From: an uncultured bacterium
GTDB taxonomy: Bacteria; Desulfobacterota; DSM-4660; Desulfatiglandales; CALKZT01
DNA length: 42,369 nt
NCBI GenBank assembly: GCA_938002815.1
Contig: CALKZT010000002.1
Coordinates: 1 to 42,369 of the forward strand
Direction: 5' to 3'
Part shown: one piece after another, positions 1 to 42,369 of the stretch
Numbering within the stretch: the stretch's first letter is position 1
How the letters are laid out: each line of letters opens with the position of its first letter
The notes under the pieces: generated by a model
The model's database searches: none
What the model was told of the DNA's origin: nothing
What the model saw: the letters and a program-made list of their open reading frames with translations, nothing else
Position numbers and translations under genes: made by a program

Positions 1-280
1 GATAAAAGAGCCTTGGCATCTGAAAGGTCCTTGCAACACCCAAATCCGCAATCTGATAGGGCATAAGGCCAGTGATCTCCTTGTCCCTGAAGAATACCTT
101 TCCAGAGGTGGGCTTCACAAAGCCTGTGATCAGATTCACCAAGGTGGTCTTGCCGGAACCATTGGGCCCTATGATACCCAAAAAGTCTCCTTTTGTTATC
201 TGGAGATCTATATTGTTGGTGGCGATTATCCCTCCGAATCGTTTAGTTAACCCCACTGTTCTTAGCATTACCTCTGACAT
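1..280 (-). CDS. livG: Branched-chain amino acid ABC transporter ATPase LivG (partial)
   Basis: This is the N-terminal part (about 93 residues) of a cytoplasmic ABC ATPase; the rest lies beyond the left edge. The Walker A motif GPNGSGKTT is at residues 38-46 and the Q-loop glutamine is in the TFQ motif at about residue 87, both in typical LivG context. It should power uptake through the LivHM channel. The ATG lies one base after the livM stop, so the genes are translationally coupled. LivG and LivF are homologous; position directly after livM and the N-terminal sequence favour LivG. Confidence 0.9.
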   Translation of the reverse strand, partial: MSEVMLRTVGLTKRFGGIIATNNIDLQITKGDFLGIIGPNGSGKTTLVNLITGFVKPTSGKVFFRDKEITGLMPYQIADLGVARTFQMPRLFY

Positions 281-281
281 C

Positions 282-1289
282 TCAGTCTACCTCAGCTTCG
301 GTATAAAATTGACTGTATTGTCGGGAGAGGAAGTGAAATATACCCTCTGGGAGGGCAAGGATGCTTGCCACCAATATCAGACAATAAAGTGCCATTCTAA
401 GACCACCCAGCTCCCTCAAGACCTCAGAGAGGGGGACCAAGATCATGCTCCCCAAGGCAGCCCCTGCAAACCCCCCTTGTCCTCCAAGGGCCGTGGCAGC
501 TAAAGGTAAGATGCTATAGTCCAGGGCAAAGGAAGACATTCCAATAAACTGAAAGTGGTGCGTGGTTATGGCCCCTGCAAAGCCACCTATACTGGCGCCT
601 ATGAAGACTGCCTGTGCCTTGTACCAGTAGATGTTTATGGCAGAGCTCATGACACAGCGATCGTCTTCTTTTATGGCCTTTAAAACTAACCCGTAGTCAG
701 AACCCATGAGTTTCCTTAGGAAAAAGAGGAAGAATAGAAATGAGACTATCCCCAAATAGAGTCCCAAGATCTCGTTTGGGAATCCTGTGATACCAGGCAT
801 CCCATGTGTGCCACCCATTACCCCTGTTGCCTCGATGAGTCTCATGAGCAACATGGGTAGCATCAAGGTGATCATGGCAAAGTAGACACCCCTCAGCCTT
901 ACCACAGGGGATAAGAGGGCTGCGCACAAAAGACCCGTTGAAAGGGAAGAGAAGGGGATTGAGAGATATATGGGAAGGCCCAAGAAATGGTCGTAGATCC
1001 CAACGAAATAGCAACCTATCCCAAAAAAGAGGGACTGGCCCAAGGAGAAGAGCCCACAGCTTGCCAAGAAATCAAAGCTGAGTGCCAAAAGTCCATAGAC
1101 GCATGCATGAAAGAAGACCTTCTCAGAATAGGGGCCCAAAAAAGGGGGGATGACCAAAAAGAAGAGCACAGGCAGGACCCTCGGAGAGAGGAGATATGTT
1201 ATGTCCTTGAAGGAGGCCACCATAAAAATGGTATCTGTCCTGGCCTTGACCCCTCTGTCTAATCTCTTTTTCCTCAGCCTCTTTTCCAT
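282..1289 (-). CDS. livM: Branched-chain amino acid ABC transporter permease LivM
   Basis: This is a polytopic inner-membrane permease of about 335 residues, the usual LivM size, forming half of the translocation channel with LivH. A positively charged N-terminus precedes about eight hydrophobic segments. The family-typical stretch RLRGVYFAMITL is visible, as is the C-terminal GGQGGFAGAALGS region. The frame is open further upstream to 1388, but I chose the ATG at 1289 because it overlaps the livH stop in a TGATG arrangement, typical of coupled genes, and the extra upstream residues do not look like permease sequence. Confidence 0.9.
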   Translation of the reverse strand: MEKRLRKKRLDRGVKARTDTIFMVASFKDITYLLSPRVLPVLFFLVIPPFLGPYSEKVFFHACVYGLLALSFDFLASCGLFSLGQSLFFGIGCYFVGIYDHFLGLPIYLSIPFSSLSTGLLCAALLSPVVRLRGVYFAMITLMLPMLLMRLIEATGVMGGTHGMPGITGFPNEILGLYLGIVSFLFFLFFLRKLMGSDYGLVLKAIKEDDRCVMSSAINIYWYKAQAVFIGASIGGFAGAITTHHFQFIGMSSFALDYSILPLAATALGGQGGFAGAALGSMILVPLSEVLRELGGLRMALYCLILVASILALPEGIFHFLSRQYSQFYTEAEVD

Positions 1290-2155
1290 CACACCCTCTC
1301 TTCCAATTCTTTGGACTTGCCAAATATACCTGAGGGCTTTATCCCAAGCACCAAGACTATCATGGAAAGGGGCACAATGATCATCCACTTGGGGCCAAAG
1401 AGTTTGGCAGTGATAAGTTGCCCGTAGCCTATGAGTAACCCGCCTATTACCATGCCTGGGGTGCTCTCAAGGCCACCTACTATGGCCACAGCAAGGGCAT
1501 AGATGAGCACCTCATATCCTATGGTGGGCTCCATTATTCCAAGGGGCAAGACTGCCACTGCAGCCACTGCACTTATGGCAGAGCCGAGGGCCATACTCAA
1601 GGAGCCTACCCAGTCAGATTCTATACCTATGGAAAGGGCAGTCCTTTCGCTTTGGGCCAAGGCCCTGAAGGCCAGACCAACCTTGGTATGGTGCACAAAC
1701 AGATAGAGCCCCACCACAAGTACCACCCCAGAGGCCAAAACTACTAATCTCTGAAGATCCAGAAAGACACCAAAGATCTCCACAGAGCCGTTTAGTATGG
1801 GCGGAAGGCTGAATCTGATCCCTGAAAAACCTGCCCATGTCATGAACTCCAGGATCGCCACACCTGTGGCGAAGGTGGTTACCAGCTCCGCAAGGGGTAT
1901 TCCCCTTACCCTGTAAAGGAGTATCCAGTAGAGGGAAAAACCCAAGAAGGCCGTGAGAAAGATGGAAAGGGAAAAAGAGAGCCAGTAAGGGAGGTGAAGG
2001 AGATTTAGACCCATCCAGATGAAATATCCGGAGAGTATGTATATGGCACCATGGGCAAAGTTGGCTATGCCACTTACGCCGTATACCAGACTAAATCCCA
2101 CTGCATAGAGGGCAAGGGTAACGCTAGTTATTAGTCCGTAGATCAGCAATGACAT
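1289..2155 (-). CDS. livH: Branched-chain amino acid ABC transporter permease LivH
   Basis: This 288-residue inner-membrane permease has the N-terminal LivH signature YGVSGIANFAHGAIY (around residues 24-38) and about eight hydrophobic helices. It pairs with LivM and receives substrate from the periplasmic protein encoded upstream. It starts 40 bases after livK, and that gap contains a strong GC-rich hairpin that may lower permease expression relative to the binding protein. The substrate cannot be told from sequence: this family also carries amides, urea and aromatic acids. Confidence 0.92.
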   Translation of the reverse strand: MSLLIYGLITSVTLALYAVGFSLVYGVSGIANFAHGAIYILSGYFIWMGLNLLHLPYWLSFSLSIFLTAFLGFSLYWILLYRVRGIPLAELVTTFATGVAILEFMTWAGFSGIRFSLPPILNGSVEIFGVFLDLQRLVVLASGVVLVVGLYLFVHHTKVGLAFRALAQSERTALSIGIESDWVGSLSMALGSAISAVAAVAVLPLGIMEPTIGYEVLIYALAVAIVGGLESTPGMVIGGLLIGYGQLITAKLFGPKWMIIVPLSMIVLVLGIKPSGIFGKSKELEERV

Positions 2156-2172
2156 TGGATAACCCTAAATAA

Positions 2173-2190
2173 AGGGGGCTTATGCCCCCT
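2173..2190 (-). terminator. Intercistronic hairpin between livK and livH
   Basis: A perfect 7-bp inverted repeat AGGGGGC / GCCCCCT with a 4-base loop lies just after the livK stop, followed on the transcribed strand by TTTATTTAGG. The flanking TAAATA/TATTTA can extend it. It looks like a partial terminator or a 3'-end stabiliser that would give more binding protein than permease, a common design in liv operons. Its activity is inferred. Confidence 0.6.
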
Positions 2191-2195
2191 CCTAT

Positions 2196-3476
2196 TTATT
2201 TCATCCAAGGAGGCAATATCACCTTCCCTTCTGCTACCACATCAGGGAAGACTGGAACCCTTATTAAGTTCCCTTGGCTATCCTTTTGCCATTGGAAGAC
2301 CACACAAAATCCGGTCTCTTCGGGGCTTTCTAAGCCAAATATTGCTGTATGGTTTTTGTCAAACCTGATCCTGCCACTTACACCTTTGTAATCGGTCTTC
2401 TCCAAGGCCTCTACCAGTTTATCAGGATCCAAACTCCCAGCCCTTTCTATGGCCTCTTTTAGGATATAAACAGAGTCATAGGCAGAGGAGTTTACTGCAG
2501 GTGCCTCGGGGAGGTCTTTGAACTTCTTCTGGAAGTTATTCAAAAACTCCACGGTCTTGGGGAGCTTCTTTAAGGGGAGGGAGGAGCCCACTGGAAATTC
2601 CAGGTTCAATGAATATTCCACAGAAGGGCCTATGGTTTTGGGGGCTTGGGGAGCGCCAATCGGTGGCACCAACCCTGCAAACAAAAGGGCTGGGACCTTC
2701 ATGGAGGCGTACTGTTTTGTAAAGATACCTGCACCCAAGGGCACATCCCATACCATGCCTATCACCTGTGCCTGCTGTTCCTTTATCTTTTGGAGGGCAG
2801 GAGAAAAATCTGTGGCCCCTGCTGCATAACCGTCAAACCCCAACTCTGTCCAGCCTGTCTCTTTCACATGCTTACTCATGATCCCTGCAAAGGCCTTTGC
2901 CCACAAGGTGTCCTGGTAGATGAAATATATCTTGTTTAGGTTGAAGTCGTTTTTGAGCCTATCTAACATTGCATTAGCATACATGGCATCTATTGCAGCA
3001 TCTGTTGTAACCCTAAATAGGTATTTGTACTTCTGTGGATCTGTGGCAAATTGTTGCTGAAACTTTGGGGTCTGTGCGATGGTCCCCAAATGAGGTATCT
3101 TGTATTTTGCCACTATGTCCATCGCAGCAATCAAGACCTCTGATCTGAATGCACCCACCACGATGGCATGGGGTTTCTTTTCTGTGATGAGCTTCTCATA
3201 GGCCATAAGGGCATCGTGTACAGGCGTCGTGGGTTCTCCGCCACGGGTATCTGCTATCTCTATTTTGAAGGTCATCATCTTGTCACCCACTTTGACTCCA
3301 CCCTTTGAGTTTATCTCCTCCACTGCCAGCTGAACTGCCTTTATGTTTTCCTTGCCGAAGGGGGTGTATATGGAAGTGGGGATTCCGAGCACGATCTCAT
3401 CTGCGGGCCTTGCTTCGTTAAAAAGGCCCAAACTGATGACAAATACAAGGCAGAAAAAGACTATAAACTTTTTCAT
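2196..3476 (-). CDS. livK: Periplasmic branched-chain amino acid-type substrate-binding protein (LivK/LivJ)
   Basis: This is a 426-residue type I periplasmic binding protein. A clear Sec signal peptide (MKK, then a hydrophobic core, with likely cleavage near residue 24 after ARPA) is followed by the family opening EIVLGIPTSIYTPFGKENIK and a receptor-type ligand-binding fold with the AVVGAFRSEVLIAAMDIVAKYKIPH-like region and a C-terminal IRFDKNHTA segment. The start has an AGGAGG site about six bases upstream. It is the first gene of livKHMG. The ligand is unknown. A TGAAC-N4-GTTCA inverted repeat about 145 bases upstream may be an operator. Confidence 0.88.
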   Translation of the reverse strand: MKKFIVFFCLVFVISLGLFNEARPADEIVLGIPTSIYTPFGKENIKAVQLAVEEINSKGGVKVGDKMMTFKIEIADTRGGEPTTPVHDALMAYEKLITEKKPHAIVVGAFRSEVLIAAMDIVAKYKIPHLGTIAQTPKFQQQFATDPQKYKYLFRVTTDAAIDAMYANAMLDRLKNDFNLNKIYFIYQDTLWAKAFAGIMSKHVKETGWTELGFDGYAAGATDFSPALQKIKEQQAQVIGMVWDVPLGAGIFTKQYASMKVPALLFAGLVPPIGAPQAPKTIGPSVEYSLNLEFPVGSSLPLKKLPKTVEFLNNFQKKFKDLPEAPAVNSSAYDSVYILKEAIERAGSLDPDKLVEALEKTDYKGVSGRIRFDKNHTAIFGLESPEETGFCVVFQWQKDSQGNLIRVPVFPDVVAEGKVILPPWMK

Positions 3477-3619
3477 GGCTCCTCCTGTGTTTTGGGTTTA
3501 TCCTGGAACAGGTTTAGTCCAACTGATTTTACTATCACCCCCTTTCATAGGATTTATCTCCAACTATAGAACCCCAGTTTATAGTCAGAATATTTCAGAC
3601 TTTCTCTTTTCTTATTTTT

Positions 3620-3633
3620 TGAACGGATGTTCA
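3620..3633. promoter_or_regulatory. Candidate operator (TGAAC-N4-GTTCA) upstream of livK
   Basis: A perfect inverted repeat TGAAC GGAT GTTCA sits about 145 bases before the livK start, in a gene-free stretch. Short dyads of this shape are typical of TetR-family operators. No regulator gene is adjacent, so both the regulator and its effect are inference. A second, weaker dyad (ACTATA at 3563-3568 and TATAGT at 3580-3585) lies between it and livK. Confidence 0.4.
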
Positions 3634-3714
3634 TTTGAGAAGGAATAAAGCATTTAATGTTGCTCTGGAAGGCAGAGGAAACTTGGATGATATCCATATA
3701 TACTATTTAGTGAC

Positions 3715-3825
3715 CTACTTCTCTTGTTTTTGAAATGTCTTCTTTCCCCCGCAGTTCGGGCACTTTTGGGGCTTGCACCTTGCCTCTTTTTCGTACCCAC
3801 ATGCCTCACACTTAAAGACTGCCAT
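3715..3825 (-). CDS. Small RCKP-type rubredoxin-like zinc-ribbon protein
   Basis: This 36-residue gene reads MAVFKCEACGYEKEARCKPQ, then KCPNCG and a lysine-rich tail. Four metal-ligand cysteines form CxxC (C6, C9) and CxxC (C22, C25) knuckles, with the RCKPxKCPxCG core of small rubredoxin-like proteins common in anaerobic Desulfobacterota. The start has a strong AGGGAGGTG site at 3832-3840. The protein is cytoplasmic and probably binds one Zn or Fe; its role (redox or metal relay) is not established. It stands alone, 238 bases upstream of livK on the same strand. Confidence 0.8.
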   Translation of the reverse strand: MAVFKCEACGYEKEARCKPQKCPNCGGKKTFQKQEK

Positions 3826-3890
3826 CTCTTTCACCTCCCTTTCTAAAAAGAACATAGGAGACTCTCGTTGTCAATCTTTTTATGGCTGGA

Positions 3891-4104
3891 TTTCGTGGTA
3901 CCGTTTTCAGAAAGTATCCCCAATGGTCAAAGAGAGGATCTCTTTGGCACAACCATTGTTAGAGGAACCGTTTGGGTCACTTAAAAAGAGAGCTCCACAG
4001 GGAATCAGGCCTCACGAAAGGGAATTTATTGTGTTCCTGGAAACGGATGCTTCAAAGAGATGCCCTTTAGATCTAAAATATCCCCCATAAATGGGCATCT
4101 TTTT
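3891..4104 (+). ncRNA. Candidate structured non-coding RNA or leader (unassigned)
   Basis: No convincing coding frame fills 3826-4212. The stretch contains a long hairpin: CAATGGT (3921-3927) plus CAAAGAGA (3928-3935) pair with TCTCTTTG (3939-3946) and ACCATTG (3952-3958), with a GGA loop and a 5-base bulge. A long-range pair TTTCGTG (3891-3897) / CACGAAA (4013-4019) encloses it. AGATGCCC (4058-4065) pairs with GGGCATCT (4093-4100) and is followed by TTTTATTT, like a terminator. I cannot match it to tmRNA, RNase P, SRP or a known riboswitch. Orientation is inferred from the T-run. Confidence 0.35.
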
Positions 4105-4131
4105 ATTTAATTCCATGGATCGCTGTTGTAT

Positions 4132-4146
4132 AGTTACATTGTAACT
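4132..4146. promoter_or_regulatory. Palindromic candidate operator of the atp operon
   Basis: AGTTACA-T-TGTAACT is a perfect 7+1+7 inverted repeat lying 18 bases upstream of the predicted -35 box of the F0 operon. Its size and placement suit a dimeric repressor or activator. No known factor is assigned. Confidence 0.4.
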
Positions 4147-4164
4147 TTTAGTGAAAAATTTCCC

Positions 4165-4194
4165 TTGACCCCTCTTACTCTGTGGTAGTAAAAG
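4165..4194 (+). promoter_or_regulatory. Predicted sigma-70 promoter of the F0 ATP synthase operon
   Basis: TTGACC (4165-4170) and TAAAAG (4189-4194) are separated by 18 bases, ending 18 bases before the first GTG of the operon. The -35 is close to consensus; the -10 is weaker. Confidence 0.45.
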
Positions 4195-4212
4195 ACCTAA
4201 TGGGGACGAGCG

Positions 4213-4449
4213 GTGAAGGGCCTATTTGATTTTGACAAGAACAGGAAGTGGATAGAGGATCTGGCCTTGGTGAGCCAAGTGGGCCTCACGGTGATTGGCT
4301 CTGTGCTTTTTTGCCTTTTTTTGGGGTATTACCTGGACAAATGGCTGGGGTTCAAGGCTATTTTTAAGATCTTATTTATACTGCTTGGGATAATAGGCGG
4401 AGGGTATGCAGCCTTTAGGCAGATACAGGAGAGAACAAAGGATAACTGA
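4213..4449 (+). CDS. AtpZ/AtpQ-like small membrane protein of the F0 operon
   Basis: This is a 78-residue protein with a charged N-terminus, two hydrophobic helices (about residues 22-42 and 49-66) separated by YYLDKWLGFK, and a charged tail ending GGYAAFRQIQ. This is the AtpZ/AtpQ ('ATPase gene 1') pattern; such proteins accompany F-type ATPase operons and are thought to help assembly or ion supply. It starts with GTG after a weak GGGGACGAG site. It is the first gene of the cluster, and its end overlaps the next gene. Confidence 0.75.
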   Translation: MKGLFDFDKNRKWIEDLALVSQVGLTVIGSVLFCLFLGYYLDKWLGFKAIFKILFILLGIIGGGYAAFRQIQERTKDN

Positions 4450-4834
4450 AGATAGCCTGAAGCGGGATCTTTCCTTTTCAAGGCATTATACCTCGAAGGC
4501 GGTTTTACTGGGGATTTTTGTCTCTTTGGGCGCGATCCTTTTGGGTTACAAGCCCTTTGGAAAGTCCTTTATGCTGGGGGCCCTTTGCAGCTGTTTTAAC
4601 ACAGTTTTGATGAATCTTTTTTATTCTAACTTGCTTTTCCGAAATAGGAAATCTGCAAGTTTTAAGGCGTTTCTTTTTGTTTTGATTCGTTTTGCTGTTC
4701 TTGCTGTACCGTTAATTTTGGCCTTGACAAATAAGAATTTTAATTTTATAGGAGCGATTCTTGGGATATTTGCGGTTCAAATGATAATTTTTTGGGAGAA
4801 TGTGATATTGGCAAAGCTTAAAATAAGATTCTAA
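4406..4834 (+). CDS. atpI: AtpI/AtpR-like ATP synthase accessory membrane protein
   Basis: This protein of up to 142 residues has about four hydrophobic segments, with an asparagine in the second (SCFNTVLMNLFYSN) and a C-terminal FWENVILAKLK. It matches the AtpI-type protein often placed directly before atpB and implicated in c-ring assembly or Mg/Na handling. The ATG at 4406 overlaps the previous gene by 44 bases and has GGAGGGT immediately upstream, so the true start may be a non-ATG codon slightly downstream; the hydrophobic part begins near residue 29. Its codons are richer in A and T than those of the genes after it. Confidence 0.7.
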   Translation: MQPLGRYRREQRITEDSLKRDLSFSRHYTSKAVLLGIFVSLGAILLGYKPFGKSFMLGALCSCFNTVLMNLFYSNLLFRNRKSASFKAFLFVLIRFAVLAVPLILALTNKNFNFIGAILGIFAVQMIIFWENVILAKLKIRF

Positions 4835-4846
4835 GGGATCTGTGTC

Positions 4847-5521
4847 ATGGAAGAGTTAGGTAAAATTAAGCAATTTGTCTTGGAATTTTCTGGATTTAAG
4901 CTTGTTTTTAATGTTGAAACTATTATTATGACATGGGTTGTTTTTCTTGTATTGATACTGTTCGCTATTTTGGCCCGCAAAAAGATGGGAATAATTCCTA
5001 ATCCTTTCCAAATTATTGCGGAGCTCTTGGCAAAGACCTTTTATAATCTCTGTGATGATGCCCTTGGAAGCAGATTTGCACCAAAATACTTTCCTATGAT
5101 CTTTACCCTGTTCCTTTTTATCTGGTTATCAAACATGATAGGAGTGGTGCCCATATTCTCTGAACCCACCAAGGACCTCAATACCACCTTGTCTTTGGGA
5201 GTTCTGGGTTTCATCATAGCCCACTATTCCGGGATCAGAGCCAAAGGGATAAAGACCTATCTAAAAGAATACTGCGAGCCCATATTCTTCATGGCCCCGT
5301 TGAATGTCATAGGTGAGCTGGCAAAGGTGGTTTCCATCTCTTTTCGTTTGTATGGGAACATTATGGGTGGAGGTATCATCATTATTGTGGTATCGCATCT
5401 CATCTATCAGTTGATCCTCCCGCCTGCCTTGCTCTTCTTTTTCGGGCTATTTGTGGGCACGGTCCAGGCCTTTGTGTTCACCATGTTGACCCTTGTCTAT
5501 ATATCTCTGCAGGTAAAATAG
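4847..5521 (+). CDS. atpB: ATP synthase F0 subunit a
   Basis: This is the 224-residue stator subunit a of the F-type ATP synthase membrane sector. The essential arginine is in SFRLYGNIMGG (Arg167), and the C-terminal helix carries the conserved glutamine in GTVQAFVF (Gln207). About five to six membrane helices are visible. It provides the ion half-channels against the c-ring. It starts at ATG 4847, 12 bases after atpI, and is followed seven bases later by the fused c gene. The first third is AT-rich compared with the rest. Confidence 0.93.
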   Translation: MEELGKIKQFVLEFSGFKLVFNVETIIMTWVVFLVLILFAILARKKMGIIPNPFQIIAELLAKTFYNLCDDALGSRFAPKYFPMIFTLFLFIWLSNMIGVVPIFSEPTKDLNTTLSLGVLGFIIAHYSGIRAKGIKTYLKEYCEPIFFMAPLNVIGELAKVVSISFRLYGNIMGGGIIIIVVSHLIYQLILPPALLFFFGLFVGTVQAFVFTMLTLVYISLQVK

Positions 5522-5528
5522 GTGTGCC

Positions 5529-6751
<1,223 letters not shown>

Positions 6752-6765
6752 CCCAGGCAACGACA

Positions 6766-7203
6766 ATGGTTAATGTAAATGCAACCTTCTTTGTTCAGTT
6801 GCTCCAGTTCATCCTATTGGTCTTCATCCTGAATTTCCTCTTGATAAGGCCTCTCATGAAGACGGTGAGGGAAAGGGAAGCCAAGATCCAAAAGACAAAG
6901 GACGAGATATCCGAGATCCAGCAACGAATAAAGGGCCTACTTGAGGGCATGAAGGAACAAGAGTTGTCTGTTATTAGGGCAGCGAACCACAAGAGAGAGC
7001 TGATGAAGCAGGAGGCTGAGAAAGAGGCCCTTGAATTACAGGAGAAGGTCCGGCAAGAGGTGAAAGAGAGGCGTAAGACCTTAAGTCAGCAGATAGAGAG
7101 CAGTATAGCCACGGAATTACAAAGGGTGGAAACCAATGCAGCTATCCTTGCCAAGGAGATCATGGCAAGACTCATGATGAGGGGCTCCAATGAGCGTGTT
7201 TAG
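6766..7203 (+). CDS. atpF: ATP synthase F0 subunit b' (first b-type stator)
   Basis: This 145-residue protein has one N-terminal membrane helix (about residues 8-26, then LIRPLMKTVREREAKI) and a long charged coiled coil, the standard build of b/b' peripheral-stalk subunits. It starts 14 bases after the c gene, and its end overlaps the next b-type gene by 14 bases. Two different b genes in a row indicate a heterodimeric b/b' stalk. Confidence 0.87.
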   Translation: MVNVNATFFVQLLQFILLVFILNFLLIRPLMKTVREREAKIQKTKDEISEIQQRIKGLLEGMKEQELSVIRAANHKRELMKQEAEKEALELQEKVRQEVKERRKTLSQQIESSIATELQRVETNAAILAKEIMARLMMRGSNERV

Positions 7204-7774
7204 ATTTTCTTTTTGGGTCTTATGTATGGTTGCCTTCTCTGCAGAATGTGCCTTGGGTGCTGAGTCCTCTTGGCGGGCCATATATGACCCCATAATGAAG
7301 TGGATAAACTTCGGGATACTGGCCTTTATTATCTATAGATACGGAAGAGGCCCCGTAACAAAGTTCCTGAAGGATCAGAAGAGGGCGATAGAAGAGCAAA
7401 TGGAGGCCCTGGAATCCCAGCTTAGGGCAGAGAGCCTAAAATTGGAAGGGGAGAATAGAAGGCTTGAGCAGATGGAATCCTATCTGGAGGAGCTAAGGGC
7501 CAAGATAATGGAGATGGGAAAGAGGGATAAGGAAAAGATCCTGGAGGATGCAAAAAAGCAAGCAGAGCTGCTCCTTCAGAGGGCTGAAGCTGAGGCGAAT
7601 GCCTTGATCTACCAGGCAAGGCAGAGGATTCAGGAAGAGTTGGTGGATAAGGCCATAGCCATATGTGAAAGGGAGCTCAAAAAGAGGATCACCATAAAGG
7701 AGCAGCTGTCTTTTCTGGATAGCTTTGTGGAAAATATCAAAAACTATTCCCTGGGCTCAGCATCTATAAGGTAA
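7190..7774 (+). CDS. atpF: ATP synthase F0 subunit b (with leader-like N-terminus)
   Basis: This 194-residue b subunit starts with a signal-like hydrophobic segment (residues 4-24, ending AECALGAES). A second, membrane-embedded helix follows (about 36-50, then RYGRGPVTKFLKDQK), and then a long coiled coil rich in E, K, R and Q. Leader-bearing b subunits are common in Desulfobacterota. It ends the operon; no delta, alpha, gamma, beta or epsilon gene follows, and tandem terminators come directly after. Confidence 0.87.
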   Translation: MSVFRFSFWVLCMVAFSAECALGAESSWRAIYDPIMKWINFGILAFIIYRYGRGPVTKFLKDQKRAIEEQMEALESQLRAESLKLEGENRRLEQMESYLEELRAKIMEMGKRDKEKILEDAKKQAELLLQRAEAEANALIYQARQRIQEELVDKAIAICERELKKRITIKEQLSFLDSFVENIKNYSLGSASIR

Positions 7775-7779
7775 GCAGC

Positions 7780-7804
7780 GATGGGCCATATCGGCCCATC
7801 TTTT
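7780..7804 (+). terminator. Rho-independent terminator after the F0 operon (first)
   Basis: GATGGGCC and GGCCCATC form an 8-bp stem around a 5-base loop, followed by TTTT. It lies six bases after the stop of the last atp gene. Confidence 0.75.
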
Positions 7805-7809
7805 GCCCT

Positions 7810-7836
7810 GGCAGGCGCACCGCCTGCCATATTTTT
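7810..7836 (+). terminator. Rho-independent terminator after the F0 operon (second)
   Basis: GGCAGGCG and CGCCTGCC form an 8-bp GC-rich stem with a CAC loop, followed by ATATTTTTA. It backs up the first hairpin and separates the plus-strand atp operon from the converging por operon. Confidence 0.75.
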
Positions 7837-7843
7837 AGGAAGC

Positions 7844-8050
7844 TCAGGAAAAGCCTTTGGGGCTGGAGCAGGATTGAGATGGAGTCCTAAGAGGGGTCGC
7901 AGAGGTCCTGAAATTGCAAAAAGAACTTAAGATCCTCTCTGCCTCTCTACCACACCTTGGACACCTTTCCTCCTCCATGGACCCTGTGGCAAAGACTAGC
8001 CTTTCGAAGGTATGACCACATTCCTTGCACCTGAATTCGTATATGGGCAT
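7844..8050 (-). CDS. FmdB-family zinc-ribbon protein
   Basis: This 68-residue protein starts MPIYEFRCKECGHTFE, the hallmark of the FmdB putative regulatory family, with zinc ligands C8, C11, C30 and C33. The C-terminal tail is polar and poorly conserved. It follows porB on the same strand after 34 bases, with a GGGGGGGAGGTG site, and is probably the last gene of the por operon. Function is unproven; FmdB was named from a methylotroph amidase/porin operon. Confidence 0.85.
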   Translation of the reverse strand: MPIYEFRCKECGHTFERLVFATGSMEEERCPRCGREAERILSSFCNFRTSATPLRTPSQSCSSPKGFS

Positions 8051-8084
8051 CTTTTCACCTCCCCCCCCTTAGATTTTAGCTACC

Positions 8085-9032
8085 TCATTCCTCTTTTTTT
8101 TCACCCTGTGTCATAGCTACCTTCTTCAAAAGGAGCTCATACTCTTGGTTTACCCTTTCCTGGATCTGGGAGATCAGCTCCTCTGTGAGGTGCCTAAACC
8201 TTCCCTGTATGGTCAAATATTCTTTTACCGGCAGGAGTTTTGAGGTCTTCTGTGTGATTCTGTAGATTCCGTCTTCTACCTCATAGAGGGGAAAGATTCC
8301 TGTCCTCACAGCAAGCCTCCCCACCTTTATGGCCAGATTCGAAGGTATCCTCCAGCCTGTGGGGCAGACGGAAAGTATGTGGATATAGGCTGGCCCAGGC
8401 TTTGATATCGCCTTCTGTACCTTCTGGATCAGATCTATGGGATAGCTTGGGCAGGCCGTAGCCACGTAGGGGATCTGGTGAGCCACCGCTATCTCAGGCA
8501 TGTTCTTTTTCCATGTGATCTGGCCAGGGACCTTTTTCCCGGCCGGAGAAGTGGTGGTAGATGCACCAAAGGGGGTTGCAGAGGATCTCTGAATTCCTGT
8601 GTTCATGTAGGCCTCGTTGTCATAGCATACATAGGTGAGGTTATGCCCCCTCTCTAAGGCCCCTGAAAGGGCCTGAAGCCCGATGTCACTGGTACCTCCG
8701 TCCCCTGCCATGGCTATCACCTTTATATCCCTCTGTGGGAGTTTTCCCTTTCTCATTAAGGCCTTTAGCCCTGCCTCTACGCCACTTGCAACAGCAGCAG
8801 TATTCTCAAAGGCCACATGGATCCAGGGTAGGTTCCAGCTTGTGAAGGGGAAAGGAGAGGAGACTATCTCCATGCAGCCTGTGGCACATGCAACGATGGT
8901 ATCTCTGCCTGCTGCCTTCTGCACCAATCTGACAGCAAGGGCCTCTGCACAACCTTGGCATGCCCTGTGACCAGACAAAAAAAACTCCTCTTTTGAGAGT
9001 TGATTGTATGGAGTAGGTTTCTTTGTCTTCAT
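8085..9032 (-). CDS. porB: Pyruvate:ferredoxin oxidoreductase beta subunit
   Basis: This 315-residue subunit binds thiamine diphosphate and a [4Fe-4S] cluster. Cluster cysteines are visible at C25 and C28 (CQGC), at C53 (ATGC), and in the later CPTGW motif. The TPP/Mg motif is GDGGTSDIGLQAL, followed by YDNEAYMNTGIQ. It decarboxylates pyruvate (or a related 2-oxoacid) to acyl-CoA and reduces ferredoxin. It overlaps nothing and sits two bases after porA. Pyruvate is favoured by the PorA sequence, but a related 2-oxoacid cannot be ruled out. Confidence 0.92.
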   Translation of the reverse strand: MKTKKPTPYNQLSKEEFFLSGHRACQGCAEALAVRLVQKAAGRDTIVACATGCMEIVSSPFPFTSWNLPWIHVAFENTAAVASGVEAGLKALMRKGKLPQRDIKVIAMAGDGGTSDIGLQALSGALERGHNLTYVCYDNEAYMNTGIQRSSATPFGASTTTSPAGKKVPGQITWKKNMPEIAVAHQIPYVATACPSYPIDLIQKVQKAISKPGPAYIHILSVCPTGWRIPSNLAIKVGRLAVRTGIFPLYEVEDGIYRITQKTSKLLPVKEYLTIQGRFRHLTEELISQIQERVNQEYELLLKKVAMTQGEKKEE

Positions 9033-9034
9033 CT

Positions 9035-10213
9035 TCAGCTCCTCACCCCGTAGAATTGGAAGTCCTCCTGAAAGACAGGAGCTTTGCTACCATCTACTGC
9101 CCTCTCATAGATATTCTTGAAGTCCTCCACAGTCACATCCCTACTGGCAAGCCCACAGATAAAGTTTATTACCCTTGGTGGAGCTGGAAGACCAAATAGG
9201 GAGGATCTGAGTTCTATTGCCAGGGGTCCACCCTGACCCCCAAAACTAATGGCCCTGTCAATCACAATGAGATTTTTGGCACCTTTTACAGCAGACCTAA
9301 ACAGCTCGAAGGGGAATGGCCTCCATAGCCTTGGCATCACAAGTCCCACAGGTTCACCTTTTGCCCTCAACTCGTCTACGGCCACAGATAAGGTCTCCCC
9401 AAAGGATCCCTGAACTACAAATATGGTCTCTGCCCCTTCCGTCCTATAGGCCTCCACAGGCCGATATCTCCTTGAAGTTATTTTATAGATCTCTTCCCAG
9501 GCAGACAGGATCACTTCCATACTCTGGGTGGTTGCCATGTCCTGAGCCACCTTGGTCTCTGTGAATAGTTGTGGCATGGCAAAGGCACCCATGGTAACAG
9601 GTCTTTCAGGGTCAAGCCTGCTTATGGGTTTAAAGGGAGGGAGATATCTCTCTACCTGTTCTTTCTCCCAGAACTCCACTGGCTCGATCACGTGCGTGAC
9701 TATGAAGCCATCCACATGGATCATCACCGGGAGTGAGACCTTGGGATCCTCTCCCACCCTGTAAGCAAAAAAGATATGGTCGAAGACCTCCTGACCGTTT
9801 TGGGCAAAGACCTGTATCCAACCTGTATCCCTCACAGACATGGCGTCTGAATGGTCGTTCCAGATGCTGAGAGGGGCTGACAAAGACCTGTTGGCAAGGA
9901 TCATTACAATGGGGAGACGCATAGAGGAGGCGATATAGACAATCTCGTTCATGAGGGCCAAGCCCTGTGCGCTGGTACAGGTAAATGTCCTGGCACCAGC
10001 GGCGGATGCACCAATACATACGCTTAGGGCAGAATGCTCTGATTCCACTGGCACGAACTCCGCGTCCAGCTCCCCGTTATTTACGAGCTCTGCCAGATGT
10101 TCCACAATATGTGTCTGAGGTGTGATGGGATAAGCTGCAATCACGTCCACATCTGCCATGGCCACTGCTTCTGCTGCCCCTACCGATACCTCAAGGCCTC
10201 TTCTCTTTCCCAT
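9035..10213 (-). CDS. porA: Pyruvate:ferredoxin oxidoreductase alpha subunit
   Basis: This 392-residue subunit contains the pyrimidine-binding half of the enzyme. YPITPQT lies at 28-34 and ESEHSALS begins at residue 57, both family signatures. It also has TSAQGLALMNE, ANRSLSAPLSIWNDHSD (typical of pyruvate-specific enzymes) and the C-terminal SFGGQGGPLAIE. It is cotranscribed with porC, porD and porB, the classic four-subunit arrangement of anaerobic bacteria and archaea. Confidence 0.93.
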   Translation of the reverse strand: MGKRRGLEVSVGAAEAVAMADVDVIAAYPITPQTHIVEHLAELVNNGELDAEFVPVESEHSALSVCIGASAAGARTFTCTSAQGLALMNEIVYIASSMRLPIVMILANRSLSAPLSIWNDHSDAMSVRDTGWIQVFAQNGQEVFDHIFFAYRVGEDPKVSLPVMIHVDGFIVTHVIEPVEFWEKEQVERYLPPFKPISRLDPERPVTMGAFAMPQLFTETKVAQDMATTQSMEVILSAWEEIYKITSRRYRPVEAYRTEGAETIFVVQGSFGETLSVAVDELRAKGEPVGLVMPRLWRPFPFELFRSAVKGAKNLIVIDRAISFGGQGGPLAIELRSSLFGLPAPPRVINFICGLASRDVTVEDFKNIYERAVDGSKAPVFQEDFQFYGVRS

Positions 10214-10216
10214 ATC

Positions 10217-10504
10217 TCATTCCTCCACCATGGAAATGGCCTTTTTGGGACATTCCTCTGCACAGATCCCGCACCCCTTGCAGTAATAGTAATCTGCCTC
10301 ATAGTAACCATCCTCTCGCTCAAAGATGGCTGCATCAGGGCAGAAGGCATAGCACATGCCGCACATGATACATCTCTCAAAGTCCCATACAGGCCGCTGG
10401 GACCTCCAGTCCCCTGTCCTATATTCCCTGGCATTCCCGGGGTTCAAAATCACATTGCCCGGGATGATCTCCTTCCAAGTTAAGAGCTCCTTTGTGCCTT
10501 TCAC
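10217..10504 (-). CDS. porD: Pyruvate:ferredoxin oxidoreductase delta subunit (2x[4Fe-4S] ferredoxin)
   Basis: This ferredoxin-like subunit of about 95 residues passes electrons from PorB to external ferredoxin. Two clusters are bound by CIMCGMCYAFCP and CKGCGICAEECP. I prefer the GTG at 10504: it sits four bases after GAGGTGA, which includes the porC stop. An upstream TTG at 10540 would give 107 residues but overlap porC by 32 bases without a good ribosome site. Order and spacing fit a single por transcript. Confidence 0.88.
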   Translation of the reverse strand: MKGTKELLTWKEIIPGNVILNPGNAREYRTGDWRSQRPVWDFERCIMCGMCYAFCPDAAIFEREDGYYEADYYYCKGCGICAEECPKKAISMVEE

Positions 10505-10508
10505 CTTG

Positions 10509-11063
10509 TCACCTCGCCCCGCATATTTGTGCTTCCTCAAAGGCCCTTTTCATGGCCTTTAGGTTCCTTTCAGCCAGCCTCCCAAACCTGTCCCTCACAG
10601 GACCTTCCAGGTCATCGATGGAGATAAATTCCAGTGCCCTCACAAGTGCACCCACCATGGTGGTGTTGGTAATGGGTAGACCCAATTCTTCAAGGGCTAT
10701 CCTTGTTGCATCCACCTTCACCACCTTCCCCTTATGCTGGGTAAGCTCTCTGATCTCTTCCTCATCTGCCTTACTATTTACTACCAAGACACCCTCCCCT
10801 TTGAGGCCAGAGGCCACAGGCACTATCCTTAAGATCCCTGGATCCAAGACAGTCACTATATCAGGTCTTACAATATTACACCTAAGCCTAATAGGTCCAT
10901 CCGATATCCTCAAAAAGGCCACCACAGGTGCTCCCCTCCTCTCGGGCCCAAAACTGGGGAATGCCTGTGCATAGGCACCTTTTTCTATGGCAGCGGTGGC
11001 AAGGAGTTCAGCAGAAGTTACTGCCCCTTGCCCCCCTCTTCCGTGAAGTCTTACCTCAAGCAT
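10509..11063 (-). CDS. porC: Pyruvate:ferredoxin oxidoreductase gamma subunit
   Basis: This 184-residue subunit opens with MLEVRLHGRGGQGAVTSAEL, the signature of the gamma domain of 2-oxoacid:acceptor oxidoreductases, and has FGPERRGAPVVAFLRI in the middle. It completes the enzyme together with A, B and D. It is the first por gene; a ribosome site AGAGGAG precedes the ATG. A weak terminator-like hairpin separates it from the ferritin-like gene upstream. Confidence 0.92.
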   Translation of the reverse strand: MLEVRLHGRGGQGAVTSAELLATAAIEKGAYAQAFPSFGPERRGAPVVAFLRISDGPIRLRCNIVRPDIVTVLDPGILRIVPVASGLKGEGVLVVNSKADEEEIRELTQHKGKVVKVDATRIALEELGLPITNTTMVGALVRALEFISIDDLEGPVRDRFGRLAERNLKAMKRAFEEAQICGAR

Positions 11064-11100
11064 CTCTTAACTCCTCTTTAAAAATAGGTATGGTCTCTTA

Positions 11101-11131
11101 CTATAAAGGATGGCACTCTCAAGCACCATCC
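11101..11131 (-). terminator. Weak terminator-like hairpin between the ferritin-like gene and porC
   Basis: On the minus strand GGATGG pairs with CCATCC across a 12-base loop and is followed by TTTATAG. It overlaps the stop codon of the ferritin-like gene. The stem is short, so read-through into porC is likely. Confidence 0.35.
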
Positions 11132-11631
11132 AGGGAGGGCTTTTCCTTCATCCTGAAATAGGATGAGGGATCCTCAAAGTACTCCAATGTCTCCTTTAGG
11201 GAGTTTAGGTGCTCCCTTTCCATGGAGCTTAAGAGGTCAAAAAAGGCCCTCTCCTCCTCTGTGGTTGCCTCCTTACTGAGCTGTAGATAAAAGAGGACAC
11301 CCTTTTCTTCAAATTCCATGGCCCTCTTTATGGCCTCTTTGTCATCCTCCTCTGTCTTTTGGGTCAGGTCCATGTTCCTCAAAAAGCTCATTAATACATT
11401 GCGCACATTGCTCTTACCCACAATAAGGTCTATTTCTTTTGGCAGACCCTTTTCTTTCCATCCCTTCTCCCATAGAAGCTTTAGGGCCTTGTAATGGGCC
11501 TCTTCTTCCTTAGCCAGCTCCAAGAACATGCTTTTACCCAATTTGTTCAGGGTCCTTTCGGCACACCTTAGATAATATTCCCTCTCCCTCATTTCATTAT
11601 TGAGGGCGATCTCCAGGGCACTCACCTTCAT
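11119..11631 (-). CDS. Ferritin-like (rubrerythrin-type) diiron protein
   Basis: This 170-residue helical protein belongs to the rubrerythrin/ferritin-like superfamily. ExxH-type iron ligands are visible in ELAKEEEAHYKAL, EFEEKGVLFYLQL and SSMEREHLNSL. The C-terminus YFEDPSSYFRMKEKPSLDGA is typical of the short family without a rubredoxin domain. It probably handles peroxide or iron in an anaerobe. I start at the ATG 11631 (GAGAGGT upstream); an ATG at 11667 adds 12 unlikely residues. It follows tpiA after 80 bases. Confidence 0.82.
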   Translation of the reverse strand: MKVSALEIALNNEMREREYYLRCAERTLNKLGKSMFLELAKEEEAHYKALKLLWEKGWKEKGLPKEIDLIVGKSNVRNVLMSFLRNMDLTQKTEEDDKEAIKRAMEFEEKGVLFYLQLSKEATTEEERAFFDLLSSMEREHLNSLKETLEYFEDPSSYFRMKEKPSLDGA

Positions 11632-11711
11632 GTTCAAACCTCTCTTCCCAAGTACTTTTAGAGGCAAGGTTTCTCTTTAGACTGGACCCCAAGAGAACCC
11701 ATCTGCCCCAG

Positions 11712-12488
11712 CTAAATTCCATCTCTCAAGTTCTTGAAGCCTATGATGCGGAAAAATTTCTCCCCATCCAGACTTGCCCCTCCCACAAGGGCTCCGTCTA
11801 TGTCCTCTTCTGCCATTAGACCATCAATGTTTTCCGGGGTCACAGAACCTCCGTATATTATCCTAACCCCCCTTGAGAATTCCCACCCAAAAAGCTGGGC
11901 CAGCTCCTTGCGGATCCAGGCATGGACCTCCTGGGCCTGAGAGGGGCTGGCATTCCTCCCTGTACCGATGGCCCAAACAGGTTCGTATGCCACCAAGAAT
12001 TGGGGATTGCCGGGCCTCTCTGCCAGGCCTTCAAGACCCTTTCTCAACTGACCCGCTACCACCTCCAATGTGGCCCCTTTTTCTCTCTCCTCTAAGGTCT
12101 CTCCCACACACAGGATGGGTATAATTCCCTCTTCTAAGGCAGCCAGGACCTTTTTGTTTATGAAGGAGTCCCCCTCTTTAAAAAGTGATCTCCTCTCTGA
12201 GTGCCCAAGAATCACATATCTACAGCCAATATCTCTGAGCATCAGGGGGGATACCTCGCCGGTGAAGGCCCCTTGCCTTTGGTGGTACATGTTTTGGGCG
12301 CCTAAGTATACAGGGCTATCCTTTATCTCCTCTCTCACAGGGATGAGATAAGGAAAGGGAGGGGCAATCATCACATCTCGGTCCCTGTAGCTTAAAGCAG
12401 CCCTTACCACCTTTCTCCCAAGGTCTAAGGCCACCTCAAGGGTGGTATTCATCTTCCAATTACCTGCTATAAAGGGTCTCCTCTCCAT
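11712..12488 (-). CDS. tpiA: Triosephosphate isomerase
   Basis: This 258-residue cytoplasmic enzyme interconverts dihydroxyacetone phosphate and glyceraldehyde 3-phosphate. Catalytic residues are in place: Asn10 and Lys12 (GNWKMN), His96 (ILGHSERR), Glu169 (AYEPVWAIGTG), and the phosphate loop VGGASL near the C-terminus. Length is normal. It follows gap after 11 bases, forming a glycolysis pair. Phosphoglycerate kinase, which usually lies between them, is absent here. Confidence 0.96.
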   Translation of the reverse strand: MERRPFIAGNWKMNTTLEVALDLGRKVVRAALSYRDRDVMIAPPFPYLIPVREEIKDSPVYLGAQNMYHQRQGAFTGEVSPLMLRDIGCRYVILGHSERRSLFKEGDSFINKKVLAALEEGIIPILCVGETLEEREKGATLEVVAGQLRKGLEGLAERPGNPQFLVAYEPVWAIGTGRNASPSQAQEVHAWIRKELAQLFGWEFSRGVRIIYGGSVTPENIDGLMAEEDIDGALVGGASLDGEKFFRIIGFKNLRDGI

Positions 12489-12499
12489 ATTTTGCCACT

Positions 12500-13974
<1,475 letters not shown>

Positions 13975-13997
<23 letters not shown>

Positions 13998-14403
13998 TTT
14001 CTCCCTCTTTAGGAAGCAACTCTCTCACGAGATAGATCTTTTCCTTTGCTGTACTTACGGCCTCTTGGGCAAGTTCCCTTAAGGGTTTTGTCCCCCTTTT
14101 CTTGGCTATAGCAACTACCATGGGAAGGCACACACCTGCAATCACCTCCACCCCCTCACTTTCTAAGAAGGGGATGCTTATATTACAGGGTGTGCCCCCG
14201 AACATGTCTGTCATAATGAGGACACCATCCCCCTTGTCAAGGGCCTTTATCTTTTCCCTCACATTGGCCATGAGCTCTTCGCTATCTAAAAGGGACTCTA
14301 TGGAGATATGGTCCACTGCCTCCAAAGGCCCCAAGATGAGCTCAGAGGCCTTTATGATCTCCTTCCCAATCCCACAATGGGTTATAAATAGAAGTCCTAC
14401 CAT
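13975..14403 (-). CDS. PTS EIIA component, mannose/fructose family
   Basis: This is a 142-residue cytoplasmic EIIA(Man)-type phosphocarrier. The phospho-acceptor is probably His9 in LLFITHCGIGKE, and the fold signature VLIMTDMFGGTPCNIS is present. No sugar-specific EIIB, C or D is nearby, so it is probably part of the regulatory PTS found next to rpoN in Desulfobacterota. Its start overlaps the ptsN end by seven bases. The rapZ gene that often separates these two is absent. Confidence 0.85.
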
Positions 14404-14867
14404 ACCCCTAATCCGATCATCTTTTGGTCCTCATCCAGAAAAAGGCGGTAGATCTCATCTTCGTCCTTGGCCTGCAGGAGCTTTATTTTAAAGTCCTGAG
14501 AGGTGAGTATCCTTGTAAGCCTTGCCAAAAGTCCCAGATGGCATGCAGGATCAGAGGCCGGGGTCAAGAGGGTCACCAAGATCTTCACGGGCTTGTTGTC
14601 TATGGATTCAAAATCCACACCATCGCTCTTTCTGGCCACAGAGACCAGAGGTTTTTGGAGATTTTCCATCTTCCCATGGGGTATTGCTATACCATCCCCT
14701 ACCCCTGTGCTACCCAGCTTTTCCCTGTCCTTGAGGGTATTCAGGATATTGTTCTCATCCAATTTTGTAGCCCTTGCTATAAAGGCACTGATCTCTTTTA
14801 AGACCGATTCCTTGTCCCCGCAAGACAGTTCAGGCAGGATGAGATCTCTGCTTAGGTATTCTTTCAT
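14397..14867 (-). CDS. ptsN: Nitrogen-PTS EIIA (PtsN)
   Basis: This 156-residue EIIA(Ntr) protein has phospho-acceptor His64 in GIAIPHGKMENL and the LLTPASDPACHLGLLARL segment. It receives phosphate from a PtsP/NPr relay and acts on regulators rather than on sugar uptake. It follows hpf by 28 bases in the conserved rpoN-hpf-ptsN order. Confidence 0.93.
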   Translation of the reverse strand: MKEYLSRDLILPELSCGDKESVLKEISAFIARATKLDENNILNTLKDREKLGSTGVGDGIAIPHGKMENLQKPLVSVARKSDGVDFESIDNKPVKILVTLLTPASDPACHLGLLARLTRILTSQDFKIKLLQAKDEDEIYRLFLDEDQKMIGLGVW

Positions 14868-14895
14868 GGGATTTTCCGTTGGGTTATCCCTCTAA

Positions 14896-15429
14896 TTATG
14901 TCCCAGAAGTGATCAGGCCAAAGTTCCCGTTCTTTTTTCTGTATATAACATTGAACTCCTGGTTTCTGGAATCCCTGAACACCAGAAAGTCCTTCCCTGA
15001 TATCTGGAGCTGATACGCTGCCTCTACGGGATCCATCGGTTTCACCTCTACCCTTTCCATTTCTATTATGGGCTCCTCCTCCAGAGGCATAGAGGCCAAA
15101 GATTCGCCCTCTGACCCCCTAACCCCCCTTGCTGAATCGCTCCTCTTTTCCCTTACCTTTTTTAGGTGTTTTTTTACCTGGGCCTCTAATTTATCCACTA
15201 TGAGGTCTAAGGTGGAGTACATGTCTTCTGTCTCTTCTACGGCCTTTAATACTGTACCATCTACATTTAGGGTCACGTCCGCAATATGCCTATATTTCTC
15301 CACGTTTAGGACCACGTGGGCCTGCACAGGAAAGTCAAAGTATTTTTCGAGTCTCTTAAGTTTTTCTTCCGCATAGGCCCTAAGCCTATCTACAGGTTCT
15401 GTTTTTCTGAAAGTTACTGTAATTTCCAT
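14896..15429 (-). CDS. hpf: Ribosome hibernation promoting factor, long form
   Basis: This 177-residue protein has an N-terminal S30AE domain (about 1-98), a variable linker rich in S, G and E, and a C-terminal dimerisation domain (about 128-177, PMDPVEAAYQLQISGKDFLV). The long form drives 100S ribosome dimers in most bacteria. An AGAGGAGGT site precedes the ATG. It lies 18 bases after rpoN and is presumably cotranscribed with it. Confidence 0.93.
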   Translation of the reverse strand: MEITVTFRKTEPVDRLRAYAEEKLKRLEKYFDFPVQAHVVLNVEKYRHIADVTLNVDGTVLKAVEETEDMYSTLDLIVDKLEAQVKKHLKKVREKRSDSARGVRGSEGESLASMPLEEEPIIEMERVEVKPMDPVEAAYQLQISGKDFLVFRDSRNQEFNVIYRKKNGNFGLITSGT

Positions 15430-15447
15430 AAAAGCTACCTCCTCTCA

Positions 15448-16896
15448 TTAAACAAGTTCAATCCTCTGCTTACTGGGCAGTATTCCCATGGCCTCCCTAT
15501 ATTTTGCCACGGTTCTTCTTGCTATTCTTATGTTATGTTTCAAAAGGATTTCAGCAATCTCTTGATCTGTAAGTGGACGACTTTTGTCTTCATTCTTTAT
15601 GATGTTTCTTATGAGTTCTTTTACACTCTCTGAAGCTACGGTATTGCCGTCCACCATACCCACTGAACTGTTAAAGAAATACTTAAGTTCAAATATCCCT
15701 TGAGGGGTATGAACATATTTATTTGTGGTGATCCTGCTCACAGTAGATTCGTGCATATTTATATCTTCCGCCACATCCCTCAACACAAGTGGCTTTAGAT
15801 ATTTTATACCCTTTTCCAAAAATTCTCTCTGAAACCTCATTATGCTTTCTGTGACTTTGTAAAGTGTCTTTTGTCTTTGATGGATACTCTTTATGAGCCA
15901 GCTGGCATTCTTTATCTTCTCCCTGATATACTCCCTTTCGGGCTCGGGGAGGGGTATCCTGTTGGCAAGGACATCCTGATAATATCTGCTTATCCTCAAC
16001 TTGGGAAGACCATCCTCATTCAATATGATCTGATAATCCTCCCCCACCTTTACTACGTATACATCGGGGGTGATATAGCTGGGTCTCTCATTGCTGTAGT
16101 TTCTGCCAGGCTTCGGATCCAGGGTCTGCAAAAGTCTGATTGTCTTGGAGAGCTCCTCTTTGTCTATCCCAAGGGCGGTCATAATCCTTTCGTAATTTTT
16201 GTCTCCGAGATCTTCTAAGTGGTTTTCTATCAATCTTTCCAGGAGTGTCTCCTCATATCCGTAAAATCTCACCTGGATCAAAAGGGTTTCTTTGAGGTTC
16301 CTACCTGCTACTCCCACCGGGTCAAAGTTCTGAATAATGGATAGTACCCTTTCCACCTCCTCTTTCGAGGCACTTAGGGCTTGGGCGATCTCCTCAACGC
16401 TAATCTCTAGGTAGCCATCCTCGTTGAGATTCCCGATGATGTAATCTCCGATTTTAAGCTCCCCTTCGCTTAGGTTTGTCATCCCCAACTGCCACAAGAG
16501 ATGATCCCTCAGGTCCTTTTCCTTTGTGGCGGTGGCCTCTATACCTGGGAGTTCCTCTCTGTCCTCCCTGAGCTCATCCCCTCCATAGCTATACTCTGCT
16601 GCATATTCCTCCCAGTTGAGGTTTTCATAACCTTCCTTTGCCCTTTCCCTTTCAGAGGAGAGGGATTGCTGGGTTGAAATATCCGGAATAGACTCAAAAG
16701 ATCTATCTTCCAAACCCTCTTCCATTTGGGGTTCCAGGGATTCATCCTCAAGTACAGGATTTGTCTCCAGTTCCTCCCTGACCGTCTCTATGAGCTCTAA
16801 ACGGGACAACTGAAGTAGCTTGATGGCCTGCTGCAAAAGAGGGGTCATCACCAGCTGTTGGGTGAGTTTCAGATCCTGCCTGAGTTCCAAGCCCAT
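15448..16896 (-). CDS. rpoN: RNA polymerase sigma-54 factor
   Basis: This 482-residue sigma factor has the three expected regions. Region I is Gln/Leu-rich (LKLTQQLVMTPLLQQAIKLL), region II is acidic (about 50-120), and the C-terminal core and DNA-binding part carries an HTH and the RpoN box ARRTVAKYRE (459-468). It directs -24/-12 promoters activated by enhancer-binding AAA+ proteins. It starts five bases after lptA; lptB, usually found between them, is missing. Confidence 0.97.
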   Translation of the reverse strand: MGLELRQDLKLTQQLVMTPLLQQAIKLLQLSRLELIETVREELETNPVLEDESLEPQMEEGLEDRSFESIPDISTQQSLSSERERAKEGYENLNWEEYAAEYSYGGDELREDREELPGIEATATKEKDLRDHLLWQLGMTNLSEGELKIGDYIIGNLNEDGYLEISVEEIAQALSASKEEVERVLSIIQNFDPVGVAGRNLKETLLIQVRFYGYEETLLERLIENHLEDLGDKNYERIMTALGIDKEELSKTIRLLQTLDPKPGRNYSNERPSYITPDVYVVKVGEDYQIILNEDGLPKLRISRYYQDVLANRIPLPEPEREYIREKIKNASWLIKSIHQRQKTLYKVTESIMRFQREFLEKGIKYLKPLVLRDVAEDINMHESTVSRITTNKYVHTPQGIFELKYFFNSSVGMVDGNTVASESVKELIRNIIKNEDKSRPLTDQEIAEILLKHNIRIARRTVAKYREAMGILPSKQRIELV

Positions 16897-16901
16897 ACCA
16901 G

Positions 16902-17444
16902 CTAATCCCCCTTCTCCCCGGTACGGGAGACAGACCTTACAATTGCAGTCACCTTTTCAGAGCCCTTAGAGGACACCTTTATCCTGTTCTCCTTTAAAAA
17001 CACCTCTATCTTTTCTCCCCTGATGGAATCAGGGCCCCTTGTGAGGACAGGATTCCCTGTGATTTCAATCTGGTCTTTATCCACAAAATATATGGCCCTC
17101 TCTGCCTCTATCACTTCTCCCGTGACCCTTTTTATCACTACTTTACCCTGGGCCACTATCCTTTCGATCCCCCAGTCCTTTTCTGTCTTTTGTGCCTTGG
17201 CCTTTGGATAGACCCAGAGTCTCTCGGATTGCAGTTCAAAATCATTCATCTTGGCCATTACAGTCCCATAGAATTCAATCACCCTCTTGTCGGCATCTGC
17301 CTCCAAAAAATCTGATTGAATACTTATAGTGGAGACCTTCTGCTCCTCCTTGGCCACCTTTTGTGCTGCATGGCCCACTAAATGGCCCATACACACAAGG
17401 CCAAAGAGGACGAAAAAAAAATAGCCGGTGAAAGGGTTCTTCAT
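16902..17444 (-). CDS. lptA: LPS transport periplasmic protein LptA (OstA-like)
   Basis: This 180-residue exported protein has an N-terminal signal (hydrophobic residues about 8-26) and an OstA-like beta-jellyroll with repeating motifs such as SDFLEADADKRVIEFYGTV and AERAIYFVDKDQIEITGNP. It would bridge LptC to LptDE across the periplasm. It begins one base after the lptC stop. The expected downstream ATPase gene lptB is not here. Confidence 0.87.
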   Translation of the reverse strand: MKNPFTGYFFFVLFGLVCMGHLVGHAAQKVAKEEQKVSTISIQSDFLEADADKRVIEFYGTVMAKMNDFELQSERLWVYPKAKAQKTEKDWGIERIVAQGKVVIKRVTGEVIEAERAIYFVDKDQIEITGNPVLTRGPDSIRGEKIEVFLKENRIKVSSKGSEKVTAIVRSVSRTGEKGD

Positions 17445-17445
17445 C

Positions 17446-18060
17446 CTAAGTCTTAACGGCCTTAAAGACTGCCTTTATCTCCCTTTCCATCCTCAAGTGA
17501 CCCTTCCCCACGTCAAACTGAAAGCTATCGCCAGTGAGCATTATAGAGTCGCCAAAGACCATAAGCCCACCATGGGAAGAGATGAGCCCCTTTTTCTCCT
17601 CAAATCTCACATCCTTTGCCTTGGCCATATATCCCCTCAGGGATTCGATGGATATCTCTCCCTTTAATTCAAAGACCCTCTCATCCCTTAGATAGTTTCC
17701 GTTTGGCCCCCTTATGTCTATTTTCCCATGTCTTTGTGAGTCCAAGCTAAGGACATAGTCCCTGAATTGGAAGGAGTTTCTCTCTCTGTTTGCATTTACC
17801 TCCTTGGCATGGAGGTCCCATTTGAAATTTTTGGCAGGATCGTCCTCGGAGAGGTGTATCTCCTTCAAGGATATCCCTTCCTTCGTGATTTCCATGTCAC
17901 CTATCCCCAACCTCTTGGAGGCAAGCTTCCCTGCCTTTAAGGCCAAAGAAAGGGTGATACCACCTGCCAGTATCAAGGTGAGAAGCAGCATAAGTACTGT
18001 CTTTTTTGTCTTCCCCATGCGAATCTTATACCAAGCAAGCCCAATCCCTGTAAAGTTCAT
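17446..18060 (-). CDS. lptC: LPS export protein LptC
   Basis: This 204-residue bitopic inner-membrane protein has a short cytoplasmic N-terminus, one helix (about residues 20-40) and a periplasmic OstA-like domain. It is assigned by size, topology and position between kdsC and lptA; LptC sequences are poorly conserved. Its ATG overlaps the kdsC stop (ATGA). An internal ATG at residue 15 (MGKTKKT) is an alternative start. Confidence 0.83.
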   Translation of the reverse strand: MNFTGIGLAWYKIRMGKTKKTVLMLLLTLILAGGITLSLALKAGKLASKRLGIGDMEITKEGISLKEIHLSEDDPAKNFKWDLHAKEVNANRERNSFQFRDYVLSLDSQRHGKIDIRGPNGNYLRDERVFELKGEISIESLRGYMAKAKDVRFEEKKGLISSHGGLMVFGDSIMLTGDSFQFDVGKGHLRMEREIKAVFKAVKT

Positions 18061-18590
18061 TCTAAGTTCATGGAGGCCACTACCTGGCTCCAGAGACCCT
18101 TTGCCTTTAAGATCATCTCGGATACCTCCCTCACAGCACCTTTTCCTCCCTCCTTTGTCAGGATGAGATCTGCCGCCTCTTTTAGCTCCACGGCCCCATT
18201 GGGCACAGCCACCTTTATGCCAGCCTCACTGAAAAGCCCAAGATCCGGCAGGTCATCTCCCACTGCCATTACCTCCTCTTTAAGGAAGCCAAGCCTCTCC
18301 CTCAATGCCTTTGCCTCTGCCCTTTTATTCTCTTTGCCCATAATGAGATGGGCTATGCCCAGATCCCTTGCCCTTGCCTTTAGGGCAAGGCTCTCCTTTA
18401 TGGAGATGATGGCAACTTCAACCCCTGCCTTCTGCAACAATTTGATGCCCAGACCATCCTTCACATCAAAGACCTTGTATTCTGATCCATTGGGGCCATA
18501 GTAGAGTCCTCCTGAGGTAAGGACTCCATCTGCGTCCAGGACGAGTAGCCTTATATGGGATAGTCTCCCCCATAAAGGGTCATTTTTCAT
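18057..18590 (-). CDS. kdsC: 3-deoxy-D-manno-octulosonate 8-phosphate phosphatase KdsC
   Basis: This is a 177-residue HAD phosphatase of the small cap-less KdsC type. The nucleophile and acid/base Asp19 and Asp21 lie in LVLDADGVLTSGGLYYG, and the Mg-binding motif is VGDDLPDLGLF. It makes Kdo from Kdo-8-P. It overlaps the kdsA end by 11 bases, so the two Kdo steps are coupled. Confidence 0.94.
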   Translation of the reverse strand: MKNDPLWGRLSHIRLLVLDADGVLTSGGLYYGPNGSEYKVFDVKDGLGIKLLQKAGVEVAIISIKESLALKARARDLGIAHLIMGKENKRAEAKALRERLGFLKEEVMAVGDDLPDLGLFSEAGIKVAVPNGAVELKEAADLILTKEGGKGAVREVSEMILKAKGLWSQVVASMNLE

Positions 18591-19407
18591 AGGTTCTACC
18601 CCCTTTAACTATCTTCCAAATCTGGAGGAGTTCTTCAATCAAGGGCTTGAGCCATTTGACCGGAATGGCATTTGCGGCATCGCATAGTGCCCTATCAGGG
18701 TCCTTGTGTACCTCAAAGAAAACCCCATCTGCACCAGCTGCCACAGCTGCCCTTGCTAACAGCGGGACGTATCTCCTCTCCCCTCCTGTGATCCCAAAGT
18801 TGGAGGAGGGTAACTGCACACTATGTGTGGCATCAAATACCACGGGCCTATGGATCCCTTTCATGATCTCTATGGATCTCATGTCCACAATGAGGTTGTG
18901 GTAACCAAAGGAGCTACCCCTCTCGGTTAGGATCACCATGGAGTTCCCCGTGGAACGGACCTTTTCCACTGCATAGTACATGTCCTGGGGTGCCATGAAC
19001 TGACCTTTCTTGATATTCACAGGTAGACCACTTTCCCCTGCCTTCAAAAGGAGATCCGTCTGCCTGCACAGAAATGCAGGTATCTGGATCACATCTAAGA
19101 CCTTTCTGGCCTCCTCCACCTCAGAGGGCCAGTGGCAGTCAGAGAGGAGGGGAAGGCCGGTCTCCCTCTTTACCTTAGAAAGTATCCTCAAACCCTCCTT
19201 GAGTCCAGGGCCCCTGAAGGAGGATATGGCAGTCCTGTTGGCCTTGTCATAGGAGGCCTTGAATATAAAGGGTATTTTTAGTGCGGAAGAGATCCTTGCT
19301 ATTTCCTCTGCAATCTCCAGGGTAAGCCCTTCCTCTTCTATGACACAGGGGCCGGCTATCACGAAAAAGGAATCCATCAATTTTTCATAGAACCTCTTTT
19401 CTCCCAT
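18580..19407 (-). CDS. kdsA: 3-deoxy-8-phosphooctulonate synthase KdsA
   Basis: This 275-residue TIM-barrel enzyme condenses PEP with arabinose 5-phosphate. Visible motifs are FVIAGPCVIEEEG, FKASYDKANRTAISSFRGPG, the metal/PEP region and FDATHSVQLP. The ATG at 19407 has GGAG six bases upstream. An internal ATG ten codons on is possible but less well supported. It begins the Kdo/LPS genes, 19 bases after rmuC. Confidence 0.95.
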   Translation of the reverse strand: MGEKRFYEKLMDSFFVIAGPCVIEEEGLTLEIAEEIARISSALKIPFIFKASYDKANRTAISSFRGPGLKEGLRILSKVKRETGLPLLSDCHWPSEVEEARKVLDVIQIPAFLCRQTDLLLKAGESGLPVNIKKGQFMAPQDMYYAVEKVRSTGNSMVILTERGSSFGYHNLIVDMRSIEIMKGIHRPVVFDATHSVQLPSSNFGITGGERRYVPLLARAAVAAGADGVFFEVHKDPDRALCDAANAIPVKWLKPLIEELLQIWKIVKGGRTYEK

Positions 19408-19426
19408 TTTTCTCCATCCAAAGATA

Positions 19427-20983
19427 TCAAAGATCTCCAGGGCCTTCTAAACCAAAGATCCTTTCTGCCTCAAGGGGAGGGACCTCCTCCACGGCCCTCA
19501 ACTTCCTCTCCATGGCCCTGGTGCGTGTGCCGGTATCCTCGAGATTTCGAGAGGCACTCTCTAAATGCTTTTTTACCTTTTCCAGGTTCTCCCCAAACCT
19601 TCTAAATTCGGTCTTTACCGCACCCAAAAGCCTCCAGACCTCAGAGGCCCTCTTTTCTATGGCAAGGGTATGGAAACCCATTCTGAGCCCAGAAAGGATG
19701 GCACCAAGGGTGGTGGGTCCAGAGGGTATTACCCTGTATCTCACCTGGAGCTCCTCTACAAGCCCTGGTTGTCTTAGGAGTTCCGCAAAGAGACCTTCAG
19801 TGGCCAAGAACATTACTGCAAAATCCGTTGTATGGGGTGGCGCAATATACTTTTCACTTATGGCCTTTGCAGACTGAATTGCAGTCTTTTTGAGGGAATC
19901 GCATGCCCTTGCCATCAGCTCAGGATCTCCCTTTTCCACTGCCTCCTGGAGCCTTAGGTAATCTTCCTGGGGAAACTTGGAATCAATGGGGAGCCAGAGC
20001 ACCTCTGAGGTGTCGCTCTTTCGTCCAGGCAGTTTGATTGCAAATTCTACCCTCTCCGTGGCATTGGGCTTTACTGCCACGTTCTTTTCGTATTGCTCGG
20101 GGGTTAGGATCTGCTCCAAAATGGACTCCAGCTGAACCTCTGCCCATGTGCCCCTGACCTTTACGTTGCTTAGGACCCTCTTTAGGTCTCCTACTCCCGC
20201 TGCGAGGGTCTGCATCTCCCCCAAACCCTTGTGCACTGCCTCAAGTCTCTCGCTCACCAATTTGAAGGAATCCCCTAACTTCTTTTCAAGGGTATCAGAG
20301 AGCCTTTCATTCACATTTTTTCTTATCTCCTCCAGTTGTCTTGTGCTGGAGTCCTGGATCTCTTTGAGTTTTGTATCCACTGTGCCGCGAAGAATCTCTA
20401 ATCTGTTCTCCATTGAACTGGTGAGCTCCTTCATGGCCGCTGTAAAATTGAAGAGCTGGTCTTGCTGAGCCCTTGATAGTTCCCTCAGGGTATTGAAAAT
20501 GGTATCAGATACCTGTTTTAGGGAGGATACAACCTCCTCCCTTAATTTTGAAAACCCAGAGATGAGCTCTGTTCTCTGCCTTTCAAGAAGGTTTATCAGG
20601 GTATCATCCACTGTCTTTCTAATCTCTGTTAGTTTTCTATCATTTTGATCCCCAATCTCCCTTAGTTTTGAATCCATGGTGTTTCTGAAAGTATTGATAC
20701 GCTCTTCCATGCTTTTGAGAACCAAAACAAGATCCCCTTTTATCTTATTAGCTGCCTCAGACAACTCAATTCTTTGGTCCCTTAAAAGCCTTGATGTCTC
20801 CTCTCTACTTGAAGAGAGTTCCATGTGAAGTCTTCCATCTATCCTTTCTTGTTCCCTCTTGAGCTCTTCAATGGACAGAATCAAAGTCTTAAGATCTCTG
20901 CTCTTTAATACTTTTATTAAGTATAGCAGCAATCCCATAACGAGGATGGCAAAAATAGCATTTAACAAGGTAATAAGGTCCAT
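19427..20983 (-). CDS. rmuC: DNA recombination protein RmuC homolog
   Basis: This 518-residue protein has an N-terminal membrane anchor (about residues 5-23), a long coiled coil (about 30-270), and the C-terminal RmuC domain. The domain is recognised by VRGTWAEVQLESILEQILTP, WLPIDSKFPQEDYLRL and AVMFLATEGLFAELLRQPG. RmuC limits DNA inversions in E. coli and resembles nucleases. A GGGGGAGG site precedes the ATG. It is the first gene of the long minus-strand run toward gap and tpiA. Confidence 0.92.
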   Translation of the reverse strand: MDLITLLNAIFAILVMGLLLYLIKVLKSRDLKTLILSIEELKREQERIDGRLHMELSSSREETSRLLRDQRIELSEAANKIKGDLVLVLKSMEERINTFRNTMDSKLREIGDQNDRKLTEIRKTVDDTLINLLERQRTELISGFSKLREEVVSSLKQVSDTIFNTLRELSRAQQDQLFNFTAAMKELTSSMENRLEILRGTVDTKLKEIQDSSTRQLEEIRKNVNERLSDTLEKKLGDSFKLVSERLEAVHKGLGEMQTLAAGVGDLKRVLSNVKVRGTWAEVQLESILEQILTPEQYEKNVAVKPNATERVEFAIKLPGRKSDTSEVLWLPIDSKFPQEDYLRLQEAVEKGDPELMARACDSLKKTAIQSAKAISEKYIAPPHTTDFAVMFLATEGLFAELLRQPGLVEELQVRYRVIPSGPTTLGAILSGLRMGFHTLAIEKRASEVWRLLGAVKTEFRRFGENLEKVKKHLESASRNLEDTGTRTRAMERKLRAVEEVPPLEAERIFGLEGPGDL

Positions 20984-21008
20984 TCCTCCCCCTTATTTAA
21001 TTTTCACA

Positions 21009-21037
21009 AACATACCATACAACCCTCTGAATCTCAA
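21009..21037 (-). promoter_or_regulatory. Predicted promoter of the rmuC-kdsA operon
   Basis: On the minus strand TTGAGA (21037-21032) and TATGTT (21014-21009) are spaced 17 bases apart, about 25 bases before the rmuC start. It is back-to-back with the chemoreceptor promoter. Confidence 0.55.
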
Positions 21038-21054
21038 GGATGGTGAAAAAATAT

Positions 21055-21083
21055 TTGACTGAAAACCAGTATGGGTATATAGG
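21055..21083 (+). promoter_or_regulatory. Predicted promoter of the cytochrome/chemoreceptor gene
   Basis: TTGACT (21055-21060) and TATAGG (21078-21083) are spaced by 17 bases. A TATATA two bases earlier is an alternative -10. It lies about 50 bases before the ATG at 21136. Confidence 0.45.
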
Positions 21084-21135
21084 TCAGTGGGATTTTTATG
21101 TCTCTTTTAACTTCTTTTCATAAGAGGTGTGCCCC

Positions 21136-21462
21136 ATGGGAAGAAGCTCTTTATACCTGTTTTTGGCCTGTCTTTTGACCTTTTCCCATGCCCTCTGGGC
21201 CAAAGGGGAGAAGAGTTATGTGGGCTCCAGGGTATGTGGGGACTGCCATGAGGAGGAATTTTCCAATTTTCAAAGATATGCCAAAAAGGCCCATTCTTAC
21301 CAAAGTATCCTCCGTGTAAAAAAGGGGCTCACAGAGGAAGAGCTGAAGGGGTGCTATGGCTGCCATACTGCAGGGTATGGAGAAGTAGGGGGCTTTGTAT
21401 CTGGAACGAACCTGGCTGCTACCACTGTCATGGAAGTAAGAGACAGGTTTTGGGGGCCATGA
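21136..21462 (+). pseudogene. N-terminal part of a cytochrome c-type chemoreceptor, frame-disrupted
   Basis: An ATG with AGAGGTG upstream opens a secreted or membrane-anchored protein. It has a hydrophobic N-terminus (residues about 5-22), then a cytochrome c554-like segment with heme motifs CGDCH and CYGCH. The frame stops at 21460-21462, but the next frame continues with a third motif, CYHCHG, at 21417-21434 and reaches a run of seven G (21536-21542). There, dropping one G joins it to the membrane helix and signalling domain of the next entry. One missing base near 21400 and one extra G would restore a single protein of about 413 residues. This may be sequencing error or true decay. Confidence 0.7.
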
Positions 21463-21519
21463 TCCTAAGACTGGACGAAAGGGAGGTGAGGCATAGGCTT
21501 CAGAAAGGGATCTTCTACA

Positions 21520-22377
21520 ATGGGGCCTTGGCATTGGGGGGGAGGGATTTTGTTCCTTGTACTCATTGTGCTACTTATAAGATCCAATGTAGTGGCTCCT
21601 GTCAAGGTGATGAGTGAAGGGCTTATGGAGCTGGCAGAGGAGGTCTCCCATAAGGCCCTAAGTTTCAAGGAGAGGGCCTCCGTCGTCTCCCAGGAAAGCT
21701 CGAATCAAGCGGCTGCATTAGAGGAGGTATCTAGCTTTATCCAAGAGATCCTAAGTACAAGTGGGCAAAACCTCACGAGCTCAGGCAAAATGGATTCCCT
21801 CATGAAAGAGATGATCGCCCATATAGTGGCTGTTAATAGGCAATTAGAGGAGCTCACCCAGGCGTTGGGAAAGGCACAAGAGACAGGTCGGGATGCAGCA
21901 AAGATCCTAAAGGGTATAGATGAGATTGCCTTTCAGACAAACCTTCTGGCCCTGAATGCCGCTGTGGAGGCATCCCGTGCCGGTCAAGCAGGAGAGGGCT
22001 TTGCCGTGGTGGCAAATGAGGTCCGAAACCTTGCCCTCAGGGCGCAGGAGGCCTCAAAGGCCACCCATCTTCTGGTGAACCAGATGGTCTCAAGCGTAGG
22101 GGAGGTTTCAGGGGTATTAAAGGACACAAGAGAATCTTATGAAGTGGTGATAGGGATGGCCAAAGAGGGCTCTACCCTATCCAAGAGTGTCTCTGAGGCA
22201 ATGAATCAGCAGGCAGCTGGCCTTGAACAGATGAGAAAGGGTGTATCTGAGTTAGATAGTTCTGTGCAGCAGCACGCAGCAAGTGCCCAGGAGATGGCTG
22301 CCCTGGGAGAGGCCCTGGAATCTTCTGTAAAGGGTCTGGTGGAGTCCATAAACAGGCTGAAGGCCCTGGTCTCATAG
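21520..22377 (+). CDS. Methyl-accepting chemotaxis signalling domain (C-terminal part of the disrupted receptor)
   Basis: This 285-residue segment has one membrane helix (about residues 8-22, ILFLVLIVLLI) and a short linker RSNVVAPVKV without a full HAMP domain. A complete MCP signalling coil follows, with the hairpin tip IDEIAFQTNLLALNAAVEAS and then GFAVVANEVRNLALRAQ. It would contact CheA/CheW and signal to flagella or another output. The start given is the first ATG of the frame and has only a weak ribosome site; the reading most likely continues from the heme-binding part upstream. No che genes are nearby. Confidence 0.85.
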   Translation: MGPWHWGGGILFLVLIVLLIRSNVVAPVKVMSEGLMELAEEVSHKALSFKERASVVSQESSNQAAALEEVSSFIQEILSTSGQNLTSSGKMDSLMKEMIAHIVAVNRQLEELTQALGKAQETGRDAAKILKGIDEIAFQTNLLALNAAVEASRAGQAGEGFAVVANEVRNLALRAQEASKATHLLVNQMVSSVGEVSGVLKDTRESYEVVIGMAKEGSTLSKSVSEAMNQQAAGLEQMRKGVSELDSSVQQHAASAQEMAALGEALESSVKGLVESINRLKALVS

Positions 22378-22388
22378 GGGGATAGCTC

Positions 22389-22943
22389 ATGGAAGAGAAG
22401 GCCTCCCTTATCATTGTGGACATGCTGAAGGACTATTTTGATCCAGATCACCCCCTTCCCATCACCCCTTTGGCCAAGGCCATAATTACCCCCATCAATA
22501 GGGTAATTGCCCAATTTAGGAGGTGGGGTTTTCCCATTGTCTTTTCCACAGACGCCTTCGAGGAGGATGACTTCTTGTTCAAAAGCAGGCTTAGGCCCCA
22601 TGCGATCAGGGGCACTAGAGGTGCAGAGCCCATAGAGGAGCTGGAAAGGAGAGAGGGGGACCTCTGGCTACCTAAGCCCAGGTTTTCTGCCTTTTTCAAG
22701 ACGGATCTTGAGGTTTATCTGAGGGAAAAGGGGGTTGGCAGTTGTCTGGTGGCAGGGATTGCCACCAACTTTTGTGTACTCACCACGGCCCTGGACGCAG
22801 TTCAGCATGGCTTTCGAGCTGTAATTTTGAGGGATTGCACAGCAGCGGCTACCAGGGAGATCCATGAGAGGACCTTATCCATTTACGAAAAGAGCGTCTT
22901 GTTTCCCCTTTTAAGGGTAGCCGAATCTTCAGAATTACTTTGA
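22389..22943 (+). CDS. Isochorismatase-family cysteine hydrolase (nicotinamidase-like)
   Basis: This 184-residue hydrolase of the isochorismatase/nicotinamidase fold has its triad in place: Asp11 (LIIVDMLKDYF), Lys96 (KPRFSAFF) and Cys129 (GIATNFCVLTTALDA). The cis-peptide region VAGIATN precedes the cysteine, and FRAVILRDCTAA follows. It probably cleaves an amide; nicotinamide is only one candidate, since the metal-binding residues of true nicotinamidases are not clear here. It starts 11 bases after the receptor gene and may share its transcript. Confidence 0.85.
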   Translation: MEEKASLIIVDMLKDYFDPDHPLPITPLAKAIITPINRVIAQFRRWGFPIVFSTDAFEEDDFLFKSRLRPHAIRGTRGAEPIEELERREGDLWLPKPRFSAFFKTDLEVYLREKGVGSCLVAGIATNFCVLTTALDAVQHGFRAVILRDCTAAATREIHERTLSIYEKSVLFPLLRVAESSELL

Positions 22944-22958
22944 GCCTTACAAAATGGC

Positions 22959-22986
22959 TTGACTTTTTGGGTTACATTCCTAAATT
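22959..22986 (+). promoter_or_regulatory. Predicted promoter of the PxxKW protein gene
   Basis: TTGACT (22959-22964) and TAAATT (22981-22986) are spaced by 16 bases, leaving an 80-base leader before the ATG at 23077. Confidence 0.5.
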
Positions 22987-23076
22987 TTGACTGCTAAATT
23001 TCCTGAGGCCCCAGGTCTCCTCCACAGGGGATTGGGCCTACCAGGAGTAAATCTTTAAAGAGAGGATGTGATAACC

Positions 23077-23358
23077 ATGATTTGTACTATTGTAAAAAAG
23101 GGTATTGAGTGTGCTTTCATGACAAACAAGGGCTGCCAGTTTGTGGGCGGAAGGTGTAAGACGATTGTGGATCAATGTCAAGGCTGCCAAAAGGTGAAAG
23201 AGTTTGATGGCCAGGATTATTGCATATCTTTCCCTGATCCTGCTGCCAAGTGGCGCATGGGAAAATGTAACATGGCCACCCACATAAAGGAAGCCCCAAA
23301 GGTTCAGCAACCAAAACTGAACCCTTTGAAGGCCTCCAAACGCCAAGCAAGGGGCTAA
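23077..23358 (+). CDS. PxxKW family cysteine-rich protein
   Basis: This 93-residue cytoplasmic protein has eight cysteines (C3, C12, C20, C27, C34, C37, C49, C64) and the defining FPDPAAKW motif (residues 52-59), followed by GKCNMATH. It matches the PxxKW family seen mainly in sulfate reducers and relatives. Function is unknown; metal or Fe-S binding is likely from the cysteines. I start at ATG 23077, ten bases after AGAGGA; a GTG at 23068 is too close to that site. It converges with tlyA, 25 bases apart. Confidence 0.85.
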   Translation: MICTIVKKGIECAFMTNKGCQFVGGRCKTIVDQCQGCQKVKEFDGQDYCISFPDPAAKWRMGKCNMATHIKEAPKVQQPKLNPLKASKRQARG

Positions 23359-23383
23359 ATTACATAAGATCTCTGGGCTAACC

Positions 23384-24112
23384 TTAGGGCCTCTTTAGAC
23401 CCAAGAGGAATTCTGTATTCCCTTTGGGCCCACGTATGGGGGACTCCATGAGCCCAATCTGTCTCCATCCCAAGGCCAAAAATGCCTTGGAGACGGATTC
23501 CTTTACCCTTTGGTGGACGGAGGGGTCCCTCACTACCCCACCCTTTCCCACATCTTGCCTTCCGGCCTCAAATTGGGGTTTGATCAGGGCAATCAGAAAG
23601 GCCTCCGGTGTGAGAAGCCCTGAGATCGGAGCTGCAATAAGTCTCAGAGAGATAAAGGAGACATCGACTGTGGCCCCATGCACAGGGAAGGGGAGGTCCT
23701 CCCGTTTTAGGTACCTGATATTGGTCTTTTCAAGAGAGATTACCCTGGGATCAGATCTTAACCTCTGGTGGAGTTGGCCATAGCCCACATCCACTGCTAT
23801 TACCCTTTCTGCTCCCCACTGAAGGAGACAGTCCGTAAACCCCCCTGTGGAGGCACCTACATCTATCACCGTCTTGCCCTGAGGATCTATTCCAAATGCC
23901 TTCAGGGCAGCTTCCAGTTTCTGGCCCCCCCGGCTCACATACTTAGGGGTCTCCTTTATTCGTATGTCTATTAAGGGGTCCAAGAGGTGTCCCGCCTTGG
24001 AAGCCACTTCTCCACATATCAGGACATGACCTGCAAGGATCATTGCCTTTGCCTTTTCCCTGGTCTCTGCAAGGCCTCTTTCCACTAACAGGAGATCTAG
24101 CCTTTTTCTCAT
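23384..24112 (-). CDS. tlyA: TlyA-family rRNA (cytidine-2'-O)-methyltransferase / hemolysin-like
   Basis: This 242-residue protein has an S4 RNA-binding domain at the N-terminus (RKRLDLLLVERGLAETREKA) and a FtsJ-like methyltransferase domain with the SAM motif VIDVGASTGGFTDCLLQ. TlyA methylates 16S and 23S rRNA cytidines in some bacteria. It is the last gene of the nine-gene operon, and its ATG overlaps the dxs stop by four bases (ATGA). The dxs-tlyA pairing is common. Confidence 0.92.
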   Translation of the reverse strand: MRKRLDLLLVERGLAETREKAKAMILAGHVLICGEVASKAGHLLDPLIDIRIKETPKYVSRGGQKLEAALKAFGIDPQGKTVIDVGASTGGFTDCLLQWGAERVIAVDVGYGQLHQRLRSDPRVISLEKTNIRYLKREDLPFPVHGATVDVSFISLRLIAAPISGLLTPEAFLIALIKPQFEAGRQDVGKGGVVRDPSVHQRVKESVSKAFLALGWRQIGLMESPIRGPKGNTEFLLGLKRP

Positions 24113-25992
24113 GTCTTAAAGAGTTCCAGGGCCTTTTGGCATATGAACTGAGGGGTCAGCCCCACCAGTTCCCTTATTTCCGATATGGATCCATGCTCCA
24201 CAAAGCGATCTGGTAGGCCGTGTATAGAGATCTTGGGGAACCTCAAACCTAATTTGGAGATCTCCTCTAAGATTGCTGAACCCAGACCTCCGAGCGTGGA
24301 GTTTTCCTCCACCACAAGGCATCTTCCCACCTCTGATATGAGCCTCACCATCTCCTGATCAAGAGGCTTTACAAACCTTGCATTAATAATAAAAGGATCT
24401 ACTCCCCTCTCTTTTAGGAGCAATCCTGCCTTCATACAGGGATAGGTAGTTGACCCTATACCCACTATGACCAAGTCCTTACCGTCCCTGAGGATCTCTG
24501 CCCTCCCAATGGGGATTAGGGTGAATTCCTTCTGTAACCGGGCCCCAATACCCCTACCCCTGGGATACCTTATGGCAGCAGGTCCTTCTAAACTTAGGGC
24601 GGTATAGAGCATATTCCTCAGCTCGGATTCATCCTTTGGTGCCATTAGGGTCATATTGGGAAGGCATCTCAGATAGGAGAGGTCAAACTGGCCGTGGTGG
24701 GTTGGCCCATCTTCACCCACGAGGCCTGCCCTATCTACCGCAAAGACCACATGGAGGTTTGGGAGGCATACGTCGTGGATTATCTGGTCATAGGCCCTCT
24801 GCAAGAAGGTGGAGTATATGGCGACCACAGGCCTAAAACCCTCCACCGCAAGTCCTGCCGCAAAGGTCACTGCATGTTGCTCGGCAATCCCCACATCCAC
24901 AAATCTATCTCGGAACCTCTCTGAAAAGAGCTTAAGTCCTGTGCCTTCCTTCATAGCGGCTGTAATGGCAAAGATCCTCTTGTCCTCCTCTGCAAGCTCC
25001 ACCAAGGTATTCCCGAAGATTTGTGTATAGGTTGGATATTGCCCCTCATCCTTGAGTCTTCCCGTCTCCTTCTCAAAGGGGCCCACGCCATGGAATTTGG
25101 AGGGGTCTGCCTCGGCGAAGGGGTAACCCTTTCCCTTCTTGGTGAGCACGTGCACAAGGACTGGGCCGCTTAGGTCTCTTATCTCATTAAAGGTCTTTAC
25201 CAAAAGCTCTATGTTGTGGCCGTTTATGGGCCCGATGTATTTGAATCTAAAGGCCTCAAAGAGCATACCAGGGGTAAAGAGGGTTATTATGGAATCCTCA
25301 CTCTTCTTTATAAAGCTCAGGATGTTCTCCCCTACACCTGGAATGGATCTGAAGAAGTTTTCCAGTTCCCTTTTTAGGTACTGAAACCTCCTTCCCCTCA
25401 TCTTCCTGCTCAAAAAGGAGGAGAAGGCCCCTACGTTCGGGGAGATGGACATCTCGTTGTCGTTTAAGACCACTAACAGATCACTTTCGGTATGGCCTGC
25501 CATATTCAAGGCCTCGAAGGCAAGGCCAGCTGTCATGGAGCCGTCTCCTATCACCACTACCACCTTCCCCTTCTGGCCCTTCAAAGACCTGGCAGTGCTC
25601 ATGCCCAGACCCACTGAAATGGAGGTACTGCTATGGCCTGTGTCAAAGGGGTCGTGAATGCTCTCAGATCTCTTTGGAAAACCTGCTATGCCTTTGAATT
25701 TTCTGAGGGTCCGAAACTTATCCCTCCTCCCTGTGATGAGTTTATGGGCATAGGATTGATGGCCCACATCAAAGATCACCGAATCCACTGGGGAGTCAAA
25801 GACATAGTGGAGGGCAAGGGTGAGTTCCACCACTCCAAGGTTGGGGGCCAAATGGCCTCCATTCTCTGAGACGACATCTATTATGACCTCTCTTATCTCA
25901 GAGGCCAGCTCTTCCAGGTCCTCAATCCTCAAAGACTTGAGGTCCTCTGGCCCGTTTATGAGCTCCAAGATCCTCCTCTTTTCTGTCTTCAT
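24109..25992 (-). CDS. dxs: 1-deoxy-D-xylulose-5-phosphate synthase
   Basis: This 627-residue thiamine diphosphate enzyme is the first step of the MEP isoprenoid pathway. Motifs seen are FDVGHQSYAHKLITGR, the TPP site GDGSMTAGLAFEALNMAG with LNDNEMSISPNVG, the catalytic Glu region VGIAEQHAVTFAAGLA, and DGPTHHGQFDLSYLR. Length is typical. It overlaps ispA (ATGA), so precursor and chain-elongation steps are coupled. Confidence 0.96.
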   Translation of the reverse strand: MKTEKRRILELINGPEDLKSLRIEDLEELASEIREVIIDVVSENGGHLAPNLGVVELTLALHYVFDSPVDSVIFDVGHQSYAHKLITGRRDKFRTLRKFKGIAGFPKRSESIHDPFDTGHSSTSISVGLGMSTARSLKGQKGKVVVVIGDGSMTAGLAFEALNMAGHTESDLLVVLNDNEMSISPNVGAFSSFLSRKMRGRRFQYLKRELENFFRSIPGVGENILSFIKKSEDSIITLFTPGMLFEAFRFKYIGPINGHNIELLVKTFNEIRDLSGPVLVHVLTKKGKGYPFAEADPSKFHGVGPFEKETGRLKDEGQYPTYTQIFGNTLVELAEEDKRIFAITAAMKEGTGLKLFSERFRDRFVDVGIAEQHAVTFAAGLAVEGFRPVVAIYSTFLQRAYDQIIHDVCLPNLHVVFAVDRAGLVGEDGPTHHGQFDLSYLRCLPNMTLMAPKDESELRNMLYTALSLEGPAAIRYPRGRGIGARLQKEFTLIPIGRAEILRDGKDLVIVGIGSTTYPCMKAGLLLKERGVDPFIINARFVKPLDQEMVRLISEVGRCLVVEENSTLGGLGSAILEEISKLGLRFPKISIHGLPDRFVEHGSISEIRELVGLTPQFICQKALELFKT

Positions 25993-26891
25993 CTCCTCCT
26001 TTCTGTCACATACCTTGCTATTGCCCTGAGGGGGTCTGCCTCCCTACCAAAGTCCTTAATGGCCTCTATCCCCTTTTCTATATAACGGTAGGCCTCTTTC
26101 TTTGCCCTATCTATCCCCAGCACAGAGGGATATGTGACCTTTCCAAGCTGGAGATCCTTTCCCCCTTCCTTTCCCATCACCTCTGTGTGCCCTTCAATGT
26201 CTAGGATATCGTCCCATATCTGAAAGGCCACCCCAAGGGAGCTTCCATAGGAGGAGAGGGCATTTATCTGCTCATCGGTGCCCCCGGCCAAGAGGGCACC
26301 GCATACCACTGAGGCCCTAATTAGGGCACCGGTCTTGTGGGAATGGATATATTCCACTGTGCCCGGATCAGCTGGCATACCCTGGCACCTTATGTCCATT
26401 GCCTGTCCTCCCACCATTCCCATATAGCCTGCTGCCTCGGCCAGTATGTTCACGGCCTTAAGGACCCTTGAGTGTTCCATGGCCTCCCATGTTCTCGGCA
26501 AGGTCATGATCCTAAAGGCCTCTGTAAGGAGCCCGTCACCTGCCAGTATGGCAATTGCCTCCCCAAATACCATATGGTTTGTGGGAATACCCCTTCTCAG
26601 ACTGTCATCGTCCATGGAGGGTAGGTCGTCGTGTATAAGGGAATAGGTGTGGATCAGTTCTATGGCGCAGGCAAAGGGGAGCACCTGTTCAGAAGTACCA
26701 CCCACTGCCTCGGATCCTGCCAAACAGAGTATGGGCCTCAGCCTCTTTCCCCCGGCAAAGAGGCTATACCTCATGGCCTCCACTATCTCCTTTTCATACC
26801 CATCGGCCTTGTCTGGGAGATAGCTCTCAAGGGCACTATTTATGAGCTTTCGTTTTTCCTCCGCATATGCCTTCAGATCAAATCCCTCCAT
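25989..26891 (-). CDS. ispA: Short-chain polyprenyl diphosphate synthase (farnesyl/geranylgeranyl)
   Basis: This 300-residue trans-prenyltransferase has both aspartate-rich motifs: DDLPSMDDD, the bacterial ispA type with a two-residue insertion, and DDILD in FQIWDDILDIEG. It also has GGKRLRP near the N-terminus. It makes C15 or C20 diphosphates. The start at 26891 lies one base after the xseB stop; an upstream ATG at 26930 would overlap xseB and adds 13 residues of unlikely sequence. Confidence 0.92.
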   Translation of the reverse strand: MEGFDLKAYAEEKRKLINSALESYLPDKADGYEKEIVEAMRYSLFAGGKRLRPILCLAGSEAVGGTSEQVLPFACAIELIHTYSLIHDDLPSMDDDSLRRGIPTNHMVFGEAIAILAGDGLLTEAFRIMTLPRTWEAMEHSRVLKAVNILAEAAGYMGMVGGQAMDIRCQGMPADPGTVEYIHSHKTGALIRASVVCGALLAGGTDEQINALSSYGSSLGVAFQIWDDILDIEGHTEVMGKEGGKDLQLGKVTYPSVLGIDRAKKEAYRYIEKGIEAIKDFGREADPLRAIARYVTERRR

Positions 26892-26892
26892 C

Positions 26893-27129
26893 TCAGCTTC
26901 CCTTTTCTTCCACATCAAAGGGCTCTTCAACTAAGGTGCCATCTGGCCTCTGGGTCAGTATGGTCACCTTTCTCTCTGCCTCATTGAGCTTTTCTTCGCA
27001 GAATCTCACCAGCTTCATCCCCTCTTCAAAGATCTTTAGGGATTCCTCCAGTCCCAGCTCCCCTGACTCCAGGGCCCTCACTATTTCCTCAAGCCTTTCC
27101 ATGGCCTTTTCGAACTTTTTCTCAGCCAT
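26893..27129 (-). CDS. xseB: Exodeoxyribonuclease VII small subunit
   Basis: This 78-residue helical protein has the XseB signature FEKAMERLEEIVRALESGEL followed by GLEESLKIFEEGMKL. It assembles with XseA, which is not in the window. The ATG overlaps the preceding stop (TAATG). The xseB-ispA-dxs order is widely conserved. Confidence 0.93.
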   Translation of the reverse strand: MAEKKFEKAMERLEEIVRALESGELGLEESLKIFEEGMKLVRFCEEKLNEAERKVTILTQRPDGTLVEEPFDVEEKGS

Positions 27130-27491
27130 TATGAGCCCCTTTTAAATTCCTGTTTTTTGGAGGCATATGCCTTTATTCTGTTTACGGTCTCTTCGAGGAC
27201 AGGAAAGACCCTCTCCCTGATATCCCCACCCACTGCCACTGCCATTATCTCATCACCCACCTTTAGCCTTCCTGAATTGGTCAAAATAACCACCTCATAT
27301 ATACCTTCCCTTTTTTGCATCTCTTCCCTGATTTTGTCCAACTCTGTCTTGTCAAAGCTTACATCTACAGATTCCACCGGCTCTCCCGACCTGGAAGTGG
27401 CCCTCACAATACCTAAGTGAACTGCAATCATCCCCATCTTGTGGATATCTGGGGACCTCTTTACCTTCTCTATTGCCTCTTGATAGAGCAT
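27129..27491 (-). CDS. MoaE-like protein (shortened molybdopterin synthase large-subunit fold)
   Basis: This 120-residue protein resembles MoaE in having HLGIVRATSRSGEPVESVDV (compare GTVR in MoaE), GRLKVGDEIMAVAVGG and ETVNRIKAYASKKQEF. It is about 30 residues shorter than usual, the HRxG motif reads TNSG, and the WKKE end is altered. No moaD, moaA or moaC is nearby. It could be a divergent MoaE or a relative with another role in this operon. It sits one base after hemA and overlaps xseB. Confidence 0.65.
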   Translation of the reverse strand: MLYQEAIEKVKRSPDIHKMGMIAVHLGIVRATSRSGEPVESVDVSFDKTELDKIREEMQKREGIYEVVILTNSGRLKVGDEIMAVAVGGDIRERVFPVLEETVNRIKAYASKKQEFKRGS

Positions 27492-27492
27492 C

Positions 27493-28785
27493 TTACCTCT
27501 CTTTTATGGGATTTCCGTTTTGGTTTATATTAAAGAGCTGCTGGGCTATGTCTACGTACATTTGAAGGTTTCTTTTGCCTGATTTATTCTTTAAAAAGAG
27601 TATGGGATCATTTATGAGTTTTTCGGCTATAGACCTCACAAGAACATTTAACTGCTCCTTTTCCTCATCTGAAAGCCTCTGGATAAAGGCCTTGCTTTTT
27701 TTTAGCTCCATCTGGATTATATCTTCCACCTTTCTCTGAAGCCCCATGATAGTGGGCACCACCTCTAAGGTTTCAAGCCACTTTATGTATTTTAAAACCT
27801 CTTCCTCTATTATACCCTCGGCCCTTCTTGCCTCTGCCCTTCTCCCGTTCAGATTTGTCTCCACCACACCCTTGAGATCGTCAATGTCATAAAGATATGT
27901 ATTATGGATCTTCTGGACCTTTGGATCCACATTCCTGGGTACAGATATATCTATGAGGAATATGGGCTTGTCCCTCCGCCTCTTGCTGGTGCTCTTCATC
28001 AGTTCATATGAGATGACATAATCCGGAGCCCCTGTGGAGACTATCACTATGTCTGCCTGCCACAGGAGATCTTCCAGTTCCTCTAAACTATGGGGAATGG
28101 CCCTCAAAGGCAATGCCAATTCCACTGCCTTCGAAAGGTTCCTGTTTGCCACGAGGAGCCTGCTTATCCCTCCCTTTACAAGGTGCTTCGCTGCCAGTTC
28201 TCCCATCTCCCCTGCACCCACCAGGAGGGCACACTTCCCTTTCAATTCATTAAAGATCCTCTTTGCCAGCTCTACGGCTGCATAGCTCACTGAGACGGCG
28301 GACTCAGAGATACCTGTCTCCGTCCTTACCCTTTTTGCAGTGTGAAAGGCCCTGTGCATGAGCCTGTTTAGGATTACTCCTGTGGTCTTGTGTTCCGTGG
28401 CAGATCTATAGGCCTCCTTTATCTGTCCCAAGATCTGGGGTTCACCTATCACCATGGAATCAAGGCTTGAGGCGACCCTGAAGATGTGAGCTATGGCCTC
28501 CTTGTTCCTCTTCTCGTATAAGAGGGGTACTAGCCCATCTCTCTCTATTCCACCAATGGATCTAAAGAGGTCCAGGACCTCTTCCCGGGCACCTTTGGGG
28601 TCCTCACTCACGGTCAGGATCTCAAACCTATTGCAGGTTGAAAGGAATAGGCCTTCCCTTATTACCTTAGACCCCCTAAAGGAGCTGTAGATCCTCCTAT
28701 TATAATCCGGGGCTTGGGCAAACCTCTCCCTTATCTCAACAGGGGCTGTCTTGTAGCTCACTCCCAAAAGGAGGATATCTGTCAT
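27493..28785 (-). CDS. hemA: Glutamyl-tRNA reductase
   Basis: This 430-residue NADPH enzyme starts tetrapyrrole synthesis by reducing Glu-tRNA(Glu). The nucleophile is Cys51 in LFLSTCNRFEIL. The NADPH-binding domain shows ALLVGAGEMGELAAKHL, and a C-terminal dimerisation helix follows. It begins directly after the ccsA stop and is followed by the MoaE-like gene, all on one transcript. Confidence 0.96.
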   Translation of the reverse strand: MTDILLLGVSYKTAPVEIRERFAQAPDYNRRIYSSFRGSKVIREGLFLSTCNRFEILTVSEDPKGAREEVLDLFRSIGGIERDGLVPLLYEKRNKEAIAHIFRVASSLDSMVIGEPQILGQIKEAYRSATEHKTTGVILNRLMHRAFHTAKRVRTETGISESAVSVSYAAVELAKRIFNELKGKCALLVGAGEMGELAAKHLVKGGISRLLVANRNLSKAVELALPLRAIPHSLEELEDLLWQADIVIVSTGAPDYVISYELMKSTSKRRRDKPIFLIDISVPRNVDPKVQKIHNTYLYDIDDLKGVVETNLNGRRAEARRAEGIIEEEVLKYIKWLETLEVVPTIMGLQRKVEDIIQMELKKSKAFIQRLSDEEKEQLNVLVRSIAEKLINDPILFLKNKSGKRNLQMYVDIAQQLFNINQNGNPIKER

Positions 28786-29616
28786 CTAAGGACCACCTGT
28801 AAAGACCTTAAAGCTATGATAACCTCTTCCCATATGTCCAATCCCCAGAAAGGTAAAAAGCAGGGCAGAAAAACATATAAGGGTGAGGACAGATGCCTTC
28901 TTACCCCTCCAGCCCAGTGCCAGTCTCTCGTGTAACAAAATCGCATACAATATCCAGGTGAGCAGGGACCAGACCTCTTTGGGATCCCATTGCCAGTACC
29001 TCCCAAAGGAGGCGTGTGAATATATAAGGCCGGTTAGCATCCCCACTGTGTAGAAGAAAAAGCCCAAAGTGATGGAGTAGTGGCCCATGTTGTCTATGAT
29101 GGCAAGGGAGGGGAGTTTAAACCTCATATGGGAGAGTCTTTTCTTCTTTAAAAGATGGTCTACCCACAGATACAAGAAAGCGGCGGTTGAGGAGATCAAG
29201 AACATCCCTATCCCAAGAAAGACAGTTACAACGTGGAGATGAAACCATAGACCCTTGAGGTAGGGACTTATGGGGGCCTTAGGGGTAGCGGTGAGGGCCG
29301 ATAAGATGATCAAAAGGGAGGCACAGCCTACAAACAAAAAGGAGAAGACTGATAGTTTGAATCTGCTGTTGAAGGCCGTAAAGATCAAGAGCCCACACCA
29401 GCCCCAAAAGAAGAGCGAGGAGCTGAGATCATAGACAGGGAGTGTGGAATAGGAGATGTATCTGAGCACCAGCTCCAGGGTCCAAACCCCAAAACCCAAA
29501 TACAATAGGGCTGAGCCTACTCTAAGGAGTACCCTCCTTTGCCTCTCCACAAAGAGCCAAAGGAGTAGAGAGGCAGTGGCCAGGGACAAAAAGGTAATGA
29601 ATAAGAGTATGCTCAA
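28786..29616 (-). CDS. ccsA: Cytochrome c biogenesis protein CcsA/ResC-like
   Basis: This 276-residue inner-membrane protein has about eight helices and the tryptophan-rich heme-handling motif SFGRYWQWDPKEVWSLLTW (WQWDPKE at 208-214). Histidines near the motif (H179, H201, H229) are candidate heme ligands. In system II it works with CcsB to attach heme to apocytochromes. HemX proteins share the fold, but the WWD-like motif favours CcsA. It overlaps the precorrin-2 dehydrogenase gene by four bases. Confidence 0.88.
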   Translation of the reverse strand: MSILLFITFLSLATASLLLWLFVERQRRVLLRVGSALLYLGFGVWTLELVLRYISYSTLPVYDLSSSLFFWGWCGLLIFTAFNSRFKLSVFSFLFVGCASLLIILSALTATPKAPISPYLKGLWFHLHVVTVFLGIGMFLISSTAAFLYLWVDHLLKKKRLSHMRFKLPSLAIIDNMGHYSITLGFFFYTVGMLTGLIYSHASFGRYWQWDPKEVWSLLTWILYAILLHERLALGWRGKKASVLTLICFSALLFTFLGIGHMGRGYHSFKVFTGGP

Positions 29617-30296
29617 TTCCTCTCCAAAAGGGTTTTTATCTCCTCATAAAGACCAGTGGTATCCAACTCTTTCGGTAACAGATTCCCGAGCAACCTTATA
29701 GTACCATCCAAATCCTTTTTCTCAAGGAGATCCCCAAGTTCTGATCTGACAATTTTATTAAAGAGCTCATTGTTTTTTTCTGGGCCCATGTTGAGGCCTA
29801 TGACCCTTTCCCTCAGAAGGCCCATGAGTTCCAAAAGGGGCTCAAGTCCCATGGGGAGAATCTTTTCCACCGTCTCCCTCAAGAACTTTGAGAGGGCAGG
29901 ACTCTTACCGCCAGTGGAGATGGCAAGTATAAGGGAACCCCTCTGTATCACAGAGGGTACGACAAAACTACAGAGTGAAGGATTGTCCACCACATTTATC
30001 CATATGCCCTTTTCTCTACAAACCTCAAAAATCCTCCTATTTAATCCCTCGTCATCCGTTGCAGCTACTACGATTTTTGCCCCGTCAAGTAGCTCCTCCC
30101 TAAATTCAGGGCCCAAGTATTCTATCAGGGAAGATTGGGCCAGGTCCCTCAAAAGCGGTGTAATATCCCTTGAGACGAGTTCCACCTTTGCCTTTGCCTT
30201 TAAAAGGGAGATGACCTTTCTCTCTGCCACCTTCCCTCCCCCCACCACAACCACCCTTTCGTTTTGGAGATTCAAAAATATTGGGTAATAGGACAT
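29613..30296 (-). CDS. Precorrin-2 dehydrogenase / sirohydrochlorin ferrochelatase (Met8/CysG-N type)
   Basis: This 227-residue protein has the NAD-binding motif VVVGGGKVAERK near the N-terminus, ATDDEGLNRRIFEVCREKG, and NVVDNPSLCSFVVPSVIQRG. The last is the CysG N-terminal/Met8 signature; Met8 both oxidises precorrin-2 and may insert iron. It supplies siroheme or heme made by the alternative siroheme route common in sulfate reducers. It lies five bases after the radical SAM gene. Confidence 0.9.
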   Translation of the reverse strand: MSYYPIFLNLQNERVVVVGGGKVAERKVISLLKAKAKVELVSRDITPLLRDLAQSSLIEYLGPEFREELLDGAKIVVAATDDEGLNRRIFEVCREKGIWINVVDNPSLCSFVVPSVIQRGSLILAISTGGKSPALSKFLRETVEKILPMGLEPLLELMGLLRERVIGLNMGPEKNNELFNKIVRSELGDLLEKKDLDGTIRLLGNLLPKELDTTGLYEEIKTLLERN

Positions 30297-30301
30297 GTAA
30301 C

Positions 30302-31456
30302 CTATACGTACTGGTCCACCATCTCCTTTATAAACTCCTCAAGCCCCTCTCTCCCAGACCTTCCTTCCACCTCCCTTATGAGGTTTTTTATCTTCTGGTA
30401 CAATATAGGGTCTCTCTGTAGATCGTCCAATGACCTATAGGCCCCGCCCCTCCTTCCTACCCTATATATGAGCCTTTCCTCCTCAGGGAGGCTGAGGTAT
30501 CTGTCTATTATGTTAAGCATCTTCTCCTTGTCTTCGGGCAGTCTTCCTTCCACCTCTTCCAAGAGGTTCATGATGTGGTCGCTGGTAATGGTACTATTTA
30601 TGCCATTTAGATTTTCTATGAACAATCTGAGCTCCTTTGCCACCATGTCGTCTGTTTGTAGTCTAAACTTACCCTCCTTTACCAGCTCGTAAAGAGGTAC
30701 CCTCTTGGGGACCCTAAGGCTCCTGATCCTTATGAAATGGGGGTTAATCCTATTTAAGGTCTTTGCAGTCTCAAGGGCATGCTCTTCCCAGAGATCTTGC
30801 CCCCCTAAACCTGGCATTACATATTCCGAGAGTTCTAAGCCTGCGCTCTTTGCCTTCAATCCTGCCTCTATGTGCTGGGCCTGGGAGACCCCTTTTTTTA
30901 TGAGTTTCAGTACCTGGTCGGATCCGCTCTCAAGACCTACATGGACACGATCAAGACCTGCCTCTTTTATGGCCCTCAGATCCTCCACGGACCTCCTAAC
31001 TATGGTCCTGGACCTGGAGTAGGTGGTAACCCTTTTTATCTCAGGAAGGGTCTCCCTTAAAAACCTAAGTGCCTCCACAAGGTCTTTCACAGGCATTACT
31101 AAGCTGTCTGCGTCTTGTAAAAAACAGTTCCCTGTCCCATAATAAAGCCATATGGCAACGCTCCTGAAGGAGTCGGAATATATCCCCCTGTTGAATATAT
31201 AGGAGATCACCTGGTCGGTAACATTGCCTGAAAAGCCCAGCTGCCAGGAGATGGCCTTTATCTCATCCCTTATATCCCTGACTGTCCTGATGTCTCTCTT
31301 TATCTCTTCAAGGTCTCTCAAGGAGAACTTGGCCTTTTTATAGACAGGGCAGAACATGCACTGATTCCAGGGACAATTCCTGGTAAATCTTATCAAGAGG
31401 CTCTGGGCCTCATTGGGTGGCCTTATGGGGCCCTGCTCAAAGCTCCTCCCTAACAT
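30302..31456 (-). CDS. Radical SAM protein with CX4CX2C motif
   Basis: This 384-residue protein has cluster cysteines C28, C33 and C36 in NCPWNQCMFCPVYK. That spacing is CX4CX2C, one residue longer than the usual CX3CX2C. The family also shows VHVGLESGSDQVLKLIKKG and YVMPGLGGQDLWEEH, as in HemN/B12-type radical SAM barrels, and a helical C-terminus. The reaction is unknown. It heads the heme/isoprenoid operon with its own promoter and a GGGGAGGA site, so a tetrapyrrole-related role is possible but only inferred. Confidence 0.85.
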   Translation of the reverse strand: MLGRSFEQGPIRPPNEAQSLLIRFTRNCPWNQCMFCPVYKKAKFSLRDLEEIKRDIRTVRDIRDEIKAISWQLGFSGNVTDQVISYIFNRGIYSDSFRSVAIWLYYGTGNCFLQDADSLVMPVKDLVEALRFLRETLPEIKRVTTYSRSRTIVRRSVEDLRAIKEAGLDRVHVGLESGSDQVLKLIKKGVSQAQHIEAGLKAKSAGLELSEYVMPGLGGQDLWEEHALETAKTLNRINPHFIRIRSLRVPKRVPLYELVKEGKFRLQTDDMVAKELRLFIENLNGINSTITSDHIMNLLEEVEGRLPEDKEKMLNIIDRYLSLPEEERLIYRVGRRGGAYRSLDDLQRDPILYQKIKNLIREVEGRSGREGLEEFIKEMVDQYV

Positions 31457-31486
31457 CTCTTATCCTCCCCTGGATTTTCATCTTAA

Positions 31487-31515
31487 ATCATAATACGAGA
31501 ATCCGCTCTTGTCAT
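31487..31515 (-). promoter_or_regulatory. Predicted promoter of the nine-gene heme/isoprenoid operon
   Basis: On the minus strand ATGACA (31515-31510) and TATGAT (31492-31487) are 17 bases apart, about 30 bases before the radical SAM gene. Confidence 0.6.
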
Positions 31516-31602
31516 CGTATATGGGGAAGATCCCCAATCCCAAAGGGGTGTGGAATCCTCTTTGGCCACGAAAAATAATTCCCCTTGCTTCGATTTATTT
31601 TC

Positions 31603-31631
31603 TTGACGAGCACCTGAGAGTCACATATAGT
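31603..31631 (+). promoter_or_regulatory. Strong predicted promoter of the cold-shock gene
   Basis: TTGACG (31603-31608) and TATAGT (31626-31631) have the ideal 17-base spacing. It leaves a leader of about 60 bases before the start codon. Confidence 0.7.
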
Positions 31632-31642
31632 CAGCTCTCATG

Positions 31643-31666
31643 TTGGATGCCCCAAAGGACATCCAA
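31643..31666 (+). promoter_or_regulatory. 5'UTR hairpin of the cold-shock mRNA
   Basis: TTGGATG and CATCCAA form a 7-bp stem with a 10-base loop, followed by an A/T-rich run that ends at the ribosome site. Leader structures that change with temperature are known for csp mRNAs; the role here is inferred. Confidence 0.4.
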
Positions 31667-31698
31667 TAAAATTTTTTAATTTTTTAGGAGGTTTTACT

Positions 31699-31899
31699 TT
31701 GGTAGAAGGAAGAGTAAAGTGGTTTAACGAGAAAAAGGGGTATGGCTTTATTGAGCAGGACAATGGACCGGATGTCTTCGTACACTATTCCTCCATTGAT
31801 CAGCCGGGTTTCAAGACCCTTCAAGAAGGCCAGAGGGTACAGTTTGATGTGGAGCCAAGGGAAAGGGGACCAGTTGCAAAGAACGTAAGAAGAATATAA
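31699..31899 (+). CDS. Cold-shock domain protein (CspA family)
   Basis: This 66-residue single-domain OB-fold RNA chaperone has both RNA-binding motifs intact, KGYGFI (RNP1) and DVFVHYSSI (RNP2). The start is a TTG, preceded by AGGAGG eight bases upstream; no ATG or GTG is available in frame before the conserved GRVKWFN. It is a single-gene transcript with its own promoter and terminator. Confidence 0.95.
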
Positions 31900-31923
31900 T
31901 ATAGACCTAGCAATTCACTAAAT

Positions 31924-31958
31924 AAAACGGGCTCCCATTGGAAGCCCGTTTTATTTTT
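31924..31958 (+). terminator. Rho-independent terminator of the cold-shock gene
   Basis: AAAACGGGCT (31924-31933) pairs with AGCCCGTTTT (31943-31952) around a 9-base loop, followed by ATTTTT. It is a textbook intrinsic terminator. Confidence 0.9.
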
Positions 31959-32008
31959 GCTATCCTATTTAATCCCCCAGGCTCAGGTAGACCTATTTTG
32001 GGCAGGCC

Positions 32009-35000
32009 ATGGAAGTGGAAGAGATCATAAGGAGGTTGGAGGAGGAAGATCTATCCATAGAAGGGGTAGAGGGTTCTGGCCTTGCCTTTGTGCTCTCTTT
32101 GATATTCAGACGTTCCCAAAGAAGCATTTTGGTAATCGCCCCCAGCCACAAGGAACTGGAGGAGATGGAAAAGGCCTTTAGGTTCTTTTTGGGGGAGGAT
32201 TCCCAGATAGGTCCACCCTTTGTCTTCAGGGGTTATGACATCTCCCCCCTCTCAGGGATGAGCCCAAATCCCACCATCATAAGGGATAGAATCGAGGCCC
32301 TATACTCACTCATCTATCACCAAAAGAGTCTTGTCATTACCTCACTGGATGCCCTCCTTGGCTATACAGTACCCAAAAGGGAGTTTGGAGACAGTGTAGA
32401 GATGGTCCAAGTGGGAGAAGAGCTGGATATTCTTAGATTTTCCGAGACCCTTTTAGAGATGGGTTATGAGAGGACAGGCCTTGTGGAAAATCATGGTGAA
32501 TTTACCTTGAGGGGGGCAGTTATTGACCTCTTTTCACCCCTCTGGAGGAGACCCCTTAGGATAGAGGTATGGGGAGAGAGGGTGGAATCCATAAGGGAGT
32601 TTAATCCCCTCTCCCAGCGCTCAGAAGCCCAGATGAAGGAGGCCATTATACTGCCCTCCAAAGAGATCCTAAGAAGGCCTCACAACAAGAAAAGGGCCCT
32701 TTCCATGGGTAAGTTACCCCACCCCCATGGGGCTGAGGTCACTTTTTCTGGTGAGGAGGCCTGGATCTACCACTTCTATGAGACCCCTGGCACCCTTATG
32801 GAATATGTGCGACCGGACTCCTTGGTGATACTAATGGAAGACCATAGATATGAAGGCTTATACAAGAATCTACTGGAAAAGATCGAAAAGGAGAGGAGCA
32901 AATTCAGAGAGATGCTATCCCAAAAGGGTGAGCCCTGCCCATTGCTTTTGGAACCCAGATCCCTCTCAGATATCTATTCGGACCTAAGTTTTCACAGAAA
33001 GGTGTACGTGAGACCAAAGGGCATGGGCAGAGGCCTAAAAGGGCTTAGCTGGTCTCCCAATATCCATGAGGCCTTGGAGCCCTTTTCCCTCAAGCTCCAG
33101 AGGAGCAATAGGCCCTCTTTGGTACCCTTTCTGGAGAGGGCAGAATCCTGGGTAGATATGGGGGGGACTGTAATAGTGGTCCTTAGGACCGATAAGCAGT
33201 CCCAAAGGGTAGGGGAGATACTCCAGAACTACCATGTAACCCTAAAAGGGCACCTTGAAAGATGGGGTTGGGAGAGATTGTCTCCCGGGCTCTACACATG
33301 TGAAGGACACATAAACAGGGGATTTCTGTGGCCTGAGATGGGGTTATATGTGGTCACAGAGGCAGAGCTCTTTGGGGCAAAGAGGGGTTACGGGAAGAGG
33401 ATTCGCACAGACCTACTCTCTCCTTCATTCCTAACCGAGATCAGATCCGGGGATCTGGTGGTGCATCAGGAGCACGGCATAGGTAGATACCTGGGCCTTA
33501 CAAGAATGGTGGTGGGAAAAACAGAAGGGGAATTTGCAGTTATAGAGTATGCCAACGGGGATAAGCTCTACATACCCGCAGACAAATCGAGTCTCTTAGA
33601 AAAATATGTGGGCATAGAAGGGGTCCAACCCAAATTGGACGTCATGGGCGGCCATACATGGAGGCTTGCCAAGAAGAAGGCCAAAAGCTCTGTATACAAG
33701 ATAGCCAAGGAGCTTGTGGACCTATATGCCTTAAGGGAGATAAGAAAGGGTTTTTCCTTTAGCCCACCCGATAGGGTCTTCAGGGAGTTTGAGGCCACCT
33801 TCCCCTATGAAGAGACCCCTGACCAGAGCAGGTGCATAGAGGAGGTCCTCTCGGACATGATGAACCAAAGGCCCATGGATAGGCTCATATGCGGAGATGT
33901 GGGATTTGGCAAGACCGAGGTGGCCATAAGGGCAGCATTTAAGGCAGTCCAAGATGGGAAACAGGTCTGTGTATTGACTCCTACAACACTTCTCACAGAG
34001 CAACATCTCAGAACTTTTAAAGAGAGAATGGCACCCTTTGGGGTTAAGGTGGAATCCATTAGTAGATTCAAGACAAAAGGGGAGCAGGAGAGAATACTAA
34101 ACTCCCTTAGGTCAGGGGATGTGGATGTCATAATAGGAACACATAGGTTGCTCCAAAATGATGTAGTATTCAGGGACCTTGGACTCTTGATAGTGGATGA
34201 AGAGCAACGCTTTGGAGTAAAACAAAAGGAATTAATAAAAGGAATTAGAAGCACTGTGGATGTCATATCCATGACAGCAACTCCTATTCCAAGGACACTT
34301 CAAATGTCACTTTTAGGTATAAAGGAAATCTCCATCATAGAAACCCCTCCTGAAAACAGGCATTCGGTTGAAACTTTAGTTTCTGTTTATGATAAGGACA
34401 TTATTAGGGAGGCCATAATCTCTGAGATAAACAGGAAGGGGCAAGTATTCTATGTGTATAACCAGGTGAAGGATATACAAAATGTGTACAAAGAACTAAA
34501 GGAAATTGTGCCTGAAGCGAGGATTGCCATAGCCCATGGACAAATGGATTCAAGGGAGCTTGAGAGCACAATGCTTAGGTTCTTGAATATGGAGATAGAC
34601 GTACTTTTGTCCACCACAATAATAGAGTCTGGCCTAGATATACCCACTGCCAATACAATCATAATAGATGGTGTTGAGAGGATGGGGCTTGCACAGGTAT
34701 ATCAATTGAGGGGTAGGGTAGGGAGATCAGAGGAGAAGGCATTTGCCTTTTTAATGGTAAGAGAGCCTTCTAAGTTGAGCCCAGAGGCACAAAAGAGGTT
34801 AAAGGCCCTGGGTGAGTTTACCCATTTAGGTGCAGGCCTTGCCCTTTCCCTCCATGACCTCAAAATCCGGGGTGGGGGAAATATATTGGGTTTTAAGCAG
34901 TCAGGCCACATAGGCCTTGTGGGCTATGAGACCTATCTGAGATTGATTCAAGAGGCCATCTCGGAGCTGAAGGGGGAGGAGTTGACCGAAGAGATAAATC

Positions 35001-35455
35001 CAGAGATCAGGGTAAATAGAAAGGCCTATATCCCCTCTGAATATATAGCTGATCCAGATACAAGGCTTGCAATTTACAGGAGGCTTTCTGGCCTCAAGGA
35101 TGAATCCGAAATGGAAAGGATCAGGGCCGAGCTTCTGGACAGGTTTGGTCCTCCCCTGGAACCTGTGGAGAATCTCCTCTGGGTAATGGAGCTCAGGATC
35201 TGCCTCAAGAGAATAAGGTGCATCAGGATAGAGGTCTTTGAGACCCATGCCACAATGGGTTTTGAATCCAAGAAGGCGCAAGAGGGCTTTCTCCAGGACC
35301 TGGGGAAAAGGGGGGTGAAATTCTCCCTTACCCAAGATGAAAAGGTGAAGGTGTATCTAAGGGGGGATACAAAGAGGCGGCTCATGGAGATACTGGGATA
35401 CAGATCTTCTCCACAGGCCGACTTCCTTAAAGATAGCTATCCAAGTCCTCTATAA
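32009..35455 (+). CDS. mfd: Transcription-repair coupling factor Mfd
   Basis: This 1148-residue SF2 translocase removes stalled RNA polymerase and recruits UvrA. The N-terminal UvrB-like region is about 1-470, followed by the RNA polymerase-binding part around GDLVVHQEHGIGRYLGL. The helicase core has motif I GDVGFGKTEVA (about residue 630), VDEEQRFGVKQ, TATPIPRTLQMSL and the RecG-like LRGRVGRS. The C-terminal D7 domain is present. Start at ATG 32009 with a weak ribosome site. The end overlaps convergent arsC by 29 bases. Part of the helicase core uses more A/T-ending codons than the flanks. Confidence 0.97.
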   Translation: MEVEEIIRRLEEEDLSIEGVEGSGLAFVLSLIFRRSQRSILVIAPSHKELEEMEKAFRFFLGEDSQIGPPFVFRGYDISPLSGMSPNPTIIRDRIEALYSLIYHQKSLVITSLDALLGYTVPKREFGDSVEMVQVGEELDILRFSETLLEMGYERTGLVENHGEFTLRGAVIDLFSPLWRRPLRIEVWGERVESIREFNPLSQRSEAQMKEAIILPSKEILRRPHNKKRALSMGKLPHPHGAEVTFSGEEAWIYHFYETPGTLMEYVRPDSLVILMEDHRYEGLYKNLLEKIEKERSKFREMLSQKGEPCPLLLEPRSLSDIYSDLSFHRKVYVRPKGMGRGLKGLSWSPNIHEALEPFSLKLQRSNRPSLVPFLERAESWVDMGGTVIVVLRTDKQSQRVGEILQNYHVTLKGHLERWGWERLSPGLYTCEGHINRGFLWPEMGLYVVTEAELFGAKRGYGKRIRTDLLSPSFLTEIRSGDLVVHQEHGIGRYLGLTRMVVGKTEGEFAVIEYANGDKLYIPADKSSLLEKYVGIEGVQPKLDVMGGHTWRLAKKKAKSSVYKIAKELVDLYALREIRKGFSFSPPDRVFREFEATFPYEETPDQSRCIEEVLSDMMNQRPMDRLICGDVGFGKTEVAIRAAFKAVQDGKQVCVLTPTTLLTEQHLRTFKERMAPFGVKVESISRFKTKGEQERILNSLRSGDVDVIIGTHRLLQNDVVFRDLGLLIVDEEQRFGVKQKELIKGIRSTVDVISMTATPIPRTLQMSLLGIKEISIIETPPENRHSVETLVSVYDKDIIREAIISEINRKGQVFYVYNQVKDIQNVYKELKEIVPEARIAIAHGQMDSRELESTMLRFLNMEIDVLLSTTIIESGLDIPTANTIIIDGVERMGLAQVYQLRGRVGRSEEKAFAFLMVREPSKLSPEAQKRLKALGEFTHLGAGLALSLHDLKIRGGGNILGFKQSGHIGLVGYETYLRLIQEAISELKGEELTEEINPEIRVNRKAYIPSEYIADPDTRLAIYRRLSGLKDESEMERIRAELLDRFGPPLEPVENLLWVMELRICLKRIRCIRIEVFETHATMGFESKKAQEGFLQDLGKRGVKFSLTQDEKVKVYLRGDTKRRLMEILGYRSSPQADFLKDSYPSPL

Positions 35456-35849
35456 AGGCCTTTATCTCATCCCGTACCCTTCTGTATATATTTAAGATCT
35501 CCTCCTTTTTCATACCCTTCTGGACAAGGGCAGGGGGGTCATCAAAGCCCTTGTGGAAGAATCTTCTCTTTGCTGGGAAGAAGGGGCAGCTCTCCTTTGC
35601 ACCCTCGCAGAGGGTGATCACATAGTCGAATTCGATCCCTCCCAACTCATCTATATGCTTGGAGCTTTGTCCTGAGATGTCTATCCCCAACTCTGCCATC
35701 ACCTCCACCGCCATGGGGTCAATGGGTTTTGGAGCTGTGCCAGCAGAGTATACCTCAAACTCTTGGGGTCTAAGCGCCTTCAATAGGCCCTCTGCCATCT
35801 GACTCCTACAGGAATTTCCTGTACACAGAAACAATACCTTCTGCTTCAT
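35427..35849 (-). CDS. arsC: Thioredoxin-coupled arsenate reductase (LMW phosphatase fold)
   Basis: This 140-residue protein has the P-loop CTGNSCRSQMAEG (C9, R15) and the redox pair C81 and C88 (LCEGAKESCP), the exact layout of the Staphylococcus/Bacillus ArsC type, which reduces arsenate with thioredoxin. I start at ATG 35849 with AGGAGG upstream; an earlier ATG at 35915 adds 22 residues unlike the family. No ars operon genes accompany it, so a general phosphatase role is a minor alternative. Confidence 0.88.
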   Translation of the reverse strand: MKQKVLFLCTGNSCRSQMAEGLLKALRPQEFEVYSAGTAPKPIDPMAVEVMAELGIDISGQSSKHIDELGGIEFDYVITLCEGAKESCPFFPAKRRFFHKGFDDPPALVQKGMKKEEILNIYRRVRDEIKAFIEDLDSYL

Positions 35850-36053
35850 ATTCTTCCTCCTAAATAACGGGCCAAGCCAGGCCCCTTTGTCTCCCTTTAC
35901 GCCAAAGGGCCCCATTTAAAAAAGCCTCTCCTAAGACATAGAGTGAGGCACAGAGAAGGCCAAAAGGTTTAGGCCTTCCTTCTGGCCATGATTTTCTCCT
36001 AAAGGGTCCCTTGAAGCAGTGGCCTCTTTTAAATGGAGTATACGATAAGGTTA

Positions 36054-37238
36054 TCACTTACCTGAGCTGAGATACCACTCGTAGGTCTTCTTTATACCCT
36101 CTTCAAGGCCAATCTTTGGCCTCCAGCCTAGTCTGGTTATTTTGCTTATATCCAAAAGCTTTTTGGGTGTTCCGTCAGGTTTGGTGGGATCCTGCCTTAT
36201 CTCTCCACTAAAGCCCACGATGATTTTTATCAGGTTTGAGAGGTCCTTTATCTTTAAATCAGTGCCGCTTCCCACATTGAGGAAGTAATCAGGTACTTCC
36301 AGCTCTGACTCTATCCTTTTAGGCGCTGGATCTGATTTAGGATAGAGGCGACATAGATCCCAGGCATTGACCTTTTCCATCAAAAAGAGACAAGAATCGG
36401 CAAGGTCATCCACATGGAGAAATTCCCTATAGACCTCTCCTGTTCCCCAAAGCTCAACGGTAACGGAGGGCTTTTCTGGGGCAGATGCTGAGCCTTTGAT
36501 CCCGTACTTAGATAAAACGGCAAGTATCTCCTTTTGGCTTGCCCGGCCATCTATACCTTCTATGGGGTTTTTGATTAGATCATGTCTGATGGCCTCCCAA
36601 TCATCCCCTTCAAGGGATTTGCCAAGATGGAATTTTCTAATCAAAGCAGGGAGGACGTGGGATGTATAGAGATCAAAGTTATCATAAGGTCCATAGAGAT
36701 TTGTGGGCATGACGGAGATAAAGTTTGTCCCGTATTGTTCATTATAGTAGCGGCAGAGTTTAATGGCAGCGATCTTGGCTAATGCATAAGGTTCATTGGT
36801 AGTTTCAAGGGGGCCAGTGAGTAAGTATTCTTCCTTCAAGGGTTGAGGGGCGAACTTGGGATATATGCAGGATGAGCCAAGGTTTAAGAGCTTGGAGACA
36901 TTGTATCTAAAGGAGGCATGTATGACATTGGCGGCTATGGCAATGTTTTCATAGATAAACTCTGCCTTGTATGTATCATTTGCAAGGATGCCTCCCACCT
37001 TGGCCGCTGCAAGAAATACATATTGGGGTTTCTGCTCCTGAAAAAATCTCTCTGTCTCAGCCTGGTTTGTGAGATCAACTCTATGGAAGTCCACAGGTAC
37101 AAGCTCGGAGATGGCAGGAGGCCTTCTATGATAATTGGAAACAATATTGGTATAACCATCTTGAAGGAGTTTCCTTATGATGGCAGAGCCTACCATGCCT
37201 GTGCCGCCGGCCACAAAGATTTTGGAGTCCTTATCCAT
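36054..37238 (-). CDS. GDP-L-fucose synthase-like epimerase/reductase with insertion
   Basis: This 394-residue NAD(P) short-chain dehydrogenase has GGTGMVGS (11-18), Ser123 in GSSCIYP, and the catalytic YxxxK (Tyr151, Lys155), all as in Fcl/WcaG, which makes GDP-L-fucose from GDP-4-keto-6-deoxymannose. It is about 70 residues longer than usual, mainly from an insertion at about 208-258 before ELWGTGEVYREFLHVDDLA, plus a smaller one near 292-318. No gmd or other sugar genes are in the window. Confidence 0.82.
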   Translation of the reverse strand: MDKDSKIFVAGGTGMVGSAIIRKLLQDGYTNIVSNYHRRPPAISELVPVDFHRVDLTNQAETERFFQEQKPQYVFLAAAKVGGILANDTYKAEFIYENIAIAANVIHASFRYNVSKLLNLGSSCIYPKFAPQPLKEEYLLTGPLETTNEPYALAKIAAIKLCRYYNEQYGTNFISVMPTNLYGPYDNFDLYTSHVLPALIRKFHLGKSLEGDDWEAIRHDLIKNPIEGIDGRASQKEILAVLSKYGIKGSASAPEKPSVTVELWGTGEVYREFLHVDDLADSCLFLMEKVNAWDLCRLYPKSDPAPKRIESELEVPDYFLNVGSGTDLKIKDLSNLIKIIVGFSGEIRQDPTKPDGTPKKLLDISKITRLGWRPKIGLEEGIKKTYEWYLSSGK

Positions 37239-37435
37239 TTTTGATTCCCCTATAGCCTAAAGGTTTCTTCCTGAGGGCCAATACGAGATAGCTCCGCTCC
37301 AGGGCTCTGAACCCAATTCCTGGAACACTTGAAAAATTGGCCGTCTGCCACAAAATCATCTATTTCCTATGCTAAAGGATGAATGATGTCAAGGAGGAAG
37401 AAGGCCTCTTTCTTTTCTTCAAATGGCTAAAATGG

Positions 37436-37831
37436 CTATTTGGATTTAACGGATAGACTATTTTTATCTATCCTACGGATCAATTCATTATAGGTTTTGA
37501 AGAATGAGCTTTCTTCTGTGGAATGATCAAATTCAGCAAGCCATTTTCTGATATAGTCATGGTCTATATCTGGATTTTTTAACAAGATTAAATTTACATC
37601 TTCTGAATCTCTTGGTCTTCCAACAAATATCTTTTGAATGATTAAATCTTATACAGAGGCATAGTTTACTATGACATTACATATGCAAATCTTTCTCCCT
37701 CTTTTTATTGCCTGCTACTCATAAGGAATAAAAGAAATACAAAAAACGGCGGGCCCTCCAATTATCATGTAAAAAATACCAGCATTCTTTAACTCAGCCC
37801 CTATTGAGGACATTAATCTTTCAAAGCTCAT
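37436..37831 (-). pseudogene. Decayed nucleotidyltransferase (MNT/AbiEii-like)
   Basis: The frame opens with MSFERLMSSIGAELKNAGIF and YMIIGGPAVF, the start of a nucleotidyltransferase-fold protein. It ends with NYASV*DLIIQKIFVGRPRDSEDV and a helical tail, also family-typical. Two in-frame stop codons (TAG after FIPYE, TAA before DLIIQ) interrupt it. Between GGPAVF and the FIPYE part, a block of roughly 50-60 residues, which would hold the catalytic aspartates, seems missing. It overlaps its partner's stop (ATGA), so the pair was once coupled. Confidence 0.7.
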
Positions 37832-38043
37832 CTTTTAAGAGAATTTAATATCTTGGCAATTCTGATATCCACTTCAATTCCCTCCAAGCTATTTTTTAGA
37901 GGTAAAACACCAAGGTTTACTCCCTCACGATAAAGGGCCTCAAAGATTTTTAAATTTTCTGAAAAGCTTTATATGCTCTTGGCTATGTACTCCTTTTCAA
38001 AATGAGCCCTTGGGAATGTGTAAGATAAACTATCCCGTATCAT
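37828..38043 (-). pseudogene. Decayed small partner gene of the nucleotidyltransferase
   Basis: A 71-residue-scale frame starts MIRDSLSYTFPRAHFEKEYI and carries one in-frame TAA at codon 25. It then continues intact through NLKIFEALYREGVNLGVLPL and IEVDIRIAKILNSLKR to its stop. It directly precedes and overlaps the nucleotidyltransferase remnant, the layout of a two-gene toxin-antitoxin-like module. I do not recognise its family securely. Confidence 0.6.
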
Positions 38044-38251
38044 TTAACCCCTGCTCCTTTCTGGGATCCCGTCTATCAGGTTCTCACAGGCATGATCCCG
38101 TAAAGGGGTAAGGGAGGTCAAATAATGATATGGAATTCCTAAGGGTAACTGGTTAAGAAGGAAGGAGACAGGTACGAAGGTATTGGGAATAGAAAGTAAT
38201 AGCCGTTAGGGATGAAAGGGGAGTGGGGGCGGGATCCATTGAGATTCTGTA

Positions 38252-38280
38252 TTGACAAAGGGGGGAAAGGTTGTTAAAAA
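38252..38280 (+). promoter_or_regulatory. Predicted promoter of the tRNA-Gly/tRNA-Cys transcript
   Basis: TTGACA (38252-38257) and TAAAAA (38275-38280) are spaced by exactly 17 bases, ten bases before the first tRNA. Confidence 0.7.
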
Positions 38281-38289
38281 AAGAGCTAT

Positions 38290-38365
38290 GCGGGAATAGC
38301 TCAGGTGGTAGAGCTCCACGTTGCCAACGTGGTTGTCGCGGGTTCGAGTCCCGTTTCCCGCTCCA
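38290..38365 (+). tRNA. tRNA-Gly (anticodon GCC)
   Basis: A 76-base cloverleaf. The acceptor GCGGGAA pairs with TTCCCGC; the anticodon stem CCACG/CGTGG encloses loop TTGCCAA; the T-arm contains GGTTCGAGTCC; and a CCA end is encoded. Confidence 0.97.
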
Positions 38366-38367
38366 TA

Positions 38368-38443
38368 GGCGGCATAGCCAAGTGGCTAAGGCGGCGGTCT
38401 GCAAAACCGCTATTCACCGGTTCGAATCCGGTTGCCGCCTCCA
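38368..38443 (+). tRNA. tRNA-Cys (anticodon GCA)
   Basis: A 76-base cloverleaf. The acceptor GGCGGCA pairs with TGCCGCC; the anticodon stem GCGGT/ACCGC encloses loop CTGCAAA; the T-arm contains GGTTCGAATCC; and CCA is encoded. It starts two bases after tRNA-Gly and must share its transcript. Confidence 0.97.
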
Positions 38444-38514
38444 ATCTGACAGGGAATCCCATTCTAAGACTTCCTTCCCTTGAATTTCATCTGCCTACAT
38501 GTTAACAGTGGGAT

Positions 38515-41500
38515 ATGATTCCACTTGGGCTTATCTATCTCCTCTTCTTCCTCTCAGGTGCCTGCGGCCTAATCTACGAGGTCTTGTGGCTTAGGTTATT
38601 GGAAAAGGTCACCGGGAGTTCTCCGGTTGCCATCTCTATCCTCCTCGGCATCTTCATGGCAGGGCTCGGGGCCGGGAGTATCTTGGGGGGTAAGGTGGCC
38701 CATGGGATAAACCCAAAGGAAAGGCTCTTTTTCATATACGGAGGCTTAGAAGGGGCTATAGGTATCTGGGCATTGTTGATACCCATATTTACAACCCTCC
38801 TGGGGCCCCTCCTCTCATTCTTCTATAACATTGCCCAATCAGGGAGTGGGATCTATTACCTTGGCTGCTTGCTGGTGGGTCTCCTCATCCTCTTTGTCCC
38901 AACCTGCCTTATGGGTTTTACTCTTCCGGTCCTTATTCAGTATGCCGAAGCCTCCTCCCATAAGGTGGGCCTCAGATCCGGTCTCCTATACGGCTTCAAT
39001 ACCGCAGGTGGGGCAGTAGGTGCCCTTTTTGCAGGTTTTGTGGGGATACCACTTATGGGCACAAATATGACACTTTTGGTAGCAATTTCTATAAGTTTAT
39101 CCATTTTTGTCACATCGTATCTCCTATATAGATTTTTAAGCTTAAGGCGGCTAAGATCTCCTGTCAGAGAGAGTAAAATTGATAGTAAGTTTCCAAATTA
39201 TCTGGATATTAAAACAAAAGTACTTGGCTTAATTTTCCTGGTATCTGGGGTTGTATCCATTTCATTTGAAATAATATGGACCAATCTTTTGGCTTTGCTC
39301 ATCGGTCCAACAATTTATTCTTTTAGCATTGTTGTGAGCACTTATATAATTGGAATTGGTTTTGGCTCCCTTCTTTTTTCTAAGTTTTTCAAAAAGAATC
39401 AAGGAATAGAACTTATCATACTAATGCAATTCATAATGGCATTGTCTTTTCTATTAATAAGCCAGGTGATGGGAAATTCTCAGCTATTTTTTTCTAAATT
39501 GATATTCACTTTCAAAGATGACCTCATTCTTCTCTGGTTACTTAAAGGGTGTTTGCTTTTTGTCTTAATGCTACCTCCAACCATTATTTCGGGAGGAATG
39601 TTCCCTCTAATCCTAAATGTCTTATCTCCCAAAAACGAAGAGGCAGGGGGAAAGGCAGGTTTTATTTACGGCCTCAATACAATAGGATGCATAATTGGAT
39701 CTATTCTAACCGGTTTTCTCTTAATGCCATATCTTGGCAAGATTTACTCCATTAAGCTATTGGTCTCTGTTCAGGTTTTTGCCGTAGCCTGTTTCGGAAT
39801 TTACCTGGCAAGATCTCAAGGCATGGGTTTTTGGGGCTATAGGAGATCTTATCTCTTCGGTGGGATTATACTGGTCCTATCATATATCCTTCCACAGTGG
39901 GACGTATCTTTACTCTCCTATGGCAGGTACCACAACTTTTCTGGGATCACATCGCTCATTCACAGGTTTGGTTGGGTAGAGTCGTTTTTTAGGGGAAATA
40001 GTGCTTTGAGGTCCTACGAGAAGGCAAGAGAGATCCTCTTTCAGGGGGATGGTCTCAACGGCTTTACGGTTGTTGAAAGGTATTACGACAGTGCCGGTAA
40101 AGAGAAGCTGAGCCTGATTACAAGCGGAAAACCAGATGCCTCATCCCATGGGGATAGGGCGACACAGACCATGTTGGCCCACGTCCCCCTCCTTTTTCAC
40201 CCAGATCCAAAGGATGTAATGGTATTGGGTCTTGCAAGTGGAATGACCGCCGGAGAGGTCTTGTTATACCCTGTTAGGTCCTTGGATGTGGTGGAGATAA
40301 ATCCTCAGGTACTGAAGGCCTCGGAGCTATTCCTGTCCTACAATAATAACCTATTGAAGGATCCAAGGGTCAGGATAGTTTTGCAGGATGGAAGGGTGCA
40401 CCTTACCCATACAAAGAGGCGATATGATGTGATCATATCGGAGCCTTCAAACCCCTGGATGTCAGGGCTTGCAAACCTCTTTAGCTACCAATTCTTCTTG
40501 AAGGGTAAGGGAAGGTTAAAAGAGGGGGGCATATTCCTTCAATGGATCCATGGCTATCAGATGGACTGGGATACCTTTTCATTGGTCTGCAGGACCTTTT
40601 TTTCCGTCTTCCCTAAAGGCCTTTTATTGAAGAGCTCTCCTTCGGGGGATGACTATCTCCTGTTAGGCCTAAAAGGAGAAGGGGAGTTTCAGGTAAGGGA
40701 CATTTTAAAGAATATATCCTATGCCCAGAGATCCCAGATGGTGAAGATATCTCATCCCTCTGTTTTGGGGAATCTGATACTGGTGGAGGGGCCCCAGGGT
40801 TTGCTGGGCAAAGGACCCATTCATACGGATGAGAGGCCCATTTTGGAGTTCCAGGCCCCAAAGCTCTTATACGCTAAATCTAATGTGGAAGAGAATCTCT
40901 TGGGGTATCTAAGAGCTGGGGCGCTCAAGGATCAGCTCCTAAACAATAACAGATATTCCCAAAACTTATCCCTTTATGAGTTCTCCCTCTCCGTATTCCA
41001 GCCCATGTTTTCCCTCCTAAAAATGAGTTACCTGGGTGAGGAAGGTTATACGAAGGCAAGGGATATGACCCTAAGTTATTGTAAGGATAACCTTGTAGGG
41101 GAGCTGGATGGGATAGAGGAGCGAGAGGTGGGGGAAAGATGTGCCATAAGCCAACGTGACCTCATCTCTAAACACCTTACAAGATTCCCCGAAGATTGGC
41201 TTGCCATGATAGATCTTGGGAATGTCTTATACTTTTTAGGGGATAAGTCCGGTGCAAGGGCCCAGTATGAGAAGGCGATGGAGCTGAATAGATATGATCC
41301 GGCTCCCATAAAGGCCTTAGGGATTATGGCCCTAAAGGAGTTGAACTGGTCAGAGGCCCTCAGATACTTTGAGGAGGCACTCTCTTTAGATCCCTATGAT
41401 CCAATAATCTACTTCAACTTGGGTTTGATCCACTACCAAAGGGGTTTGTTCGCTCGGGCAGTGGAATTCCTCAGGAAGGGGCTTGAGATCCAGGAGGATC

Positions 41501-41541
41501 CACGGGCAAGGGCGCTACTCTCTCAACTGGAGGGAAAGTAA
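38515..41541 (+). CDS. Membrane transporter-like / spermidine synthase-like / TPR fusion protein
   Basis: This 1008-residue protein has three parts. Residues about 1-450 hold a dozen or so membrane helices, with FFLSGACGLIYEVLWLRLLE at the start as in fused MFS/spermidine synthase proteins. Residues about 500-740 are a spermidine synthase-like methyltransferase fold: HGDRATQTMLAH, VLGLASGMTAGEVL, VVEINPQV, then ISEPSNPWMSG. Residues about 880-1008 form three or so TPR units (GDKSGARAQYEKAMELN, WSEALRYFEEALSLDP, GLFARAVEFLRKGLEI). Polyamine synthesis is not proven: the key Asp of true SpeE is replaced in SEPSNPW. The stretch 39060-39790 is clearly more A/T-rich than the rest of the gene. Confidence 0.85.
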   Translation: MIPLGLIYLLFFLSGACGLIYEVLWLRLLEKVTGSSPVAISILLGIFMAGLGAGSILGGKVAHGINPKERLFFIYGGLEGAIGIWALLIPIFTTLLGPLLSFFYNIAQSGSGIYYLGCLLVGLLILFVPTCLMGFTLPVLIQYAEASSHKVGLRSGLLYGFNTAGGAVGALFAGFVGIPLMGTNMTLLVAISISLSIFVTSYLLYRFLSLRRLRSPVRESKIDSKFPNYLDIKTKVLGLIFLVSGVVSISFEIIWTNLLALLIGPTIYSFSIVVSTYIIGIGFGSLLFSKFFKKNQGIELIILMQFIMALSFLLISQVMGNSQLFFSKLIFTFKDDLILLWLLKGCLLFVLMLPPTIISGGMFPLILNVLSPKNEEAGGKAGFIYGLNTIGCIIGSILTGFLLMPYLGKIYSIKLLVSVQVFAVACFGIYLARSQGMGFWGYRRSYLFGGIILVLSYILPQWDVSLLSYGRYHNFSGITSLIHRFGWVESFFRGNSALRSYEKAREILFQGDGLNGFTVVERYYDSAGKEKLSLITSGKPDASSHGDRATQTMLAHVPLLFHPDPKDVMVLGLASGMTAGEVLLYPVRSLDVVEINPQVLKASELFLSYNNNLLKDPRVRIVLQDGRVHLTHTKRRYDVIISEPSNPWMSGLANLFSYQFFLKGKGRLKEGGIFLQWIHGYQMDWDTFSLVCRTFFSVFPKGLLLKSSPSGDDYLLLGLKGEGEFQVRDILKNISYAQRSQMVKISHPSVLGNLILVEGPQGLLGKGPIHTDERPILEFQAPKLLYAKSNVEENLLGYLRAGALKDQLLNNNRYSQNLSLYEFSLSVFQPMFSLLKMSYLGEEGYTKARDMTLSYCKDNLVGELDGIEEREVGERCAISQRDLISKHLTRFPEDWLAMIDLGNVLYFLGDKSGARAQYEKAMELNRYDPAPIKALGIMALKELNWSEALRYFEEALSLDPYDPIIYFNLGLIHYQRGLFARAVEFLRKGLEIQEDPRARALLSQLEGK

Positions 41542-41627
41542 TGGGAAAAGGGTCAAGAGGAGATTTCTCTATGGTGAATTCCTTAGGGTTATTGTAGATT
41601 TTCCTATAACTCTTAGGACCGCTCAAG

Positions 41628-42369
41628 ATGGAAGGGGAAGAGAGGATTTACCAGGCATTCCTGGAGGACATAGAGGAGGGTGTTTACGAAACTGACCTAC
41701 AGGGCAACTTTACCTATGTAAATAAGGCCTTTGCAAGGATCCTTGGATATCCTGTGGAAGAGGTGGTAGGCAAGAACTTCTCTATCTTCCTCTCCCAAGA
41801 GTCTTCTAAGGAGGCCTTTGAGGTCTTCAACAGACTGTTTCGGACCAAAGAGCCCATAAAGGACATCCTCTGGAGGGTAAAGACCCTCAGTGGCAGAGAG
41901 GGCACAGTGGAGCTGAGTGCCCATGCGATCCTCACAGAGAAGGGAGATGTAAAGGGATTTAGGGGGGTGGCAAGGGATGTGACCGACAAGCTCATGACTC
42001 AAGTGCTCCTCAGGAGATCTCAGATCAGGTATAAGACCCTTTTGGACTTTGTCCCCTATCCCCTGGTGGTATTTGACAATAAGGGAAAGGTCTCTTATCT
42101 GAACTCTGCCTTTACCCAAGTCTTTGGCTGGACCTTAGAGGAGCTTGTGGGAAAGAACATACCCTATGTGCCCAGTTTCCTGGAGGAGGAGACAAGGAGG
42201 CTCTTGCAGAGGTTCATAGAGGAAAAGACCATACCCAGATACGAAACCCAGAGGCTTACCAAAGATGGTAGGATCTTGGATGTGATCATTCGGGCAGCAA
42301 TAGTATCTGAAGAGGAAGACCCGGAAGCCTTCTATGAATTGGTTATCCTAAGGGATATCACCCAGCAAA
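41628..42369 (+). CDS. PAS-domain sensor protein (partial, probably a histidine kinase)
   Basis: The frame is open to the right edge, with about 247 residues visible. Two PAS domains follow each other: about 7-125 (EEGVYETDLQGNFTYVNKAF, then GYPVEEVVGKNF, ending GFRGVARDVTDK) and about 130-245 (YPLVVFDNKGKVSYLNSAF, then GWTLEELVGKN, ending ILRDITQQ). The output domain (kinase, GGDEF or sigma-54 activator) lies outside the window. The start at ATG 41628, 86 bases after the previous gene, has a weak ribosome site. Confidence 0.85.
   Translation, partial: MEGEERIYQAFLEDIEEGVYETDLQGNFTYVNKAFARILGYPVEEVVGKNFSIFLSQESSKEAFEVFNRLFRTKEPIKDILWRVKTLSGREGTVELSAHAILTEKGDVKGFRGVARDVTDKLMTQVLLRRSQIRYKTLLDFVPYPLVVFDNKGKVSYLNSAFTQVFGWTLEELVGKNIPYVPSFLEEETRRLLQRFIEEKTIPRYETQRLTKDGRILDVIIRAAIVSEEEDPEAFYELVILRDITQQ

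Follow-up and report, generated by a model that had tools for sequence, protein, structure and literature searches.

Does the locus at positions 21127-22377 of the window encode one haem-bearing chemoreceptor, or are its parts the remains of different genes? The window is the whole 42,369-nucleotide stretch of DNA that was analyzed. The original prediction described a single receptor, split by two frame changes, in which three c-type haem motifs precede a membrane helix and a full MCP signalling coil. The reading that we favor is a decayed two-gene operon, whose genes were merged when an internal piece was deleted and were disrupted once more by a second change of frame; on the evidence below, the locus is very probably a pseudogene pair.

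Coding pieces and reading frames of the locus

The ORF list and its translations resolve window positions 21127-22377 into three coding pieces in two alternating frames on the plus strand. The features are listed below, with the frame given as position modulo 3.

21127-21402, plus strand, frame 1: 5' part of a cytochrome with a signal peptide and haem motifs 1 and 2 of four (Pfam, profile A2 and alignment with relatives)
21399-21405, plus strand: putative deletion junction, placed by the overlap of two profile matches (21175-21408 and 21396-21488)
21399-21540, plus strand, frame 0: 3'-terminal part of a receptor's periplasmic haem-sensor domain, with CYHCH at 21417-21431, up to the start of TM2 (profile A1, blastp and codon score)
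21536-21542, plus strand: run of seven G where TM2 begins; the frame changes here for the second time, from 0 to 1 (sequence and codon statistics)
21520-22377, plus strand, frame 1: ORF of 285 amino acids, in which TM2 (about 21541-21579) precedes the cytoplasmic MCP coil (Pfam MCPsignal at 21835-22302)

The cytochrome piece probably starts at GTG 21127 or ATG 21136, and its signal-peptide-like start was judged by eye. CGDCH (21235-21249) and CYGCH (21352-21366) both lie in the frame of the ORF at 21127-21462, whose stop codon (21460-21462) is located 5' of the G run. CYHCHG begins at 21417 in a different frame, within a second piece (about 21399 to 21540) that carries NEPGCYHCHGSKRQVLGAM. The third piece matches MCPsignal with an E-value of 9e-32 and shares 39% identity over 239 amino acids with the receptor of locus L010. 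The ORFs and Pfam thus bear out the predicted order of three motifs, membrane helix and MCP coil. Both frame changes are also real: with 19 other window genes as the training set, codon usage passes from frame 1 to frame 0 (about 21400-21540) and back to frame 1, which is an independent line of evidence. As predicted, the second change falls at the run of seven G, and the end of the sensor (frame 0) and the MCP signalling domain (frame 1) are consequently in different frames. The reading frames that are open now encode a truncated cytochrome with two haems and a TM2-MCP protein that lacks its sensor.

The genes around the locus look whole. A Pfam scan covered 36 ORFs elsewhere in the window, four of which have no family match, and five ORFs beside the locus, and none was seen to be split on inspection. 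Two other seven-base G or C runs inside genes (23925-23931 and 33160-33166) are located in whole ORFs with good family matches.

As a separate observation, the window contains an ATP synthase c-subunit gene of 320 amino acids at 5529-6488 (plus strand), which encodes four tandem c-type hairpins and sits among the genes for subunits a, b and b'. Hairpins 1 and 4 retain a Glu at the apparent ion site (AESAAI and AESTGI), and hairpins 2 and 3 read CQTPAI and AQSTAI. Directly 3' of this gene, a second c-subunit-like ORF (6503-6751, plus strand) encodes a single hairpin with the Glu retained (SESTGI).

From which genes do the pieces derive? The first piece matches Pfam Cytochrome_C554 (PF13435) with an E-value of 1e-9 and 39.6 bits against a cut-off of 20.8. 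Profile A2, an alignment of ten relatives' cytochromes, matches 21175-21408 with its positions 23-100 of 161 (E 1.4e-31), and profile A1, an alignment of nine relatives' sensors, matches 21396-21488 with its positions 153-183 of 216 (E 1.2e-9). Because each is the sole match of its profile in the whole genome, the pieces are more than chance resemblances; the profile search of this assembly detects no further copy of either target at E ≤ 1. In blastp, the second piece matches receptors in eight of eight relatives, with a best E-value of 9e-10 in this small set. The window CYHCH aligns to the relatives' haem motif at the place where profile A1 matches 3b42, which we take to be GSU0935. Judged by these alignments, the first two motifs belong to a tetrahaem cytochrome and the third to a receptor.

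Both remnants are incomplete. The cytochrome piece matches the C554-family profile but carries two CxxCH motifs in the window frame rather than four. On the receptor side, the periplasmic domain has one CxxCH close to its end, with TM2 after it, as in sCache_heme sensors, but a complete PAS/Cache-like sensor with TM1 is absent. The window receptor is therefore a relic that stands outside the GSU0935/GSU0582-type (sCache_heme) group. PF21563 and PF11845 match nothing in the genome, a weak result because control genomes likewise give no match (PF21563 does match relative L012). Seven other MCPs of the genome (L002-L008) contain no CxxCH in the receptor frame, and the plasmid records searched gave no match.

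Intact relatives and the missing middle

The first piece was searched against 61 genomes (its own and 60 relatives drawn from the same order, none of the same genus or family as the window) and against a collection of named genomes. Good matches are proteins of ~165 amino acids with four CxxCH motifs and a conserved tail, and a separate receptor gene lies directly 3'. This receptor comprises TM1, a periplasmic domain of ~140 amino acids that holds a single CxxCH (in many cases CYHCHGSSRKVLGG) and TM2, followed by an output module that is either an MCP or a histidine kinase. The full-length cytochrome occurs in 8 of 85 order genomes (E ≤ 4.1e-68), and all eight loci continue with a receptor whose output is an MCP. 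A phylum sample of 395 genomes yields 43 cytochrome matches in 40 genomes (E ≤ 1e-45).

An intact fusion of the kind that a single split receptor implies was sought among these relatives, and every examined pair consists of separate genes. At 36 of 36 loci (L041-L048 and L059-L086; 8 from the order and 28 from the phylum, all distinct and found through the cytochrome), the cytochrome is followed by the receptor on one strand in separate ORFs. The cytochrome has four CxxCH motifs and the sensor one at each of them, and the first sensor residue lies -1 to 128 nt past the stop codon of the cytochrome. The same arrangement is found in 12 of 12 loci from the named genomes (L027-L038), where the output is an MCP in two, a kinase in nine and cut off in one. 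The two sets may overlap, and L041, L042 and L044 of the 36 are the alignment rows L013, L012 and L014. Among the 43 phylum matches, 42 have an open frame no longer than 228 amino acids, which is too short for a receptor, and the one long frame (L085, 392 amino acids) stops ahead of a separate receptor ORF. Thirteen of the 43 fall outside the neighbor count; their open frames, all of at most 201 amino acids, are too short for a fusion.

The pairing has exceptions. Ten weaker cytochrome matches in the order comprise four that are followed by a kinase-type sensor and six with no sensor in the flank examined (L051 on a cut stretch). From the sensor side, a cytochrome lies upstream in 11 of 16 order matches and is absent in four, and one match (L096) starts at a contig end; the sensor can therefore also exist without the cytochrome. 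The first search also returned cytochromes of other kinds (L015 and L020-L026); no sensor was found next to these, and they are excluded from the count.

Two further arrangements were encountered. In one family of the order (f5), loci L016-L019 (the same as L049, L053, L050 and L052) encode a more distant cytochrome of ~155 amino acids and a sensor histidine kinase in overlapping or adjacent ORFs, and they constitute a second branch of the cytochrome-sensor pair. In L021 (697-1905), L023 (1-1116) and L056 (691-1884, minus strand), a four-motif cytochrome domain of this type forms the C-terminus of longer ORFs (372-403 amino acids), and the upstream part in L021 and L023 resembles, by eye, a metallophosphatase/UshA-like enzyme. 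The L012 cytochrome, too, has a match to NCBIfam UshA_like_PCGU.

What has the window lost relative to the intact pair? The alignment of its cytochrome with relatives ends after GGFVS. At this point, the last cytochrome-like codon (21400-21402) overlaps the first sensor-like codons (21399-21401 and 21405-21407), which are in a different frame, and the end of the A2 match and the start of the A1 match share bases. The corresponding points are 644-740 nt apart in seven order relatives (seven of eight measured; L048 has no match to the search string) and 644 to 878 nt apart across all 14 relatives measured, of 16 tried. Because the two matches abut in the window and are separated by this interval in relatives, the window lacks haems 3 and 4 and the stop codon of the cytochrome, together with the start, TM1 and most of the sensor of the receptor. 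The alignments place a probable deletion junction between two genes at the first frame change. The overlap of a few bases fits a short-homology deletion and may also be chance. The locus thus bears two separate lesions: a deletion that also alters the frame, and another frame change at the seven-G run.

A probable decayed operon and the competing explanations

In the intact operon, the first gene would encode a secreted C554-family cytochrome c with four haems, and the second would encode a chemoreceptor with TM1, a periplasmic single-haem sensor of the GSU0935/GSU0582 type (sCache_heme), TM2 and an MCP coil. The receptor haem would change its ligand or redox state, the PAS/Cache-like dimer would then shift the membrane helices, and the MCP coil would alter CheA kinase activity. 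The tetrahaem cytochrome may give electrons to the sensor haem or take them from it. We infer this electron-relay mechanism for the intact pair, and it is gene order only that suggests the cytochrome as the partner. An internal deletion of ~640-740 nt would have brought the cytochrome, cut off behind haem 2, up against the final section of the sensor in a different frame; at the G run, where TM2 starts, the frame changes once more. The lesions are probably present in the organism and not in the assembly alone, and the locus has presumably lost its function; an intact copy may sit in a part of the genome that is absent from the assembly.

Has the whole locus fallen silent? The MCP ORF runs without a stop for 285 codons with strong coding statistics, which points either to a recent loss or to continued use of the TM2-MCP piece. 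The latter would be a single-TM sensorless chemoreceptor translated from ATG 21520 and kept for a role in the receptor array after loss of the sensor. The good MCPsignal match, an AAAGGG about 10 bases 5' of this ATG (by eye) and a topology that would be the same as in native TM2 agree with such a protein. However, a recent pseudogene would likewise remain open, ATG 21520 lies inside the sequence of the old reading frame by accident, and promoter-like sites are no more frequent than in shuffles. We consider a working sensorless receptor unlikely.

An artefact would explain the locus differently: the organism would have an intact operon, and the deletion would stem from a local misassembly or consensus error. 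The assembly is a draft of 128 contigs with 90.7% completeness and 3.54% contamination, which is compatible with a misassembly or a minority variant. Nevertheless, the junction overlap of a few bases seems too short for a misjoin by a k-mer assembler, the locus has a second, separate lesion, its adjoining genes look whole, and the missing pieces have left no fragments elsewhere in the assembly at E ≤ 1. An assembly artefact is therefore quite improbable. Sequencing error, which the original prediction offered for the second break, is rejected as the sole cause: about 640-740 nt are absent at the first break, and a wrong base call does not produce such a gap.

The original prediction also considered slippage or phase variation at the G run, by which a true three-haem fused receptor would be produced across programmed frame changes. 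Seven G at the second break and the shared frame of the cytochrome start and the MCP coil make this a tempting reading. Yet the locus lacks the last two haems of the cytochrome and most of the sensor fold, and in none of the 43 cytochrome matches from the 395 phylum genomes does the open frame hold a receptor as well, so the fused receptor is rejected. Phase variation is unlikely too: the cytochrome frame terminates upstream of the run, so the number of G has no bearing on the making of a fused product. The chance that a programmed fusion exists here is very slight.

The decayed two-gene operon thus replaces the tri-haem, phase-variable receptor with ordinary gene loss. The c-haem sensor joined to an MCP, which the original prediction recognized, did exist, but the locus derives from two genes and not one. 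A plain pseudogene, its stated alternative, is the better fit, with the amendment that intact homologues do exist, as two genes.

The cytochrome-sensor pair and known haem sensors

The relic itself is ordinary, and the conserved cytochrome-sensor pair is the more interesting by-product. A tetrahaem cytochrome adjoins a receptor with MCP or kinase output at all 36 loci found through the cytochrome, which points to a protein redox partner. We tentatively propose, as one joint hypothesis, that the two genes of the intact operon form a redox antenna in two parts, in which electrons pass between a dedicated tetrahaem cytochrome and the single haem of the sCache_heme receptor, that chemotaxis or a histidine kinase thereby reads the state of the periplasmic electron pool via a protein partner and not by direct binding of a gas or ligand, and that in the window lineage a deletion abolished this sense, perhaps leaving a bare MCP coil in place. 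The pair makes the input question for GSU0935-type receptors testable with two small proteins.

The sensor profile of the relatives matches the structures 3b42 (E 4.1e-11) and 3b47 (E 5e-8) of the Geobacter c-haem MCP sensors GSU0935 and GSU0582, including the NExxCxxCH segment, and the L012 sensor matches PF21563 (Mcp40H-20_sensor; E 1.6e-7). Like these receptors, the relatives have two TMs followed by an MCP or kinase; unlike them, the window keeps just the last part of the sensor with its haem motif. According to the available portion of PMC12889525, 3B47 is GSU0582 of Geobacter sulfurreducens, sensors of the GSU0582/GSU0935 type are classed as sCache_heme, and one membrane protein of the group has NO-binding properties. 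The available portions of PMC8396549 and PMC3460858 describe swapped dimers, an axial haem ligand that changes with redox state and differing midpoint potentials. The predicted redox or gas taxis receptor finds support at the family level, since these three sources, as far as available, present redox and NO sensing as the subjects of study and both as proposed inputs of GSU0935-type receptors. DcrA of Desulfovibrio vulgaris, a c-type-haem MCP credited with redox or oxygen sensing in the available portion of PMC8396549, is alike by that description.

A description of the cytochrome-sensor gene pair was not found in the open literature, which omits many subscription papers, and the available portions of PMC12889525, PMC8396549, PMC2577667, PMC3460858 and PMC13401364 describe no such pair. 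Unlike the GSU0582/GSU0935 receptors as described in those portions, the relatives' sensor has a tetrahaem cytochrome gene directly upstream. This cytochrome resembles cytochrome c554 (PDB 1bvb; A2 profile match E 2.9e-10), the L012 protein matches PF13435 (E 4.9e-17), and all 36 relatives' loci share with the c554 family the four CxxCH motifs per chain, of which the window copy has two. Unlike 1bvb (211 amino acids), the relatives' protein has ~165 amino acids and a conserved KPxxxxGxH-like tail and is paired with a sensor gene. Among sensors of known kinds, the intact cytochrome-sensor pair represents a variant.
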